DNA from: Leptolyngbya sp. | GTDB taxonomy: Bacteria > Cyanobacteriota > Cyanobacteriia > Leptolyngbyales > Leptolyngbyaceae | DNA: 64,000 nt | Direction of reading: 5' to 3' | Assembly: GCA_003249025.1 (NCBI GenBank) | Contig: QBMH01000005.1 | Span: 1-64,000 of the forward strand | Shown: positions 1 through 64,000 of the stretch, piece after piece | Layout: each line of letters begins with the position of its first letter | How positions within the stretch are numbered: position 1 is the first letter of the stretch | Program-made: the position numbers and the translations under genes | The notes under the pieces: model-generated | The model's input: only the letters and a program-made list of their open reading frames with translations | The model's database searches: none | What the model was told of the DNA's origin: nothing

Positions 1-1
1 C

Positions 2-280
2 CTTCGACAGGTTGGCATTGAACTTCAAACCGCTCTGCGTTCCAATATGCAGGACTCTCGCGATCCTGCCTGGGTTAAGTTACTCCAACGAATGCGACGA
101 CTCATTGAAACGGTCATTGGTCAATTAGTAGAGCGCTTCAGGGTTGAAAAGGTCTGGGCACGAGACCGGTGGCACTTAACCAGTCGCCTCAACCGCAAGC
201 TGTTGGCTCATACCCTCTGTCGTTGGCTCAACCGTCATAGCGATGAACCGTTGCAGTTCGACCAGCTTGTGACACAGTAG
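2..280 (+). pseudogene. C-terminal part of an IS982-like DDE transposase, truncated by the window edge
   Basis: Frame is open from base 2 (LRQVGIELQTALRSNMQDSRDP...). The motif RRLIETVIGQLVERFRVEKVWARDRWHLTSRLNRKLLAHTLC resembles IS982-type transposase C-termini. Whether the full gene is intact upstream cannot be seen. Confidence 0.7.
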
Positions 281-315
281 TTTTAGTCGCACATCGCGTA
301 AATCAGGTGTAAATT

Positions 316-945
316 ATGAAATTTACTGACTATCAAGACTTTCATCAGGTTCGAGCAGACTATCAAATTAAATATCAAGAAATAGAATTCGTATCTGAAT
401 GTTGGACAGATGTATCAATTATTTTTGATATAGACTTTGACTTTCATAAAAACTGTTCCAACATTGATCAATCCGATATAGCTCGACGAGAACTCATGAT
501 TTTGCCCGTTCTCAAAGAACTGTACCAAAATTGTAGTGGGATTAAAGGAAAGCCAGGATTTTGGGTGCAAAGCAAACTTGAACTAGATGAAAAGCTCTCT
601 GGAACAGTTGACTATATATTTACTGCTCAATCTGAACTCAGTAAAACTCTTCTGAGTCTGCCCATTCTGATCTTAATCACTCAAGCTAAATGTAATAACT
701 TTGAGCAAGGTTGGGGACATTGCCTTGCTGCACTCGTTACCGCAGATCACCTCAATCATCATTCTCGCCCCGTTTACGGCATTATTACTGATGGCAAGCT
801 ATGGGAATTTAGACGGTTACACAATCAGGTTTTCACAAAAAATTCAGCTAGCTATACCATCACTGATTTGGACAAGCTATTTTGTATGCTCAACGGGTTA
901 TTTAGCCTAGCCACTCAAGATTTAAGGGTCGAAATCACACCATGA
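316..945 (+). CDS. Hypothetical protein with PD-(D/E)XK nuclease-like fold signature
   Basis: Motif layout GTVDYIF ... PILILITQAKCNNFEQGWGHCLAAL resembles nuclease-fold cyanobacterial hypotheticals. Stop overlaps the next start. Confidence 0.6.
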   Translation: MKFTDYQDFHQVRADYQIKYQEIEFVSECWTDVSIIFDIDFDFHKNCSNIDQSDIARRELMILPVLKELYQNCSGIKGKPGFWVQSKLELDEKLSGTVDYIFTAQSELSKTLLSLPILILITQAKCNNFEQGWGHCLAALVTADHLNHHSRPVYGIITDGKLWEFRRLHNQVFTKNSASYTITDLDKLFCMLNGLFSLATQDLRVEITP

Positions 946-1520
946 CACAAGCACTCGAACAACGAATCTACACCCCTGATGAGTATCTTGAACTTGAACT
1001 TGCATCTGAAACCCGCAGTGAATACCGCAATGGAGCCATTATTTCTATGACTGGGGGAACGCCTGATCACAATGAGTTGGCAATTAACCTTGCAGCCTTC
1101 TTTAAATCTGTTTTGCGAGGCAAGCCTTACCGGATTTTTGGAGCCGATCAACGGTTGTGGATTCCCGATCGCAATCTCTACATATACCCCGATGTCATGG
1201 TGATCGAAAAACCCCTACAGCTTCAAACAGGGCGCACTGATACCGTCATAAATCCTTGCTTTATTGCTGAAGTGCTGTCTAAATCAACCCAAGATTATGA
1301 CCACGGCGAAAAATTCTCTGCCTATCGTACTATTGACAGCTTCCGCGAATATCTTCTGATTGATCAGTACAACATCCACATAGAACACTATGTCAAGACT
1401 GCTGCTAATCAATGGCTGCTATCAGAATATGATGATCCGAATATCACATTGTCCTTGAGTGCGTTTGAAGCTCACATCGAAATCATTGATCTCTATGAAA
1501 ATATTGATATTGATGCTTAA
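942..1520 (+). CDS. Uma2 family (DUF820) putative endonuclease
   Basis: YTPDEYLELE, YPDVMVIEKP and FIAEVLSKSTQDYDHGEKFSAYR are typical Uma2/DUF820 motifs. Confidence 0.88.
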   Translation: MTQALEQRIYTPDEYLELELASETRSEYRNGAIISMTGGTPDHNELAINLAAFFKSVLRGKPYRIFGADQRLWIPDRNLYIYPDVMVIEKPLQLQTGRTDTVINPCFIAEVLSKSTQDYDHGEKFSAYRTIDSFREYLLIDQYNIHIEHYVKTAANQWLLSEYDDPNITLSLSAFEAHIEIIDLYENIDIDA

Positions 1521-1594
1521 TAAAATAGTGAGGGCGACTCTGTACGAGACGGCAAAGCCGAACGCGGCGGCATAACAAGTCATTGCATGGGTCG

Positions 1595-4500
1595 TTACAT
1601 TGCAAACTGTAATTGAGAGCCTTGGTCTGTTTTAATCACTTCAATGCGAGACTGAAAGGCTTCTTTAAAGTGGGGAACGTGGGTGACGGTGAGAATGCAG
1701 GCGAAGTCGGAGGCGATCGCGTTGATGGCAGAAATCAGGCGATCGCAGCCTTCGACATCTTGGGTGCCAAACCCTTCATCGACGATCAACATTTGCAGTG
1801 CAGTGCCCGATCGCTGCGCCAAAAATCGGGCTAGTGCTAGCCGAATCGCAAAGTTAACCCGAAAGGCTTCCCCGCCAGAGTAGGTTTCGTAGGGGCGCGT
1901 TCCTTGGGTGTCGGCAATTACAATGTCTAGTGTTTCGCTCCACTTAGCCTGTTTCAGCTTTGCCTTAGAGCTAGCGCCCGACCGTTGCGTAATAAATTGA
2001 ATATGCAGTTGATTGGCGCTGAGCCGTCCTAAAATCCGGTTGGTTTCGGCTTCAAGCTGGGGCAGGGCGTTTTCAATCATCAATGCCTGGATGCCATTTT
2101 TACCGAATGCCTGAGCGACTTCTTGATAAACACGCTGTTGATGCGCCAGTGCTTGAAGCTGTAGGGCGATCGCGGCTTGCTGTTGAGTTAAAATGGCAAG
2201 CTGTTGCCGTTGCTGCTGGAGCCGACCTAACGCTGAAAGCTGTTGGTCTAACTCGCTGCGACGGATTCTGATACGGTTTTCTGTGGCATCAATGAAAGAA
2301 CGGCGATCGCAAGTCTCTTGAAGTTGCTGTTGGAGCGTCTTAATTTGTGCTTGAGAGATTTTAAGGCTACTTTGACGCTTGTTTAAGCTAGAGTTTAAGT
2401 CTGCGAATCGACGCTGAAATTGCGGATATTGCTGCTGATATTTATAAAGCTCTTGGTAGTGCAATTGATAAGGTTGAGCTTGTCTTAGAGCGACTCGCAA
2501 AGCGTTGTGCTGATCTAAGTCATAGCCAATGTCTGCAAGCTGTTGATTAAAGTGCGCTAAAGCAGTTGCATAGTCTATTGTAAATTGCTCAATTTGGCTT
2601 TCTAATTCAACCTGTTGAGCCTGAAGTTCGGGTTGCCGCTGGGCAAGGTTTGCCTGACGCTGCCGTGCCTGTTTAATTTCTGCCTGTTTAATTTCTGCCC
2701 ATCGCCAGCGATCGACTTGTCCGCGTGCCAAGGCGTGATCTTTTTCGTCATAGTTTAGCTGGTGCAGGCGATGATCAATTTGCGCCAACTCTTCGCTGAG
2801 ATCTGCGGCATAGTTCCCCATATTCAGCGTATGTTCTAACTTTGCCGCTTCCATTTCAAGCTGGCTCAGGTTTGCCTGACCCGAAATGGTGGATTGCAAT
2901 TGTTCTTGGAGTTGCCCTCGGCGTTCTAATACAGTGGTGTATTCGCCTAAGTCTTTGTCTACTTCGCGATATTCCTGTCGCAAAATCTGAATTTCTCGCT
3001 CCGAGGCGGCGAGTTGCTCTCGAATGACCCAAATCTCTTGCAAGATGTCTGATCGCGTGGTCTGGTGCTTTTCTAAGACCAAACTCCAGTGATGCTCATC
3101 CAAGGGGCGATCGCACAGCGGACAGGGAGGATAAGTGTGACCCATCTCTTCAGGATTAGCAACCTCTTGCTTTAGCCAATAAATCTTCTGATCCACCTCT
3201 GCCAGTTGGGTTTCATAGTCGCGCTGTCGTTCTTGCAGTTTCTCCATGAAGTTGCGTCGCTCTACGCCTTTTTCCCGCACTTGCTGCAAATAGTTGCGCT
3301 GGGATTCTAGCTGGGCAATGCGATCGCTGACCGACATAACTGCCTGCTGCAATTCGGGCTGGCGCTTTTGTTGATGGCTAAGTTGATGGGCGGAAGCGCG
3401 CAGTTCTTCCAGCCGTGCCGACAATCGAGTATGGCTACGATCAAGCTGTTGCTGGATCTGTTGACGGCGCTGGAATAAAGGGGCTGCCTGGAATTGAAGC
3501 TGATCCAGCCGGGTTAAATCAGTCCGGGATTGCTGTAATTCTTTTAGCGCTTTTTCTACCTCTGGGGCTTTACGGAGACTATGTTGAATTTCTTGCTCTT
3601 GCTGAGTTAGGGCTTCAAGCTGTGCCTGGGTATGCTGAAGGTGTCGATCCAGTTCGGTAATTTTTTCCTGCTGTTGCTGCTGATACTGCTGTTGTTCGGT
3701 TTGAACCCGTTGATCAGTTTTGAATTTGGCAGAGAACTGTTCTTCTTGTAACTGCAAAGTCTGAAACTGGAGATAGCCAGCCGCGATCGCCTCGGCTTGT
3801 CGTAATAAGGCTTCTATTTCTTGCTGCTGCTGCTGAGTGGCTGCAAGTTCCTGTTGAAAGCGCTGACAGTCTTGCTCCAGGTTTTTTTCTTGCTGCTGCT
3901 GCCAAGTGAGCTGTTGCTGCCAAGTGAGGCGCTGCTGCTGGCTGACCTGAAGCGCTTGCAGCATGGCTTCATCTTCGATTTGCTGGCGTTGCATCTCCGC
4001 CAAGGTCGCTTCTGCGATCGCCTGCTCTGTTGCGATCGCGGTTTGTTGCTGCAATTGTTCTGCGATCGCCGCCAAATTGCGTTCCAGCAGATCAACTTGT
4101 CCTTTTAGCTGCCGCGATTGATCTTTCGCCTTTTCCGCCAACTCATCATATTGATTGAGCTTGAGTAAATCTGCCAGAATTTGTTTGCGTTCCGTTGGGC
4201 GCTTCACCATGAACTCATCGGCTCGACCTTGCCGCAGATACGCCGAATTAATGAAAGTGTCGTAATCCAGCTTCAAATGCTCCACAATTAACTGCTGCGT
4301 TGCCCGAACGCCCTTCGCTGTCAGCGATCGAAAGCGAAGAGAAGAAGTTGAATTTTGTTCGCGTAGCGTTGACCTAGGAGATATTTTGAGTTCTAAGTTT
4401 TGAGTTTCATCTTCCGACCCTTGCCCCCTGACCCCTGGCTTCTGTCCCCTTGCCTCTTCCATCGCCACTTGAAATTCTAGCGTTGTGCCTTGAGCGCGTT

Positions 4501-4762
4501 GACGAGTGCGAAGAATGCGATAGGTGTGCTGATTGGTCGTAAAGATGAAATCGACTTGCACTTCTTGGGTGCCCATGTGGATGACATCATCTTCAGAGGT
4601 GACGCGGCTTTCACCCCAAATCACCCAAGCGATCGCTTCCAGCAAGGAGGATTTTCCGGCTCCGTTGGCACCACAAATGCAAGCCGTGTGCAACCCTTGA
4701 AAATCTAAAGTGGCTGCTTGATAGCTGAGAAAGTTTTTAAGAACAAGCCGCTGAGGAATCAT
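1595..4762 (-). CDS. sbcC: SMC-family exonuclease subunit SbcC
   Basis: N-terminal Walker A GANGAGKSSLLEAI, long coiled coil, zinc-hook CPLCDRPL, C-terminal TYSGGEAFRVNFAIRLALA signature and MLIVDEGFGTQD Walker B. Confidence 0.93.
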   Translation of the reverse strand: MIPQRLVLKNFLSYQAATLDFQGLHTACICGANGAGKSSLLEAIAWVIWGESRVTSEDDVIHMGTQEVQVDFIFTTNQHTYRILRTRQRAQGTTLEFQVAMEEARGQKPGVRGQGSEDETQNLELKISPRSTLREQNSTSSLRFRSLTAKGVRATQQLIVEHLKLDYDTFINSAYLRQGRADEFMVKRPTERKQILADLLKLNQYDELAEKAKDQSRQLKGQVDLLERNLAAIAEQLQQQTAIATEQAIAEATLAEMQRQQIEDEAMLQALQVSQQQRLTWQQQLTWQQQQEKNLEQDCQRFQQELAATQQQQQEIEALLRQAEAIAAGYLQFQTLQLQEEQFSAKFKTDQRVQTEQQQYQQQQQEKITELDRHLQHTQAQLEALTQQEQEIQHSLRKAPEVEKALKELQQSRTDLTRLDQLQFQAAPLFQRRQQIQQQLDRSHTRLSARLEELRASAHQLSHQQKRQPELQQAVMSVSDRIAQLESQRNYLQQVREKGVERRNFMEKLQERQRDYETQLAEVDQKIYWLKQEVANPEEMGHTYPPCPLCDRPLDEHHWSLVLEKHQTTRSDILQEIWVIREQLAASEREIQILRQEYREVDKDLGEYTTVLERRGQLQEQLQSTISGQANLSQLEMEAAKLEHTLNMGNYAADLSEELAQIDHRLHQLNYDEKDHALARGQVDRWRWAEIKQAEIKQARQRQANLAQRQPELQAQQVELESQIEQFTIDYATALAHFNQQLADIGYDLDQHNALRVALRQAQPYQLHYQELYKYQQQYPQFQRRFADLNSSLNKRQSSLKISQAQIKTLQQQLQETCDRRSFIDATENRIRIRRSELDQQLSALGRLQQQRQQLAILTQQQAAIALQLQALAHQQRVYQEVAQAFGKNGIQALMIENALPQLEAETNRILGRLSANQLHIQFITQRSGASSKAKLKQAKWSETLDIVIADTQGTRPYETYSGGEAFRVNFAIRLALARFLAQRSGTALQMLIVDEGFGTQDVEGCDRLISAINAIASDFACILTVTHVPHFKEAFQSRIEVIKTDQGSQLQFAM
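4336..4466. repeat. Interspersed-repeat-like insertion translated in-frame inside sbcC
   Basis: Contains ttcgcgtagcgttgacctaggagatat, ttctaagttttgagttt and ccttgccccctgacccctgg..ccccttgcctcttcc, patterns typical of cyanobacterial intergenic repeats. Encodes about 40 extra residues. Confidence 0.7.
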
Positions 4763-4918
4763 ACGGTAGGCAGTTTCGATGCTACACAGTTTTAGCGTAG
4801 CAGTACGATTGAACTTTAGTACGGTCGATCTTTAGTTTAACTGCACTTTTTTAACGATTTTTTGCCAAACTTACTCAATTTTTTGGATGATTAAACTCAA
4901 TTTTGGCGATCGCTCGAC

Positions 4919-5464
4919 TCAACTTTTTAATTGATAAAATGTTAATGCTGTATTTCCATAAGTTTTTTGACGGCATACTTCTAAGGGTGTTGGAGTGGAG
5001 AAATCCGATCGCTTTGGATTGTGTTCTACTGCCAATTCACCGTTTGCAGCCAGCAGGTTATAGTCTGCGATCTCGTCCAGCACGGGTTGATATAACTCGC
5101 TGGCATAGGGTGGATCAAAATAAATCAGATCGAATTGCTGTCCCGATAAGGTGGGCAGTTTTTTGATCACATCGCCGCGAATCAATTGAAAAGTTTGTCC
5201 CTCTGTCGCCACCTGCTGCCAGTTTTGTTCAATCACAGACCAAGCGCGAGACGATTGTTCAATCCCTACAACAAGTGAAGCACCACGACACAGCGCTTCT
5301 GCACCCATGGCACCACTGCCAGCACACAGATCCAGCCAGCGACACTGAGCGATCGCTCCTTGCCACATGTTAAACACTGCTTCCCGCACCATCGATTGAG
5401 TCGGGCGAGTATCTTTGCCCGACAGCGTTTTAAGGGCGCGATTGCCATAGATACGGAGAGTCAT
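4919..5464 (-). CDS. rsmD: 16S rRNA (guanine966-N2)-methyltransferase RsmD
   Basis: DTRPTQSMVREAVFNMW, LDLCAGSGAMGAEAL, FDPPYA motifs. Confidence 0.92.
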   Translation of the reverse strand: MTLRIYGNRALKTLSGKDTRPTQSMVREAVFNMWQGAIAQCRWLDLCAGSGAMGAEALCRGASLVVGIEQSSRAWSVIEQNWQQVATEGQTFQLIRGDVIKKLPTLSGQQFDLIYFDPPYASELYQPVLDEIADYNLLAANGELAVEHNPKRSDFSTPTPLEVCRQKTYGNTALTFYQLKS

Positions 5465-6132
5465 TTAATTGCCGCGATCGGGGTGCCGCCTACTAGCTGA
5501 CCGCTTTCAACTAACTTGACAAAATTTGCCAAGATTTGTAGCCCATCCGTAGAGGATTTTTCAGGATGGAACTGGACTGCCATCAGATTTTCACGGGCGA
5601 TCGCAGCGGTGACGGTTTGGCTGCCGTGGGTGATGGTGGCGGCTTGCAGGGTGAGATCAATCGGCGCAACATAGTAAGAATGGACGAAGTAGACCCAGGG
5701 ATGCGCGGGAAGCTGCTGCCAAAGTGCCAGATCTGGCTGGCTGAAATCCAACTGGTTCCAGCCCATGTGGGGAATGGTAATGCCGGGTTCGTGGGTAAAG
5801 CGTTGGACGGTGCCAGGAATAATGCCCAAACCCGGTTCCTGCCCTTCTTCGCTGGAGTCAAATAAGATTTGCAAGCCCAGACAAATGCCCAAAAAAGGTT
5901 TGCCGCTGGAGATCGCCCGTTTAATCGGGGCTTCCAACTGGCGCGATCGCAGGTGTTGGACAGCCGGATCAAAGGACCCGACACCGGGCAACACGATCGC
6001 GTCGGCTTGGTCAATTGCGAGGGGCGAATCGGTAATATGGGGGGTTGCGCCTGCTTTTTCCAGCCCTTTGCAGGCAGAGTGCAGATTGCCCATGTCATAA
6101 TCCACTACGGCGATCGTCGGCATTTCTTGCAT
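5461..6132 (-). CDS. hisH: Imidazole glycerol phosphate synthase subunit HisH
   Basis: AVVDYDMGNLHSACKGLEKAG, GKPFLGICLGLQILF, VQFHPEKSS (class I glutamine amidotransferase). Start may be 6123 (MPTIAVV). Confidence 0.95.
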   Translation of the reverse strand: MQEMPTIAVVDYDMGNLHSACKGLEKAGATPHITDSPLAIDQADAIVLPGVGSFDPAVQHLRSRQLEAPIKRAISSGKPFLGICLGLQILFDSSEEGQEPGLGIIPGTVQRFTHEPGITIPHMGWNQLDFSQPDLALWQQLPAHPWVYFVHSYYVAPIDLTLQAATITHGSQTVTAAIARENLMAVQFHPEKSSTDGLQILANFVKLVESGQLVGGTPIAAIK

Positions 6133-6237
6133 CCTTTGTGACCTTCGTCAGTAAAATTGTAATCTGAATAACAAACTCTTGCTTTCCTTGGCGATGAAAC
6201 CAGTCAGCACTCGCGATCTCCCAATCAAAGGATGCTC

Positions 6238-6360
6238 ACACCAGTTTAAAGTTGAAATGCGATCAACGATTCTCTAAAAACGCTATTGCTTCGTTGTTTT
6301 GGAACTCAAAATCACATCAAAACTCTTAGCTCCCAATTCAAAACTCAAAACTCAAAACTA
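6238..6360. repeat. Dispersed intergenic repeat, copy 1, ending in (aactcaaaa)n
   Basis: acaccagtttaaagttgaaa...aactcaaaa... resembles 15681-15757 (acaccagtttgaaattgaaa...aaaactcaaaact). Confidence 0.6.
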
Positions 6361-6378
6361 TCTTCTAATCACCGCCCA

Positions 6379-6894
6379 ATGTCCATTCTGCTCACAACCT
6401 TCGACACCTGGAAACCGCATCAACCCTCTAACTCGTCAGATGATTTGATTGCCGAGTTGGTGTGGCGTAAGTTATTGCCACGCCACACTCACCTATCCCG
6501 AAATATTCCGGTCGATTTTCAGCTTGCCCCGGAAAAAGTGTTGGCTGTAGTGGAGACCTTGCAGCCCGATCTGATTATTTGCTGTGGCATGGCAGAAAAG
6601 CGATCGCGCCTCACCATCGAAGCCAACGGCAAACACCAAGGCGAGATTTTGTATACCAGCATTCCCTTAAAACCTTTAGTTGAACAGACCCAATCCACGA
6701 GAATTAGCCACAACACCGGGCGTTTTGTCTGCAACTATTTATATTATTCAGTCCTCAAACATATTCAATTACATCAGCTTAAAACCCAATGCCTGTTTGT
6801 GCATGTGCCGCCGTTGAAACCGGAAAACTTAGAGATGACTGTACAAGATTTTTCAACCATCCTAAAACTGCTTCAACCCATCGCAGCGAGTTAG
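6379..6894 (+). CDS. Pyroglutamyl peptidase I-like protein (peptidase C15 family)
   Basis: MSILLTTFDTWKPHQPSNSSDDL..., LQPDLIICCGMAEKRSRLTIE..., VHVPPL. The start listed in the ORF track (6286) lies inside an intergenic repeat, so 6379 is preferred. Confidence 0.75.
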   Translation: MSILLTTFDTWKPHQPSNSSDDLIAELVWRKLLPRHTHLSRNIPVDFQLAPEKVLAVVETLQPDLIICCGMAEKRSRLTIEANGKHQGEILYTSIPLKPLVEQTQSTRISHNTGRFVCNYLYYSVLKHIQLHQLKTQCLFVHVPPLKPENLEMTVQDFSTILKLLQPIAAS

Positions 6895-6914
6895 TTTGAA
6901 TCGTTCTATTACCT

Positions 6915-8300
6915 ATGTCTATGTTATCGATTTTATCTGCTGTTCTGCTTGCCCAAGCCGCTCCTGCTCCGGTTTCCAAAGAAGTCAAAGTGCCCCAAGT
7001 CGTGCGAGTATTGCCCGGAAAGCTAGATTCTGTCTTGGTATTTAACAGCAACAGCCCAGAGTTGGTGCAAACCGAAGGCATTTTGCTGTCTACCTTTCCG
7101 CCTGCTGGCAAACGCACCCCCGCTGCCCATTTGAATCTGCCATTGCAAGGGCGCTTTGACGTATTTGCTCACCACATTGCTAAAGCTAAAACAGCGGATG
7201 ATTTGAGGACGCTGTATCTGGGGGTGCTGCTGCATAATCCTGGTGGCAAACCCGTGACGGTGGATGTTTTGCAAGCCGCTAGCTATTTGAGTCAGCCCGA
7301 TGCGCCTTTTATCGATCTGCCCGCCTATGTGGATAATCCCTTGGGCACAGTGTTTGCGGGACCGGGGAGCCGCGCCATGGTGGATATTTTACGGGGAAAA
7401 CGACCGGAAGGTTTTCCGGCTCAGATTGTGATTCCACCGGGTGAGAGCCGGATGCTGCTGAATTTGCCGATTCCAGTGAAGGAGCTACAGCCGCCAATCA
7501 ATGGGCGATCGACCCTGATGCGTCTTTCTAGCAATGCCCCCGTTTATGCGGCTAGCTTAGCGCTGTTTGCCCCCACTGATGCGACTGGAACAGAACGCGC
7601 TCCCACAGTGGCAGAATGGCAAGCAGTGGTAGATTTTGGCAAACTGGCGGAACCTCGCGATAAAACGCCCACACCACCCGATCAGACCAAGGGACAGATT
7701 ATTTATGGGCGCGTGGCAGGGGTGGCAAAAGGATCACGCTGGGTGACTCAGGTGGTTGATCCTCCCGGCATTCAACTCAACAATCCGGCAACTTGGTCGC
7801 TCACTATTCCCCCAGCCGGACAAGCGTTTTCCTATGGACTGAGTACCTTGCTGCGGGGCACTTTGGGCACGGGGCAAAATCAAACCGCACGAATGGTAGC
7901 GCGTTATCCCGATACGGCGTATCAAGCCCATGGGAATTATGCGATCGAATATAACCTGACGCTGCCCTTGCAAAATCTCACGAATCAAACTCAAACCGTC
8001 GCAATCATGCTAGAAACGCCAATCAAGGAAGACCAGCCCAAGGATGGCAATCTACGGTTTTTGGAACCCTTACCGCGTCAAGTCTTTTTTCGAGGAACCG
8101 TGCGGCTGCGCTATGTGGACGATCGGCACCTTCCCCAAATCCGCTATGTACATCTGGTGCAGCGACGCGGACAGCAGGGCGAACCCCTAGCCGTGATGAC
8201 GATGAAACCGGGCGATCGTCGCCTTGTTCAATTCGATTTCCTTTATCCCCCCGACTCCACCCCACCGCAAATCCTCACGGTTAAAACCTTAAAGGAGTAG
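6915..8300 (+). CDS. DUF3370 domain-containing protein, probably exported
   Basis: Hydrophobic N-terminus. PQVVRVLPGKLDSVLVFNSNSPELVQTEGILLSTFPP and GNYAIEYNLTLPLQN match the cyanobacterial DUF3370 pattern. Confidence 0.8.
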   Translation: MSMLSILSAVLLAQAAPAPVSKEVKVPQVVRVLPGKLDSVLVFNSNSPELVQTEGILLSTFPPAGKRTPAAHLNLPLQGRFDVFAHHIAKAKTADDLRTLYLGVLLHNPGGKPVTVDVLQAASYLSQPDAPFIDLPAYVDNPLGTVFAGPGSRAMVDILRGKRPEGFPAQIVIPPGESRMLLNLPIPVKELQPPINGRSTLMRLSSNAPVYAASLALFAPTDATGTERAPTVAEWQAVVDFGKLAEPRDKTPTPPDQTKGQIIYGRVAGVAKGSRWVTQVVDPPGIQLNNPATWSLTIPPAGQAFSYGLSTLLRGTLGTGQNQTARMVARYPDTAYQAHGNYAIEYNLTLPLQNLTNQTQTVAIMLETPIKEDQPKDGNLRFLEPLPRQVFFRGTVRLRYVDDRHLPQIRYVHLVQRRGQQGEPLAVMTMKPGDRRLVQFDFLYPPDSTPPQILTVKTLKE

Positions 8301-8421
8301 AGGATAAAAGTTAAAAAGAGGTGTCCGTCCCAACCTTGATGGCAGTAGTAATTCTCTCTACAAGAGCATTTTGCGAAACATCCTTGCAGAGAGATGCGAT
8401 TGGTTTATGTCTCCAAGGCTT

Positions 8422-9789
8422 TTATTCCTCTTCGTCTCCGTAATCCTCCTCGCTTTCCTCTTCCTCGCTTTCCTCTTCCTCCTCGCTTTCCTCTTCCTCG
8501 CTTTCCTCTTCCTCGCTTTCCTCTTCCTCCTCGCTTTCCTCTTCTTCTTCTTCCTCGCTGCTATCTTCTATTTCTTCTTCATACTCCTCGCTTTCTTCCT
8601 CACTAGATTCTTCCTCTGAGTATTCTTCGGTCTCTTCGTAGCTAGATTCCACGGTTTCAGTCGATTCTTCAGACTCTTCAGTTTCCTCCGAGTATTCTTC
8701 AGAAGTTTCTTCTGAGTATTCTTCAGAAGTTTCTTCTGAGTATTCTTCAGAGGTCTCTTCACTTTCCTCGTAGTCAGCGTCTACGGTTTCAGTCGATTCC
8801 TCATATTCTTCAGAGTCGTCAGTTTCTTCCGCTTCATCACTCGACTCATCCTCGTACTCGACATAATCGTAGGTATAAGCTGATTCTGTATCTGTATCTT
8901 CTGGTTCATCGCCAAACAGGTCGAAAATCGCATCCGCAACGGCAAAATCGTCTTCGACCCATACGCCCTGACTAAAATCTAGATCGCTCACCGCACGGAC
9001 TGCCCATAGCTCCTGACAGAACTCAGGATTAGTCATGTAGCTATAAGGCACATAGCAGTAGCCCTTTTCGCCCCAGTCTTCGCCCCAAGAATTACGCACG
9101 ATGAACGCTTGCGATTGGTCAGAATAACCCACGCACAGCATGGCGTGCCAGCCGTGTTCTGCCCGTCCTTGTTCAGAAGGGTCAGGCACCGGAACAATGC
9201 CGCGCTTTTGGGCTTTGTCAAACGAATGGAAAAGCTTTAGTCCTAGTGCAAAGGGAAAGCCTTCTGCAAGACAACTCTTCATGGCGGTTAGGTCACACTC
9301 AATTTCTTGAGCTTCTTGCACCAAAAAATTACGGGCTTCTCCGTAGGCGGCATCGTTGGGTTTCACGTTAACTTGAGTTTCATCGTATGCCCAAGTTGCT
9401 TCGCTACAGGCTCCATGTTCTTGCAGCACTTGAATGGCAGAGACAATCATGCAACCGACATCTTCTTTGCTGTTTTCGTAGGCACGGGCGTTGTAGTAAA
9501 TAAACAAGCGGCTGACATCGCCAGCACTGCCATTTGCCCGTTTTGCGAGATATTCGTAGGCTCCAGCCATGGAGTTGGCAACACAACTGCTGAGTTGAGA
9601 TTGGTTTTCAACGGCGGTCATGTAGGGGCGTAAATCAACGCGGGGAGGCAATTGGTTAGACTGGAAGCGATCGCTAGAGTATTTTTGAGAGTTTGGTGGT
9701 TTTTTGCCATTGGCGGGTTGAAAGCCACCAAATTTAATCGTTTGTCCGGTTGTGCGATTGGTCAGGGTCGTGATTTTATGACGTGCCAT
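8422..9789 (-). CDS. C1 (papain-like) cysteine peptidase with about 180-residue Glu/Ser-rich acidic C-terminal tail
   Basis: VENQSQLSSCVANSMAGAYEY (Cys), AEHGWHAMLCVGY (His), IVRNSWGEDWGEKGYCYVPYSYM (Asn). Tail EETSEEYSEETSEEYS...EEEESEEEESEEDYGDEEE. Confidence 0.9.
   Translation of the reverse strand: MARHKITTLTNRTTGQTIKFGGFQPANGKKPPNSQKYSSDRFQSNQLPPRVDLRPYMTAVENQSQLSSCVANSMAGAYEYLAKRANGSAGDVSRLFIYYNARAYENSKEDVGCMIVSAIQVLQEHGACSEATWAYDETQVNVKPNDAAYGEARNFLVQEAQEIECDLTAMKSCLAEGFPFALGLKLFHSFDKAQKRGIVPVPDPSEQGRAEHGWHAMLCVGYSDQSQAFIVRNSWGEDWGEKGYCYVPYSYMTNPEFCQELWAVRAVSDLDFSQGVWVEDDFAVADAIFDLFGDEPEDTDTESAYTYDYVEYEDESSDEAEETDDSEEYEESTETVDADYEESEETSEEYSEETSEEYSEETSEEYSEETEESEESTETVESSYEETEEYSEEESSEEESEEYEEEIEDSSEEEEEEESEEEEESEEEESEEEESEEEEESEEEESEEDYGDEEE
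8691..8762. repeat. 24-bp tandem repeat (about 3 copies) within the acidic tail coding region
   Basis: agtattcttcagaagtttcttctg begins at 8691, 8715 and 8739. Confidence 0.9.
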
Positions 9790-9928
9790 GGAGTTGTGTG
9801 GGTAAAATTCCAGTGATCTGCTTCTGGTATTCCCAAAACCGATTCTGAACTCCCACAGGGGATTTTAAAGAATCTTTGCTTAACTGGAATGGCTTTACTG
9901 TTTGAGCAATACGCAACAGCAAAGCAAT

Positions 9929-10420
9929 TCAGTCCATTTCTGCCGACTCAAGCTTGAACTGGGCTTTTTCGGCAACCAGAGTTAGATAGTTTGAAGAAGC
10001 TCGCGAGGGTTCATAAACCGCTTTTTCCCATTCGCTGACGGTTTGTTGGCGGATGCGGAGTTCTTTGGCAAAGCTTGCTTGGGTTAACCCCATGTGCGAT
10101 CGCAAGGCTTTGACCAATTCTCCGTTCCACTGAATTTCGTCATTTACACGCTGCACTCTATAGACTTGAGGCGGCTTGTGAAAAGTAACCTGTTCATCCA
10201 AAAAATTTAAATCTTTGACTAAATAGCCTGCACCCATCCAAGCAGTTGCTTGCAGCGCTCCTTTGCTACGATTGCTCCACCAGGCTCGATTGTGGCGGGC
10301 AGATTCGGGTAAGGGCGCTTCCATGAGCGTTTCAATCTCAGCAAAGGTTAGCACTACTTCCGGGCGATCGCACTGCTGTAAATACTCTAGCAATGGCTGA
10401 TATTTGCTTCCACCCTTCAT
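9929..10420 (-). CDS. XRE-type HTH regulator with N-terminal DUF7662-like domain
   Basis: N-term KYQPLLEYLQQ...ARHNRAWWSNRSKGALQATAWMGAGY. C-term LVKALRSHMGLTQASFAKELRIRQQTVSEWEKAVYEPS. ORF track start is 10438. Confidence 0.75.
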   Translation of the reverse strand: MKGGSKYQPLLEYLQQCDRPEVVLTFAEIETLMEAPLPESARHNRAWWSNRSKGALQATAWMGAGYLVKDLNFLDEQVTFHKPPQVYRVQRVNDEIQWNGELVKALRSHMGLTQASFAKELRIRQQTVSEWEKAVYEPSRASSNYLTLVAEKAQFKLESAEMD

Positions 10421-10613
10421 AAACCCATTCCACGACAAGTCATAAATAACGGCGATCCTGATTCACTAAGTGTTTTTTCACCTAAATGGAATCGTCTCAT
10501 TATAGAGACACTTGATAAAACCGCTGAATCCAGCCACTCCATGGAACAGAACGGCTGAGTAAAATCGCGATCGCAGACCTCCGTCTTTAAAAATCCGGCA
10601 CAATAATCGAGTA

Positions 10614-12104
10614 TTGTTCTCATCACTTTTCCTCCCCATGCAGTGGTTCCTCACTCAAATTCAAGGATTATTCATTAACCTCTCCCAGATTCTTTCCACC
10701 CCCATTTTTGAAATAGGTGGAAACCGATATTCCGTCAGCCTAATCACCGTCCTTTTGCTGATTCTCATCGGTGTATTTTGGATATCCCACGCGGTTAGCA
10801 GTTGGATAAAACGAGGCGTATTGACTCACCTAGGCTTCGATCGCGGCACCCGCGAAGTCGTCACCGCGTTCATTCGTTACCTGCTCACCTTTCTAGGGCT
10901 GATCATCGTTTTGCAAACCGCAGGCGTAAACCTCAGTTCCTTAACTATCTTTGCGGGTGTGATTGGGATTGGGGTTGGCTTTGGGCTACAAAATCTTGCC
11001 AGCAACTTCATTAGCGGTTTAACACTCCTGCTAGAACAACCCATTCGCGTGGGCGATTTCATCCAGGTTGGCGATCTATTGGGCACCGTCGAAAATATTT
11101 CGATTCGCTCCACCAAAGTTCGGACTCAAGATGGAGTCTTTGTGATTGTGCCGAATATGAAGTTCGTTGAAAACCACGTCGTGAACTGGAGCCATACCGA
11201 CCCCCGTTGCCGGATTCATGTGCCAATTGGGGTTGAGTATGGCATTGATACGCTGGTCGTATCCGAAGCGCTGCTAAGCTGTGCCCGTCAGGAACCTAGA
11301 GTATTATCGAGTCCATCTCCTAGAGTTTGGTTTCGTGCGTTTGGGGAGAGTGAGTTAAAGTTTGAGCTATTAGTATGGATTGACCAACCCGCCGAAAGTG
11401 AACCGATCAAAAGCGCTCTAAACTTTTTGATCGATCAAGAGTTTCGTCATCGCGGCATCCAGATTCCCTTTCCGCAGCGAGAGCTATACATTCACAATCT
11501 GGATAAAATCACCGCGTCAATACAGCAAAACGGCAATAGCGATCGCAGTTATACAAAGCCTTCCCCTGCGGAAGCATCTCCCAGTGAGGTTAAAAAGGCA
11601 CCGATTTCTCCTAATAATTTAACGCTTCGTACTTTGCTCAGAAAGATTAACTATTTTGACCAGTGTTCAGATGCAGAACTATTGCAATTGATTGAATATG
11701 GCTATCGTCAGATTTATCCGATAGATCAAATTGTTTGCGAGGAGGGCGATCCAGGAGAATCGTTCTACATTATTTTGAAAGGATCGGTGGAAATTTTTTC
11801 TCGGCGCGTGGAACAGTACATCGCGACTTTGAATGAAGGGGAGTTTTTTGGTGAAATGTCTTTGCTCATGGGAATTCCGCGATCGGCATCGATTCGCACC
11901 TTAGAAGACTCCGTATTATTCATTATTGAGCGCAACGACCTCCAGCGACTGCTGACGAGCCATCAAGGGTTGGCTGACCAAATCGCTCAAAAGTTAATGG
12001 AGCGTCAACAAATACTACGGGACATGGGCATCTTGTCAGAATTTTCTGAAGAAACCCCGCTGCTGCGAATCCGGAAGCGCCTACAAACCTTGTTTGGCAT
12101 TTAA
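10614..12104 (+). CDS. MscS-family mechanosensitive channel with C-terminal cyclic nucleotide-binding domain
   Basis: GVIGIGVGFGLQNLASNFISGLTLLLEQPIRVGDFI (MscS) and EEGDPGESFYIILKGSVEIF...LNEGEFFGEMSLLMGIPRSASIRT (cNMP-binding). Confidence 0.93.
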   Translation: MFSSLFLPMQWFLTQIQGLFINLSQILSTPIFEIGGNRYSVSLITVLLLILIGVFWISHAVSSWIKRGVLTHLGFDRGTREVVTAFIRYLLTFLGLIIVLQTAGVNLSSLTIFAGVIGIGVGFGLQNLASNFISGLTLLLEQPIRVGDFIQVGDLLGTVENISIRSTKVRTQDGVFVIVPNMKFVENHVVNWSHTDPRCRIHVPIGVEYGIDTLVVSEALLSCARQEPRVLSSPSPRVWFRAFGESELKFELLVWIDQPAESEPIKSALNFLIDQEFRHRGIQIPFPQRELYIHNLDKITASIQQNGNSDRSYTKPSPAEASPSEVKKAPISPNNLTLRTLLRKINYFDQCSDAELLQLIEYGYRQIYPIDQIVCEEGDPGESFYIILKGSVEIFSRRVEQYIATLNEGEFFGEMSLLMGIPRSASIRTLEDSVLFIIERNDLQRLLTSHQGLADQIAQKLMERQQILRDMGILSEFSEETPLLRIRKRLQTLFGI

Positions 12105-12208
12105 ACGATAGAAGTCTTTGCAAAACTTTCGGATCACTGGTCAGTGGATATGGAATAATTAACAGGTTTTAAGATCCTGCATTTCTCCTCACACTCTTCA
12201 CACTCACT

Positions 12209-12580
12209 ATGAATCAGTTCCTCCGGCTTTTACTCCTCACGCCAGCGGCGTTTTCATCCGTGTTGTCATTGGTCATGGTTAGACCTGCTCATGCTGCGAA
12301 TGCAGGCTGGGTTCAGGTTTCTAAAGATACCGCTTGTTTACATGTCGTTGCCCATACAACAACCCAATTTACCTGTAGGCGTGTCAATTCTGAAGCTACG
12401 AAGGTCTTTGATATTACTAAATCTGCTGTCAATGCGCGGGATGCTGCCGAAATCAATACTGTCACATCAACGGTGTTTGATCTAACAGATGAGGAGAGTG
12501 ATGCCGCGATCGCTCTGTTTGGGTGCGATTGTCCGGCTTGTACGCGATCGCTGCGCCAGCTTCGCAGTATGCTTTCGTAG
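12209..12580 (+). CDS. Small exported protein with C-terminal CDCPAC motif
   Basis: Signal-like N-terminus ending ..VRPAHAANAG; C-terminal FGCDCPACTRSLRQL. Confidence 0.5.
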   Translation: MNQFLRLLLLTPAAFSSVLSLVMVRPAHAANAGWVQVSKDTACLHVVAHTTTQFTCRRVNSEATKVFDITKSAVNARDAAEINTVTSTVFDLTDEESDAAIALFGCDCPACTRSLRQLRSMLS

Positions 12581-12652
12581 ATCACTGAATCCATTGCGCG
12601 TTAAGGTAGTAATAACTCATGTTTGTGGCGCGATCGCGCTCCTAGTGTTCTA

Positions 12653-13123
12653 ATGTCTACCTCTTCTGTGCCACTGCCGCCCATTTTAGAGAAAATTGTT
12701 CGTCGTTTACAGCAAACAACCGATCCGAAGCGGCGCTACGAATATCTTCTCTGGCTTGCCAAACGCTTGCCAGAACTTCCAGAGTCACAAAAAACGGCTG
12801 AGAATAAAGTTCCAGGATGTGTGTCTCAGGTTTTTATTGTCGCTGAACTGGTAGATGGAAAAGTCACGTTTCAGGCAGACTCCGACGCTCAATTAACCAA
12901 AGGGTTAGTAGCGCTGCTGGTGGAAGGGTTGAATGGTTTAACTCTCCAAGAAATCTCCCAACTTACTCCTGATTTCATCAAAGACACGGGTTTAGACGTT
13001 AGCCTCACGCCTTCTCGCGCCAATGGGTTTTACAACATTTTCCAAACGATGCAGCGTAAAGCGCTCCTGTGTCAGTTAGAACTGTCTATGCAATCGGTGG
13101 CTCCGGCTGATGAATCTACATAA
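12653..13123 (+). CDS. sufE: SufE family Fe-S cluster assembly protein
   Basis: RYEYLLWLAKRLPELPESQKTAENKVPGCVSQVFI is the SufE active-cysteine region. Start MSTSSVP preferred over the TTG at 12623. Confidence 0.9.
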   Translation: MSTSSVPLPPILEKIVRRLQQTTDPKRRYEYLLWLAKRLPELPESQKTAENKVPGCVSQVFIVAELVDGKVTFQADSDAQLTKGLVALLVEGLNGLTLQEISQLTPDFIKDTGLDVSLTPSRANGFYNIFQTMQRKALLCQLELSMQSVAPADEST

Positions 13124-13129
13124 TTGCGG

Positions 13130-13636
13130 TTAGTGATGAATTTCTAGGCTGAAGGTGTATTGCCCAAGCTGGAGGCGATCGCAGCGAAGCTCATACTCCA
13201 GCAACAGGTAAAAGGGCAGCGGATTGCCTTTTACATGCAGATTGCGGGTGAAGTTGCGTAACCGAAACTCACGATTGGGATACACTGCATCATCTTGCAA
13301 GAAATAGCGGCTTAGCCCTAAGACTCCTGGTTCAAACAGATGGCGGTAGCTAAACTGCCCATTCCCTTGCATCGTCATTGTCACACGGTAAGGAGAAAAT
13401 TCGATCCACAATAGACGCGGTGTAGGAACAGCGGTGGTTGTTAAGGTGCTGATGGCAGAAGCTTCTAACGCCTGCGATCGCGTATCCCAATCCATTACCA
13501 GCGGCTCTGTCAGGACAAGATGATAGCGATCGTTCTCTTTTTGATAAAGTGTGCCAACCGTCTCTAGCTCTGAAATCAGCAAGCCATCGGCAGAGCTAAA
13601 AGATAAATGAATCGGTCGGCGAAGTTGAGTCAGCAT
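13130..13636 (-). CDS. Conserved hypothetical protein
   Basis: Intact 168-aa ORF between sufE and aroA, plausible codon usage, no recognised domain. Confidence 0.6.
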   Translation of the reverse strand: MLTQLRRPIHLSFSSADGLLISELETVGTLYQKENDRYHLVLTEPLVMDWDTRSQALEASAISTLTTTAVPTPRLLWIEFSPYRVTMTMQGNGQFSYRHLFEPGVLGLSRYFLQDDAVYPNREFRLRNFTRNLHVKGNPLPFYLLLEYELRCDRLQLGQYTFSLEIHH

Positions 13637-13692
13637 GGTAATTAAGCGGTAGGATTACTAACGCAGTTCAAATGGCAGTCTAGCCGATCCCC

Positions 13693-15072
13693 ATGGCAGT
13701 TACCCAGAGAATTACCCTTAATCAAACGGAATATCATCACCACCTGACAATTATTTCTCCATCTTCCGGGCTTTCGTTGCAAGGGCGGATTCAAGTGCCA
13801 GGGGATAAATCCATTTCCCATCGGGCGTTGATGCTAGGGGCGCTGGCAGAGGGCGAAACGGTGATTCACGGATTGCTGCTAGGAGAAGATCCCCGCAGTA
13901 CCGCCAGTTGCTTTCAGGCAATGGGGGCAGATATTTCAGCGCTCAACAGTGACGAAGTGCGAGTGCGCGGGATTGGCTTGGGGAAACTCATAGAACCGCT
14001 GGATGTGCTGAATGCAGGCAATTCTGGAACGACACTGCGGTTAATGTTAGGCATCTTGGCTTCCCATCCAGGGAGATTTTTTACGATAACGGGAGATGGA
14101 TCGCTGCGATCTCGACCCATGTCGCGGATTGTTCAGCCGCTACAGCAAATGGGTGCTGAAATTTGGGGACGAAAAGATGGCTCATTGGCACCTTTAGCCG
14201 TGAGAGGGGAAACCCTACGCCCAATCCACTATCATTCCCCGATCGCCTCTGCCCAGGTAAAGTCCTGCATCTTACTAGCAGGGCTGATGACAGAAGGAAA
14301 AACAACCGTTACAGAACCCGCACTCTCGCGGGATCATAGCGAACGGATGCTGAGTGCTTTTGGTGCCGAAATTATTGTTGATCCAGAAACCTGTAGCGCT
14401 ACGGTTGTCGGACGATCAACCCTCCGGGGGCAAACCGTTGTTGTGCCGGGGGATATTAGCTCAGCGGCGTTTTGGCTCGTTGCTGGGGCGATCGTCCCCG
14501 GATCGGATCTCACCATTGAAAATGTGGGCGTGAACCCAACCCGCACGGGCATTTTAGAAGCCCTGGCGCTGATGGGCGCAGACATTACTCAGGAAAATCT
14601 GCGGGAAGTCGCCGGAGAACCGGTGGCAGACCTGCGAGTGCGCTATCGGCAAGGGCAGAACGGTATGCCGCTGCAAGCCTGCACGATTGAGGGCGACTTA
14701 ATTCCTAAACTAATTGATGAAGTGCCTATTTTGGCAGTGGCGGCAACGTTTGCCAAGGGCACAACCATCATTCGAGATGCAGCAGAACTGCGCGTGAAGG
14801 AAAGCGATCGCATTACTGTCATGGCAACTCAACTGAATCAGATGGGAGCCAACATTACCGAACTCCCTGAGGGCATGGAAATTGTCGGTGGCACGCCCCT
14901 AATGGGAACTGAAGTAGATAGCCACACCGATCACCGGATTGCCATGAGCTTGGCGATCGCCGCCCTGACTGCCCAAGGAACCACCACGATTCAACGGGCA
15001 GAAGCCGCCGCCATTTCCTATCCATCGTTTGTGGAAACCTTGCAACAAATCGTGCAGCCATCGCAACACTGA
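13693..15072 (+). CDS. aroA: 3-phosphoshikimate 1-carboxyvinyltransferase (EPSP synthase)
   Basis: [70 protein letters not shown]. Confidence 0.97.
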
Positions 15073-15245
15073 TTAAGTTTTACTAAAACATGTAATTTTT
15101 TTCGAGAAAATCTCAGCTTTCAATCATCTTTCTATAAGCTGATATGAATTCATCAAAGCCATCAAGATTTATTGGGTGGCAGCCGTAACAACATTTTGTA
15201 TTTTGTTCAACTTTAGTCAATTTATTTTTAACTAAGGAGTTAAGC

Positions 15246-15617
15246 ATGACAGTTTCCCAGAGTCAAGCTATCAGCCAATCAGACTACGGCTTAATGCTAA
15301 AAAGCTTTTTATTATGGACTGGAATTTTAACCGTATGCTTGCTAATCGCCGGGTTTCCTATTGGAATTCTGATTGTTACGGTTGGTTCTTTGCTGGCAAT
15401 GGTGCTGCATGAGATCTTGCCAGGAATGAGTTTAGTAATGATTGTGGGTAGCTTTATTACAGTCCAGCTAATCGGGGTAATGGTTGCAGCGGCAATGCTC
15501 ACCCTGAAAGGAACACACCCCAGTGATGTCACTTGGTTACCCTGGTTAAGTGGTCAGTCTAATCCCCAAAATTATTCAGTTTATGCAGCTTGCCCACTCA
15601 CCTGCGAAATTAAGTAA
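15246..15617 (+). CDS. Small membrane protein, unknown function
   Basis: Good ribosome-binding site (aaggagttaagcATG), three hydrophobic segments, followed by a strong terminator. Confidence 0.65.
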   Translation: MTVSQSQAISQSDYGLMLKSFLLWTGILTVCLLIAGFPIGILIVTVGSLLAMVLHEILPGMSLVMIVGSFITVQLIGVMVAAAMLTLKGTHPSDVTWLPWLSGQSNPQNYSVYAACPLTCEIK

Positions 15618-15641
15618 ATAATAAACTTTTGTAGCTAAGTT

Positions 15642-15669
15642 AAAAAGCCTGGTTAAACCAGGCTTTTTT
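15642..15669 (+). terminator. Rho-independent terminator-like hairpin
   Basis: aaaaaGCCTGGTTAAACCAGGCtttttt, perfect GCCTGGTT/AACCAGGC stem with a T-run. Confidence 0.85.
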
Positions 15670-15680
15670 CATAGATTCCT

Positions 15681-15757
15681 ACACCAGTTTGAAATTGAAA
15701 GGCGACAGATATTTTTTGAAAACGGCACTGCTTCTTTACCTCAAAACTCAAAACTGT
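15681..15757. repeat. Dispersed intergenic repeat, copy 2
   Basis: acaccagtttgaaattgaaaggcgac...ctcaaaactcaaaact, similar to 6238-6360. Confidence 0.6.
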
Positions 15758-15763
15758 ATCACG

Positions 15764-16159
15764 TCATCGCATAGAGAACCGATAACCTGTGTACTGGTCT
15801 CCTTCATAAAGAACAACTAACCAGGTTTGAGGTTCAAACTCAAGCGGATACACGTCCCGTTGGGCGATCGCTCCCGCCCGAATAGGCAAACTCGAAAGTT
15901 GACAATACGGCTCTTTTACAATGTCGCGAATGCGTTGTTTTTTGTCGCCTTCTGGCACTGCCAATACCTGCACCAACTGCTTTTTAGATAGCACTGCGCT
16001 AGATTGAACGACTTGTTGACAGGCTTCACCGATATTTTTACGTCCACCAAGGGAAGGCAAGCCGCCAAACTGATCGACCAACAAGCCGATCGCAAGCAAC
16101 AGAGAACCACCTGTCATGATTCGCTTGGAAGTCAATCGCCCAGATTCGGGATTTTCCAT
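15764..16159 (-). CDS. Conserved hypothetical protein with N-terminal membrane/signal segment
   Basis: MENPESGRLTSKRIMTGGSLLLAIGLLVDQFGG...; intact ORF. Confidence 0.6.
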   Translation of the reverse strand: MENPESGRLTSKRIMTGGSLLLAIGLLVDQFGGLPSLGGRKNIGEACQQVVQSSAVLSKKQLVQVLAVPEGDKKQRIRDIVKEPYCQLSSLPIRAGAIAQRDVYPLEFEPQTWLVVLYEGDQYTGYRFSMR

Positions 16160-16184
16160 TTGTTCCTCCTAAAGTTTGTCACCG

Positions 16185-17405
16185 TTAAAGTTTGCCGCCA
16201 ACGAGAAATCCTATCATCATCAAAAATAGACGGTAGTAGGGAAGCCATCCCGCTTTGGGAGCGCAGAACACAAGATAGACAGCCGAGATCGCTGGAGCCA
16301 GCGTCAGCATCAGAAAAATCGGTGAAAGCAGGGGAAATGCGGCAATCACATATCGAGAGGCGACCCGAACGATCGCAGCAGTGGCAATCCATAGAGCCGC
16401 ATCACCGATGCGATTGATCGGTTGGCGTGGTAACTCTAGAGATCGTCCATCGCGCAACCGTCCGCGCAATTCTCGTAAATAACGGCGGAGCGTGATAGGT
16501 GGCGAAGAAGAATGAGAACGGGGGCGATCGCGCAGTAAATTCTGATTAGCAGCAACGCTTTTATTCCAGGTGGGGGCACACTCAGTTTTAGGGGTCTGCG
16601 ATGGCTCTCCATCCCGAAGCTCTCTAGGCGAACCGTTCCACGCTTGAGTGGGCGAATGGCTTAAGGGCGATGATATTGGAACCGAAGGTTGCAGGATCGA
16701 AGATTGCCCATGAAGACGATTGGCTGTCTCAGAGGCACGGGGCACTTCTGAGGACGCGATCAAAGAACCTGCTTCATTCAGATGTAAACCCAGTTCATGC
16801 AAGCGTTGCTGAATGCTTCCCTTCTGAAACGTTAAGCTTTCCACCTCCTGTTCTGCGATCGAAGTTGGAGATTGCCACTGATTTTTAATGGGTTGAATGG
16901 GTGGTAATTGCTGATTTACCTGCCGTTCAACCAATGGAGTTGAGGCTGCCGATTGGGTTGCAGGCTGCGTTGTTAAATTGGCAGGACTGCTATTTGCGCT
17001 TCCCGGAGGGATTCCTGTAGAAAGCGTCGCTGACGGTTCATAAATCGCGTCTTTACTAGCGCGATCAGCAAGAATTTGATGAAGTCGCTTTGCATGATCT
17101 TCAAGTCGTTTCAACTCATCTGCATACTGGTAGGGCGGAGTTGATTGACTCTGCCGAACTGTTTTAAACGGTTTTTTGCTGCCCGTAGCAGCTCGTGTTT
17201 TTCCTTCCGTTGCACTTCGCTGCTTACGTTTAGAGGCAGTATAGGAAAGACGTTCATCTTCAGTAATGGTATTTTGAATAGGCATTGGCACCACATTGCT
17301 ATCCTCCTCTATCGGCGCAGAACCATACTCATCTGAATAAAGCTGCCGTGCTAAAGGATGATGAAAGGGTAGGGATGACTGAATCCGTGGTTTTTGTTCT
17401 TCCAT
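16185..17405 (-). CDS. Hypothetical protein: long disordered N-terminus and C-terminal transmembrane hairpin
   Basis: Start MEEQKPRIQSS preferred over 17492. C-terminal hydrophobic segments AALWIATAAIVRVASRYVIAAFPLLSPIFLMLTLAPAISAVYLVF and YYRLFLMMIGFLVGG. Confidence 0.6.
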   Translation of the reverse strand: MEEQKPRIQSSLPFHHPLARQLYSDEYGSAPIEEDSNVVPMPIQNTITEDERLSYTASKRKQRSATEGKTRAATGSKKPFKTVRQSQSTPPYQYADELKRLEDHAKRLHQILADRASKDAIYEPSATLSTGIPPGSANSSPANLTTQPATQSAASTPLVERQVNQQLPPIQPIKNQWQSPTSIAEQEVESLTFQKGSIQQRLHELGLHLNEAGSLIASSEVPRASETANRLHGQSSILQPSVPISSPLSHSPTQAWNGSPRELRDGEPSQTPKTECAPTWNKSVAANQNLLRDRPRSHSSSPPITLRRYLRELRGRLRDGRSLELPRQPINRIGDAALWIATAAIVRVASRYVIAAFPLLSPIFLMLTLAPAISAVYLVFCAPKAGWLPYYRLFLMMIGFLVGGKL

Positions 17406-17604
17406 AGTTGAGGATGACCACCTGTGCAAACAACGGGTGCTTGCAGCATTAGTACACCGCAGACACCCACAAATTAAGTACAAGTGTACCATGATTTTGA
17501 TCTAAAATGATCTCTTGAGAAATCAGTTTTACTGAAGCATCGCCCTTCATCCTGTTGCCTTGTCTAACCTCCACTGCTAAATTTCCTCTTTAAAAGTGAA
17601 TCTT

Positions 17605-19104
17605 ATGACCCTCACTGCCGCTCCAATCCACCTGCCTGTTCTAGATGAGTTGATTGATGGGTTACCCAACATTTCAGGTTGGGAAGATATCCTCGAAACT
17701 GTCACCAGCCAGCAAACACCAGTATTTTTGCCAATCACAAATCTACAGCTTGGGTCAATAAAATCTGCCTTTGCGATCGCCCTGCACATGCACCAGCCCA
17801 CCATTCCCGCCGGATGGAATGGCGCGTTGATCAATAACTTGCAGCAGATGTTTGAGCATCCTAACGAAGGCGACAACCACAACGCGGACGTATTTGCCTG
17901 GTGCTACTCCCGCATGGCTGACTTCATTCCCGAACTGGTGTCGCAAGGCTGCAACCCCCGCGTCATGCTCGATTATTCTGGTAATTTGCTGTGGGGCTTG
18001 CGGCAAATGGGGCGCGGCGATGTGCTGGATAACCTGAAACGGATTACCTGCGATCGCACCTATCAGCCCTACGTGGAATGGCTGGGCACGATGTGGGGAC
18101 ATGCTGTGGTGCCTTCCACGCCAATTCCTGATATCAAGTTACACATCCAAGCTTGGCAGCATCACTTTGCCGCGATTTTTGGCTGGGATGCGATCGCCCG
18201 TGTCAAAGGCTTTTCCCCTCCAGAAATGCACCTGCCCAACCATCCCGATACGCTCTATGAATTCATCAAAGCGCTGAAAGAATGCGGCTATCGCTGGATG
18301 ATTGTCCAAGAACACTCCGTTGAAATCCTCTCAGGCGAATCGTTAGGCGATAAACATTTGCCTCATCGCTTGATTGCGCGGAACTCCACTGGCGAAACCA
18401 CCAGCCTAACGGTGTTGGTCAAAACTCAAGGATCAGACACTAAACTGGTTGCCCAAATGCAGCCCTACTACGAAGCCAAATCTCAGTCTCGCGATCGCAG
18501 TCTCAGCGGTATCTCCATTCCGCCATTGGTCACCCAAATCAGCGATGGCGAAAACGGCGGCGTGATGATGAATGAGTTTCCCTCTGCCTTCAAAAAGGTG
18601 TGGCATGAAATGGGGCAAAACCCCGATGTTGTGGGCATGACGGGCACTGAATATTTGGAACTAATTGAAGCGGCTGGAGTCAATCCTGAAGATTATCCCA
18701 CCTGTCAACCAGCAGGTCAGCACCAAATTTGGCAGCGTGTTTCACCGGAGAGCGTTACTCCTGCCGCAGTAGCAGCCGCGATCGCCGATGCCAAACAAGC
18801 TAACCCCAACTTTCATATGGAAGGCTCCTCTTGGACGAGTCACATGAGTTGGGTACAAGGCTATGAAAACGTCCTCACACCCATGAATCAACTCAGTGCC
18901 CGGTTTCACGAAAAGTTTGATCCACGGTTCACCAAGCAACCCAATCAGCCCGATCAAATCCCTACTACCCGCACTGCTGAATACCGCCAAGCCCTACTCT
19001 ATAATCTTTTGCTGCAAACCAGTTGTTTCCGCTATTGGGGACAAGGCACTTGGACTGATCACGCCCGTTCCCTGTTTGAAAAAGGCATGGAAACCATTGG
19101 ATAA
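17605..19104 (+). CDS. Glycoside hydrolase family 57 protein
   Basis: FAIALHMHQPTIPAGWNGALINNLQQM, FSPPEMHLPNHPDTLYEFIKALKECGYRWMIVQEHSVE; large single-domain ORF. Confidence 0.82.
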   Translation: MTLTAAPIHLPVLDELIDGLPNISGWEDILETVTSQQTPVFLPITNLQLGSIKSAFAIALHMHQPTIPAGWNGALINNLQQMFEHPNEGDNHNADVFAWCYSRMADFIPELVSQGCNPRVMLDYSGNLLWGLRQMGRGDVLDNLKRITCDRTYQPYVEWLGTMWGHAVVPSTPIPDIKLHIQAWQHHFAAIFGWDAIARVKGFSPPEMHLPNHPDTLYEFIKALKECGYRWMIVQEHSVEILSGESLGDKHLPHRLIARNSTGETTSLTVLVKTQGSDTKLVAQMQPYYEAKSQSRDRSLSGISIPPLVTQISDGENGGVMMNEFPSAFKKVWHEMGQNPDVVGMTGTEYLELIEAAGVNPEDYPTCQPAGQHQIWQRVSPESVTPAAVAAAIADAKQANPNFHMEGSSWTSHMSWVQGYENVLTPMNQLSARFHEKFDPRFTKQPNQPDQIPTTRTAEYRQALLYNLLLQTSCFRYWGQGTWTDHARSLFEKGMETIG

Positions 19105-19128
19105 GTCATTAGAAAAGGAGTACTGACT

Positions 19129-19881
19129 ATGAAACTTCTCAAATTGCCCTGGTTGATGGCTTACGCTGGGATCGTTCTGTTGGCTTGCCAAAGCTGGACG
19201 CTTCCAGGATGGGCAGATTCCCCTCCTGCTGTGCAGACGAGTGAACAACTAGCAGGTACGTGGCAGGTGGAGTTGGGTGATCAGACGGGCATGATCGTCA
19301 TTACTCCAACAGGTCAGGTTTATATCCTTAATAAAACGGCTGAAGGAGAGATGAAGGCGGTTGAAATTGGTCGAGTTGTTCAGAAGCTCTCACCAACGGC
19401 GACGCTGCCGTCTAATGCTAAAGTTACCAGCTTGGCTGAGCGATTTATCCAACAGTCCATTCAGGCGAAACAATCAGAAGCAAAGCAATATATCGGTTCC
19501 ATGAATCGGTCAGAGCAGGCTCTTTTTCTGGAAACCGATCGCTTCACAACAAGCTTAAATGCCTTAGGGTTCGGTATCAAGCCTGAAACTGAAAATTACC
19601 GCTATCGTATTTTTCTACTGCAAAACCCGCGTACAAACAGACCTGAATTTAAAAAGGCGGTTTGGTCGATCGCACTGCCAAAGAAGCCAAACTTGAAGAG
19701 CTATGCAGGAGTTGTTTGGGTGACAAATACCACTAAAACGAACGAAAGCACAACTGCCACTATTCTCTGTGAATCCAATCAGCCGACAGCGCAGATCCCT
19801 CCAGCACCAACCTTTCAGTCAGGCGAAAATGGGCTAGAGGCTAACTGTCCCAAGGGTTTTTCTCTTTTACAATTACGATAG
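19129..19881 (+). CDS. Type IV pilin-like G/H family protein (exported)
   Basis: Signal-like N-term, then AKQSEAKQYIGSMNRSEQALFLETDRFTTSLNALGFGIKPETENYRYRIF, characteristic of cyanobacterial pilin-like G/H proteins. Confidence 0.7.
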   Translation: MKLLKLPWLMAYAGIVLLACQSWTLPGWADSPPAVQTSEQLAGTWQVELGDQTGMIVITPTGQVYILNKTAEGEMKAVEIGRVVQKLSPTATLPSNAKVTSLAERFIQQSIQAKQSEAKQYIGSMNRSEQALFLETDRFTTSLNALGFGIKPETENYRYRIFLLQNPRTNRPEFKKAVWSIALPKKPNLKSYAGVVWVTNTTKTNESTTATILCESNQPTAQIPPAPTFQSGENGLEANCPKGFSLLQLR

Positions 19882-19935
19882 GGGTGATAGATCTCAATCT
19901 ACGCCGGAAAAGTAGACAGGAACGATTGCCCCTTT

Positions 19936-20016
19936 TGCTTCCGCTATTGGGGACAAGGCACCTGGACTGATCACGCCCGTTCCCTATTTGAAAAAGGCAT
20001 GACCGCGATTGGCTGA
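19936..20016 (+). pseudogene. Duplicated 3' end of the GH57 gene
   Basis: tgcttccgctattggggacaaggcacctggactgatcacgcccgttccctatttgaaaaaggcatg...tga closely matches 19024-19104; both encode CFRYWGQGTWTDHARSLFEKGM..IG-stop. Confidence 0.92.
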
Positions 20017-20177
20017 AAAGAAATTATATCTCTAGAGATAGATCACAGGATCGGACATTGGATAGAAGATCTAATGTGGCGGAATGCTAGTGGAGCCGCG
20101 TGTATGAGTTCAGAAAACGCTGCATAATAAAACGAGCTTTTCTCCTAAGAACCTTCTACATCAGGCATCCTATCCTA

Positions 20178-20203
20178 CAATTGCATGACTCAATTGCATG
20201 ACT
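20178..20203. repeat. 13-bp perfect tandem duplication over the start codon of the hybrid kinase gene
   Basis: caattgcatgact caattgcatgact. Confidence 0.95.
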
Positions 20204-23200
20204 GAAGCCCTGCCGAAACCAACTGTGATGAATGACGCATTCAATTCGATAGATGAAACTTCCCTAGAAAATCTAGAAGCAATTCCTATAGGGATGCCTG
20301 TGCCAAGCTTCGCTAATGCTTCACCAATCACTCCTCTGCTTCCCGACGAAACTGCCCGATTAAAAGCACTCAAACGCTACAACATTCTGGATACACCGCC
20401 GGAACTAGCGTTCGATCGCATTACCTCCTTGGCAGCCCGTTTATTTGATGTGCCGATCGCCCTCGTTTCGTTAATCGATGCATCAAGAGGTTGGTTCAAG
20501 TCTTGCTACGGCTTCGACCTGCGGGAAGTGCAGCGAGATGCCACCATTTGCAGCTTAGTGCTTCTATCTGATGAAGTTTTAGTCATTCCCGACACGCGAC
20601 AGGACGATCGCCTCACCTGTAATCCATTTGTGCAAAGCGAACCGGGACTACGCTTTTATGCAGGTGCCCCATTGATTACTCAGGATGGTTTCAACTTGGG
20701 CACCCTCTGTTTATTAGATACAAAACCGCGCCAACCTTGGACCAGCGAACAGCAGGCAACTTTAGCTGATCTGGCTGCCGTAGTGATGGATGCCCTAGAG
20801 CTACGCTTAGCGACTCACAAAATTTCTCAAATTGATACAGCATTAGTAGAGGTGACTAAAAGTGTTGCCGTTGTGGTCGGTGATGCATTTTTTGAGATCT
20901 TAGTGCAACGTTTTACAAAAGTGCTGGGAGTCGATTATGCCTACATTGGATTAATTCAAGACAATGACCCAGAGGTAATTCGCACGATCGCCACCTGTGC
21001 GAAAGGCGAAATCATCGATAACTTTGACTATTCGCTGCGGCATACCCCCTGCGGAATGGTGATCCAAGAGCGAAAATTATGTTGCCATCCCCATAGTGTT
21101 CAAACCTTGTTTCCCCATGCGCCCTTACTGGCACCTTTGGGCGTGGAGAGCTATGCAGCAATTCCGATCTTTGACTCGGCTGGCATCCCGCTGGGAGTTT
21201 TAGGCATCATGCATAGCAAGCCGTTGGAAACTGTGCAGCTTGTAGAATCCCTGTTGACGATTTTTGCGCTTCGGGTTGCCACCGAACTAGAGCGTCAGCA
21301 GACCGAAGCCGTTCGACAACAATCACAACGAAATTTAGAACATCAGGTGATCCAGCGAACCGCCGCCCTCTCTAAAACTAATCAATTATTGTCGTTAGAA
21401 GTGATCGATCGCCAGCAAGCCGAAGCGGCCCTGCAACAAGAACAGGAAGTGCTGAAGGTGCTGCTAGATAAGGTGCAGGCAGGGATTGTTGCTTGCAATG
21501 CTGAGGGCATTTTGACCTTGTTTAATCAAGCAGCACGAGACTTTCATGGCTTGCCAAAGCAGTCTTTACCACCGGAAAAATGGGCAGAGCATTATGACCT
21601 CTACCTGCCGGATGGCAAAACTCGGATGGATAAACGGGACATCCCGCTATTTCGGGCATTGCAAGGAGAGATCGTCAACCAGGTTGAGATGGTGATTGCA
21701 CCCAAGCAGGGCATCGCGCGATCGCTGGTGGCGAGTGGAAAAACCCTCACCGATGACCAAGGCAACAAACAGGGCGCAGTCGTGGTGATGCATGACATTA
21801 CCGAGCGCAAGCAGGCAGAAGCAGTGCGCTTACGTCTTGCAGAAGAACGGACAGAGCTAATCCAGCAGCAAGTTCAAGAACAGACCGCCCGCTTAAAGGC
21901 TGAAGCAGAACAGCGGCGATCGGCATTTTTAGTAGAAATTAGCACGGCGCTGTCTGCTTCACTAGACTATGAATCGACCTTGACCAACGTTGCCAATCTG
22001 GTGGTGCCTTATTTTGCAGATTGGTGCGCGATCGACCTGGTGCAAAATCAATCAATTGAGCGAGTTGCAGTCGCTCACTGTGATCCAGAGAAAGTGAAAT
22101 TAGGCTGGGAACTCCATCGAAAATATCCTAAACAGTTGACTGATGCGGAGGGAGTTTCTAAGGTGCTGCGAACGGGACAGGCTGAAATCGTAGCGGAGAT
22201 TCCAGAAGGGGCGATCGCGGCAACTGCCAAAAGTGCCGAGCATCTGCAAATTTTATCTGAACTCGGCTTAAAGTCTTGTATTATCTCGCCGCTAATCGTT
22301 CGGGGACAGATTTTGGGCGCAATTTCCTTTGTGACGGCTGAATCCGATCGCCGATATAGTCAGGCTGACTTAGCGTTGGCAGATGATATTGTTCATCGCG
22401 CTGCCATTTCGATCGATAATGCCCGACTTTATCGAGACGCTCAACAGGCACAACAAGCCGCCGAACGAACCACCGAACGTATTGCTCGGCTTCAATCCGT
22501 TACGGCTGCATTTTCTGAGTCGGTGACTCCTGCCCAAGTGGCTGAGGTGATCGTCGATCAAGGAATTGCGGCTTTGAATGCTAACTTTGCCATGGTTGCG
22601 CTGCTCGATGAAATCACCAGCGAACTAGAAGTCGTGCGGGTCGTTGGTGGTGGTGGTGCCCTAGATGAGAAGTGGCAGCGGTTTTCGCTCCAGGCTCCTG
22701 TGCCCCTCGCAAAAGCGGTGCGAACGGGGCAACCCATTTGGGCAGAACCCTCGGAGGTTCGAGCCGTCCATTATCCACACTTGGCTGACATGTATGCCCA
22801 ACAAAATTTTGGTGCCTGGATTTCTATCCCGCTCATGGTCGAAGGTCGGGCTTTTGGCGGCATCTCCTTAGGGTTTAACAAACCGCAGCAGTTGGATGAA
22901 GAGCAGCAAACCTTTATTCTGTCGCTTGCCCAACAATGTGCCCAAGCGATCGCCCGTGCTCATCTTTATGAATCTGAACAAATCGCCCGGAATGATGCAG
23001 TTCGCGAAGCAGCCCGTAGTGCCAAGGCAAACCGCGTCAAAGATGAGTTTCTGGCGGTGTTGTCTCACGAATTGCGAACGCCCCTGAACCCGATCTTGGG
23101 CTGGGCAGGTCTTCTTCGCACCGGCAAATTAGATACGGCAAAAACAGCCCATGCCTTAGAAACAATTGAGCGCAATGCCAAACTGCAAACTCAATTGATT

Positions 23201-24226
23201 GAAGATTTGTTGGATGTGTCTCGCATTTTGCAAGGCAAGCTTCAGTTAAACATTGCGCCTGTAAATCTGGCATTTACCATTCGATCAGCGCTTGAAACCG
23301 TGCAATTAGCCGCAGACGCAAAGGGAATCGAACTCAGAACCGAGATAGAAGAAGATAGCACCACTATAAAACACGCTTCATCTATTGCGGCTCACCCTTC
23401 ACGACTGATGGTTTTAGGAGATTCAGTGCGGCTCCAGCAAATAATTTGGAACTTGCTCACCAATGCTATCAAGTTTACGGATGCGGGTGGTCAAGTAAAA
23501 ATTCGGCTAAGCGCCAGCGATCGCCATGCTCAGATTCAAGTCATAGATACGGGCAAAGGCATTCATCCAGATTTTTTGCCCCATGTATTTGAATACTTTC
23601 AGCAAGCTGATTCAACCACAACTCGTCAGTTTGGCGGATTAGGATTAGGGCTGGCGATCGTTCGTCACTTAGTGGAGTTGCATGGCGGGACGGTGCAAGC
23701 AGATAGTTTGGGAGAAGGCAAAGGCGCTACCTTTACCGTCCAGCTAACGCTATTAGAAAGTCAGAAATTGGCATCTGAGGATGATGCAAACAATCTTTCT
23801 TTTTCAAGCTCCTCTTTTCCCCCACCCCTGGATGGAATTCGAGTTTTGCTGGTGGATGATGACGCAGATGCACGAGATTTAGTCGCGTTTATCTTAGAAC
23901 AAGCAGGGGCGATCGTCACCGTGGTAGATTCCGCGATCGCCGCTTTAAAGTGCTTCTCCCAAGTAAAACCAGACTTGCTGATTAGTGATATTGGGATGCC
24001 AGGAAAAGATGGCAACGGACTGATTCAAGAGATTCGCACCCTGCCCCCTGCCGAAGGTGGACAAGTTCCCGCGATCGCCCTGACTGCCTATGCCGGAGAA
24101 ATTGATCAGCAGCAAGCCATCGCCGCCGGATTTGAAAGGCACATGACCAAACCTGTCGATGCGGAAGCATTGGTGCAGGCGATCGCGCAGTGGGTCAACC
24201 CGTCTACAGGGCAATCGGGGCAATGA
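20198..24226 (+). CDS. Multi-GAF/PAS hybrid sensor histidine kinase with C-terminal receiver domain
   Basis: Several GAF-like blocks, PAS block, H-box KDEFLAVLSHELRTPLNPILGWAGLL, HATPase GGLGLGLAIVRHLVELHGG, receiver IRVLLVDDDADARDLV...PDLLISDIGMPGKDG...MTKPVD. Confidence 0.93.
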   Translation: MTEALPKPTVMNDAFNSIDETSLENLEAIPIGMPVPSFANASPITPLLPDETARLKALKRYNILDTPPELAFDRITSLAARLFDVPIALVSLIDASRGWFKSCYGFDLREVQRDATICSLVLLSDEVLVIPDTRQDDRLTCNPFVQSEPGLRFYAGAPLITQDGFNLGTLCLLDTKPRQPWTSEQQATLADLAAVVMDALELRLATHKISQIDTALVEVTKSVAVVVGDAFFEILVQRFTKVLGVDYAYIGLIQDNDPEVIRTIATCAKGEIIDNFDYSLRHTPCGMVIQERKLCCHPHSVQTLFPHAPLLAPLGVESYAAIPIFDSAGIPLGVLGIMHSKPLETVQLVESLLTIFALRVATELERQQTEAVRQQSQRNLEHQVIQRTAALSKTNQLLSLEVIDRQQAEAALQQEQEVLKVLLDKVQAGIVACNAEGILTLFNQAARDFHGLPKQSLPPEKWAEHYDLYLPDGKTRMDKRDIPLFRALQGEIVNQVEMVIAPKQGIARSLVASGKTLTDDQGNKQGAVVVMHDITERKQAEAVRLRLAEERTELIQQQVQEQTARLKAEAEQRRSAFLVEISTALSASLDYESTLTNVANLVVPYFADWCAIDLVQNQSIERVAVAHCDPEKVKLGWELHRKYPKQLTDAEGVSKVLRTGQAEIVAEIPEGAIAATAKSAEHLQILSELGLKSCIISPLIVRGQILGAISFVTAESDRRYSQADLALADDIVHRAAISIDNARLYRDAQQAQQAAERTTERIARLQSVTAAFSESVTPAQVAEVIVDQGIAALNANFAMVALLDEITSELEVVRVVGGGGALDEKWQRFSLQAPVPLAKAVRTGQPIWAEPSEVRAVHYPHLADMYAQQNFGAWISIPLMVEGRAFGGISLGFNKPQQLDEEQQTFILSLAQQCAQAIARAHLYESEQIARNDAVREAARSAKANRVKDEFLAVLSHELRTPLNPILGWAGLLRTGKLDTAKTAHALETIERNAKLQTQLIEDLLDVSRILQGKLQLNIAPVNLAFTIRSALETVQLAADAKGIELRTEIEEDSTTIKHASSIAAHPSRLMVLGDSVRLQQIIWNLLTNAIKFTDAGGQVKIRLSASDRHAQIQVIDTGKGIHPDFLPHVFEYFQQADSTTTRQFGGLGLGLAIVRHLVELHGGTVQADSLGEGKGATFTVQLTLLESQKLASEDDANNLSFSSSSFPPPLDGIRVLLVDDDADARDLVAFILEQAGAIVTVVDSAIAALKCFSQVKPDLLISDIGMPGKDGNGLIQEIRTLPPAEGGQVPAIALTAYAGEIDQQQAIAAGFERHMTKPVDAEALVQAIAQWVNPSTGQSGQ

Positions 24227-25217
24227 GACAGGCGATCGGAAATAGCAAATATTCTAAAAAAAACAGCTTCCAAATGAACTGGTAAAAGTGGCTAGTGGAA
24301 ACTTTGTCGCCTAAATCGACCTGAAAACTACGGAGCCACAAAATTCCTAGCAATGCTAAATGGGTTGAAATTAAAAAGGGATTATTCACACCCGGAAGAC
24401 GGGCGAAACCTGCCAGAATCATGCCAACATAGCTGGCAGTAATCACCCAACACGCTATGTAAAAAACCTTTTTTTGCCCTAATTTGAGGGTGAAAGTGCT
24501 GATGTTGTATTGCCGATCGCCTTCCATGTCGGGCACGTCTTTGAAAATGGCGATCGCAAAGGTAAACACCACGACGAAGGCAGTCAGCGCCCAAACGGAG
24601 GGGGGAATGACGAAGGGTATTCGCGTAGCGTCTCCGTAGGAGATATGGCGAGTGGCGAGTTGGGACTGAAAGTGGAGAAACAACCCTAGGTTGACGATGA
24701 TGCCGCGCACGGTGAAGATGCAGAGAGATGCCCAGAAAGGGAAGCGTTTCAGCCGAATGGGGGGGAGGGAATAGGCGGTGCCAATCAGGAGGCTAATGCT
24801 AACCATTGCCAAAAGGTAGGGACTTTGCAATGCAGCGATCGCGATCGCCAAAATCCCCATCACCACAACAATCACAACGCCCTGCTGCCGGGAAAATTCA
24901 CCCGATGCTAACGGTAAGCCCGGTTTATTGATGCGATCGATGTCTACATCTTCAAGCTGGTTTAGTCCAACAATGTAAACGTTGCCACTGAGACAAGCGA
25001 GTAAAGCAGGAAGAAGAAAGGAAAAAGGGGAAAAGAAAGAGGAAGAAGGGAAAAGGGATTGCCCACTTTCGGCGATCGCGATCAGATACAGTGCCAACAC
25101 ACTTAAGCTGGTGCCGATGATGGTGTGTGGACGCGAAAATTTCCAAAACGCTTTGAACCATGAGATCGGCTGCTTGACGAACTTAAGCGGCACGCCAGAT
25201 TTTATCTCTAATTTCAT
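24204..25217 (-). CDS. Homogentisate phytyltransferase (UbiA family prenyltransferase)
   Basis: SGNVYIVGLNQLEDVDIDRINKPGLPLASG, TVRGIIVNLGLFLHF, FKDVPDMEGDRQYNI, FYQFIWKLFFLEYLL resemble Synechocystis Slr1736 as recalled. Confidence 0.88.
   Translation of the reverse strand: MKLEIKSGVPLKFVKQPISWFKAFWKFSRPHTIIGTSLSVLALYLIAIAESGQSLFPSSSFFSPFSFLLPALLACLSGNVYIVGLNQLEDVDIDRINKPGLPLASGEFSRQQGVVIVVVMGILAIAIAALQSPYLLAMVSISLLIGTAYSLPPIRLKRFPFWASLCIFTVRGIIVNLGLFLHFQSQLATRHISYGDATRIPFVIPPSVWALTAFVVVFTFAIAIFKDVPDMEGDRQYNISTFTLKLGQKKVFYIACWVITASYVGMILAGFARLPGVNNPFLISTHLALLGILWLRSFQVDLGDKVSTSHFYQFIWKLFFLEYLLFPIACLIAPIAL
24617..24660. repeat. Interspersed repeat inside the prenyltransferase gene
   Basis: ttcgcgtagcgtctccgtaggagatat (24620-24646) aligns to 4359-4385 in sbcC with 4 mismatches in 27. 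Confidence 0.85.
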
Positions 25218-25295
25218 ACTCTTCCTCACTCCTCAGATCTCGACTTTCACTCGTCCTATAGTCCTAATAGTGCGTTTTGCAAGGCTCAACACACC

Positions 25296-26204
25296 CTACG
25301 CAACTACGCCAACATCTCTCGCCTCTTGCCCCTCGCCTCTTGCCTTCTCGCCGCACAACAGCCCAAACCGAATCAGCCCCCGTTGATAGCCACGCTGCAT
25401 CAAACCGAGGGAGAGCGCCGCTTGAATAGTGCCCCAACCGGAGAGCAGCAGCCCAAAAATAGAGGCAGGCGTGATAGCAGAATCGATCACCACATCCCAA
25501 AAGGGGGCGACGGCGGTAGACCAGTCTGCGGTGCGGATGTTTTGGAAGGAGAGCGATCGCGCCATTGCTTCATACTCTGGCAGCGAAACCACATAAGGCA
25601 AGCAGTAAACCCGGTAAATATCTTCTAAATGCTTTCGTTCATCGGCAGTCAGCGATTGCTGATTGGTTGGGCGGTGACACCAAGTGACGAATAAAAAGGT
25701 GCCTCCTGGCTTCAGTACGCGGTAGCATTCTTGCAAAAACTTTTCTTTGGTGGGCATATGTTCCCCACTTTCCAGCGACCAAATGAAGTCGAACGAGTTA
25801 TCGGCAAAAGGCATGTTCAATGCGTCGGCAACCAAAAATTGAGCCGAGGCAGATGGGGCAACCGAGGTTGGGGCGAGTCCGGCATCTTTTGCCCGTTGGG
25901 TTGCCCGATTTGCCTGCACGGGACTCAGGGTAATGCCAGTGGCAGTTGCCTGAAATTTTTCGGCAAGATAAAGCGTACTCCCACCAATGCCGCAGCCCAC
26001 ATCTAAAATATTTTCTGCTTGCTGAATGTCTGCCCAATGCAGCAATTCTTCAATTAAATCAATTTGGGCTTGGCGACGCTCTTTTTTTTGCGTGCCGTCT
26101 TCCCCATAGTATCCATGGTGCATATGCTCTCCCCAGGTCTGTTCCCACAGCCCGGAGGAGGCATCGTAAAACTGTTGAATGCGTTGATTGAGCGTCAAAG
26201 TCAT
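25296..26204 (-). CDS. Gamma-tocopherol methyltransferase-like SAM-dependent methyltransferase
   Basis: FYDASSGLWEQTWGEHMHHGYYG, LDVGCGIGGSTLYLAEKF, WSLESGEHMPTKEKFLQECYRVLKPGG, WCHRPTNQ..LTADE, YCLPYVVSLPEYE resemble Synechocystis Slr0089 as recalled. Confidence 0.85.
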   Translation of the reverse strand: MTLTLNQRIQQFYDASSGLWEQTWGEHMHHGYYGEDGTQKKERRQAQIDLIEELLHWADIQQAENILDVGCGIGGSTLYLAEKFQATATGITLSPVQANRATQRAKDAGLAPTSVAPSASAQFLVADALNMPFADNSFDFIWSLESGEHMPTKEKFLQECYRVLKPGGTFLFVTWCHRPTNQQSLTADERKHLEDIYRVYCLPYVVSLPEYEAMARSLSFQNIRTADWSTAVAPFWDVVIDSAITPASIFGLLLSGWGTIQAALSLGLMQRGYQRGLIRFGLLCGEKARGEGQEARDVGVVA

Positions 26205-26292
26205 AGAGCTAAAATCATAGAAAAAGGGCGATCGCCAAACGAGGGCGATGTTGGATTTTAAACAACAGCCTACATGCTATCCCCTGCTCACT

Positions 26293-26967
26293 TTACAACT
26301 TCCAGGTGACATTTCCTTTTTCATCGTCAACCCGCACTGTAATCGGTTTAGTAGTGCCTTTTTGATCCGTCACCTGACATTTGAACGTATCACCCGGCTT
26401 TACCACTCGAAGTTTGCCACCGCAGTTGGTTTTCACTTCAATCTGAAACTGAGCTTTAATGCCTTTTTGAATCGTTTGCTCTAGTTTGGGTAAGACCAAT
26501 AAGCCTTTGGTACTCCATTGCAGTTCACTTTTTTGAGTCGGACTGGGGAGTTGAGTTTTGGGAGTGGGTGCGATCGCCATCTTTGGTTTTGCGCCAGCCT
26601 GAGGAGGTAAAACAAACGGGGTTGCTTTGGGGCGAAGCGCCACTAAGAAAGTCTGATTTGCTGCCATTGCCTGACAGTCGAACGGTTTCCCATCCTCCGG
26701 GTTGGCAGTCACCGGGCAGACGATGGATTGAACAGGAATCCCCGATTTTTTGGTCACTTCTGTTTTCAGCCGATATTCCAACGCTTTGGTAGCGGCAGGT
26801 TTTTGGGCGATCGCTGTTGCACTGGGCGTAACCAAGGGACTCGCCGCCACGATGGATGAAGGTGACGCAGTTGGGGCAGTTCCTAAGAGCGATCGTGACT
26901 CAGTGCATCCCACCAGCCCCACTAGCAATCCAGCGATGCTCAGTTGAGCAATCCATAAAAAATTCAT
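26293..26967 (-). CDS. Lipoprotein with two DUF4333-like domains
   Basis: Lipobox LVGLVGC. Two units: KKSGIPVQSIVCP...GKPFDCQA and GKLRVVKPGDTFKCQVTDQKGTTKPITVRVDDEKGNVTWKL. Confidence 0.65.
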   Translation of the reverse strand: MNFLWIAQLSIAGLLVGLVGCTESRSLLGTAPTASPSSIVAASPLVTPSATAIAQKPAATKALEYRLKTEVTKKSGIPVQSIVCPVTANPEDGKPFDCQAMAANQTFLVALRPKATPFVLPPQAGAKPKMAIAPTPKTQLPSPTQKSELQWSTKGLLVLPKLEQTIQKGIKAQFQIEVKTNCGGKLRVVKPGDTFKCQVTDQKGTTKPITVRVDDEKGNVTWKL

Positions 26968-27161
26968 AGGCAACTCAGTCAATCTTGAACCCATTTACTG
27001 AAACAACATTTGTTGACTAAAATCACAAAACCACCCTAGCTTATGCCATGCCCTGTCAACGAGAATTTTTCTGGACAGTGTAACTAGACAGCGTAAAAAA
27101 TGGAAAATGCGAAATTAAAGGTGCAAAGATAAAATACTTTGAATAATTGCGTAATCAGTTC

Positions 27162-28508
27162 ATGACAGTTTCTCGCACCATTTGTTTAGGCTTTCTTGCG
27201 GTGATCGGAGCAGGAACGCTGCTCCTCAGCTTACCCATTTCCACCACCAGCGCAAACTGGGATTGGAACAACGTCCTCGTAGGTTTGTTTACGGCAACCT
27301 CGGCGGTCTGCGTAACGGGGCACATCATAGTCGATACGGGCACCTATTTTTCCACCGTAGGGCACTTTTTTATTGTGGCGCTCATTCAGATCGGCGGCTT
27401 GGGCTACATGACCGCCACCACCTTTTTGCTGTTGCTGCTAGGGCGACGGATGGGGCTGCGGAACAAAGTTGCCGTCCAACAAGCCCTCGATCGCACCGAA
27501 ATTCACGGAGCCAGTCAATTAATCCGCTCCATCATCGCCACTACATTGTTGTTCGAGCTAACGGGTGTCTTTCTGCTGCTGTTTGTGTTTGTGCCTCAAT
27601 ATGGCTTAGATAAGGGCTTATGGCTATCTATTTTTCATAGCGTTAGCGCTTGGAACAATGCTGGATTCAGCGTTTTTTCAGATAACCTCACGGGCTATCA
27701 AGCCTCGCCTTTGATTAATCTCGTCATTCCGGGGCTGATCATTTTTGGCGGAATTGGCTACGAAGCAATTTTCGAGATGTATCTCTGGTTGCGAGCACGC
27801 TTAACCCGCCAGCAGAAACGCATGATCTTTTCGCTCAATTTCAAAGTTGCGGTGAGCACCACATTGATTTTGCTGACTTTAGGGACGATCGCCTTCTTCC
27901 TCGTAGAAAGTCAAAATTCCAAAACATTGGGCGTGATGGATCTGCCGACCCGGTTGATGACGGCATGGTTTCAATCAGCCACCTCTAGAACCGCAGGCTT
28001 TAACACAATCGATGTCGGCAAAATGACCACCGCAGGGCTATTTATCACCATTGCACTGATGTTTGTAGGGGGCAGTCCAGGCGGCACCGCAGGCGGCATC
28101 AAAACCACCACTTTACGAATTCTGACCAGTTGCACCAAGGCAGTGCTACAGGGAAAAGAGGAAGCGCAGCTTTATGATCGTCAAATTCCGACGACGCTGG
28201 TGTTGAAAGCCGTTGGGGTCACCGTCGGCTCTATGGCAGCGGTAATTGTGATCACCATTTTGATTTCCCTGTCCGACCCAGAATACAATTTCATCCAGAT
28301 TTTGTTTGAAGTGGTATCCGCCTTTGGCACGGTGGGCTTATCCACTGGCATCACCTTAGATGCTGGCTTTTCGGTATTTGCCAAGCTAATGCTAGTCGTG
28401 ATGATGTATATCGGACGGGTTGGGGTGTTGCTGTTGATGGCGGCGCTGTTGGGCGATCCCAAGCCGAGCTTTGTGCGCTATCCCGAAGAAACGTTGTTAG
28501 TCGGCTAA
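27162..28508 (+). CDS. ktrB: TrkH/KtrB-family potassium/sodium transporter subunit
   Basis: TATSAVCVTGHIIVDTGTYFSTVG, SVSAWNNAGFSVFSDN, FQSATSRTAGFNTIDVG, FVGGSPGGTAGGIKTTT selectivity-filter repeats. Confidence 0.88.
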   Translation: MTVSRTICLGFLAVIGAGTLLLSLPISTTSANWDWNNVLVGLFTATSAVCVTGHIIVDTGTYFSTVGHFFIVALIQIGGLGYMTATTFLLLLLGRRMGLRNKVAVQQALDRTEIHGASQLIRSIIATTLLFELTGVFLLLFVFVPQYGLDKGLWLSIFHSVSAWNNAGFSVFSDNLTGYQASPLINLVIPGLIIFGGIGYEAIFEMYLWLRARLTRQQKRMIFSLNFKVAVSTTLILLTLGTIAFFLVESQNSKTLGVMDLPTRLMTAWFQSATSRTAGFNTIDVGKMTTAGLFITIALMFVGGSPGGTAGGIKTTTLRILTSCTKAVLQGKEEAQLYDRQIPTTLVLKAVGVTVGSMAAVIVITILISLSDPEYNFIQILFEVVSAFGTVGLSTGITLDAGFSVFAKLMLVVMMYIGRVGVLLLMAALLGDPKPSFVRYPEETLLVG

Positions 28509-28753
28509 AAAGAGGAGCCAAACTGGAGTCAAAGAAGCGCTCGCGCTCGTCCTGTGCTTTCTTTGAAGAGTCTCAGTGAACGAGCGATCGCGACCAGTCC
28601 TACCGAAATGATCGCGTCACCCCAATCACGCGCACCAATCCGGTGATACCGCTGACCAGCATTGAGATGAGGATGGCGATCGCCAAAATCACCGCTGTCG
28701 GAGAGTCGGATCGGATGATAGATGTGGGATCAATCGGGGCGATCGCACGATCT

Positions 28754-29389
28754 TTACTTCAACCAAGCGAGTGACTGTAGAACTTTTTCCAATTCCAAGG
28801 GCGTAATACTGCTATTTTTTCCACATTTATAATTCTCCTGATAATACTGAGAACCAGAAGAAACCGCGTTGTAATAAGGAGAACGCCCCGACCCTGACAT
28901 TGCTGGAAAGCTAGATAATTCAGCCTGTGGAATTTTCAGTTGCTCTGGCTTAGGAGTCTTTCCTAACTGTTGTCGAGTCGGGATTCTGCCACTACCGCGA
29001 ATCGGATTAAATCCAATCGTAACTTCGCCTAAAAGTTTTGTTTTGGTGGTGAACTGAAACTCGTCATCGCCACCACCACCCCCACCACCAATCGCATTAA
29101 TCAGCAAGCAAGTATTTGTAGGGTCACGATAGACGATGCTGTAATAGGGACCTTCCCGGCAAAGACCTTGGCGAGGCATATTTGTAGGACACCGTTCTGC
29201 GATAACTTGAGAAACTTTAAAGCCACGCGGAACATAGGTGGGGACAGCAATTTGAATGCCCAATGCTTTTAAGGATGCGCGCTGAGCAGCACTTAAACCA
29301 CTGGGTGCATCTTGAGCCGCAGCCAAAACACTTGAGTTCACTAATCCGGTAACGATTGATGTGTAGATACTGAGTCTAATAAACATCAT
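28754..29389 (-). CDS. Hypothetical exported protein with poly-Gly tract
   Basis: Signal-like N-terminus; INAIGGGGGGGDDEFQF; conserved-looking Cys residues. Confidence 0.6.
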   Translation of the reverse strand: MMFIRLSIYTSIVTGLVNSSVLAAAQDAPSGLSAAQRASLKALGIQIAVPTYVPRGFKVSQVIAERCPTNMPRQGLCREGPYYSIVYRDPTNTCLLINAIGGGGGGGDDEFQFTTKTKLLGEVTIGFNPIRGSGRIPTRQQLGKTPKPEQLKIPQAELSSFPAMSGSGRSPYYNAVSSGSQYYQENYKCGKNSSITPLELEKVLQSLAWLK

Positions 29390-29797
29390 TTGAACCCGAT
29401 TTAAACAAACCTTACCTTCGTACAGACTATCAGCCTATTGTATCAATCCGCTTCAACCAAATTTTTATATGGCGATCGCAGTCTGCACTGGGAGGTGAGA
29501 AGCTCAGATTACCTTGCTTTTACTAAAAAAAGAGGCGATCGCGACGTTGAACTTCAGATTGCAAATTCGGTGATTACAGCTTACTGTTGTATCCCTGATC
29601 TTTAAGGCTCTATCTACTAAAGTTTCATGACTACATTCAACAAAAAAACTCACAATTATTCTTAGACATCGCAACCCATTAATGAACCTCCAAGTGCGCG
29701 TCTGCCGGTGGATCTCTGGGGCAAAACGTCAGGAATTCATGTTAATTGATGCAGCACAACGTTAGTTTGCGCTACTACTAGAATGTAGAAAATTTGT

Positions 29798-31405
29798 TCA
29801 TGCCTTCTCTCTAATGGTCTTTTTGTTGGATCTAGTCGGTTTGCGAGACTCTTGCATCGAAGATAACTGGAATATAGGAAATGATCTCACATCTTTTGCA
29901 AGAACAGGTTTAGGTTCTTCAGAAAATAAATTTATACTTCTTGCGGTACGTATACCTACGTAAAAACCATAATCCAACATGAGAGCCATATAACGTCGCC
30001 CAACTTCACTAGGAGTAATACCAGCGTGTAAAATATGTAGAAGACGTAAGGCAATTAACTCTTCAATCTTGTGAAAAGTTGAGTTTTCATTTTGGATTTC
30101 CACGAGAAAAACGTTCTTACGCTGCTCAGTCACACAAAATTGCTGAATAGCCTTTAAAATCTTATTAATCTCCTCATATTTACTTGAAGCATCAAGCTTA
30201 ATATCTCTAAGTTTCTCATCAGTCATTTCAGATGCGGATGCATTCACACTGCTAACAGATACTTTTTTCTGATCTCTCACACTTGATTCACTGATTGCTT
30301 GTGAGAATAAATAGAGCGCATCACGCGGCACACCTGCTGATACCCAAACTAAGCGATCTATCACCCCATCTCCGCAAACATAATCTATACTAGGAAGCCC
30401 ACAATAAACTGCATGTGAGTTCAAAATTTCTTGAATATGCCGTTTTGATTTATCTGGCATAGTCAAGTTGTAGTCTAGCCGAATTACTTGAATATCGCCT
30501 GGTGTTTCAAGTCCTTGACGCGAAGAAGGATCTCGTAGCTTGACAAATTGCTCAATCCCAGAAATTTTTAAGAAAACTTGGTTGCCTCGACAAATAGAAT
30601 ATAGCTTGTCTAATAAAATTGGCTGAAGTGTTTCAACAACAACGTGTATATCATCCAGAAAAATAAAAACACTGCCACACTGTGACGCGATCTTACCAAA
30701 AGCTCGTCTTATTCGAGGAAGCAGTCGGTTAAGATGCTCAATACCTTCCTCCTCATTTTTATCAAGAACAGCTTCAAGATTTGGCAAGAATGCCTCAAAG
30801 CCAGCTTGATTAGATACATAGTCTTGAAGTTGATTAATGATATCAATTAGCACTTCCGCTATGGTTCCGATATCATTACGTCCACTATATGTTTGTATAT
30901 TCACCCAAGCATAAGGAGAGTTTGACTGACGTAAACTATGCATTAGATAAGCTAGCAAGCTTGACTTACCTGCGCCTCTTCTTCCATAAACAATATGATT
31001 ACTTTGGCTAACAATCTGTTCTTCATCTCCAGAAACTGACCTTATATATCGAGTGAAAAAATCATCGGCGAAGCTGTGTTGAGTCGCCGTAAGACTTTCA
31101 GACAAAATTGTTCTCAAAAATTGTGTTTCTGGTAATTGAAGCCGATTATTAGGACGTAGAGATCTTTTCTTTATTGTTGTTCTTTGCTTATATGGATTTT
31201 CTTCAGATAATGCATTTAAACTTTGCTGTAGTAATCCAAAGAAACGATCTGTCGGATTGCCTAAATAAATGATTAAATAATCGCTTTCTGAGCGTTCTTT
31301 TAACTCATATTCAACATGAATCAGGCGAGTTAGCTTCTTGAATTGATTTATGACTTCATCTAAATACTTTTGCTGATCCTGCTGGGTTACTGCATTTAAG
31401 CTCAT
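29798..31405 (-). CDS. P-loop ATPase (STAND/Orc-like) with N-terminal domain and C-terminal winged-helix-like region
   Basis: Walker A VYGRRGAGKSSLLAYLMHS, Walker B SVFIFLDDIHVV, KIEELIALRLLHILHAGITPSEVGRRYMALMLDYGFYVGIR C-terminal region. Confidence 0.82.
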   Translation of the reverse strand: MSLNAVTQQDQQKYLDEVINQFKKLTRLIHVEYELKERSESDYLIIYLGNPTDRFFGLLQQSLNALSEENPYKQRTTIKKRSLRPNNRLQLPETQFLRTILSESLTATQHSFADDFFTRYIRSVSGDEEQIVSQSNHIVYGRRGAGKSSLLAYLMHSLRQSNSPYAWVNIQTYSGRNDIGTIAEVLIDIINQLQDYVSNQAGFEAFLPNLEAVLDKNEEEGIEHLNRLLPRIRRAFGKIASQCGSVFIFLDDIHVVVETLQPILLDKLYSICRGNQVFLKISGIEQFVKLRDPSSRQGLETPGDIQVIRLDYNLTMPDKSKRHIQEILNSHAVYCGLPSIDYVCGDGVIDRLVWVSAGVPRDALYLFSQAISESSVRDQKKVSVSSVNASASEMTDEKLRDIKLDASSKYEEINKILKAIQQFCVTEQRKNVFLVEIQNENSTFHKIEELIALRLLHILHAGITPSEVGRRYMALMLDYGFYVGIRTARSINLFSEEPKPVLAKDVRSFPIFQLSSMQESRKPTRSNKKTIREKA

Positions 31406-31905
31406 AAGGTAACTCCTCGGCTAATCAGGTATCTGCTTGCATCGCCTAAAAAATTTGTCACGATTAATTCCGCTTCATCCTGTGTAAGCACTAAATCTGA
31501 TTCTATGGCTGTATGGTCATAGTCCGATAGATTTCTATCTTCTCGCAAATCTCGTAGGCGAATTGTGTAGGTACTAGCATTGTCTAGACTGGAAGGTAGT
31601 TCTGTCTTTTTATGGTCATCTACATCTGTTCGGAAAGATCCATTTTCATGAAGATTCACGGCGCGGCGTACATTATATGCCCCATAGTAAAGTCTAGAAA
31701 TCCGTTGTCGCCAGTACTGCTGGGATAATTGTCTTGCAAACGCATGATGTGATTTTCCAAGCTCAAACAGCAGTTTAACATTTACGTTAATCTCACTTTG
31801 GATAGCATCACAGGCAGTAATATCCAAAATATGACGAAGGTTTGCAAGCATCTGATGAGAATTTGACGAAGCCAGTAACAGATGCGGCGATTTTAAACCC
31901 ATCAA
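31402..31905 (-). CDS. HEPN-like all-alpha protein, translationally coupled to the ATPase
   Basis: YWRQRISRLYYGAYNVRRAVNL ... LRDLREDRNLSDYDHTAIESDLVLTQDEAELIVTNFL resembles the HEPN R-YY-AY / RN..DYDH pattern. ATGA overlap with the downstream gene. Confidence 0.65.
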   Translation of the reverse strand: MMGLKSPHLLLASSNSHQMLANLRHILDITACDAIQSEINVNVKLLFELGKSHHAFARQLSQQYWRQRISRLYYGAYNVRRAVNLHENGSFRTDVDDHKKTELPSSLDNASTYTIRLRDLREDRNLSDYDHTAIESDLVLTQDEAELIVTNFLGDASRYLISRGVTL

Positions 31906-32287
31906 AAAACTCCAGACAATTGCTAGAAAATCAATCTAGTCATTTTAGCTTTTACTACAGGATTAATGGCATTAACTGTACAGTCGTATTTAATGCGATG
32001 CCTCATTTATCTAGAGGCATCTTGAACTTTGAAATTAGGCAAGTAGCTTTCTTAATGAATTGCACCAACAATTAATCAGAAAGTTGACTGTAACGTTTAA
32101 CTTCACTTTTGTAGGCTAACTCTGCTAGCCATGATACTTTGCACTTTCATCATAGTGCCTGACATTTTGGGAATCAAACAAATTTTTTGCAGCTTAAAGC
32201 AATCTCTGAAAGGTTATCTGCGCTCTTACAGCGTAAGTTCAAATATGACCTAATAAAACCTATAAAAAAGTTATTCAATTCTCTATC

Positions 32288-33061
32288 TTAAGCAAAGGCG
32301 GAGGAGCCGAAATCGGGGGGGATATCTTGCCAGCGCCCTTGACCGACGGCGCGGATGGCTTCTTTCAAAGAAACTTCGCCTGTATAGAGGGCTTTGCCGA
32401 CGATCGCGCCCGTTACGCCCAAGGGTTCCAATGACAACAGGCTGAGCAAATCCCGCACAGAACTCACGCCGCCCGATGCAATGATCGGAATTTCGATCGC
32501 CCCTGCCAACTCGCGCAGCGCCTCCAAATTGGGACCTTGCATCGTGCCATCCCGGTAAATGTCGGTGTAAATAATTGCCGCCGCACCCGCGATCTCCATC
32601 CGCTGAGCCAGTTCCGTTGCCAACACTTCCGAGGTTTCAATCCAGCCCCGTGTTGCCACCTTGCCAGCCCTTGCATCAATTCCTACCACAATTTGGTCGG
32701 GGAATTCTTGGCAAAGCTGAGTCACGAGATCCGGCTGCTCGACCGCGATCGTGCCCAAAATAATCCGCCGCACCCCCAAATTCAGCAAGCTGGCAACACT
32801 GGCCCGATCGCGTAAACCGCCCCCGACTTGAACCGGAATATCAATTGCACGGGCGATCGCCTCAATCGCCGCCAAATTTACCGGATGTCCGGCTTTCGCA
32901 CCGTCGAGATCAACCAGATGTAAGAGAGTTGCGCCCTGATCTGCCCATTGTCGTGCCACTGCTACCGGATTTTCATCAAACACCTGCGACTGGGCATAAT
33001 CGCCTTGATACAGGCGCACACACTGTCCTGCGAGTAAATCAATCGCGGGTATTACGTCCAT
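32288..33061 (-). CDS. hisA: Phosphoribosylformimino-AICAR ribotide isomerase HisA
   Basis: [71 protein letters not shown]. Confidence 0.97.
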
Positions 33062-33231
33062 GTCGGTTCTCTCCTATGCGATCGCACGTTTCCATTGCAA
33101 TAGGTTATGCCACAGAATAGGCGAAAGCCCAAAGAAAAGTTGCTAATTCTGGCAAAACGGATGGTGAAATTTATAATCGTGTGAACTTGGATCAAATTTA
33201 TTTGTCGGATTATTAAGGGAGAACGATCGCA

Positions 33232-34974
33232 ATGCCAAGTCCACTGCTGGTTTTTTATCGCTTTCGCGATCAGAACACGACACCTGCAATTCCAGGCTAT
33301 TTTGCCGTCAGTACCGCTCCCGATAATGTGGAAGACCCAGAATACAATAATCCGCTAGTTCATGCGGGCATTTTGGATGGGGTCGAACTGTTCAACGACT
33401 CGCCCGAAGTCATCATCCGCCAAATTGCCGCTGATCTGGAAGCTGCCAATCAAGGTGCGGAACCTGCGGAACTAGTGATTGCAATTCATGGCTACAACAC
33501 GGATTTGACCTCGGCGAAAGATCGGCATTTGGATACCTGGCGCTATGCAAATCGCCATATTTCTGCTAAAAATGCTGTTTTTTTGGGCTATCGCTGGCCC
33601 TCCGAGCAAGTTCGGTTGAACGGCAAAACGCTCAAAAATGTCGTGACTTCTTTACCTGTTTTACTCAGTACATTTTTGGGTGCAGGCATCCTAGGCATAG
33701 TCCTATTATTCACGGTACATTCGCTGCTTGTCACCTTAATTTCGAGTGTCGCGGTGTTTCTAGCAATCATCACGATCGCCCTGATGTTACTGCGGGTTTC
33801 TGGCTATTTTCGCGATAGTTACCGAGCCACAAACTTTGGCGTTCCAGATTTAGTAGAACTGGTACGTCAACTTGATCAAGCCGTCGAAAATTTGCATATT
33901 CAGCAAGCTGAGCAGGCAGGACAACTTTATGATGCAAAAAATTTCCGCCGGATCAAACTAAATTTTATTGCTCATAGTATGGGCGGTTTTGTGACGACGA
34001 ATGTTTTGCGAATTCTATCGGATGTGTTCGATCGCAAATCCATTGGCACGATTGCGGGCTTTGAGAAAGCGCCAGACAGTGATCTGGGAAACGTCTTTCG
34101 GCTAGGGCGGCTGGTTTTGGTGGCACCCGATATTCCTTTTACTGCGATCATGCTGAGAAGGGCAAATTTTCTCAAATCATCTTTACGGCGCTGTGAGGAA
34201 GCCTATTTGTTTAGTAACGAAGGCGATCTGGCACTCCGAATTGCCTCCACTGCTGCCAACTATTTTAGTTATCCAACCAGTAGCCGCGAGTGGGGGCATC
34301 GGTTGGGCAATGTTACCGTTCGTCCGATGAAGAAAGCCAAAGATCCACAGTATGGAATTGTGAATGGGGCAGAACTTGCTGCCAATCCATTGCAGGTGAA
34401 ATTGTTGCACTATTTAGAAATCAATACCCTGACTAAGCCAGTTTCATTGCAGCAATTAGAAAAAGAAGATAATCCTGATGAAGAATCGATCGCAAACCTA
34501 TTCACCTACTTCGATTGCACCGATTATGTAGATGTCAAAGACGGGACGCAGGGCAGACCCACTAACATTCTTAGCTATCGTTTAGATCGGGATCTGGTAT
34601 CGAATACGATCGCCTACATCCGCCTACTAATTTCTTGGATGAGCGGCAAAATCGACACCCATGGGGGCTATTTCAATGGCAAGCTCACGAAAGACATGAT
34701 TTACAGACTTGCCTTTCTTGGATTTCAGGATTACCTCAAAACGATCGCCGACCCATCTCTATTTACAGAGCCGATGCTGCGAGAACTAGATCAGTCAGGT
34801 CAAGTTATCCCGCTATTGCAAGAATTTTCGGCGTTGTGCGCCAGCAAGCGGATTCAAATCGCCTTATCGCCCGAACGCTACCTAGTCGATGTGATGGGCA
34901 AAGAGCCGACTGCGGTTCGCACTGCAACTTTGCAGGCTCAGCCCGAAGTGCATCAACCTGAACTCAAGGAGTAG
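33232..34974 (+). CDS. Alpha/beta hydrolase (DUF900-like) with an internal transmembrane hairpin
   Basis: LVIAIHGYNTD, AVFLGYRWPSE, hydrophobic LLSTFLGAGILGIVLLFTVHSLLVTLISSVAVFLAIITIALML, then FIAHSMGGFVTTNVL nucleophile elbow. Confidence 0.7.
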   Translation: MPSPLLVFYRFRDQNTTPAIPGYFAVSTAPDNVEDPEYNNPLVHAGILDGVELFNDSPEVIIRQIAADLEAANQGAEPAELVIAIHGYNTDLTSAKDRHLDTWRYANRHISAKNAVFLGYRWPSEQVRLNGKTLKNVVTSLPVLLSTFLGAGILGIVLLFTVHSLLVTLISSVAVFLAIITIALMLLRVSGYFRDSYRATNFGVPDLVELVRQLDQAVENLHIQQAEQAGQLYDAKNFRRIKLNFIAHSMGGFVTTNVLRILSDVFDRKSIGTIAGFEKAPDSDLGNVFRLGRLVLVAPDIPFTAIMLRRANFLKSSLRRCEEAYLFSNEGDLALRIASTAANYFSYPTSSREWGHRLGNVTVRPMKKAKDPQYGIVNGAELAANPLQVKLLHYLEINTLTKPVSLQQLEKEDNPDEESIANLFTYFDCTDYVDVKDGTQGRPTNILSYRLDRDLVSNTIAYIRLLISWMSGKIDTHGGYFNGKLTKDMIYRLAFLGFQDYLKTIADPSLFTEPMLRELDQSGQVIPLLQEFSALCASKRIQIALSPERYLVDVMGKEPTAVRTATLQAQPEVHQPELKE

Positions 34975-34994
34975 TGCGGTTAGGCGATCTCGCT

Positions 34995-36635
34995 CTAGCT
35001 TGGCGGCGGCAACTCATCTAGCACCGTAAACCGGACGTGGTTGATTGCTAGTTCTCCAATCGAGACCGTATCTACGGGTTTCCCGTCCGCTGTAAAGGTT
35101 TCAAACGGAATACCCTTGGCGATTTCGGCGTGATACCAGGGTAAGCCCATGAAAAAGCGCGTCGGATACGGACCGCCTTCGCCTGTATCATCGGGGTTCG
35201 ATTCCATCGGCAGCCAGCCATAGCCGGGAATATAGAACTCAATCCACACATGGTTATAGTCGGGTTCTAGGGGCACCATGCGATATTCGGCTTGGGTCGG
35301 ACACTTGTAGCGTCCCACAGTGCGGCAGGCAATGCCATTTAGCCGCGCCAGTGCCAGCAATAACCCCACATATTCACCGCAGGAACCTACCCCGCGCGCC
35401 AGCACGACATCGGGCGGATCGATACGGGGAGTCAGAGCATAGGAGAGGCGATCGTAGACAAAGTTACGAATTTTCAACATCTTCCGCAGGATATTGGTTT
35501 CGGTGCCGATCGCCTCCCGTGCGGCTGCCAAAATCAGCGGCATGTCCATCGACAGTTCATCATCATCCACCAGATACATTGCCTTAAACTCTGGCGACAG
35601 CGCTGGCACCTTATCCACATCATCAAAGGTGAACTGATATTTAATCGCCCGGACTTCCAGCAGCGCCTTCCAACCAAATAAATGACGTTCACCTGGCTTC
35701 AGCGTCTCAAACTGAAACACGGCAACGCGTTGCCCATCCTGAATCTCTTCCATGAAAGGTCGTCCAATCGGTTCCACCGATCGCACTTTTTGGCGATCGG
35801 TTTCAGCAGGCAAGGCAATCCGCCATTCCACCTGGTTCAGACTCACCTCTTCTAAGGGCAGCAGTTCCTCTGCATAGGACATTTCAATCAGATAGCCATT
35901 GGACAAGGCACAGTGAGTTTTAGGATTGTAATGAAACTGCAAGGGATGAACAAAGGTGCGATCGCGAAAAGACACTTCAAAGGGACTATCCAAATTATTG
36001 GGATTGTCGCGAATAAACGCCTCATCTTTGGCGTAGGACACATACAGAATCTCGCTGCCCGTGGTCGGATGGCGATGGAACGCAAGCCCCGTGGGGGATT
36101 CAAAGGGAGTCAACACGGAAAATTTCTGTTCCCCCGTTGCCCGATCCAAGCAATACACCGTTTGCTCCGTGCGATCGCAGATCCACAGTTCTTCTTCTCT
36201 GACCACTAGATTGGCAGAGCCAACCCCAGGCAACGGCAGCCGCGTAATTTCTCGGCGAGAAGCCTGCTCAAAAATATAGATATAGCCTGCTTTTTGTGAG
36301 GCAACATAAATCGTCGATTCCCAAACCCCAACCCCGGTTGCCGGATAGGGTAAGGTGAAAAAATGCTGCAAAGCGAACGAGCCAACTTGGCAAAAGAAAA
36401 CGCTATTATCACGCGCCACCCAAAGTGTGTTTTGCCAAAGCGCTAGCCCTTCTGCTCCAATAAAGTTTTCTACCTGCAACGTGTTTAGGATTGTAGTGTC
36501 ATCGGTCGCGGGATTAATCCTAAGTAAATAGCCACGAATTGAGTCAAGGGCGATGAGATCATCACCCAAAAAGCCAATACCTTGTAAAGCACAGGCAGCC
36601 AAAGGACGAATAGTACGGAGCCAGGGATCTTGCAC
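34995..36635 (-). CDS. Transglutaminase-like protein with N-terminal beta-propeller-like repeats
   Basis: GVGSCGEYVGLLLALARLNGIACRTVGRYKCP...NHVWIEFYIPGYGWLPMESNPDD (Cys-His-Asp). N-term repeating LALWQNTLWVARDN, VREEELWICDRTEQTVYCLDRATGE. Confidence 0.8.
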   Translation of the reverse strand: MQDPWLRTIRPLAACALQGIGFLGDDLIALDSIRGYLLRINPATDDTTILNTLQVENFIGAEGLALWQNTLWVARDNSVFFCQVGSFALQHFFTLPYPATGVGVWESTIYVASQKAGYIYIFEQASRREITRLPLPGVGSANLVVREEELWICDRTEQTVYCLDRATGEQKFSVLTPFESPTGLAFHRHPTTGSEILYVSYAKDEAFIRDNPNNLDSPFEVSFRDRTFVHPLQFHYNPKTHCALSNGYLIEMSYAEELLPLEEVSLNQVEWRIALPAETDRQKVRSVEPIGRPFMEEIQDGQRVAVFQFETLKPGERHLFGWKALLEVRAIKYQFTFDDVDKVPALSPEFKAMYLVDDDELSMDMPLILAAAREAIGTETNILRKMLKIRNFVYDRLSYALTPRIDPPDVVLARGVGSCGEYVGLLLALARLNGIACRTVGRYKCPTQAEYRMVPLEPDYNHVWIEFYIPGYGWLPMESNPDDTGEGGPYPTRFFMGLPWYHAEIAKGIPFETFTADGKPVDTVSIGELAINHVRFTVLDELPPPS

Positions 36636-37030
36636 GGCGAACTCGATAGTAGATTAAACGGTTGAGCAAAAGAGGTTTCAGGGATATACTGCGTAAAGCC
36701 AGCCTCTACAAGCAGCATAAAACAGATTCTTCCGAACGCACCATCAAATCATAATTGCATGGGTAGGATTAGAACTGTATCCAGAGGATAGTTGACAGAA
36801 GCTGCCAATCCAGAATCTAGAACGAAATCTAGAAAAAGTTTATTAGGGGAGGCGATCGCGGAAGCCATGGCTGATCGAAAGGGTTAGCTTAACGTTCGGC
36901 TGCCCTTTCCCTAAGCGGAAAGATTCTATCACTCAATTTTTGGCGTTGCTGAATGCAAGTATGGATTTTCAATTGTAGGAGTAGTGTCTTGTGCCTACTG
37001 ATATGGTGAGACTAAAAGGCGTAAGAGAAG

Positions 37031-38224
37031 ATGGATCTACTGGAATATCAGGCAAAAGAATTATTTCGAGCGATGGGCATTCCAGTACTGCCCTCCCAGC
37101 GGATTGAGCGCCCCAAGGATTTAAAAGGGCTGATTATTCCCTACCCAGTGGTGCTGAAATCCCAGGTCTACAGCGGCGAACGCGGACGTGTGGGCGGGGT
37201 GAGATTTGTTGAAAATACGATTGATGCGATCGCTGCCGCTCAAACCATTTTCAACCTATCCATCATGGGGGAATATCCCAAAGTGTTGTTGGCAGAGGCG
37301 AAATATGATGCGGATCAGGAATTTTATCTTGCCATTACCCTAAACCGTTCTGTGCGCCGTCCCGTGTTGTTAGGGTCGCAAAAAGGCGGCATTGACGTGG
37401 AGATGGCGATCGACCAGATGCAACATGTCGTCGTCGAACAAGAATTTTCTGCTTACTATGCCCGCAGACTGGCGCTAAAAATGGGATTAGAAGGCAAGCT
37501 CATTGAATCAGTCAGTTCTGTCGTGGAAAAGATGTATCAGCTTTTTGTGCAAAATGACCTGGATTTGATTGAGATTAATCCCTTGGGCGTTAGTACCACT
37601 GGGGAGGTCATGGCGCTGGATGGCAAAATTAGCGTCAACGACGATGCTTGGGCGCGTCATCCCCATCTAGACGCTTTAATTGCCAAGCTAGAAGGCAGTA
37701 GCCCTCAATCGTCTCCGATGTCTATTGTGCCGATGGAGTCGGACGGGCAAATTGCGATCGTTTGCAATGGCGCGGGATTGACCATGGCAACCATGGATTT
37801 GGTCTATCAAGCGGGTGGCAAGCCGATTAGCTTTTTGAACATTGGTAGTGAAACCCGCGCCGATTTTTCACCCGCTCAGCTAAAACATCATCTTAAAGAT
37901 GGATTAGACCAGCTTACCCAAAACAAACAGGTGAAAGTGGTTTTAATCAATCTGATTAGTAATTTAGTGCCTTGTGATGAAGTGGCAGAGATTATTGCAT
38001 CCTCGGTCAAGCGGCATGTTCCCAAGACTAACTCTTTAAAGAGGATTCGACCGGATACGCTGATTGCTCAGGCAACGCGATCGCCGGCGATGGTGGTGCG
38101 TTTGGTGGGCAGTGAGTGCGAGCGCGCTCAGTCACGGCTGGCATCAAACCAAATCTCTTTACTCGATAATCTGGATGAAGCAGTCACTCAGGCAGTTTCA
38201 CTCGCAAAAGTAGGGCGTGGTTAA
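37031..38224 (+). CDS. sucC: Succinyl-CoA synthetase beta subunit-like protein
   Basis: MDLLEYQAKELFRAMGIPVLPS, VVLKSQVYSGERGRVGGVRF, DLIEINPLGVSTTGEVMALDGKI. Followed by the alpha subunit. Confidence 0.9.
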   Translation: MDLLEYQAKELFRAMGIPVLPSQRIERPKDLKGLIIPYPVVLKSQVYSGERGRVGGVRFVENTIDAIAAAQTIFNLSIMGEYPKVLLAEAKYDADQEFYLAITLNRSVRRPVLLGSQKGGIDVEMAIDQMQHVVVEQEFSAYYARRLALKMGLEGKLIESVSSVVEKMYQLFVQNDLDLIEINPLGVSTTGEVMALDGKISVNDDAWARHPHLDALIAKLEGSSPQSSPMSIVPMESDGQIAIVCNGAGLTMATMDLVYQAGGKPISFLNIGSETRADFSPAQLKHHLKDGLDQLTQNKQVKVVLINLISNLVPCDEVAEIIASSVKRHVPKTNSLKRIRPDTLIAQATRSPAMVVRLVGSECERAQSRLASNQISLLDNLDEAVTQAVSLAKVGRG

Positions 38225-38416
38225 GTGGAGTTAATCGGGGCGATTGCGATCGCCTGCCAAATCCCACTCAATTTTTTGAAAAAACCTCGCTGACTGTGAT
38301 CAAGATGGCAGCAGAATCTTTAAACCTCCGCAATTCTAAGAATGGGTCTTTTGTGCCCTCTATCTATCCATTGCAGATTTCGTTTTCCACTCCGCATCAA
38401 CGCTATTACTCCTGTC

Positions 38417-39328
38417 ATGAATTTCACCCCCCAGAACAGAGTCCTAATTCAGGGAATTGCAGAACCGTTGGCAACCGTACACGCCTTACACATGAAGAGG
38501 TATGGTACGCATGTTGTGGCGGGAGTTAGCCCAGGGTATGGGGGCACCAAAGTGCATGAAATTCCTGTTTTTGATCTGGTAGAAATGGCATTGTCGGCAG
38601 TGGGCGAAATTGATACGACCATCATTTTTACCCATCCCTATGCGGCGTTGGATGCAGCCCTAGAGGCGATCGCGGCGGGCATTCGGCAAATTGTTCTGAT
38701 TACAGAAGGCATTCCTCCTTTAGATATGGTCAAACTGCTGCGAAAGGCAGAAATGACCGAAACCTTGGTAGTGGGTCCCAATAGCCCTGGGGTGATTGTG
38801 CCAGGGCAATTGCTTTTGGGCATTCACCCCGTTGAATTTTATACGCCGGGTTCTGTTGGTTTAATTAGCCGCAGTGGCACTTTAACCTATGAAATCGCCC
38901 GTGAATTGACCCTTGCCGGACTGGGACAATCCATGGGGGTTTGCATTGGGGGCGACGCAATTATGGGGTCATCCTTTCCCCAATGGCTCGAAATTATGGA
39001 TGAGGATGAGCATACCGAGATTATTGTGTTGGTGGGCGAAATTGGCGGCGATAGTGAAGAAGCAGCGGCTCACTACATTGCAGAGGCGATCGATAAGCCT
39101 GTAGTTGCTTATGTTGCTGGGCAGACTGCCCCGAAAGGGCGGCGCGTAGGTCATGCTGGGGCAATCATTGCCTCCCAGATTTCTACATTGGGTAGCGAAA
39201 TTGGCACTGCTGTCAGCAAAATTACTGCATTTGAACGGGCAAATATCCCAGTGGCAAATTATCCATCCCAAATTCCAACTTTGGTGAAAAAGGCTTTAAG
39301 ATTGCCAACAAAACATTCCAATGTATGA
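38417..39328 (+). CDS. sucD: Succinyl-CoA synthetase alpha subunit-like protein
   Basis: VLIQGIAEPLA...YGTHVVAGVSPGYGGTKVHEIPVFD, GPNSPGVIVPGQ, catalytic-His region GRRVGHAGAII. Start 38417 preferred over 38342. Confidence 0.9.
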   Translation: MNFTPQNRVLIQGIAEPLATVHALHMKRYGTHVVAGVSPGYGGTKVHEIPVFDLVEMALSAVGEIDTTIIFTHPYAALDAALEAIAAGIRQIVLITEGIPPLDMVKLLRKAEMTETLVVGPNSPGVIVPGQLLLGIHPVEFYTPGSVGLISRSGTLTYEIARELTLAGLGQSMGVCIGGDAIMGSSFPQWLEIMDEDEHTEIIVLVGEIGGDSEEAAAHYIAEAIDKPVVAYVAGQTAPKGRRVGHAGAIIASQISTLGSEIGTAVSKITAFERANIPVANYPSQIPTLVKKALRLPTKHSNV

Positions 39329-39374
39329 CGTATTCAGGACGTATTCAGACAGGGGGTATAATCTCCAATTTGTT

Positions 39375-40526
39375 TTAACCGCGATCGCTCACGACTTGTT
39401 GCAACAGTTGGGCAATCTGTTGATTCGTTGTATCTAGATTAAATCGTTGGCTGGCTGACTGTTGAGCTTGATGGGCGATCGCGATCGCCTGCCCTGGCTG
39501 GCTATGACACTGTTGGATGATGTCTGCGAGTTTCAGCACATCGCCTGGTGGCGATAACCAGCCAGTTTTACCATGTTCAATCAACTCAATCACACCCCCT
39601 GCTGCCGCTGCGACAATTGGTGTGCCGCACAGCATCGCTTCCACAATCACCCGACCAAACGGCTCTGGGGCAGTGGAAGTGTGGGCAATTAGATCGCACA
39701 TCGTCATCAACTGTGGCACATCTGAGCGGAAGCCCAGAAACCGGACTCGATCGCCCAATCCTAACTGCTCCACTTGTTGATGTAATTGTGCCACAAAGGC
39801 ATCTTCACCAAACAGGGCATCGCCCACGAGCAACGCTACCACATCCACAGGGCAATATTGCAATGCTTCAATCAATACCTGTTGACCTTTCCAGGGAGAC
39901 AACCGACTAAAATGACCCACCACAAAGCGATCGCCTAAACCCAATGTTTGACGCATTTGAGCGGCAACATCGGCGTGATGTTGATATCGCTGAAGATCGA
40001 ATCCGTTGTAAACCACTTTGACGCGATCGCGGTTTCCTCCGGCAGCAATAAATGAAGCTACACTGGCGTGGGAGTTAGCAATGACTAACGATGAAAATCG
40101 GTTTGCTAAGCCAATAATAAGTCTTCGATTGATAGCGCTAAAATGCTCTGAAGAAACAATGTCGTGTAGATGATAGACCAATGGACGATGGGCTAAAAGG
40201 CTAGCGATCGCACCGACGACTAAAGCCTTTTGTGTATTGGCATAAATCACGTCATACTCTCGACTCAACTGGGCAATCTCTCCAATGAATGGCAGAAGTT
40301 GACCTAAGCTACTCAATCCTTTCAGCAAATTGCTATCTTTTTGCACTTGAATCGCTCGCCCGGTTAACACTTGTACTGGAATATCCTGCTGCTCCAAAAG
40401 CTCTCGAAATGAACCGTCTGCTAGTAATCCAACCAGGCAGCGATCGCGATAGGGCTTTGCTACATCCAATAGGCAAAGTTCGGCTCCTCCCGGCTTGCCA
40501 CTTTGATCAAGAAAGAGAATCTTCAT
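39375..40526 (-). CDS. Glycosyltransferase family 4
   Basis: LDQSGKPGGAELCLLDVA, VVYNGFDLQRYQ, HFSRLSPWKGQQVLIEAL, EPFGRVIVEAMLCGTPIVAAAAGG. Confidence 0.9.
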   Translation of the reverse strand: MKILFLDQSGKPGGAELCLLDVAKPYRDRCLVGLLADGSFRELLEQQDIPVQVLTGRAIQVQKDSNLLKGLSSLGQLLPFIGEIAQLSREYDVIYANTQKALVVGAIASLLAHRPLVYHLHDIVSSEHFSAINRRLIIGLANRFSSLVIANSHASVASFIAAGGNRDRVKVVYNGFDLQRYQHHADVAAQMRQTLGLGDRFVVGHFSRLSPWKGQQVLIEALQYCPVDVVALLVGDALFGEDAFVAQLHQQVEQLGLGDRVRFLGFRSDVPQLMTMCDLIAHTSTAPEPFGRVIVEAMLCGTPIVAAAAGGVIELIEHGKTGWLSPPGDVLKLADIIQQCHSQPGQAIAIAHQAQQSASQRFNLDTTNQQIAQLLQQVVSDRG

Positions 40527-40553
40527 TTGAATTCAGATGTTTTACTTCATGAT

Positions 40554-41702
40554 TTAAGCCAGCAAAAACTGCCGTACCTGTTGCGCGATCGCTGTCCAGT
40601 CAAAACGTTGCTTGGCATAGTCGCTGCAAGCGGTTCGCGTGGGTAGCGTTATCTGCCCTGACAAAATATCTGTTAGGGCATGAGCGATACTGTTGGCTCC
40701 ACTCGTTTGAGTAATCAGGTGTGGAGAAAAATCACCAATCACTTCTGGCATTCCACCCACTGGCGTACAAACTACAGGCGTACCACAGGCGAGGGATTCC
40801 ACCAGCACTAAGCCAAACCCCTCCAGCGATTGACTGGGCATGATGGTCAGGTCAGCCGCTTGATAGGCAATGGGTAGATCTTCATCAGGCAGAAAACCAA
40901 GAAACTGAACGTGGTTTTGCAGTTCAAGTTCCTTCGTCTGGTGCTCTAAATCATCTCTTAAAGGACCTCTGCCTGCGATCGCCAGCCAAATATCAGGATA
41001 GGTTTGTTTGACCTGTGCCACAGCCAACAGCAACTTATCTAGCCCCATACGATGGACTAGACGGCGCGGAGTGAATAAGATAAAGCGATCTGGTGACCAT
41101 TCCAGTTTTTCTCGTGCTTGTTGTCGGGTCAAGTTTGGCTGAAAGTGTTGGATATCGACTCCACCCGGAATCACATGAATCTGCTCCCAGGAAATATGAT
41201 ATTCCCGATGCAAGATCTCACCAAAGGCTTTGCTCAACACAATGAAGCGATCGCAGCGCTGGTAGACAGTTTGTTCAATCAGTTTTTTGAATAAAATGCT
41301 TAGTTTGTTACTGCCTTCGCGATCGCTTTCCTGTGCCCAAGGTCCATGAAAAGTACAGGTGACTGGCACATCTTTTGGCAGATGGGGTAACAGAGGCAAC
41401 CCATAGAGCGCAAAGTGCAAATTGATCGCGTCTGGTTGAGATTGAAAGCCACTATTAAATACTTGGTTTGCTGACCAAAGCCGTTTCAATAGAGAAGCTT
41501 CTGATTCAGCTAAATTTGTTAGTTGTAGTGGAAACTTGGATCGGCTTGTGGGTAAGCCGATACCAAAAAGTTCAACATTCGTTTGTAATTTAATTAAATT
41601 ATGGACTAACTCATAAACATAGCGATCGAGTCCACCCGGATTTTTGGGAAACCAGTAATTACCAACAACGGTTATTTGAGTAGAGTGAATTGATGAGTTC
41701 AT
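40554..41702 (-). CDS. Glycosyltransferase family 4
   Basis: NPGGLDRYVYELVH, VIPGGVDIQHFQPN, FTPRRLVHRMGLDKLLLA, EGFGLVLVESLACGTPVVCTPVGGMPEV. Confidence 0.9.
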   Translation of the reverse strand: MNSSIHSTQITVVGNYWFPKNPGGLDRYVYELVHNLIKLQTNVELFGIGLPTSRSKFPLQLTNLAESEASLLKRLWSANQVFNSGFQSQPDAINLHFALYGLPLLPHLPKDVPVTCTFHGPWAQESDREGSNKLSILFKKLIEQTVYQRCDRFIVLSKAFGEILHREYHISWEQIHVIPGGVDIQHFQPNLTRQQAREKLEWSPDRFILFTPRRLVHRMGLDKLLLAVAQVKQTYPDIWLAIAGRGPLRDDLEHQTKELELQNHVQFLGFLPDEDLPIAYQAADLTIMPSQSLEGFGLVLVESLACGTPVVCTPVGGMPEVIGDFSPHLITQTSGANSIAHALTDILSGQITLPTRTACSDYAKQRFDWTAIAQQVRQFLLA

Positions 41703-41722
41703 ATAAGCTTAATCTAAGTACA

Positions 41723-41863
41723 TCAACTAATGACTTGCTGAATAAACTCTAAATATTTCTGAGCAATCTTTTCAGTTGTAAAGTCTTGTACTCGTGCTTG
41801 TAATGTTTTGAAGTCTAGGGGGCGATCAAGCGTTTCGCAAATTGCAGCAGCAAGACTGTCAGT
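41723..41863 (-). pseudogene. Remnant of a glycosyltransferase C-terminus
   Basis: Minus-strand reading DSLAAAICETLDRPLDFKTLQARVQDFTTEKIAQKYLEFIQQVIS-stop, with a stop just upstream in the same frame. Confidence 0.65.
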
Positions 41864-41993
41864 TTAAGATAAATCGAGTTAGTCCATTACCATGCATGGG
41901 CGGCAAAAAAACTGATCAGTTGATTGTTCATGCTTTAGTACTTTTGCGATGGGCACTATGAATCTGTCTGTCGAGTTTAGGGAGTGAATAAAT

Positions 41994-42758
41994 TTAAATC
42001 CATAACCACGGAAATAGAGTATTGATTGAGCTACGAACCCGAAATTTCCATAAATCATTCGTTGTATATCCTCGGTTATCGGCTCCACGAAATCCTTCGA
42101 TTAAAGGGGTAACTTTAAAGCGACGCACAAACTTAATGTTGGACTGTTGATCAAACCATTTTCTCAGCAGTTCTTCTGCTCCAGAATTGGTAGGTACATC
42201 TGGCTCATTGAGTCTCAGCTTTTGATAAATATTCTGCAAGCATGTTTGATAGGCTTTAGGTGTCCAAGCAATCAAAAAAGTATCAACCCAATGCTTAGGA
42301 AAATTTCTGAAATTACAATAGATTCCAAAGTTGTTAGGTTGTCGGTTAATCAGCTTGTCAATATTTTCTACAATATATCGACCCGTTATCTTCCAAACAA
42401 TAGTATTCTCCGGTTGTCTAGCAATGATTGCGGAATTCTCCATTGCATAGTCAATCAGTTTAAATTCACCATAGGCGCGATCGTAGTGAGGTGGATAGTC
42501 AAGCCCATTAAACACAATGAACTCAACTTGATCGGACAGGTTTCTTTCTTTTACTAGCTTTTCTAAACTAGATATCTCTGAGTTGGAATTTTCAGCAAAA
42601 ACAATTGCATCGCAGCATTGATTCAGTTTAGATAAATAGAATTTGAATGCCTGTTCATAATCTTTTAGTCGTAGGGCTGGATCGGTTCTCTTCAGATTGG
42701 GAACTCCGCTTTTCGGAGTGATTGTTGCTGTTAGTAGTAAAACATTTTTAGTTTTCAT
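41994..42758 (-). CDS. Hypothetical protein in the EPS cluster (possible glycosyltransferase-fold protein)
   Basis: MKTKNVLLLTATITPKSGVPNLKRTDP...VWKITGRYIVENIDKLI...; intact ORF between degraded GT genes. Confidence 0.55.
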   Translation of the reverse strand: MKTKNVLLLTATITPKSGVPNLKRTDPALRLKDYEQAFKFYLSKLNQCCDAIVFAENSNSEISSLEKLVKERNLSDQVEFIVFNGLDYPPHYDRAYGEFKLIDYAMENSAIIARQPENTIVWKITGRYIVENIDKLINRQPNNFGIYCNFRNFPKHWVDTFLIAWTPKAYQTCLQNIYQKLRLNEPDVPTNSGAEELLRKWFDQQSNIKFVRRFKVTPLIEGFRGADNRGYTTNDLWKFRVRSSINTLFPWLWI

Positions 42759-43206
42759 AAGCTCCTTTCAGTGCCATACTTTCAAACAAATCTATGTACT
42801 CTTTGGCTTGTTGCTGCCAACTGTATTTTTCTACAACTTATCTGGCTACTTTGCCCAGCACTTGGCATTTTTGAGGATTATCAGAAAGCACCTGGAGGAT
42901 CTGAAAAAGGCATTTCTCATCCGTTTGATCTGTTAGAACAAAGCCACTTTCAGGGGATACAATCTCTGCGACTCCTGCTGTGGCGCAAACAATCACGGGT
43001 AAGCCGGAAGCCATTGCTTAAAGTACTACCATGCCAAACGGTTCATAGTGAGACGAAAAAATAAACATATCTACGGCTCGCATCAAATGAGAAGTAATGC
43101 CATTTTCTCCCCATAAAGTTCCTAGAACAAATAGAACACTAGGATTTGTATCAGTGGGATCAAAAGAATTAGTTCTCGGACGGAGCGGAGAATTGTATCT
43201 TTGCAT
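42748..43206 (-). pseudogene. Glycosyltransferase family 4 pseudogene with two in-frame nonsense codons
   Basis: AVDMFIFSSHYEPFGMVVL*AMASGLPVIVCATAGVAEIVSPESGFVLTDQTDEKCLFQILQVLSDNPQKCQVLGKVAR*VVEKYSWQQQAKEYIDLFESMALKGAYEN*, single frame with two TAA codons. Confidence 0.9.
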
Positions 43207-43262
43207 AATTTTTAGTCTGAATAACTATCAAGAAATAATCTAGATTTCAGCACCATTTCTTT

Positions 43263-44711
43263 TCAGGAAGAACTATAAGGCACTTTCATAGGCTTAGACT
43301 CAGAAACCGTTTTCTGAATGGGGAGTAAATTTTGATATCTGTAATATTTGTGCCCCGCGATTGTCATACCTGAGAATCCCCAAAATAGTATTCCGGGAAG
43401 TAGTACTAAAGCGTTATTAAACGGAAGTGTTATTAAGATACTTGGTAGGATTGCGCGAGAAGCATTCATGAAAGGATCAAAACGTATTTCTTGATATGAA
43501 TAGAGAGTGAAAGATATTAGCACGATGCCACTGAGATAAGGCGCTAGCCCAAGCCATCCTAGGGTGGCAATAATATCTAAAACGCCTGCGTCAACAATCC
43601 CTTTACCTCCCATGCCTCGACCTAAAAATTCGGATAATACATTATTTAAGAGTTGAGCATAGATTTCCTGCCGCTCGTTTGCACTTGTATCGCCCTCAGT
43701 ATCTGAGAAAGATTGCAAGCGTACGATGATGGGTTCCGCAAGAGGAGTTGAGATGACTATTGGAACCAAAAAGACACCAATAATTAGAAATATCATGATT
43801 ACTCTTATCTTTAGATTGGGCTTAAGGGTTACCCAAAAACTGAACATTCCTATTAGCCAACCGATCCAGGCTCCCCGAACTTGTGATAAGAGAAACGACA
43901 AGCCCCCAATGACTACTGATGGCAAGATTAAGCTGCCACGGCTCCCAATTGATATTAATAAACACGCCATCATTGCATAGGCAAATGTGAATGGAAAGTT
44001 TAACGTACTCCATACTCGTATCTGCTGTGGTTCAGGCCACCCGCAGCAGAGTTGCAAGTCTTCTGCATTTGCAAGCCAAAATTTATCCCACTCCGGAGCT
44101 ACTAGATATTGGTATATTCCATAAATTCCCATGATTAAGATTGCCCAAACAAACACTCGTTGGGTGTTTTTCTGAAACTTAGGATAGTCCTGCCAGTTCA
44201 CCATCAGATGAACTCCTAAAAAAATACCTGGAAGCCAACTTAAAATGCCTTGGATGACTTGGGGAATTGGATTGCCTTTAACTATTCCCATAAGAAAAGC
44301 ATAAGAAATACTTACAAAAGCCAAGATGAACGGTGTTCCTCCCTGTTGATGTAAGCGTGGCAGTTGTTTGAAGAATGTCACTGCCGTCAGCATGGTTACC
44401 AAATAGGGAGTCAGAATGATAAAGCGCATTCCAGGATTGATAATGCCATTCTGATACTCAACTAGGCGTGAGATGAAAGGAGATAAAAACCAGACCCACC
44501 AGTTGAACCCTAGATACAAAATTGGGTAGCGCAGATACAGAAATACACCGACTGTTAAAGCACCTGCTGGAAAGACTACTTGGAGGATGCTACTGAACCG
44601 AATTAACAGACAAAGAGACACTGGGATAATGAACCCCAAAATTCCTATCCATGCTGCCTGAGGTTCTAAGCTCAATGGGTTCTTTAGTAAGAAAAAGGAT
44701 TTCGCTACCAT
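43263..44711 (-). CDS. O-antigen polymerase/Wzy-like multi-spanning membrane protein
   Basis: About 10-12 hydrophobic segments; location between GT genes; LSQVRGAWIGWLIGMFSF region typical of Wzy/WaaL-type proteins. Confidence 0.75.
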   Translation of the reverse strand: MVAKSFFLLKNPLSLEPQAAWIGILGFIIPVSLCLLIRFSSILQVVFPAGALTVGVFLYLRYPILYLGFNWWVWFLSPFISRLVEYQNGIINPGMRFIILTPYLVTMLTAVTFFKQLPRLHQQGGTPFILAFVSISYAFLMGIVKGNPIPQVIQGILSWLPGIFLGVHLMVNWQDYPKFQKNTQRVFVWAILIMGIYGIYQYLVAPEWDKFWLANAEDLQLCCGWPEPQQIRVWSTLNFPFTFAYAMMACLLISIGSRGSLILPSVVIGGLSFLLSQVRGAWIGWLIGMFSFWVTLKPNLKIRVIMIFLIIGVFLVPIVISTPLAEPIIVRLQSFSDTEGDTSANERQEIYAQLLNNVLSEFLGRGMGGKGIVDAGVLDIIATLGWLGLAPYLSGIVLISFTLYSYQEIRFDPFMNASRAILPSILITLPFNNALVLLPGILFWGFSGMTIAGHKYYRYQNLLPIQKTVSESKPMKVPYSSS

Positions 44712-44714
44712 TGC

Positions 44715-45638
44715 TTACCTACTTTGCCAAGTTTGATATCCCTGCCAGCGTCCCTGCATTGCAGCCACCCATTTTTTTGCTGCTAGCAAACCCTCTTTGG
44801 GAAAAAAGCGCAGGCATTGTAATAATCCGAACGATTGCTGTGTACCAATGATCAAAGACCAGAGGAGAAATACGATCCGTTGAATAGGAGATAGATATTC
44901 TAGAACTGAGATTGTTTCGTTATGCACTGCATTGGTTAAAGCCATAGTGTTAAATGTGTGCCTCTGGTCTTCATCAAATCGTTGGGCTGGATAGTGATCA
45001 ACTGCAACTTTCGGATCATAAATTAGTTTCCATCCCTGCTTTTGAACAGTGAGAGAAAATGCAAATTCGTAGTGAACTTGGGCACCCGTTCCTCTCATGC
45101 GCTCATCGAATTTGAGATTTTTAATAGCTGCCTGCCGAAAGCTCATGTTGACCCCTTTCAAGATATCGACCTCACAAATTTCGTCTACACCAATGTGGTG
45201 ATTGCCGATCGCCCGTCCAAACCAACTCAATTTGCCGACTACAGTTGCAGCACCGTCTTCTAAAATCTCGCCATGGTAAACATAATCTCTACCCCCAACG
45301 CCACCAATCTGGTCATCGGCTAGAAAATGTTTCTCAATCCGTTCAATCCAGTCAGGGTGGGGCACTGAATCATCATCGGTAATGGTCAGAATATCGCCCT
45401 TTAGGGCTGACAGTCCGGCATTCATGGCGGCAACCAAACCAGGGACAGTTACTTCAACGGTTTGTAGCGGCAACTTAAGATGGCTAACTGTTTGCAAAGC
45501 TTCCCAGGTTTCAGTATCAATGTCGCGGATGGCAACAATCAATTGATCAATCGGCCGGGTTTGCTGGGCTAAGGCTTTGAGGCATCGCAGCAGATCGTGG
45601 GGGCGGCGATAGGTGGGGACTAAAACAGTAATTAACAT
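44715..45638 (-). CDS. Glycosyltransferase family 2
   Basis: ITVLVPTYRRPHDLLRCLKALAQQ, GDILTITDDDSVPHPDWIERI. Confidence 0.9.
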   Translation of the reverse strand: MLITVLVPTYRRPHDLLRCLKALAQQTRPIDQLIVAIRDIDTETWEALQTVSHLKLPLQTVEVTVPGLVAAMNAGLSALKGDILTITDDDSVPHPDWIERIEKHFLADDQIGGVGGRDYVYHGEILEDGAATVVGKLSWFGRAIGNHHIGVDEICEVDILKGVNMSFRQAAIKNLKFDERMRGTGAQVHYEFAFSLTVQKQGWKLIYDPKVAVDHYPAQRFDEDQRHTFNTMALTNAVHNETISVLEYLSPIQRIVFLLWSLIIGTQQSFGLLQCLRFFPKEGLLAAKKWVAAMQGRWQGYQTWQSR

Positions 45639-45640
45639 GG

Positions 45641-46759
45641 TTAGGCTAGTTGTTCAAATCTATCAATATAATGTTGAGCCATTTGGCTCCAGCTATGATT
45701 TTCTGCAATCACACGAGCATGAATACCCATTTGTTTTCGTTGAATTGGATGATGGGTTAAATAGAGCATCTCTTTGACCAGAGTTGGAATATCGTCGGGA
45801 TTGGAAATAACAATCCCTGCTTCGGGATCCAACAGTTCGGCGGCAGGAGTTGCAGCACTGGTAATAACTGGAATTCCTGATGCCATTGCTTCTAGTACTA
45901 CTAATCCAAAGGTTTCATAGCGAGAGGGAAACACCAAAAAGTCACTTGTTCGCATGAGGTCAGGAATATCTTGGCGATATCCCAGAAAATGTACCCGGCC
46001 ATCAACAGCCAACTCACGAGCTAACGCAGGATAAGGGCTACCAGTTACGTTTCCAACGACAGCAAGGTGTAACCCGGAAACCTTTACCAAAGCTTTAAGA
46101 ACAGAGTCAAGATTTTTGCGCGAGGAACGGATGTCTCCGGCAAAAATAGCGAGGGGTACTACTTCTGGTAATGCCAAGGCTTTACGATCGCAATGACCAG
46201 GATAAAACTCATTTGTATCGACCCCGTTGTAAATGACCTGGATGCGATCGCTGGCAACGCCAATCTTCTGTAAGTCATCACGCACTTGAGCGGATACAGC
46301 AATAATCTGGCGTGCCTGGGCAAAAGCACGACCTTCCCAACGAGCATTTAAGGCGGTATAAAGCCACTGGTATAGACCATAAGCATCTTTGTGCTGTTGC
46401 CAAACGTGGGCTGGAGAGTCTAACCAGGCACTATGGACGAAATGGGCAGCATTTACGTCTGCGCTTGCCCAGGTAATTGCCCCATTGACCTTAACTAAAT
46501 CGAATTCTCGCCCATGAGCATTAAGCCATTGAGACGACAGACTGGCAAAGCGCAGATTTTTGAGTAACTCTGTGGGCACTTTTCCGACTGAAATTGGCAC
46601 CCAATTGAAACCGGATTGCTTTTGAAGTGACTCGGCAATGTGAGTCGCGACAACGGTTACCTGATGACCACGGCGCAAGGCTTCTTGAGTGACCTCGTAA
46701 TTCACTCGTCCCTGTCCGTCCCCTTTAGCAACCTTGTGAGTAACAATGCACAGTTTCAT
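45641..46759 (-). CDS. Glycosyltransferase family 4
   Basis: VIYNGVDTNEFYPG, FVFPSRYETFGLVVLEAMASGIPVITSAAT-like C-terminal domain. Confidence 0.92.
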   Translation of the reverse strand: MKLCIVTHKVAKGDGQGRVNYEVTQEALRRGHQVTVVATHIAESLQKQSGFNWVPISVGKVPTELLKNLRFASLSSQWLNAHGREFDLVKVNGAITWASADVNAAHFVHSAWLDSPAHVWQQHKDAYGLYQWLYTALNARWEGRAFAQARQIIAVSAQVRDDLQKIGVASDRIQVIYNGVDTNEFYPGHCDRKALALPEVVPLAIFAGDIRSSRKNLDSVLKALVKVSGLHLAVVGNVTGSPYPALARELAVDGRVHFLGYRQDIPDLMRTSDFLVFPSRYETFGLVVLEAMASGIPVITSAATPAAELLDPEAGIVISNPDDIPTLVKEMLYLTHHPIQRKQMGIHARVIAENHSWSQMAQHYIDRFEQLA

Positions 46760-47874
46760 TGGTTAAGTGCCTCTTGTAAGACTGCTTCAATCCCATTAAT
46801 GGTCTGGTTTAAGGAAAAGTTGTTGATTACATGTTGACGGCATCGTTGAGGCAGAATGGGGTCGGTATTTCGCCAGTGAAGAACCGCTTTGAGTTTGGTA
46901 TGGAGGTCTATCTCATCTCCAGGCGTAAAGAGCCAATCGCTAAATTCACCAGTTAAAATCTCTGGAATACCACCACTGCGACTACCAAGAGCGGGGGTGC
47001 CACATGCCATGGCTTCGATAATGACGCGACCAAAAGCCTCGAGCCACAGGCTTGGTAACACGGTTACATCGCTCACTTGATAAAGCGATTTTGTATTGGA
47101 AAGGTGTCCTAGAAATCTGACATCATCTTTGATATTGAGGTCATCAGTTAATGCTTCTAATTGAGATATGTATCCCTCCCCAGAAAATAAGGATTTGCCT
47201 GCAATTAGCAATTTTGCTGGAATGGATGACTGCCGCAGTAAAGCAAATGCACGAATGAGGGTTTCGATACCCTTTTCAGTTTCTAGCCGACCAACATAGG
47301 AAATCACTCGCTCTTCGGAAGAGATATCCCAAGCTTTGCGCAGGTCAGAAATATCGTCGGCAATGGCAAAGCGCTCTGGTTCAATACCGTTATAAACAAT
47401 AGAGACTTTATCGCGACGAATGTTGAGGCGATCGCACCAGTCAGTTTTAACAGCTTCTGAAATTGCAATGTAATGGCTAATTCCTAATAAGGTAAGCGAT
47501 TGCTTGAGTCGCTTGAGATAACTATCTTCTGTAGAGGCGTGAAGACGAAGATGGCAGACAAGTGGAATGCCTTGTAGCTGAGATAGTACTCGTCCAAAGA
47601 AGAAATTGTCGTACTGATTGCTGTAAATAATGCTGTTTTGAACGTTTGTAATCTTTCTAACATCGCTCAAAAATCTACTATTAAGCTTATAGCTAGTGAT
47701 TTTAATCAATGCAGTGCAAAACTGCTGATACTTCTCAAGCTGATCGCCCTCTTCTTCGTAAACAAGAGTAATTTGATATCCACGCTCAACTAAAGCTTGG
47801 CAAACATCAAAGAGACTGTGTTCTAAGCCGCCACGCTTACTCGACAAATAACTAGATAGGGCAATAATATGCAT
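46756..47874 (-). CDS. Glycosyltransferase family 4
   Basis: KRGGLEHSLFDVCQALVERGYQ, IVYNGIEPERFA, SYVGRLETEKGIETLIRAFALL, EAFGRVIIEAMACGTPALGSRSGGIPEIL. ATGA overlap with next gene. Confidence 0.92.
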   Translation of the reverse strand: MHIIALSSYLSSKRGGLEHSLFDVCQALVERGYQITLVYEEEGDQLEKYQQFCTALIKITSYKLNSRFLSDVRKITNVQNSIIYSNQYDNFFFGRVLSQLQGIPLVCHLRLHASTEDSYLKRLKQSLTLLGISHYIAISEAVKTDWCDRLNIRRDKVSIVYNGIEPERFAIADDISDLRKAWDISSEERVISYVGRLETEKGIETLIRAFALLRQSSIPAKLLIAGKSLFSGEGYISQLEALTDDLNIKDDVRFLGHLSNTKSLYQVSDVTVLPSLWLEAFGRVIIEAMACGTPALGSRSGGIPEILTGEFSDWLFTPGDEIDLHTKLKAVLHWRNTDPILPQRCRQHVINNFSLNQTINGIEAVLQEALNQ

Positions 47875-47907
47875 GGTGCTTTGATTACTTGAGATGGGTC
47901 TAGCAAG

Positions 47908-49005
47908 TTAGCCTGAAACTGCTTCAATAAAACGCGTGGCTGTAGCAACAGGATTGTAATTTTCGCGAACCCATTGCCGTCCTTCAACTGAAATCCTTTC
48001 GAGGCATTCTGGATCATCGCTCAATCGCTCGATTGATTCTTGAACATTATTTAGATCAATCCCAACATAATGCTTCCAGTTTTCAGGCATGGTAGGTAAA
48101 GTAAAGCCATACTTGTCAAAATCTACATGAAAAGCAACTGTTCCAGAAGCAAGAGCCTCCCATAACCGCCAGCTATCCCATTGCACAATACTTCTAGTTT
48201 TAATGCCTGATTTTCCTATAATTCGCTTGGAGAGACGAGCGAGGTTAGTACTTGGATCAACTAAGAAATCGCTTACGAAAAAACCTCCAAAACAAGCGCA
48301 AGCAGCCACCTGCTTAAGGTTTCTATAATAACTGGGATAATGTCTACGAGCAGTTTGGAGCCATTGCAAGTAGGAGTTAGGATCAGAAGGAGGTTGGTTA
48401 AAACCATCTACAGGATTTTCAGTTGGCAGCATTGTTTGAATCTTAGGCAGAAAATCTTTGACTGCGGCAACTCTAACTGAATGGGGGATATTGTTCAGAC
48501 GGAAATTAATCAGCATTGATTTTCTACGCTCTTCAAACTTTAGAATTTCTTCAGTTTCCTTTAAGATTCGATCAGACAATCCAAAAAACCATGGGTAAAA
48601 ATTGGTTGGATAGCGATGACTACTGCAATAGTGAGTCCGAAAAATAAAGTCGAATTGTCGAAAGGCTGGATCCCAAGCAGACGTTCGAGTTCCATCTGAA
48701 GAATCAAAATGAGCAGTAATATACTTTCGTTTGGAATTGAATAAACTTCTAGGGAGGTTATTGCGAAATACCCAAGATTGATTCAATACAACCACGTCAC
48801 AATCTTCAGGAGTTACATGAGAATCGCATTTAAATAAGTACTCATCTTTATCGGCTGACAGCCTCCAATAGTCAACATTGGAATAAAATGGAATATCTAA
48901 TGCTTTCAATCCTTCACCAAGACACACAATATTATGTTGATAAGCTGTATCTTCTGGTAATCCCTGAGGTACACAGTAAAAGAAAATACTTTTTGTACTG
49001 TTCAT
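47908..49005 (-). CDS. Glycosyltransferase family 1 / CgeB-like protein
   Basis: WDSWRLWEALASGTVAFHVDFDKYG...GIDLNNVQESIERLSDDPECLERISVEGRQWVRENY pattern. Start MNSTKSIFFY preferred. Confidence 0.65.
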   Translation of the reverse strand: MNSTKSIFFYCVPQGLPEDTAYQHNIVCLGEGLKALDIPFYSNVDYWRLSADKDEYLFKCDSHVTPEDCDVVVLNQSWVFRNNLPRSLFNSKRKYITAHFDSSDGTRTSAWDPAFRQFDFIFRTHYCSSHRYPTNFYPWFFGLSDRILKETEEILKFEERRKSMLINFRLNNIPHSVRVAAVKDFLPKIQTMLPTENPVDGFNQPPSDPNSYLQWLQTARRHYPSYYRNLKQVAACACFGGFFVSDFLVDPSTNLARLSKRIIGKSGIKTRSIVQWDSWRLWEALASGTVAFHVDFDKYGFTLPTMPENWKHYVGIDLNNVQESIERLSDDPECLERISVEGRQWVRENYNPVATATRFIEAVSG

Positions 49006-49112
49006 AGTGTTCGCCTCATATGAAAACAAAATATAGGTATTTTACAAAACTAATTAGTGTGACGTGATGATTTTGATATAAGTTTCTCGCTCATCTGAAA
49101 TAGTTAAAAAAA

Positions 49113-50033
49113 TTATCTTACGGTTTCTCCACCCAGTACTAATCTAATTTTCTCAAGCACTGTCACGTAATGAACGAGAGAGAAAATTAGTAGAAAAGAA
49201 ACTTTGTGAGCAAAACTATTTAGTATGTCTTGTTCTTGTGTTTTTTTGTAACCAGATCTCAGAGGTGGTCTGAGCTGTAACAACAGTTTCAGTAACAGTA
49301 GGATTTTATTTCTGGAATACTGATTTTCCATCGTATGAAAACCACCCGTTACTCTAGCTATTTTTCTTCTCAAATCCTTAAACATGTATCTAGCAGGATG
49401 CATAACAGAACTGTCTTCTGCATAAATCACTAAATAACCCGCATTAGAAACCCGTTTGCTCCACTCGCCATCACCGCCAGACTTTAAGGTGTCATCAAAA
49501 AAGCCTAACTCGTCAAAGAATTTCCGATGAGTAAAAAGATTTGCGGTAGCCGCAGAATTATACTTCTGAACATATTTTTCTTGCTGTAAAAAAGTCACGC
49601 TATCATATATCTCTACTAAATTCGGACGTTGAGAATTTTTAAAGAAAATTTCGATTTTTCCAGCAGCTACACCATACTTTGGACTCTTCAATAGAGACTG
49701 AACACCGTTTTGCAACCAACTGTCACATGGAATACAGTCTGAATCAGTAAAAGCAACGATATCACCTTTTGCAGAATTGATACCTCGATTACGAGCAGCA
49801 TACGAACCAGGCTTTTCTTCAATTAGTAAATGAATCCAAGAAAAATCTTTGAGTTCTTTCGATGGATCTTTTACAGACTTATTATCAACTACGATTACCT
49901 CATACAATTCTTTCGGATAGCTTTGCCGTTCCAAAGACTTTAAGCATAAACATAGACGTTCAAAATCATTAAAAACAGGAATAATAACGGAGACGAAAGG
50001 ATAGCTTTTATATTCCACAATGTGTTCATTCAT
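49113..50033 (-). CDS. Glycosyltransferase family 2
   Basis: PFVSVIIPVFNDFERLCLCLKSLERQSYP, GSYAARNRGINSAKGDIVAFTDSDCIP. Confidence 0.93.
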   Translation of the reverse strand: MNEHIVEYKSYPFVSVIIPVFNDFERLCLCLKSLERQSYPKELYEVIVVDNKSVKDPSKELKDFSWIHLLIEEKPGSYAARNRGINSAKGDIVAFTDSDCIPCDSWLQNGVQSLLKSPKYGVAAGKIEIFFKNSQRPNLVEIYDSVTFLQQEKYVQKYNSAATANLFTHRKFFDELGFFDDTLKSGGDGEWSKRVSNAGYLVIYAEDSSVMHPARYMFKDLRRKIARVTGGFHTMENQYSRNKILLLLKLLLQLRPPLRSGYKKTQEQDILNSFAHKVSFLLIFSLVHYVTVLEKIRLVLGGETVR

Positions 50034-50042
50034 TACAGTGCC

Positions 50043-51113
50043 TCAACTTACTTTAAGGTTATCTAATCTTTTTGCTTCGCAAAGGCGAGCAGCTAGGGTA
50101 TGTGGATCTGAAGGACTGCGACCCATCAAATTAGATTCAAAATCAAAATGATCTGAAAGCTGTTTTTGTAGCCAAGATTCCTGTTCTTTGATGGTTCCAG
50201 GTTTAAATGTCTTTAATACAAATGGAATTTCTAATCCGGTTGGATTGTAAGAAAAAGAATATTTATTAGCTTGCAGGTTTCTGATAAAAGTTTTATCTTC
50301 GATACAGGAAATCGATTTTGCAATTGTATTGCTCTTCCAAATAGAATGATTTGGATAACATTCTTTTAGAATCGCAAAAGCATAAAGATTGAAACTATGA
50401 TAGCCTAGTGACCTTTCATATATATCCTGGTTATGGCTCTTATTTTTAGGCTCTCGAATCCAACGCATGATTTGTTTTTTATAACTAAAATTTCTCATAG
50501 CTACAGAATGCATGATCAATCCATTCGGAGCTATGTCGAGATGAAATAGGATAGTCTCAAGAAAACGCTCTACAGAGTCCTTGACTTCAGCATCGTATTT
50601 TGAGAGAGTCGCGCCGATTGCCCCAAACCATAGTTGTTGGTTGAAAGTGAGATGGATGGGCAAATGTACCCCATCAACACTTACATTTTGCCAAAGTCCA
50701 ATTTCAAAGTTAAAAGGATGAAGTAAAAATACTTCTTTGGCCACAGATATTAGTTGAGGTGTTTCTATAATTGGTGCAGCCGTGATTAACGCATCTAGAG
50801 TCCAAGCTTGGCCAATCAATCCATTGCAAGAATCTTTTTTTGGATTTTTTCGATGCCAGAAGCTATACGACATTGGTCTTGCATGATGACTAAGCAAATA
50901 TGAGGATGCTAGCTGCGCTGCATGCTTAAATCTGTCATCTCCCGATATTTCAAAGGCTTTTGAGAAAGTGATAAGCCAATGAGACGTATTGCGTACAGGT
51001 GTTTCGGCATCTCCGTGAGGACCATTATTACCAGCAGGCATAATACCTGTAGAGGAATCTTGAAGCTTTAAAGCTGAAAACGCACTCTCGCAGATCAAAT
51101 CATATAAGTCCAT
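50043..51113 (-). CDS. Hypothetical alpha/alpha-toroid (six-hairpin glycosidase-like) protein in the EPS cluster
   Basis: Helical repeats such as NTSHWLITFSKAFEISGDDRFKHAAQLASSYLL and GLIGQAWTLDALITAAPI. Start MDLYDLICES preferred. Confidence 0.5.
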   Translation of the reverse strand: MDLYDLICESAFSALKLQDSSTGIMPAGNNGPHGDAETPVRNTSHWLITFSKAFEISGDDRFKHAAQLASSYLLSHHARPMSYSFWHRKNPKKDSCNGLIGQAWTLDALITAAPIIETPQLISVAKEVFLLHPFNFEIGLWQNVSVDGVHLPIHLTFNQQLWFGAIGATLSKYDAEVKDSVERFLETILFHLDIAPNGLIMHSVAMRNFSYKKQIMRWIREPKNKSHNQDIYERSLGYHSFNLYAFAILKECYPNHSIWKSNTIAKSISCIEDKTFIRNLQANKYSFSYNPTGLEIPFVLKTFKPGTIKEQESWLQKQLSDHFDFESNLMGRSPSDPHTLAARLCEAKRLDNLKVS

Positions 51114-51584
51114 TTTGAAATATCCTATTTCTTGTTTGGATAGAGTTTCAACCAAGGCACATTTTTGAAGCAATATTCTTCAGAGTAAATTAACTGGAAC
51201 AGTACTTTAGGAGGAATAATTGCTCAAGGATCTCTGCTTCCTTAATATCCCTTCTAGACTAAATGCTTTTGTTGGATGCATCAGTTCTCTCCAATTTACT
51301 AAGTTAGCTTTAAAGATCAAGAAGATCTGAGAAGTGATTGATGCTGCTAGAAATTACGTAATTGGTGACCGAAGGCAACTTTTACTGAGTATCATGACCG
51401 CACATGTTAACCCGCCCTTTGTCAGTCTTTGAGACGATCTCCTATGCTCTTTGGGAAACAACATTGTACGGATTAGTTTTGAATGTGAAGGGATATCGGC
51501 TAACTATTTTGTTGAAGAGGGCGTTGGAGCAGCCTCTCCTGCGGAGAATTACGTTATTGATAGTGAAATTAAGCAGGCGATTGC

Positions 51585-53438
51585 TTAACTAGATGCATTC
51601 AAGGCTGCATTATTTTGCAGATGGTGATAGTTCCACAGTTTGCCGCGCTGGGCTAGCAACTCCTGGTAGGTGCCCTGTTCGATGATGTGCCCCTGTTCTA
51701 AAACGACGACTTTATCCGCACGCATAATGGTTGATAAGCGATGAGCGATCGCGATTACCGTTCGCCCAACCGATAGCTGCTCAATCGATGCTTGAATCAG
51801 CCGCTCTGAGACCGAATCTAGCGCACTGGTTGCCTCATCCAAAATTAAAATTTCTGGGTTTCGCAGCAATGCACGGGCGATCGCGATTCGTTGGCGTTGC
51901 CCACCCGATAATCGGACTCCGCGATCGCCCAACACCGTATCGAGTCCTTCTGGCATATCTTCAATAAACTCCACTGCATTCGCGAGTTTAGCGGCTGCCA
52001 TCACCTCGACATCCTCAACATCAATGCCATAGGCGATATTGTTGCGTACCGATGTATTGAAAATAAATGTATCCTGGCTGACCATGGCAATCCGCTGCCG
52101 CACCGACGTGATATCAAACTCTCGTAAACTCACCCCATCCAGTTGAATATCGCCTTGAGTGGTGTCATAAAATCGCGGAATCAAGTCAGCCAGAGTCGAT
52201 TTACCTGCACCCGATGAACCCACCAATGCCACGGTTTGCCCTTTAGGAATGGTGAGCGTGATGTTTTGTAATACGAGTGATTCGTCCCCATAACCAAAAT
52301 CTACTGAGACAAACTCGATCGCTCGCTGCAAAGTTGTAAATTGTCGATAACCATTTTGCAGATAGGGCTTGTTGTCGCGGCGCAGTAACTCTTCAATCGC
52401 GTGTAATGATCCTTGCATACTGCCCATAGCGGCAAGACTGCCATTAATTTCCTGAATTGCTGGCACCAGGCGAAACATCAGAAAAATGAACGTCAACAGA
52501 GAACCCACTTGTAAGGCTCCACTACTGACAAACACGCTCATGCCCACCACAATCATGCCAATCAAAATCGTACTGGCGATCGCTTCTGCCAAAGGTCGCA
52601 CAATCGAAATTTGCATAATGGCTTGAACGTTTGTTTCAGCAATTTCATCACTGACGCGATAAAACCGTTGTCGCTCAAACTCCTGAGTGGCAAAGGCTTG
52701 CACCGTGCGGATGCCGTTAATAAACTCAGAAGCGATCGCGGTAAACTGCCCCCGTGCCTGCGACACCGGAAAACTCAATTCCCGCACCCGTCGATTGAAC
52801 GTCGATAAGCCCACCGCCATCAGGCTAAACAACAGTACCGATGCCAGGGTTAGCTGCCACGAGATGGTGATGGCGATCGCGCCATAGACCAATAACACTA
52901 GCCCTTTAGTAAACAAAAAGCTAAACGCACCAATAAAGTTTTGAAGCTGTCCCACTTCTGAGGTCAAGGTGTTGACTAAGCTGCCTGCCTGGGTTTGCCC
53001 AAAAAAACTTAGGCTCAATGATTGCAGTTGCTCAAAGATCTGGCGATATAGGCGATCGACCAGGCGAATTCTTGCCAGACCCATGTAAATTGCTGTCAAG
53101 TAATTGAAGATCGCTCGCACCCAAGTCGAAAGCAAAATTAGCCCAGAGACTCTAAACAATTGTTCCAGGTTCGATCCATTCGATCCCAACACCCAAACAT
53201 CAATCCACTCAATGCCAGAACGTACCGGTTCTGCATTCGGATTCACTAGATTTTGCAAAAACGCCAGCAAAAAACCAATGCCAAATCCCTCAAAAATTGC
53301 CGCTAGCATTGGAAATAGTAACGCTAAAGCCACAATCTGAGGGAAGAATCGAAGCTCCCGTAAAATCAGGCGATTGTCCTGCCAAAAGCGGGTTGCCTTG
53401 AGCAACGGACGTATAAAAGTTGGTAACTTGAACCCCAT
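51585..53438 (-). CDS. ABC transporter, fused permease/ATPase (HepA/MsbA-like exporter)
   Basis: TMD followed by VALVGSSGAGKSTLADLIPRFYD, LSGGQRQRIAIARALLRNPEILILDEATSALD. Confidence 0.93.
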   Translation of the reverse strand: MGFKLPTFIRPLLKATRFWQDNRLILRELRFFPQIVALALLFPMLAAIFEGFGIGFLLAFLQNLVNPNAEPVRSGIEWIDVWVLGSNGSNLEQLFRVSGLILLSTWVRAIFNYLTAIYMGLARIRLVDRLYRQIFEQLQSLSLSFFGQTQAGSLVNTLTSEVGQLQNFIGAFSFLFTKGLVLLVYGAIAITISWQLTLASVLLFSLMAVGLSTFNRRVRELSFPVSQARGQFTAIASEFINGIRTVQAFATQEFERQRFYRVSDEIAETNVQAIMQISIVRPLAEAIASTILIGMIVVGMSVFVSSGALQVGSLLTFIFLMFRLVPAIQEINGSLAAMGSMQGSLHAIEELLRRDNKPYLQNGYRQFTTLQRAIEFVSVDFGYGDESLVLQNITLTIPKGQTVALVGSSGAGKSTLADLIPRFYDTTQGDIQLDGVSLREFDITSVRQRIAMVSQDTFIFNTSVRNNIAYGIDVEDVEVMAAAKLANAVEFIEDMPEGLDTVLGDRGVRLSGGQRQRIAIARALLRNPEILILDEATSALDSVSERLIQASIEQLSVGRTVIAIAHRLSTIMRADKVVVLEQGHIIEQGTYQELLAQRGKLWNYHHLQNNAALNASS

Positions 53439-53576
53439 GAATTTTCCTGGTTTCCTAATCTAAGGTGAGTACTCTCGTTTTTCGCCTTCTCATACTGACT
53501 CAATGCCTAGCTACCGAGTTGCGACATCTTAATAGATGCTTTGCAACCTGCCTAAGCAACAGATTGCTTGGCTTCC

Positions 53577-54515
53577 TTAATAAGCGCCAAACCCAGATAG
53601 CACTTTGGGAATCGTCATCAGCAAAAACTTAAAGTCTTGTCGAATCGACCAGCTATTGAGATAGGTTAAATCGCCGCAGTTGACGATATTCAGATCGATC
53701 AACGTCGATCGCCCCTGCACTTGCCATGCACCCGTGATTCCAGGCAGCGCATTTAACCGCAGCCGTAGGTCTGGACTAATTCGCACGGCATCATACAATG
53801 CCCAAGGACGCGGACCCACTAAACTCATCTCTCCCCGTAATACATTGAATAGCTGGGGCAGTTCATCCAGGCTATATTTCCGCATCCAATAACCCAGCGG
53901 TGTCACCCGTGGATCATGCTTCAGCTTGTGCAATCCTGTCTGAGTCCCCATTACTTGATGATGAAGATGTTCTGCACCCACAGCCATTGTTCGGAATTTG
54001 ATGATCTTAAACAGTTTTCCTCGTTCACCCACACGCCACTGCTCAAAGAAAATCGGTCCCGGAGAGAAGACGGAAATCAACGCGGCTAAACATAGCATTA
54101 GCGGGCTGAGTAGTAGTAGCAAAATCGCTGCTGCCAGCCAATCAACGATTCGTTTAAGCTGCCAATTCCAGGGACGCAGCTTTTGGGGCATGTTGGGAGT
54201 TGAGGATAACCGTAGATAAGCGGGTTTCTTTGCCTGGTGGCAAGCAGTTGCCCAGGACTCTAAACCGATTTCACCCATTGCCAGATCGAGCTTGACTAAG
54301 GCGACGGGAGATCGCTGTAAACAGTTCGTCAACCATTGTTGATCCTGTGGTGAAGGTAATAGGGGTGGCGTTTCATCAGCACAGTCAACAACCAACTTTC
54401 GCTGTCTCCATCTCAATGTGCAAGCCGCTGCACAAGAGTCAATCGGCTGAATCGAATAGTTTGCCTGTGAGTGTTGGGAAAGGTGAATCATGAGTACTAG
54501 GGGACTAAAAGTCAT
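53577..54515 (-). CDS. Bacterial sugar transferase (undecaprenyl-phosphate glycosyl-1-phosphate transferase-like)
   Basis: KRIVDWLAAAILLLLLSPLMLCLAALISVFSPGPIFFEQWRVGERGKLFKIIKFRTM ... YSLDELPQLFNVLRGEMSLVGPRP. Confidence 0.93.
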   Translation of the reverse strand: MTFSPLVLMIHLSQHSQANYSIQPIDSCAAACTLRWRQRKLVVDCADETPPLLPSPQDQQWLTNCLQRSPVALVKLDLAMGEIGLESWATACHQAKKPAYLRLSSTPNMPQKLRPWNWQLKRIVDWLAAAILLLLLSPLMLCLAALISVFSPGPIFFEQWRVGERGKLFKIIKFRTMAVGAEHLHHQVMGTQTGLHKLKHDPRVTPLGYWMRKYSLDELPQLFNVLRGEMSLVGPRPWALYDAVRISPDLRLRLNALPGITGAWQVQGRSTLIDLNIVNCGDLTYLNSWSIRQDFKFLLMTIPKVLSGFGAY

Positions 54516-54565
54516 AAACTACATGGACCGTTTGCCTAAAACAGTATTAGTCTGAAGTAGACTAA

Positions 54566-56797
54566 CTACTGCTGGTAGTGCCTATCGTTGCGAGTTTGAT
54601 GCGATGCGCCATTTGCTACCACTCCAATCACATTTAATTTGTTCAACATTTGAGTCGTTTGAGCTAACTCTGAGCGCGTGACTCGCTCGATGCGCCCCAC
54701 AATGATTACGCCATTGCAGCAGGCTCCTACCAGCATGGAATCCACCATGCCCAGTACGGGAGGCGCATCCAGCAGAACCAGATCGTAATTCTGTTCAAAG
54801 GTTTCCATCACCTGTCGCATTCGCTCTGAACTTAAAAGCTTAGCGGGATCGGTGGGCGTGGGTCCGGCAGTCACCACTGAAATATTGCTTCGCAGGTTGG
54901 AATCTTGAGTATCCACTTGCTGAGGAATCGGAGTATCGCTGGCTAGCAGGGTAGAAAGTCCGCGATCGTTGGGCAAGTTGAGTAGTTTGTGCAAGCTAGG
55001 GCGACGCAAATCGGCATCAATCAGCAACACTCGTTGATGTAATCGGGCGGCGCTAATTGCCAAGCCTAAGATGATCGTAGACTTCCCTTCTCCCGCTAAA
55101 GCAGAGGTGATAACCAGAGACTTAAAGGGCTGATCCCGGCTGAGTAGCTGAATGTTTTGATAGAGCAAATCGAGCGATTCTCGAAAGGGCTGCCACTGAA
55201 TAACGCGATCGATGCCGGGTGAGAGCGATCGCGTTTTGCTAAACGGCAAACTCAGTAATGGCGCATCATCACCTATTGCTTCAATCGTCAACTCTGGAAC
55301 CATGCCTAAGAGTGGCAGTGGAACTTGCTTTTGCAAATCATCTGAACTATGAACCGCATCATCTGCTGACTCACGAGCAAACGCCGCCGCACCACCCAAC
55401 ATTAACCCTGCCACGGCTCCTACCATCAGGTTTCGGAGCAGGCTCGGTCCTGTTTTTGCACCCAGTTGTGGATTTTCTACCACTTGCCAATCAAATCCAC
55501 CCCGTGCAATTTCTAAACCAATATCTTGTTGCGCCTTAAGCAACTGTTTTAGGGTTTCTTGAGATAACTGCACCTCTGGCTGCAACCGTCCGTACTCGGC
55601 TAATAGCTGTGGAAACCGCACTAATTGCGATCGCAACTGCTGCTGAATGGTATTTAAACTACGCTCTCGTGCTTGCGCCGCTTGAAGATTGACTTGAGAG
55701 TCTATCAGTTGACCCACTAAGGTTTGATCCAAACTGCCAAATTGCCCTTGTGATAGTAGCTGCTCTGCCGTACTGTTACTAATTGCAGAACTCGATCCTA
55801 ACACTCTGCGAATTTCAGTTTGTAGTAATTCTAACTGCCTCTGCCGTTGATTTTTTAATTGCTGTACAAAGGGAGTTTGATCTTTAAACCGAAGTCGCTG
55901 CTGCTCTAGCAATAATTCAGTTTTTTGAATCTCATTTAGTAAGTTTTGATAGCGGGTAGATTGACTTAATCGAGACAGAGCGATCGCATCTTGAGGAGGC
56001 AACGCCAACTGTTGCTGCAAACTTACAAAACGGCTGCGTAAATCTCGAATCTGAACCTGATTGGTTTGTTGTTCTTGCTGAATGCGATATAACGCCTCTG
56101 TTTGAACTTTTGCTTGTAGATCTGGATCAATCAATTCCTGGTTTTGGCGAAACTGCTTCAATGCAGACTCAGCCTGTTGCATTTTATTTTTTATTTGAGG
56201 GAGTTGCTCATTAACAAAAGCAAGTCCTTTGTCAAGTCGTTTCTTTTGCTGCTCTAAGTTGTAATTCAAATAAACTTTTTTTAAAGCTTCTAAAACTTTT
56301 TGAGTTTCAACTGGATCATTGCCAGTATGAACAATTTGAAAAATCTTAGTTGCAACATTTTCTTTGCCCGTTCTTTGCGTAATTTGAATAATACCGATAG
56401 TTCCCTTAAAGCCAGCAACACTGTTGGGATCATCCGGATTGATGTCAGGATAATCCGATTGCAATAAAACCATCGCTTGGCGCAGCAATTCCGAACTTTG
56501 CATCAGATTGATCTGAGTTCCGGTATCAGCCTGAACGTTGGCATCAGAAAATTCATTCTCTAAGCCATTATTTCCGTTGGTTCCGTTTTGCTTGCCTTGA
56601 TAGTTGGATTCAATTAGCAACTGCATACTACTGACATAGGTTGGCGCTTGGCGCATTGTTTGCAACGCGGCAACCCCGATCGCAGCAACCAGCATTCCTA
56701 GCACCCAAAAGCGACGACGCAGCAAAATTGCAAATATCTGCCCATACCCCGCTTCGGACTCGATCGCTGGATTGAAACTGGTCTGAGTTGCCTGCAT
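54566..56797 (-). CDS. Polysaccharide co-polymerase / tyrosine autokinase (Wzc-like)
   Basis: N-terminal Wzz domain, coiled coil, Walker A SALAGEGKSTI, Walker A' VLLIDADLRRP, Walker B LVLLDAPPVLG. Confidence 0.92.
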   Translation of the reverse strand: MQATQTSFNPAIESEAGYGQIFAILLRRRFWVLGMLVAAIGVAALQTMRQAPTYVSSMQLLIESNYQGKQNGTNGNNGLENEFSDANVQADTGTQINLMQSSELLRQAMVLLQSDYPDINPDDPNSVAGFKGTIGIIQITQRTGKENVATKIFQIVHTGNDPVETQKVLEALKKVYLNYNLEQQKKRLDKGLAFVNEQLPQIKNKMQQAESALKQFRQNQELIDPDLQAKVQTEALYRIQQEQQTNQVQIRDLRSRFVSLQQQLALPPQDAIALSRLSQSTRYQNLLNEIQKTELLLEQQRLRFKDQTPFVQQLKNQRQRQLELLQTEIRRVLGSSSAISNSTAEQLLSQGQFGSLDQTLVGQLIDSQVNLQAAQARERSLNTIQQQLRSQLVRFPQLLAEYGRLQPEVQLSQETLKQLLKAQQDIGLEIARGGFDWQVVENPQLGAKTGPSLLRNLMVGAVAGLMLGGAAAFARESADDAVHSSDDLQKQVPLPLLGMVPELTIEAIGDDAPLLSLPFSKTRSLSPGIDRVIQWQPFRESLDLLYQNIQLLSRDQPFKSLVITSALAGEGKSTIILGLAISAARLHQRVLLIDADLRRPSLHKLLNLPNDRGLSTLLASDTPIPQQVDTQDSNLRSNISVVTAGPTPTDPAKLLSSERMRQVMETFEQNYDLVLLDAPPVLGMVDSMLVGACCNGVIIVGRIERVTRSELAQTTQMLNKLNVIGVVANGASHQTRNDRHYQQ

Positions 56798-56833
56798 AAT
56801 TTCACCCCAATGAAGTGCTAAAGATATAAACGC

Positions 56834-57925
56834 TTAAACGGTCTGATATGACTGCTCTAAAACGCGATCGATCTTGCCAAAAAATGCAGCTTCCGAAAAT
56901 TGGCTAACTGCATGATCGCGAATGTGTTGATAGTTCCAGGAAATGTCGCGTGCCTCCAGCAAGGCTGATTGCAGCGCTTCGGGAGTTTGCCGTTTGAAAA
57001 ACGTGCCAGTTTCACCCGGAATTTGCGTATCCAACACCCCACCCGCCCCATAAGCAACCACCGGGGTTCCGCTGGCATTCGCTTCCACCGGAACCAGCCC
57101 ATAGTCTTCCAGGGCAGCAACGATCACCGATTTCGCCTGTGACATCAATGTGGTCCGTTCTGCATCGCTCACCTGACCCACAAACTGAATGTTGCCCAAT
57201 GCCTGAGCTTGCAGCCGTTCTTTTTCAGGACCATGCCCCATGATGATTAAATTCCAGCCCAGCCAGTTAAAGGCTTCAACAATCACATCCAAGCGTTTGT
57301 AGCTCAGCATTCGAGCAGACACTAGATAAAAATTATCCTTGTTGTCTGAAAATGTGAACTGATTGACATCAATGGGATAGTTCACCACGATCGCTTCTTT
57401 GCCATAAACCTCGCGAATACGTTTCGCAACAGTGCTGGAGTTGGCAATATACAAGTCAGGCTCTTGAGAATACTTCAGGTCATACTGCCGCATGACTTGA
57501 AATATTTTTTCGATGAATGGGTAGAGATTTTGATAGCCGCTAAATTTGCGCAAATAGGTTTGCGTATCCCACAAAAAGCGGGTGACGTTATGGCAAAAAC
57601 AGATGTGCTTAGCATCAGGGCGCTTTCGCACCGATTTTGCAAAACTGGTACTGCTGCTAATGATCAAGTCATAGTCTTGCAAATCGAGGGCACGAAACGC
57701 GGGGTAATAGAAAGGAGCCATCAGCCGAAAGTTTTTTGCGGCTCCTGGGATATGTTGCAACATCGTGGTGTGAACGATGCGATCGCCCAAATCGATCGTG
57801 CGTTCAGGATCGTATAACGAGGTATAGATATCTGCATCAGGAAAGCGTTTACAGAGCAGTTCAAAAACGCGCTCTGCGCCTCCTCGTTGCGTTAAATAGT
57901 CGTGAACTAATGCAATTTTCATCAT
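56834..57925 (-). CDS. Glycosyltransferase family 4
   Basis: LVHDYLTQRGGAERVFELLCKRFPDADIYT, YLVSARMLSYKRLDVIVEAFN, EDYGLVPVEANASGTPVVAYGAGG. Confidence 0.92.
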   Translation of the reverse strand: MMKIALVHDYLTQRGGAERVFELLCKRFPDADIYTSLYDPERTIDLGDRIVHTTMLQHIPGAAKNFRLMAPFYYPAFRALDLQDYDLIISSSTSFAKSVRKRPDAKHICFCHNVTRFLWDTQTYLRKFSGYQNLYPFIEKIFQVMRQYDLKYSQEPDLYIANSSTVAKRIREVYGKEAIVVNYPIDVNQFTFSDNKDNFYLVSARMLSYKRLDVIVEAFNWLGWNLIIMGHGPEKERLQAQALGNIQFVGQVSDAERTTLMSQAKSVIVAALEDYGLVPVEANASGTPVVAYGAGGVLDTQIPGETGTFFKRQTPEALQSALLEARDISWNYQHIRDHAVSQFSEAAFFGKIDRVLEQSYQTV

Positions 57926-58381
57926 TACTAACCAGCTTGTTTTTCAGATAGTATCTGTGAGTGTTGTCAAGCAGTTTTGCTTTCAATACTCTCTGTATAC
58001 TCTGTTGCTTGAATATAGAAAGATAGCAACAAAATAAGGGCTGGTAGTTGACCTGATTGTTCTTGATGTTAACTAATTAACAAAGGTAAAGTGCGGTTTG
58101 TTTCACACTTCATTAAGTCTTTACTTTCAGGGTTATTTCATTCTAGATTTAAGCAACAAATTTAGGTGTTTTTAGACGTCGTGAGATAGAAGACTTGAAA
58201 CCTAAAATGACGCATTCTCGTAAATACATAAAATGTCAGATTTTAGAATGAAACAGCCCTGCTTTACTTTTCTGATGAAATAGAACTATTGACTGACTGA
58301 TTTCTATGAGTTTGGCAAACTTTTAATCATAAAAAATCTGCCTTGTGGCTATTTTTTATCTGTCTACCTTTTTGCTTTCTA

Positions 58382-59881
58382 TTAAAAGCCACCAAAAATT
58401 CTCAGAACCCCTAATATTCCTGTAAAGGGTCCTAAGAAAGCACTTGTAGAATCAAGAAAAGTTGCAAATCCTGTTTTTTTGACAATAATAATGTCATTGT
58501 TTCGCAAAGCTGGATTATTGTTTCCATCGACTCCTCTCGTTAAATCAATTGAAATATCTCGCTTACTAACGGTGCCGTTTGGATTGACTCGAATCAGACT
58601 AACATTACTCATTTTTGCCTTCCGATTAAATCCACCTGCTGTTAAAATTGCTTGGTTTAAAGGCGTATTGGGTTGAATAGAAACCGCGCCGGGTCGTTCA
58701 ACTTCTCCTACCACATTGACGCTGATTCTTTCAGGCGAAAAACTGGCTGTGGCAAGTTCAGAAATTTCGCGATCACTCACCGAAATTGCCTGCGGAATTG
58801 TGACTGTATCTCCATCTTGTAACGGTAAATCTTGCAGAGCATCTCCCGCTTTCAACAACTTCCACAAATCCAATTTCACTAATTGAGGCGTGCCTGATCG
58901 GGTGAATCGTTTCACCTCAATATTGCGAATATCTGCCAGTTGCGTAATGCCGCCTGCCACTTGAATCGCACGAGTAATACTGGGCACTTGCAGCAAGTTG
59001 GGATTAATGAGTTGCGCTCCCTGGGCAACGTTGCCTTCCAACAGGGTATAAGGACCGGGGCGATTCACTTCCCCCACCACCGTAATTTTGAGGGGACGGC
59101 TGTTCCGAGTCGCAAAATTAGCCGACGCTAGCTGTCGGGCTTCGTCCAAATTAACGGTTGCCGTTGCCGGAATGAGGATGCTGTCCCCATCTTGCAGGCG
59201 CAAGTCTTGTCGCAAATCTCCAGCCTGCAATAGTTGCCAGAGATCCACCGTCACCACTTGATCGCCACTGCTCCCAACCGGGCGCACCCGCCGCACTTGC
59301 ACCTGGCGCAGATCAGCGACCTGAGTAACGCCTTCAGCAAGCTGCACCAAGCGAGTCATAGTGGGGATGGTTCCGTCCGTCGATGTGGCAGCAGTCACTG
59401 TATAAGAGCCGGGACGATTCACTTCTCCCGCGATCGCCACCCGAATCGGACGCGCCGCCACTAGATTCACGGTGATCACTGGAATCTGCAAAACAGGCGC
59501 ATACCGAGCCGCAATCGCACTGGATGCTTGTTTGAGCGTTCTGTTTTGTACGCCTACCGCACCCACCAAGGGCATATTAAGGGTGCCGTTGGGCAACACC
59601 GTATATTCACCCGTGATTTCTGGGACGCTAAATACATCAATCTTGACGCGATCGCCGGCTCCCAACAAATAACCGTCGCCTTCGGGTAGCGTTAAGGAAT
59701 TTGTTGTGGACTGTACTTTTGCCGTGCGCTGAGGAACTTGGGCGATCGCGGGTTCTACAATTCCCGGCAGGATCAGTGCCCACACGGTGAGGCACCCCAG
59801 CAGCACTGGAAGCCGCCGACCAAAATAGGTCAACCATTGCAGATAAAGCCGAGGCGTAGAGCGGAGGGTGGAGAGATGCAT
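58382..59881 (-). CDS. Wza-like polysaccharide export protein with SLBB domains
   Basis: YLLGAGDRVKIDVFSVPEITGEYTVLPNGTLNMPLVGAV; repeated VAIAGEVNRPGSYTV / ITVVGEVNRPGPYTL / VNVVGEVERPGAVSI. Start MHLSTLRS plausible. Confidence 0.92.
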   Translation of the reverse strand: MHLSTLRSTPRLYLQWLTYFGRRLPVLLGCLTVWALILPGIVEPAIAQVPQRTAKVQSTTNSLTLPEGDGYLLGAGDRVKIDVFSVPEITGEYTVLPNGTLNMPLVGAVGVQNRTLKQASSAIAARYAPVLQIPVITVNLVAARPIRVAIAGEVNRPGSYTVTAATSTDGTIPTMTRLVQLAEGVTQVADLRQVQVRRVRPVGSSGDQVVTVDLWQLLQAGDLRQDLRLQDGDSILIPATATVNLDEARQLASANFATRNSRPLKITVVGEVNRPGPYTLLEGNVAQGAQLINPNLLQVPSITRAIQVAGGITQLADIRNIEVKRFTRSGTPQLVKLDLWKLLKAGDALQDLPLQDGDTVTIPQAISVSDREISELATASFSPERISVNVVGEVERPGAVSIQPNTPLNQAILTAGGFNRKAKMSNVSLIRVNPNGTVSKRDISIDLTRGVDGNNNPALRNNDIIIVKKTGFATFLDSTSAFLGPFTGILGVLRIFGGF

Positions 59882-60289
59882 AAATAAAGAGAGGGAGGGC
59901 AAGGGCGATCGCAATCAGTTCCAAGACATAGCGTCAAGAGAAATAGCAGAGTAGATCAATCAGCGTTTAACGAGTTCTCTGTATCGTTGAATTTTTAGAG
60001 AGTCAAACAGAACATTAACTCCCTAATTTCACGCAGGAGAACACGCTCCCCTATTTGTTCGTCCGTAGTTCCCGCTTCTCCGGAGGGTTTTGTATCAGCT
60101 TCTTAAAGTTGCCATCAAGTTTTCGGTGATAAAGCAAAGAAATGCAAAGTTCTGATGAAGATCCTGATTACCAAGTAAACCCGCGAATATCTAAGAGAAT
60201 AGCCTTGCCTTATTTGTGTTCTTTGTTGGTTGACCCATCCAAGCCTATCCATCCACCCTTACCGCATTCGTTCCAGGAGTTTTCACTGT

Positions 60290-61741
60290 ATGACCAGAGC
60301 ATGGGACTATCCAGGACGAAAGCATCAGGTGATCAAACCAGCCGCTGCCAATGGTCAAATCGCAACGGGCAAAATGCTGAAACCAATGAAATCTAAAAAT
60401 GATGAACAGGTGCCTGCTTTAGGCAGCCAAGAAAAAGGCAGCCAAGAACAGCCACCCGTTCCCTACGATGTTCATACAGAAGGTCCGCTCACCTATTTTC
60501 AGTTTTATTTAGATGAGGTTGTCCAATCTGCCAATGCGGCTGAGCCATCTGAAAAACGGCAATCAATCTCCAAAACCGTATTGCTGGGTACCGGGTTGGT
60601 GGCGGCAACTGTGGTGTCCGGTTTGCTAATTGGAGATGCGCTTAAACCCACTGCCCCTCCAGACACAAAAATACCGCCGCTCAAACCCAAGCAACGGGCA
60701 ATGGTTTCGTTGCCTCGCCCCACTTCAGCGGCTCCCGAAAAACTAGAAGCTCCGCGATTTGTTCCACCATCCCAAAGGCAATCGCAACCCCAAGTAGTTC
60801 CCCAGTCTGTTTCAGCGCCTTATGTTGCCCCACGCCAAAATTCAGTTGATCAGACGACTCCCCAAAGCTTTGCGCCCATGCCCAGTGTGACGCTTACTGC
60901 TGTTCCAGAAACATTGACGGTGAGCCGCAGTTTACCTGCCAAACGCACCATTACAGGCGCTCCGGCTCCCGCTGGCATGAAGCCGTTGGTGCGCCCTACC
61001 TATCAAGAGTTGCCCGACCTGCAACGTCCGCCCCAATCCCCGCTCAACCCTTTGCCTGCTTCTGCGATTCGTGAAACGCTCCCTACGAAAATCGCGGCTC
61101 CAGAGAGCATCAATGGGCAATCTGCCACAGCACCCCCGCCAGTCAACCCGTCTCAACCCTCAGTACCCCCAGCAAATCCTGCATTCCCTATCCAACCCAG
61201 CGCTGAATCTGCCCCGGCAACTCCTCCCCAGGCAGAGAGTGAGCTAACTGCACCCAACCCATCCGTGACTAACCCTACGAATCCCGCAACCGAGCCACCT
61301 CCGTTGAATTCGACCCCTAACGCGATCGAGTCAAAGGTGCCCAATAGCTCGGTCAAAAGCGTGAGTTTGACTGAGGATCGATCTGCGATCGCGTCTTTAC
61401 CCGCACCTTCTGCTCAACTAGTGGGTTCACCGAGTCGCCTGCAAGATTTTGTCACCCTGGCGCGATCGGCATCCGTGGCGAAACCAAGAACGTTTATGCC
61501 CTTGACTCAACAAGCCGCCACAGAAGCAGGGCAATATCAACAGCTTGAACAATTTACCATTCGTCAGGTCGCGTCCCAGGATTACCAAAAAGAGTGGGCT
61601 GCAAGTAGCAAAAGCGCTGACCGTTTCGGCTATCCTGCCTATGGGTTTATTGATTACCAGCGTCAGGTAATTGTCGTTTTAAGCGAACAGCCCCAGGTAA
61701 ACCCAGTTCAATCCCAAAAAGCCACTCTGCCAACCTCATAG
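60290..61741 (+). CDS. Single-pass membrane protein with long Pro-rich region (TonB-like architecture)
   Basis: One TM VLLGTGLVAATVVSGLLIGDAL, long P/S/A-rich segment, C-terminal structured block RQVASQDYQKEWAASSKSADRFGYPAYGFIDYQRQVIVV. Confidence 0.65.
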   Translation: MTRAWDYPGRKHQVIKPAAANGQIATGKMLKPMKSKNDEQVPALGSQEKGSQEQPPVPYDVHTEGPLTYFQFYLDEVVQSANAAEPSEKRQSISKTVLLGTGLVAATVVSGLLIGDALKPTAPPDTKIPPLKPKQRAMVSLPRPTSAAPEKLEAPRFVPPSQRQSQPQVVPQSVSAPYVAPRQNSVDQTTPQSFAPMPSVTLTAVPETLTVSRSLPAKRTITGAPAPAGMKPLVRPTYQELPDLQRPPQSPLNPLPASAIRETLPTKIAAPESINGQSATAPPPVNPSQPSVPPANPAFPIQPSAESAPATPPQAESELTAPNPSVTNPTNPATEPPPLNSTPNAIESKVPNSSVKSVSLTEDRSAIASLPAPSAQLVGSPSRLQDFVTLARSASVAKPRTFMPLTQQAATEAGQYQQLEQFTIRQVASQDYQKEWAASSKSADRFGYPAYGFIDYQRQVIVVLSEQPQVNPVQSQKATLPTS

Positions 61742-62581
61742 CGATCGCTGCCAAAACTGGAGGATGCCCTTAAGAATCGCGATCGCTTGTTGAGGTTGCA
61801 CGATACCAACGCGCACAGCATGAAACACAATTCGGCTGAGTCGATACCACAAGACTTGTGGTCTGGTATGCCGTTCTAGTGCTAGCAAATAGCTAAAAGT
61901 ACTGTGTTGCAGTGTTGATGAAGGATTGCGACTGGTAATTGAAGATGGATAATGGATAACCTGGATAGGTGTGATCACGACTGAATGACCTTCTTGGGCA
62001 TAGCGCCGACAAAAATCGAAGTCCTCATAATACAGAAAATAGGCTGGATCAAACTGGGGGCAGGGGTCAAAGTTTTGCAAGTTGAGCAGCAAACTACATC
62101 CAGTCACCCAGCTTGTGGCAACATAATCAGTGTTTGGATGGATAGATATCTCAGTACAGGCAACAATTTTTCCGGTTTCGGGGACAAACTCACCGCCTGC
62201 AAACCAAATTTTTCCTGATGGCTCGGAGATGATCGTGCCGATGATCGACAGTGTTGGATGAGTTCTACAAAACTGGATGGCTTGGTTGAGGGCGTTTTCG
62301 GGTAGCGTGGTATCGGGATTAATCAACCACACGGTTGCAGCGCGATCGCGCTCATATACCCAGTTCAAGCCGAGATTACACCCACCGCCAAAGCCCAAAT
62401 TTTCCCCAGCTTCTAAAATCAGCACGCGATCGCCTGCCAATTTTGAGCAATCTTCCGCTGGGGAATTGTTGACAATAATCAACTGATATTCGATATCCAC
62501 TCCAATCTGACTCTGTATAGATGCCAGCAACTGGGCGATCAACGCCGTTGAGTAATAGTTAACCGTGATCAGATAAATCAC
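61736..62581 (-). CDS. Glycosyltransferase family 2
   Basis: MIYLITVNYYSTALIAQLLASI, GENLGFGGGCNLGLNWV, WLINPDTTLPENAL, YEDFDFCRRYAQEGH. Confidence 0.92.
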   Translation of the reverse strand: MIYLITVNYYSTALIAQLLASIQSQIGVDIEYQLIIVNNSPAEDCSKLAGDRVLILEAGENLGFGGGCNLGLNWVYERDRAATVWLINPDTTLPENALNQAIQFCRTHPTLSIIGTIISEPSGKIWFAGGEFVPETGKIVACTEISIHPNTDYVATSWVTGCSLLLNLQNFDPCPQFDPAYFLYYEDFDFCRRYAQEGHSVVITPIQVIHYPSSITSRNPSSTLQHSTFSYLLALERHTRPQVLWYRLSRIVFHAVRVGIVQPQQAIAILKGILQFWQRSL

Positions 62582-63174
62582 ACCCCGTGCAGCTTTTGTT
62601 TCAAGTAGATATCCTTCATATGCCGCTTAACCGTATTCATAGAAACGAAGAGTTCCGTGGCAATGTCGCGATAGGTAGACCCTAAGCGGTGGAGCCGCCA
62701 CACCTCAGCTTGTCGAGGTGTTAGTTTATATTGATGAATCTCGGCGATCGCCTGATTCCGCGACGTTTGGTTGCAGTCTTCCAATGTGACTAATAAATGG
62801 GGGCTGTGGGTGTCCTCTAACCGAAACCATCGGATTCGCACTCGATACCGAACAGCCAATTCTACGGTAATTTCCGCTTCAAATGTCGTCGGTTGTGCAA
62901 TCGTTGCTTGCCCATCTAGCGTTTGGTGATTGCCAATGAACCTCTGACAAATGCGCCACAGGTTTTGAGGCATGGGTTTTCCCGTCGGTAGCCCAATATT
63001 CAACTGCTGACACATGCGATGGGCACTATAGTTTCCATACAGCCATTCACCACGGGTTGTGACAATCAGCACACCATCCATCAGGTTTTCCACAATGTCC
63101 TGAAGGACGGTGCAGTCTGGTTTGGGCGATCGCGTTTCAACACATTGTGCTACTGGGGAGTTCATTGCTATCAT
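62578..63174 (-). CDS. PAS-like/LuxR-type HTH transcriptional regulator, coupled to the GT2
   Basis: VENLMDGVLIVTTRGEWLYGNYSAHRM (PAS-like); YKLTPRQAEVWRLHRLGSTYRDIATELFVSMNTVKRHMKDIYLKQ (LuxR HTH). ATGA overlap. Confidence 0.85.
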   Translation of the reverse strand: MIAMNSPVAQCVETRSPKPDCTVLQDIVENLMDGVLIVTTRGEWLYGNYSAHRMCQQLNIGLPTGKPMPQNLWRICQRFIGNHQTLDGQATIAQPTTFEAEITVELAVRYRVRIRWFRLEDTHSPHLLVTLEDCNQTSRNQAIAEIHQYKLTPRQAEVWRLHRLGSTYRDIATELFVSMNTVKRHMKDIYLKQKLHGV

Positions 63175-63433
63175 CTTTCTTTTTCAGGGACTATGACTCT
63201 ATACGGCTGTTCCTGGGAAACTATGCAGCGGCAACCCCCAAGTCAATTAAAGGTGCGAATAGAGAGGCTTGGCGAAAAGATGGCTTTGAGCGGGGAGGTT
63301 CAACGAGTACCCCGCTCGGTCCTCTTTAACGCTTTTTCTACGTCCTTTTCCAAAGCGGGCGGCATCGGGGTAGGCAATGGCTTGATAGAATAGACTTTGC
63401 GTGAAGACGATCCTTTTTTAGAGAACACCCATC

Positions 63434-64000
63434 ATGGCGCAAACCATTGCCGCACTCGATATTCCTAGTTTAGAAGCCGAACTTGCCAGCCAAAGCCCCC
63501 AGAAAATCCTAGAGCGATCGCTGAGCCTGTTTGACACTATTGCAATTTCCTTCAGCGGGGCGGAAGATGTGGTGCTAATTGACATGGCGCACCGATTGAA
63601 TAAAGCAGTCAAAGTTTTTAGCCTGGATACAGGTCGGCTTCATCCTGAAACCTATCAGTTCATCGATCGCGTTAGAAAGCACTACGGCATTGCGATCGAC
63701 ATCCTGTTTCCCGATGCAGCCCAAGTGGAAGAGATGGTCACTGCCAAGGGTCTTTTCAGTTTCTACGAAGATGGGCACAATGAATGCTGCGGCATTCGCA
63801 AAGTTGCTCCACTGCGCCGCAAGCTTTCCACCCTAGATGCTTGGATTACGGGACAACGGCAAGATCAAAATCCTGCGACCCGTGGCAAGGTGCCTGTGGT
63901 GCAAGCAGATACGGCATTTTCAGCAGGAGATCGCTCCTTGGTCAAGTTCAACCCGCTTTCCAACTGGACTTCTGCCGATGTCTGGATGTATATCCGTTCC
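63434..64000 (+). CDS. cysH: Phosphoadenylyl-sulfate reductase, truncated by the window edge
   Basis: [100 protein letters not shown]. Confidence 0.94.

Follow-up and report, generated by a model that had tools for sequence, protein, structure and literature searches.

The question raised by this locus is what two small, overlapping genes for a HEPN-like protein and a P-loop ATPase do in a Leptolyngbya genome, and whether they form an acquired defence or toxin-like system, as the original prediction had proposed. Both genes lie on the minus strand of the analysed 64-kb stretch of contig QBMH01000005.1, here called the window, and together they span about 2.1 kb. The upstream gene (31402..31902) encodes the HEPN protein, a predicted ribonuclease effector, and the downstream gene (29798..31405) encodes an ORC/Cdc6-type AAA+ ATPase of 535 aa that is predicted to act as the sensor or regulator of the HEPN protein. 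The two open reading frames were found where they had been placed, and an ATGA stop/start overlap (31402..31405) couples them. The length of 167 aa that had been given for the HEPN protein applies if translation starts at TTG 31905. The reading frame itself was correct, but ATG 31902, which results in a protein of 166 aa, is the likelier start because the N-termini of the relatives read M..GL.PH.LLAS and a GGAG sequence is located seven bases upstream of this ATG.

None of the Pfam and NCBIfam profiles matched the HEPN protein of the window, and its assignment as a HEPN protein therefore rests on structure and on its relatives. The AlphaFold2 model, which was built from a seven-sequence alignment, is all-alpha with a pLDDT of 91 and a pTM of 0.85. 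When this model was compared with the PDB using Foldseek, the first matches were 2hsb, 1ufb and 1wol, all of the HEPN type (probabilities of 0.99-1.0), with TM-scores of 0.66-0.69 by target length and weak E-values of 0.06-0.43. A comparison of the alignment with PDB sequences gave one weak HEPN match (E 0.029), and in a viral structure library the model matched nothing significantly, with one HEPN-annotated phage protein being recovered at a probability of 0.96. The modelled structure thus supports the HEPN fold that had been postulated from the signatures RISRLYYGAY and LREDRNLSDYDH, both of which are indeed present in the protein.

The downstream protein is a member of the ORC/Cdc6-type AAA+ clade. 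Against Pfam, it scored 50 bits for PF24389 (ORC-CDC6-like; cut-off 27) and 40.7 bits for AAA_16 (cut-off 32.6). Its structural model is of moderate quality (pLDDT 67), with Cdc6 and ORC subunits as the best folds in Foldseek and pLDDT values that stay under 50 for almost the whole of residues 453-535, the stretch of the candidate winged-helix tail; the ATPase alignment had no match among the PDB sequences. The Walker A motif GRRGAGKSS (GRRGAGKS at residues 141-148) and the Walker B motif FIFLDD (residues 247-252) are present as originally described. Both motifs are invariant or conserved in the alignment, which also includes an invariant V-P-R-D at positions 359-362 and a conserved C-terminal region. 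The PADLOC matches of the ATPase to PifA, BrxC and mad8 were weak, partial and placed around the P-loop region, and they were not used to assign the protein.

We then considered whether the two genes belong together. A search across bacterial and archaeal genomes yielded five loci, from a planctomycete, a member of the Burkholderiales, the candidate division Hyd24-12, Pseudomonas siliginis and an Acidobacteria metagenome-assembled genome (MAG). The pair was intact and in the same gene order in all of these except the Acidobacteria MAG, in which no HEPN gene was found anywhere in the genome and an IS-like transposase ORF is located just upstream of the remnant of the ATPase gene, of which the 3' part survives (L008, 4864-6818). 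Two further intact pairs were found in IMG/VR on the phage contigs L010 and L034. With the window and a pair on a Paraburkholderia plasmid (L009), this amounts to eight intact loci. Seven of them are referred to as close members, the divergent plasmid pair being left out. PHROGs contained no family for either protein, and a protein search with the pair in a GenBank phage collection gave no match. In all eight intact loci the HEPN and ATPase genes are adjacent and in identical order, and each junction allows an overlap of 1-4 bases. The expected co-occurrence was therefore observed across five phyla, two phage contigs and one plasmid. The close pairs share 39-47% identity with the window in the HEPN protein and 42-47% in the ATPase, whatever the phylum, and the plasmid pair shares 27-30%. 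The pairwise divergences of the two proteins are correlated (Mantel r 0.59, P 0.006, plasmid outlier left out).

The conservation of the HEPN protein bears on whether it could be an active ribonuclease. Among the seven close members 34 positions are invariant, and the densest invariant block of 12 residues is 120-131, LREDRNLSDYDH (P 0.03, with the choice of block position allowed for). It ends in the motif R124-N-x2-D128-Y129-x-H131 (RNLSDYDH; numbering from the TTG start), an Rx6H motif with N after R, which falls within the Rx4-6H definition of the HEPN motif (PMC3710099). A second histidine, H98, is located between helices 2 and 3 as D97-H98 within a DxxDH sequence; this histidine is conserved in all eight proteins, including the plasmid relative, and the alternative active-site histidine of HEPN-T proteins of the AF0298/2hsb type sits at an equivalent place (PMC3710099). 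On the basis of these sequences, the HEPN family of the pair appears to carry both active-site histidines, H131 and H98. It is improbable, in our judgement, that the HEPN protein is instead a non-catalytic adaptor, with the ATPase as the active, DNA-directed element in a process such as superinfection exclusion or the control of a prophage. Such a role would be in line with the nearest folds being HEPN-T proteins, in some of which the motif histidine is replaced (PMC3710099), with the asparagine found in place of H131 in the plasmid relative, the HEPN protein of which does score above the cut-off of the HEPN profile PF05168, and with the presence of two phage copies in lysogeny-control regions. 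However, the R, N, D, Y and H of the motif are invariant in all seven close members, as is H98, a pattern that would be difficult to account for if these residues had no part in an active site.

The distribution of the pair is very uneven. A full match was found in one of the 386 sampled cyanobacterial genomes, namely that of the window itself, and the 42 genomes of the window's family contained only one other relative, a distant ATPase. Likewise, close ATPases among 399 sampled Pseudomonadota were confined to the seed genomes, with one additional distant match, and among 246 sampled Planctomycetota to the seed genomes. The pair is rare and sporadic in its distribution, and most likely it moves horizontally. 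Its base composition agrees with this: the pair has a GC content of 38% compared to 47% for the whole window, and its GC3 values of 0.28 (ATPase) and 0.33 (HEPN) are lower than those of hisA (0.58) and TrkH (0.60). The pair is bordered by an AT-rich leader with 34% GC between hisA and the HEPN gene (31903..32275) and by an AT-rich intergenic stretch past the ATPase gene (29390..29797). The low GC content favours acquisition, but composition alone is not unique to the pair since two sugar-transferase/polysaccharide blocks within the window are equally AT-rich.

The absence of HIP1 sites (GCGATCGC) around the pair had been regarded as a further mark of acquisition. The HIP1-free block was confirmed from 29543 to 32852, with a gap of 3318 bases between site starts. 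However, when the 99 HIP1 sites of the 64-kb window were placed at random, a gap of at least 3318 bases was obtained in 40% of the trials (P about 0.40), and two gaps elsewhere in the window are longer. The gap is therefore no sign of foreign origin, and we rejected it as evidence. The two largest HIP1 gaps of the window are located in an AT-rich, HIP1-poor glycosyltransferase/polysaccharide-type block at 41300-51750.

A genome of the same genus (G386) lacks the pair. Its identity to the window breaks off at 32275, which is 13 bases beyond the stop codon of hisA. In G386, hisA is followed by an ORF of no assigned function and then by an AbiU2-type HEPN gene (PF18734, E 3e-22; L019, 892-1500). 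Given this gene, the spot after hisA may repeatedly receive HEPN-type conflict genes. On the other side of the pair, the TrkH gene (27147-28508) is followed in G386 and a further genome (G387) by a TrkA-like gene, of which no close homologue was found in the window's genome (99% complete; best identity 24%). The stretch with the pair occupies the usual place of TrkA, and the region 28509-32275 thus looks like a rearrangement or replacement junction. A 211-aa ORF adjoining the pair on the same strand (28754-29389) likewise has a somewhat low GC content (45%); it encodes a run of glycines and possibly a signal peptide, and it did not match Pfam. Searches around the pair for element boundaries yielded no integrase, tRNA or Rfam match, and the only terminal repeat was a 15-base imperfect inverted repeat that is plausible by chance. 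Scans for sigma-70 promoters and terminators at the pair gave results that were not above shuffled expectation. Altogether, the view that the pair was acquired and not vertically conserved was upheld by its occurrence in one of 386 cyanobacterial genomes, by the divergence after hisA and by the low GC content.

The surroundings of the other copies point to a role in conflict. The phage contig L010 has an integrase gene ahead of the pair and, after it, genes for an S24 repressor, a primase-helicase and a small terminase; judged from this gene content, it belongs to a temperate phage, the lysogeny region of which includes the pair. On L034, the genes after the pair encode a DinB-type polymerase, an S24 repressor and ParB. 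The Paraburkholderia plasmid pair is surrounded by a SIR2-HerA set, an AbiJ-like gene and an Eco29kI-type nuclease/methyltransferase, and the pair in L006 adjoins cytosine methyltransferase and restriction-type genes. The pair in L004 is placed at a contig end. Downstream of the Pseudomonas siliginis pair (L007, 8340-11634) are DUF5677, DUF4238 and ion-channel genes, none of which match PADLOC. The carriage in phage lysogeny regions and in a plasmid defence island supports a defence role. With only eight intact loci, an enrichment of the pair in defence islands is anecdotal, as L004 and L005 illustrate. In L005, the pair is located among housekeeping genes, with an alanine racemase gene on one side and a transporter gene on the other, and in the window its neighbours include no obvious defence or mobility genes. 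This would suit a housekeeping regulator of phage or host that has no conflict role and is carried along by chance transfers. We regard this as very improbable since one occurrence in 386 cyanobacterial genomes, with sporadic occurrences elsewhere, is unlike the distribution of housekeeping genes.

Several known systems resemble the pair in part. ORC/Cdc6 ATPases are established components of BREX, BREX-related, Ssp and other defence systems (PMC12839542, PMC10853773), and fusions of a DUF499 ATPase with HEPN occur in Type-1 BREX-related (Hma) systems (PMC12839542; Ava_2192 in PMC3710099). As in these fusions, which also have a defence setting, an ORC/Cdc6-type AAA+ ATPase is joined with HEPN in the window. 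However, in Hma the HEPN domain is fused and accompanied by a methyltransferase and a helicase, whereas the pair consists of two separate small genes and nothing else: the ATPase has no Pfam match to DUF499, and there are no methyltransferase or helicase neighbours at the window pair. The ORC/Cdc6 ATPases in defence and the HEPN-DUF499 fusion are thus already known, and the pair is a variation on that theme. In the literature searched, mainly outside subscription papers and preprints, no description of a two-gene pair of HEPN and an ORC-type ATPase was found. Of the named NCBIfam families, the P-loop ATPase family Sll1717 scored best for the ATPase, albeit below its cut-off (56.9 bits, cut-off 75), and the definition of that family shows no HEPN partner as far as seen. 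The next, DS41_1_antiphage, scored 32.3 bits against a cut-off of 370, which places the ATPase outside DS-41. Nevertheless, DS-41 is similar in that a distantly related ORC-CDC6-like ATPase adjoins a small effector-like gene; in the DS41_1 member that was inspected, the ATPase comes first and its neighbour is metallopeptidase-like, not HEPN.

The pair also resembles toxin-antitoxin systems, and the main rival explanation is that it is an addiction module in which the HEPN protein is the toxin and the ATPase the antitoxin, which serves to maintain the mobile DNA and for which phage defence would be at most a side effect. The overlapping genes, the toxin-like gene in first position, the small size and the plasmid and phage carriage would all fit. 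In addition, HEPN proteins pair with nucleotidyltransferase antitoxins in two-gene units of a small HEPN protein and a regulatory partner, including the PADLOC candidate PDC-M05, the HEPN profile of which (PDC-M05B) matched the HEPN protein weakly, and a dyad of HEPN (MAE_18760) and a ParA/Soj ATPase, with the same two-gene logic, has been proposed to be a toxin-antitoxin system (PMC3710099). However, unlike PDC-M05 and MntA-HepT, all eight intact loci pair HEPN with an AAA+ ATPase, and no nucleotidyltransferase gene adjoins the HEPN gene in the window locus. The dyad, in turn, differs in its HEPN family and in its SIMIBI-class ATPase. Moreover, the usual antitoxins are much smaller than a 535-aa AAA+ ATPase, and relatives of the ATPase are found beside a restriction-type nuclease gene or a metallopeptidase-like gene, as would be expected of a shared sensor more than of an antitoxin dedicated to one toxin. 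We therefore consider an addiction module unlikely, though less so than the other alternatives.

The related ATPases come from three genomes. In G421, of the window's family, the start of an ORC-CDC6-like ATPase gene lies 23 bases downstream of a gene for a DpnII/MboI-type nuclease (PF18742, E 6e-49; L038, 4946-7242), and this locus is possibly a sister module. G462 (L058) encodes a protein that passes the DS41_1 cut-off, and the product of the next gene contains a metallopeptidase-like region, which at 25.6 bits narrowly misses the cut-off of 26 for Peptidase_M50B. DS-41 is a validated anti-phage system (PMC13092281), and the metallopeptidase-like neighbour may represent its second part. A DNA-level comparison of the DS41_1 member with E. 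coli genomes gave no match. The third relative, in G717, appears to stand alone. That related ATPases adjoin DpnII/MboI-type nuclease or metallopeptidase-like genes suggests one ORC/Cdc6-type ATPase chassis with exchangeable effectors.

The pair is probably a small mobile sensor-effector module of anti-phage, abortive immunity. This explanation fits best because the pair is rare, mobile and co-inherited, combines a HEPN motif with an ORC/Cdc6-type ATPase and is carried by phages and a plasmid, and because cousins of the ATPase stand beside other effectors. In such a module, the upstream gene would provide a HEPN endoribonuclease, which the ATPase would keep inactive or with which it would assemble. 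On detecting an invader, most probably through its DNA or a replication intermediate, the ATPase could then undergo an ATP-driven rearrangement that turns the RNase on, and the active RNase would halt translation and phage production, presumably with an abortive outcome. It is a more tentative proposal, which we hold as plausible but short of probable, that the chassis is a general invasion sensor, with the effector swapped among a HEPN RNase, the DpnII/MboI-type nuclease of G421 and the metallopeptidase-like protein of the DS-41 family, which would make up a modular minimal immune family absent from the libraries searched. The pattern of effector swaps is a checkable prediction. If the proposed immune role is correct, the pair would be a very small two-gene addition to the defence ATPases of the ORC/Cdc6 type, known elsewhere mainly from the large machines of BREX and its relatives, and it would allow a direct test of ATPase sensing in a system stripped to one sensor and one effector.
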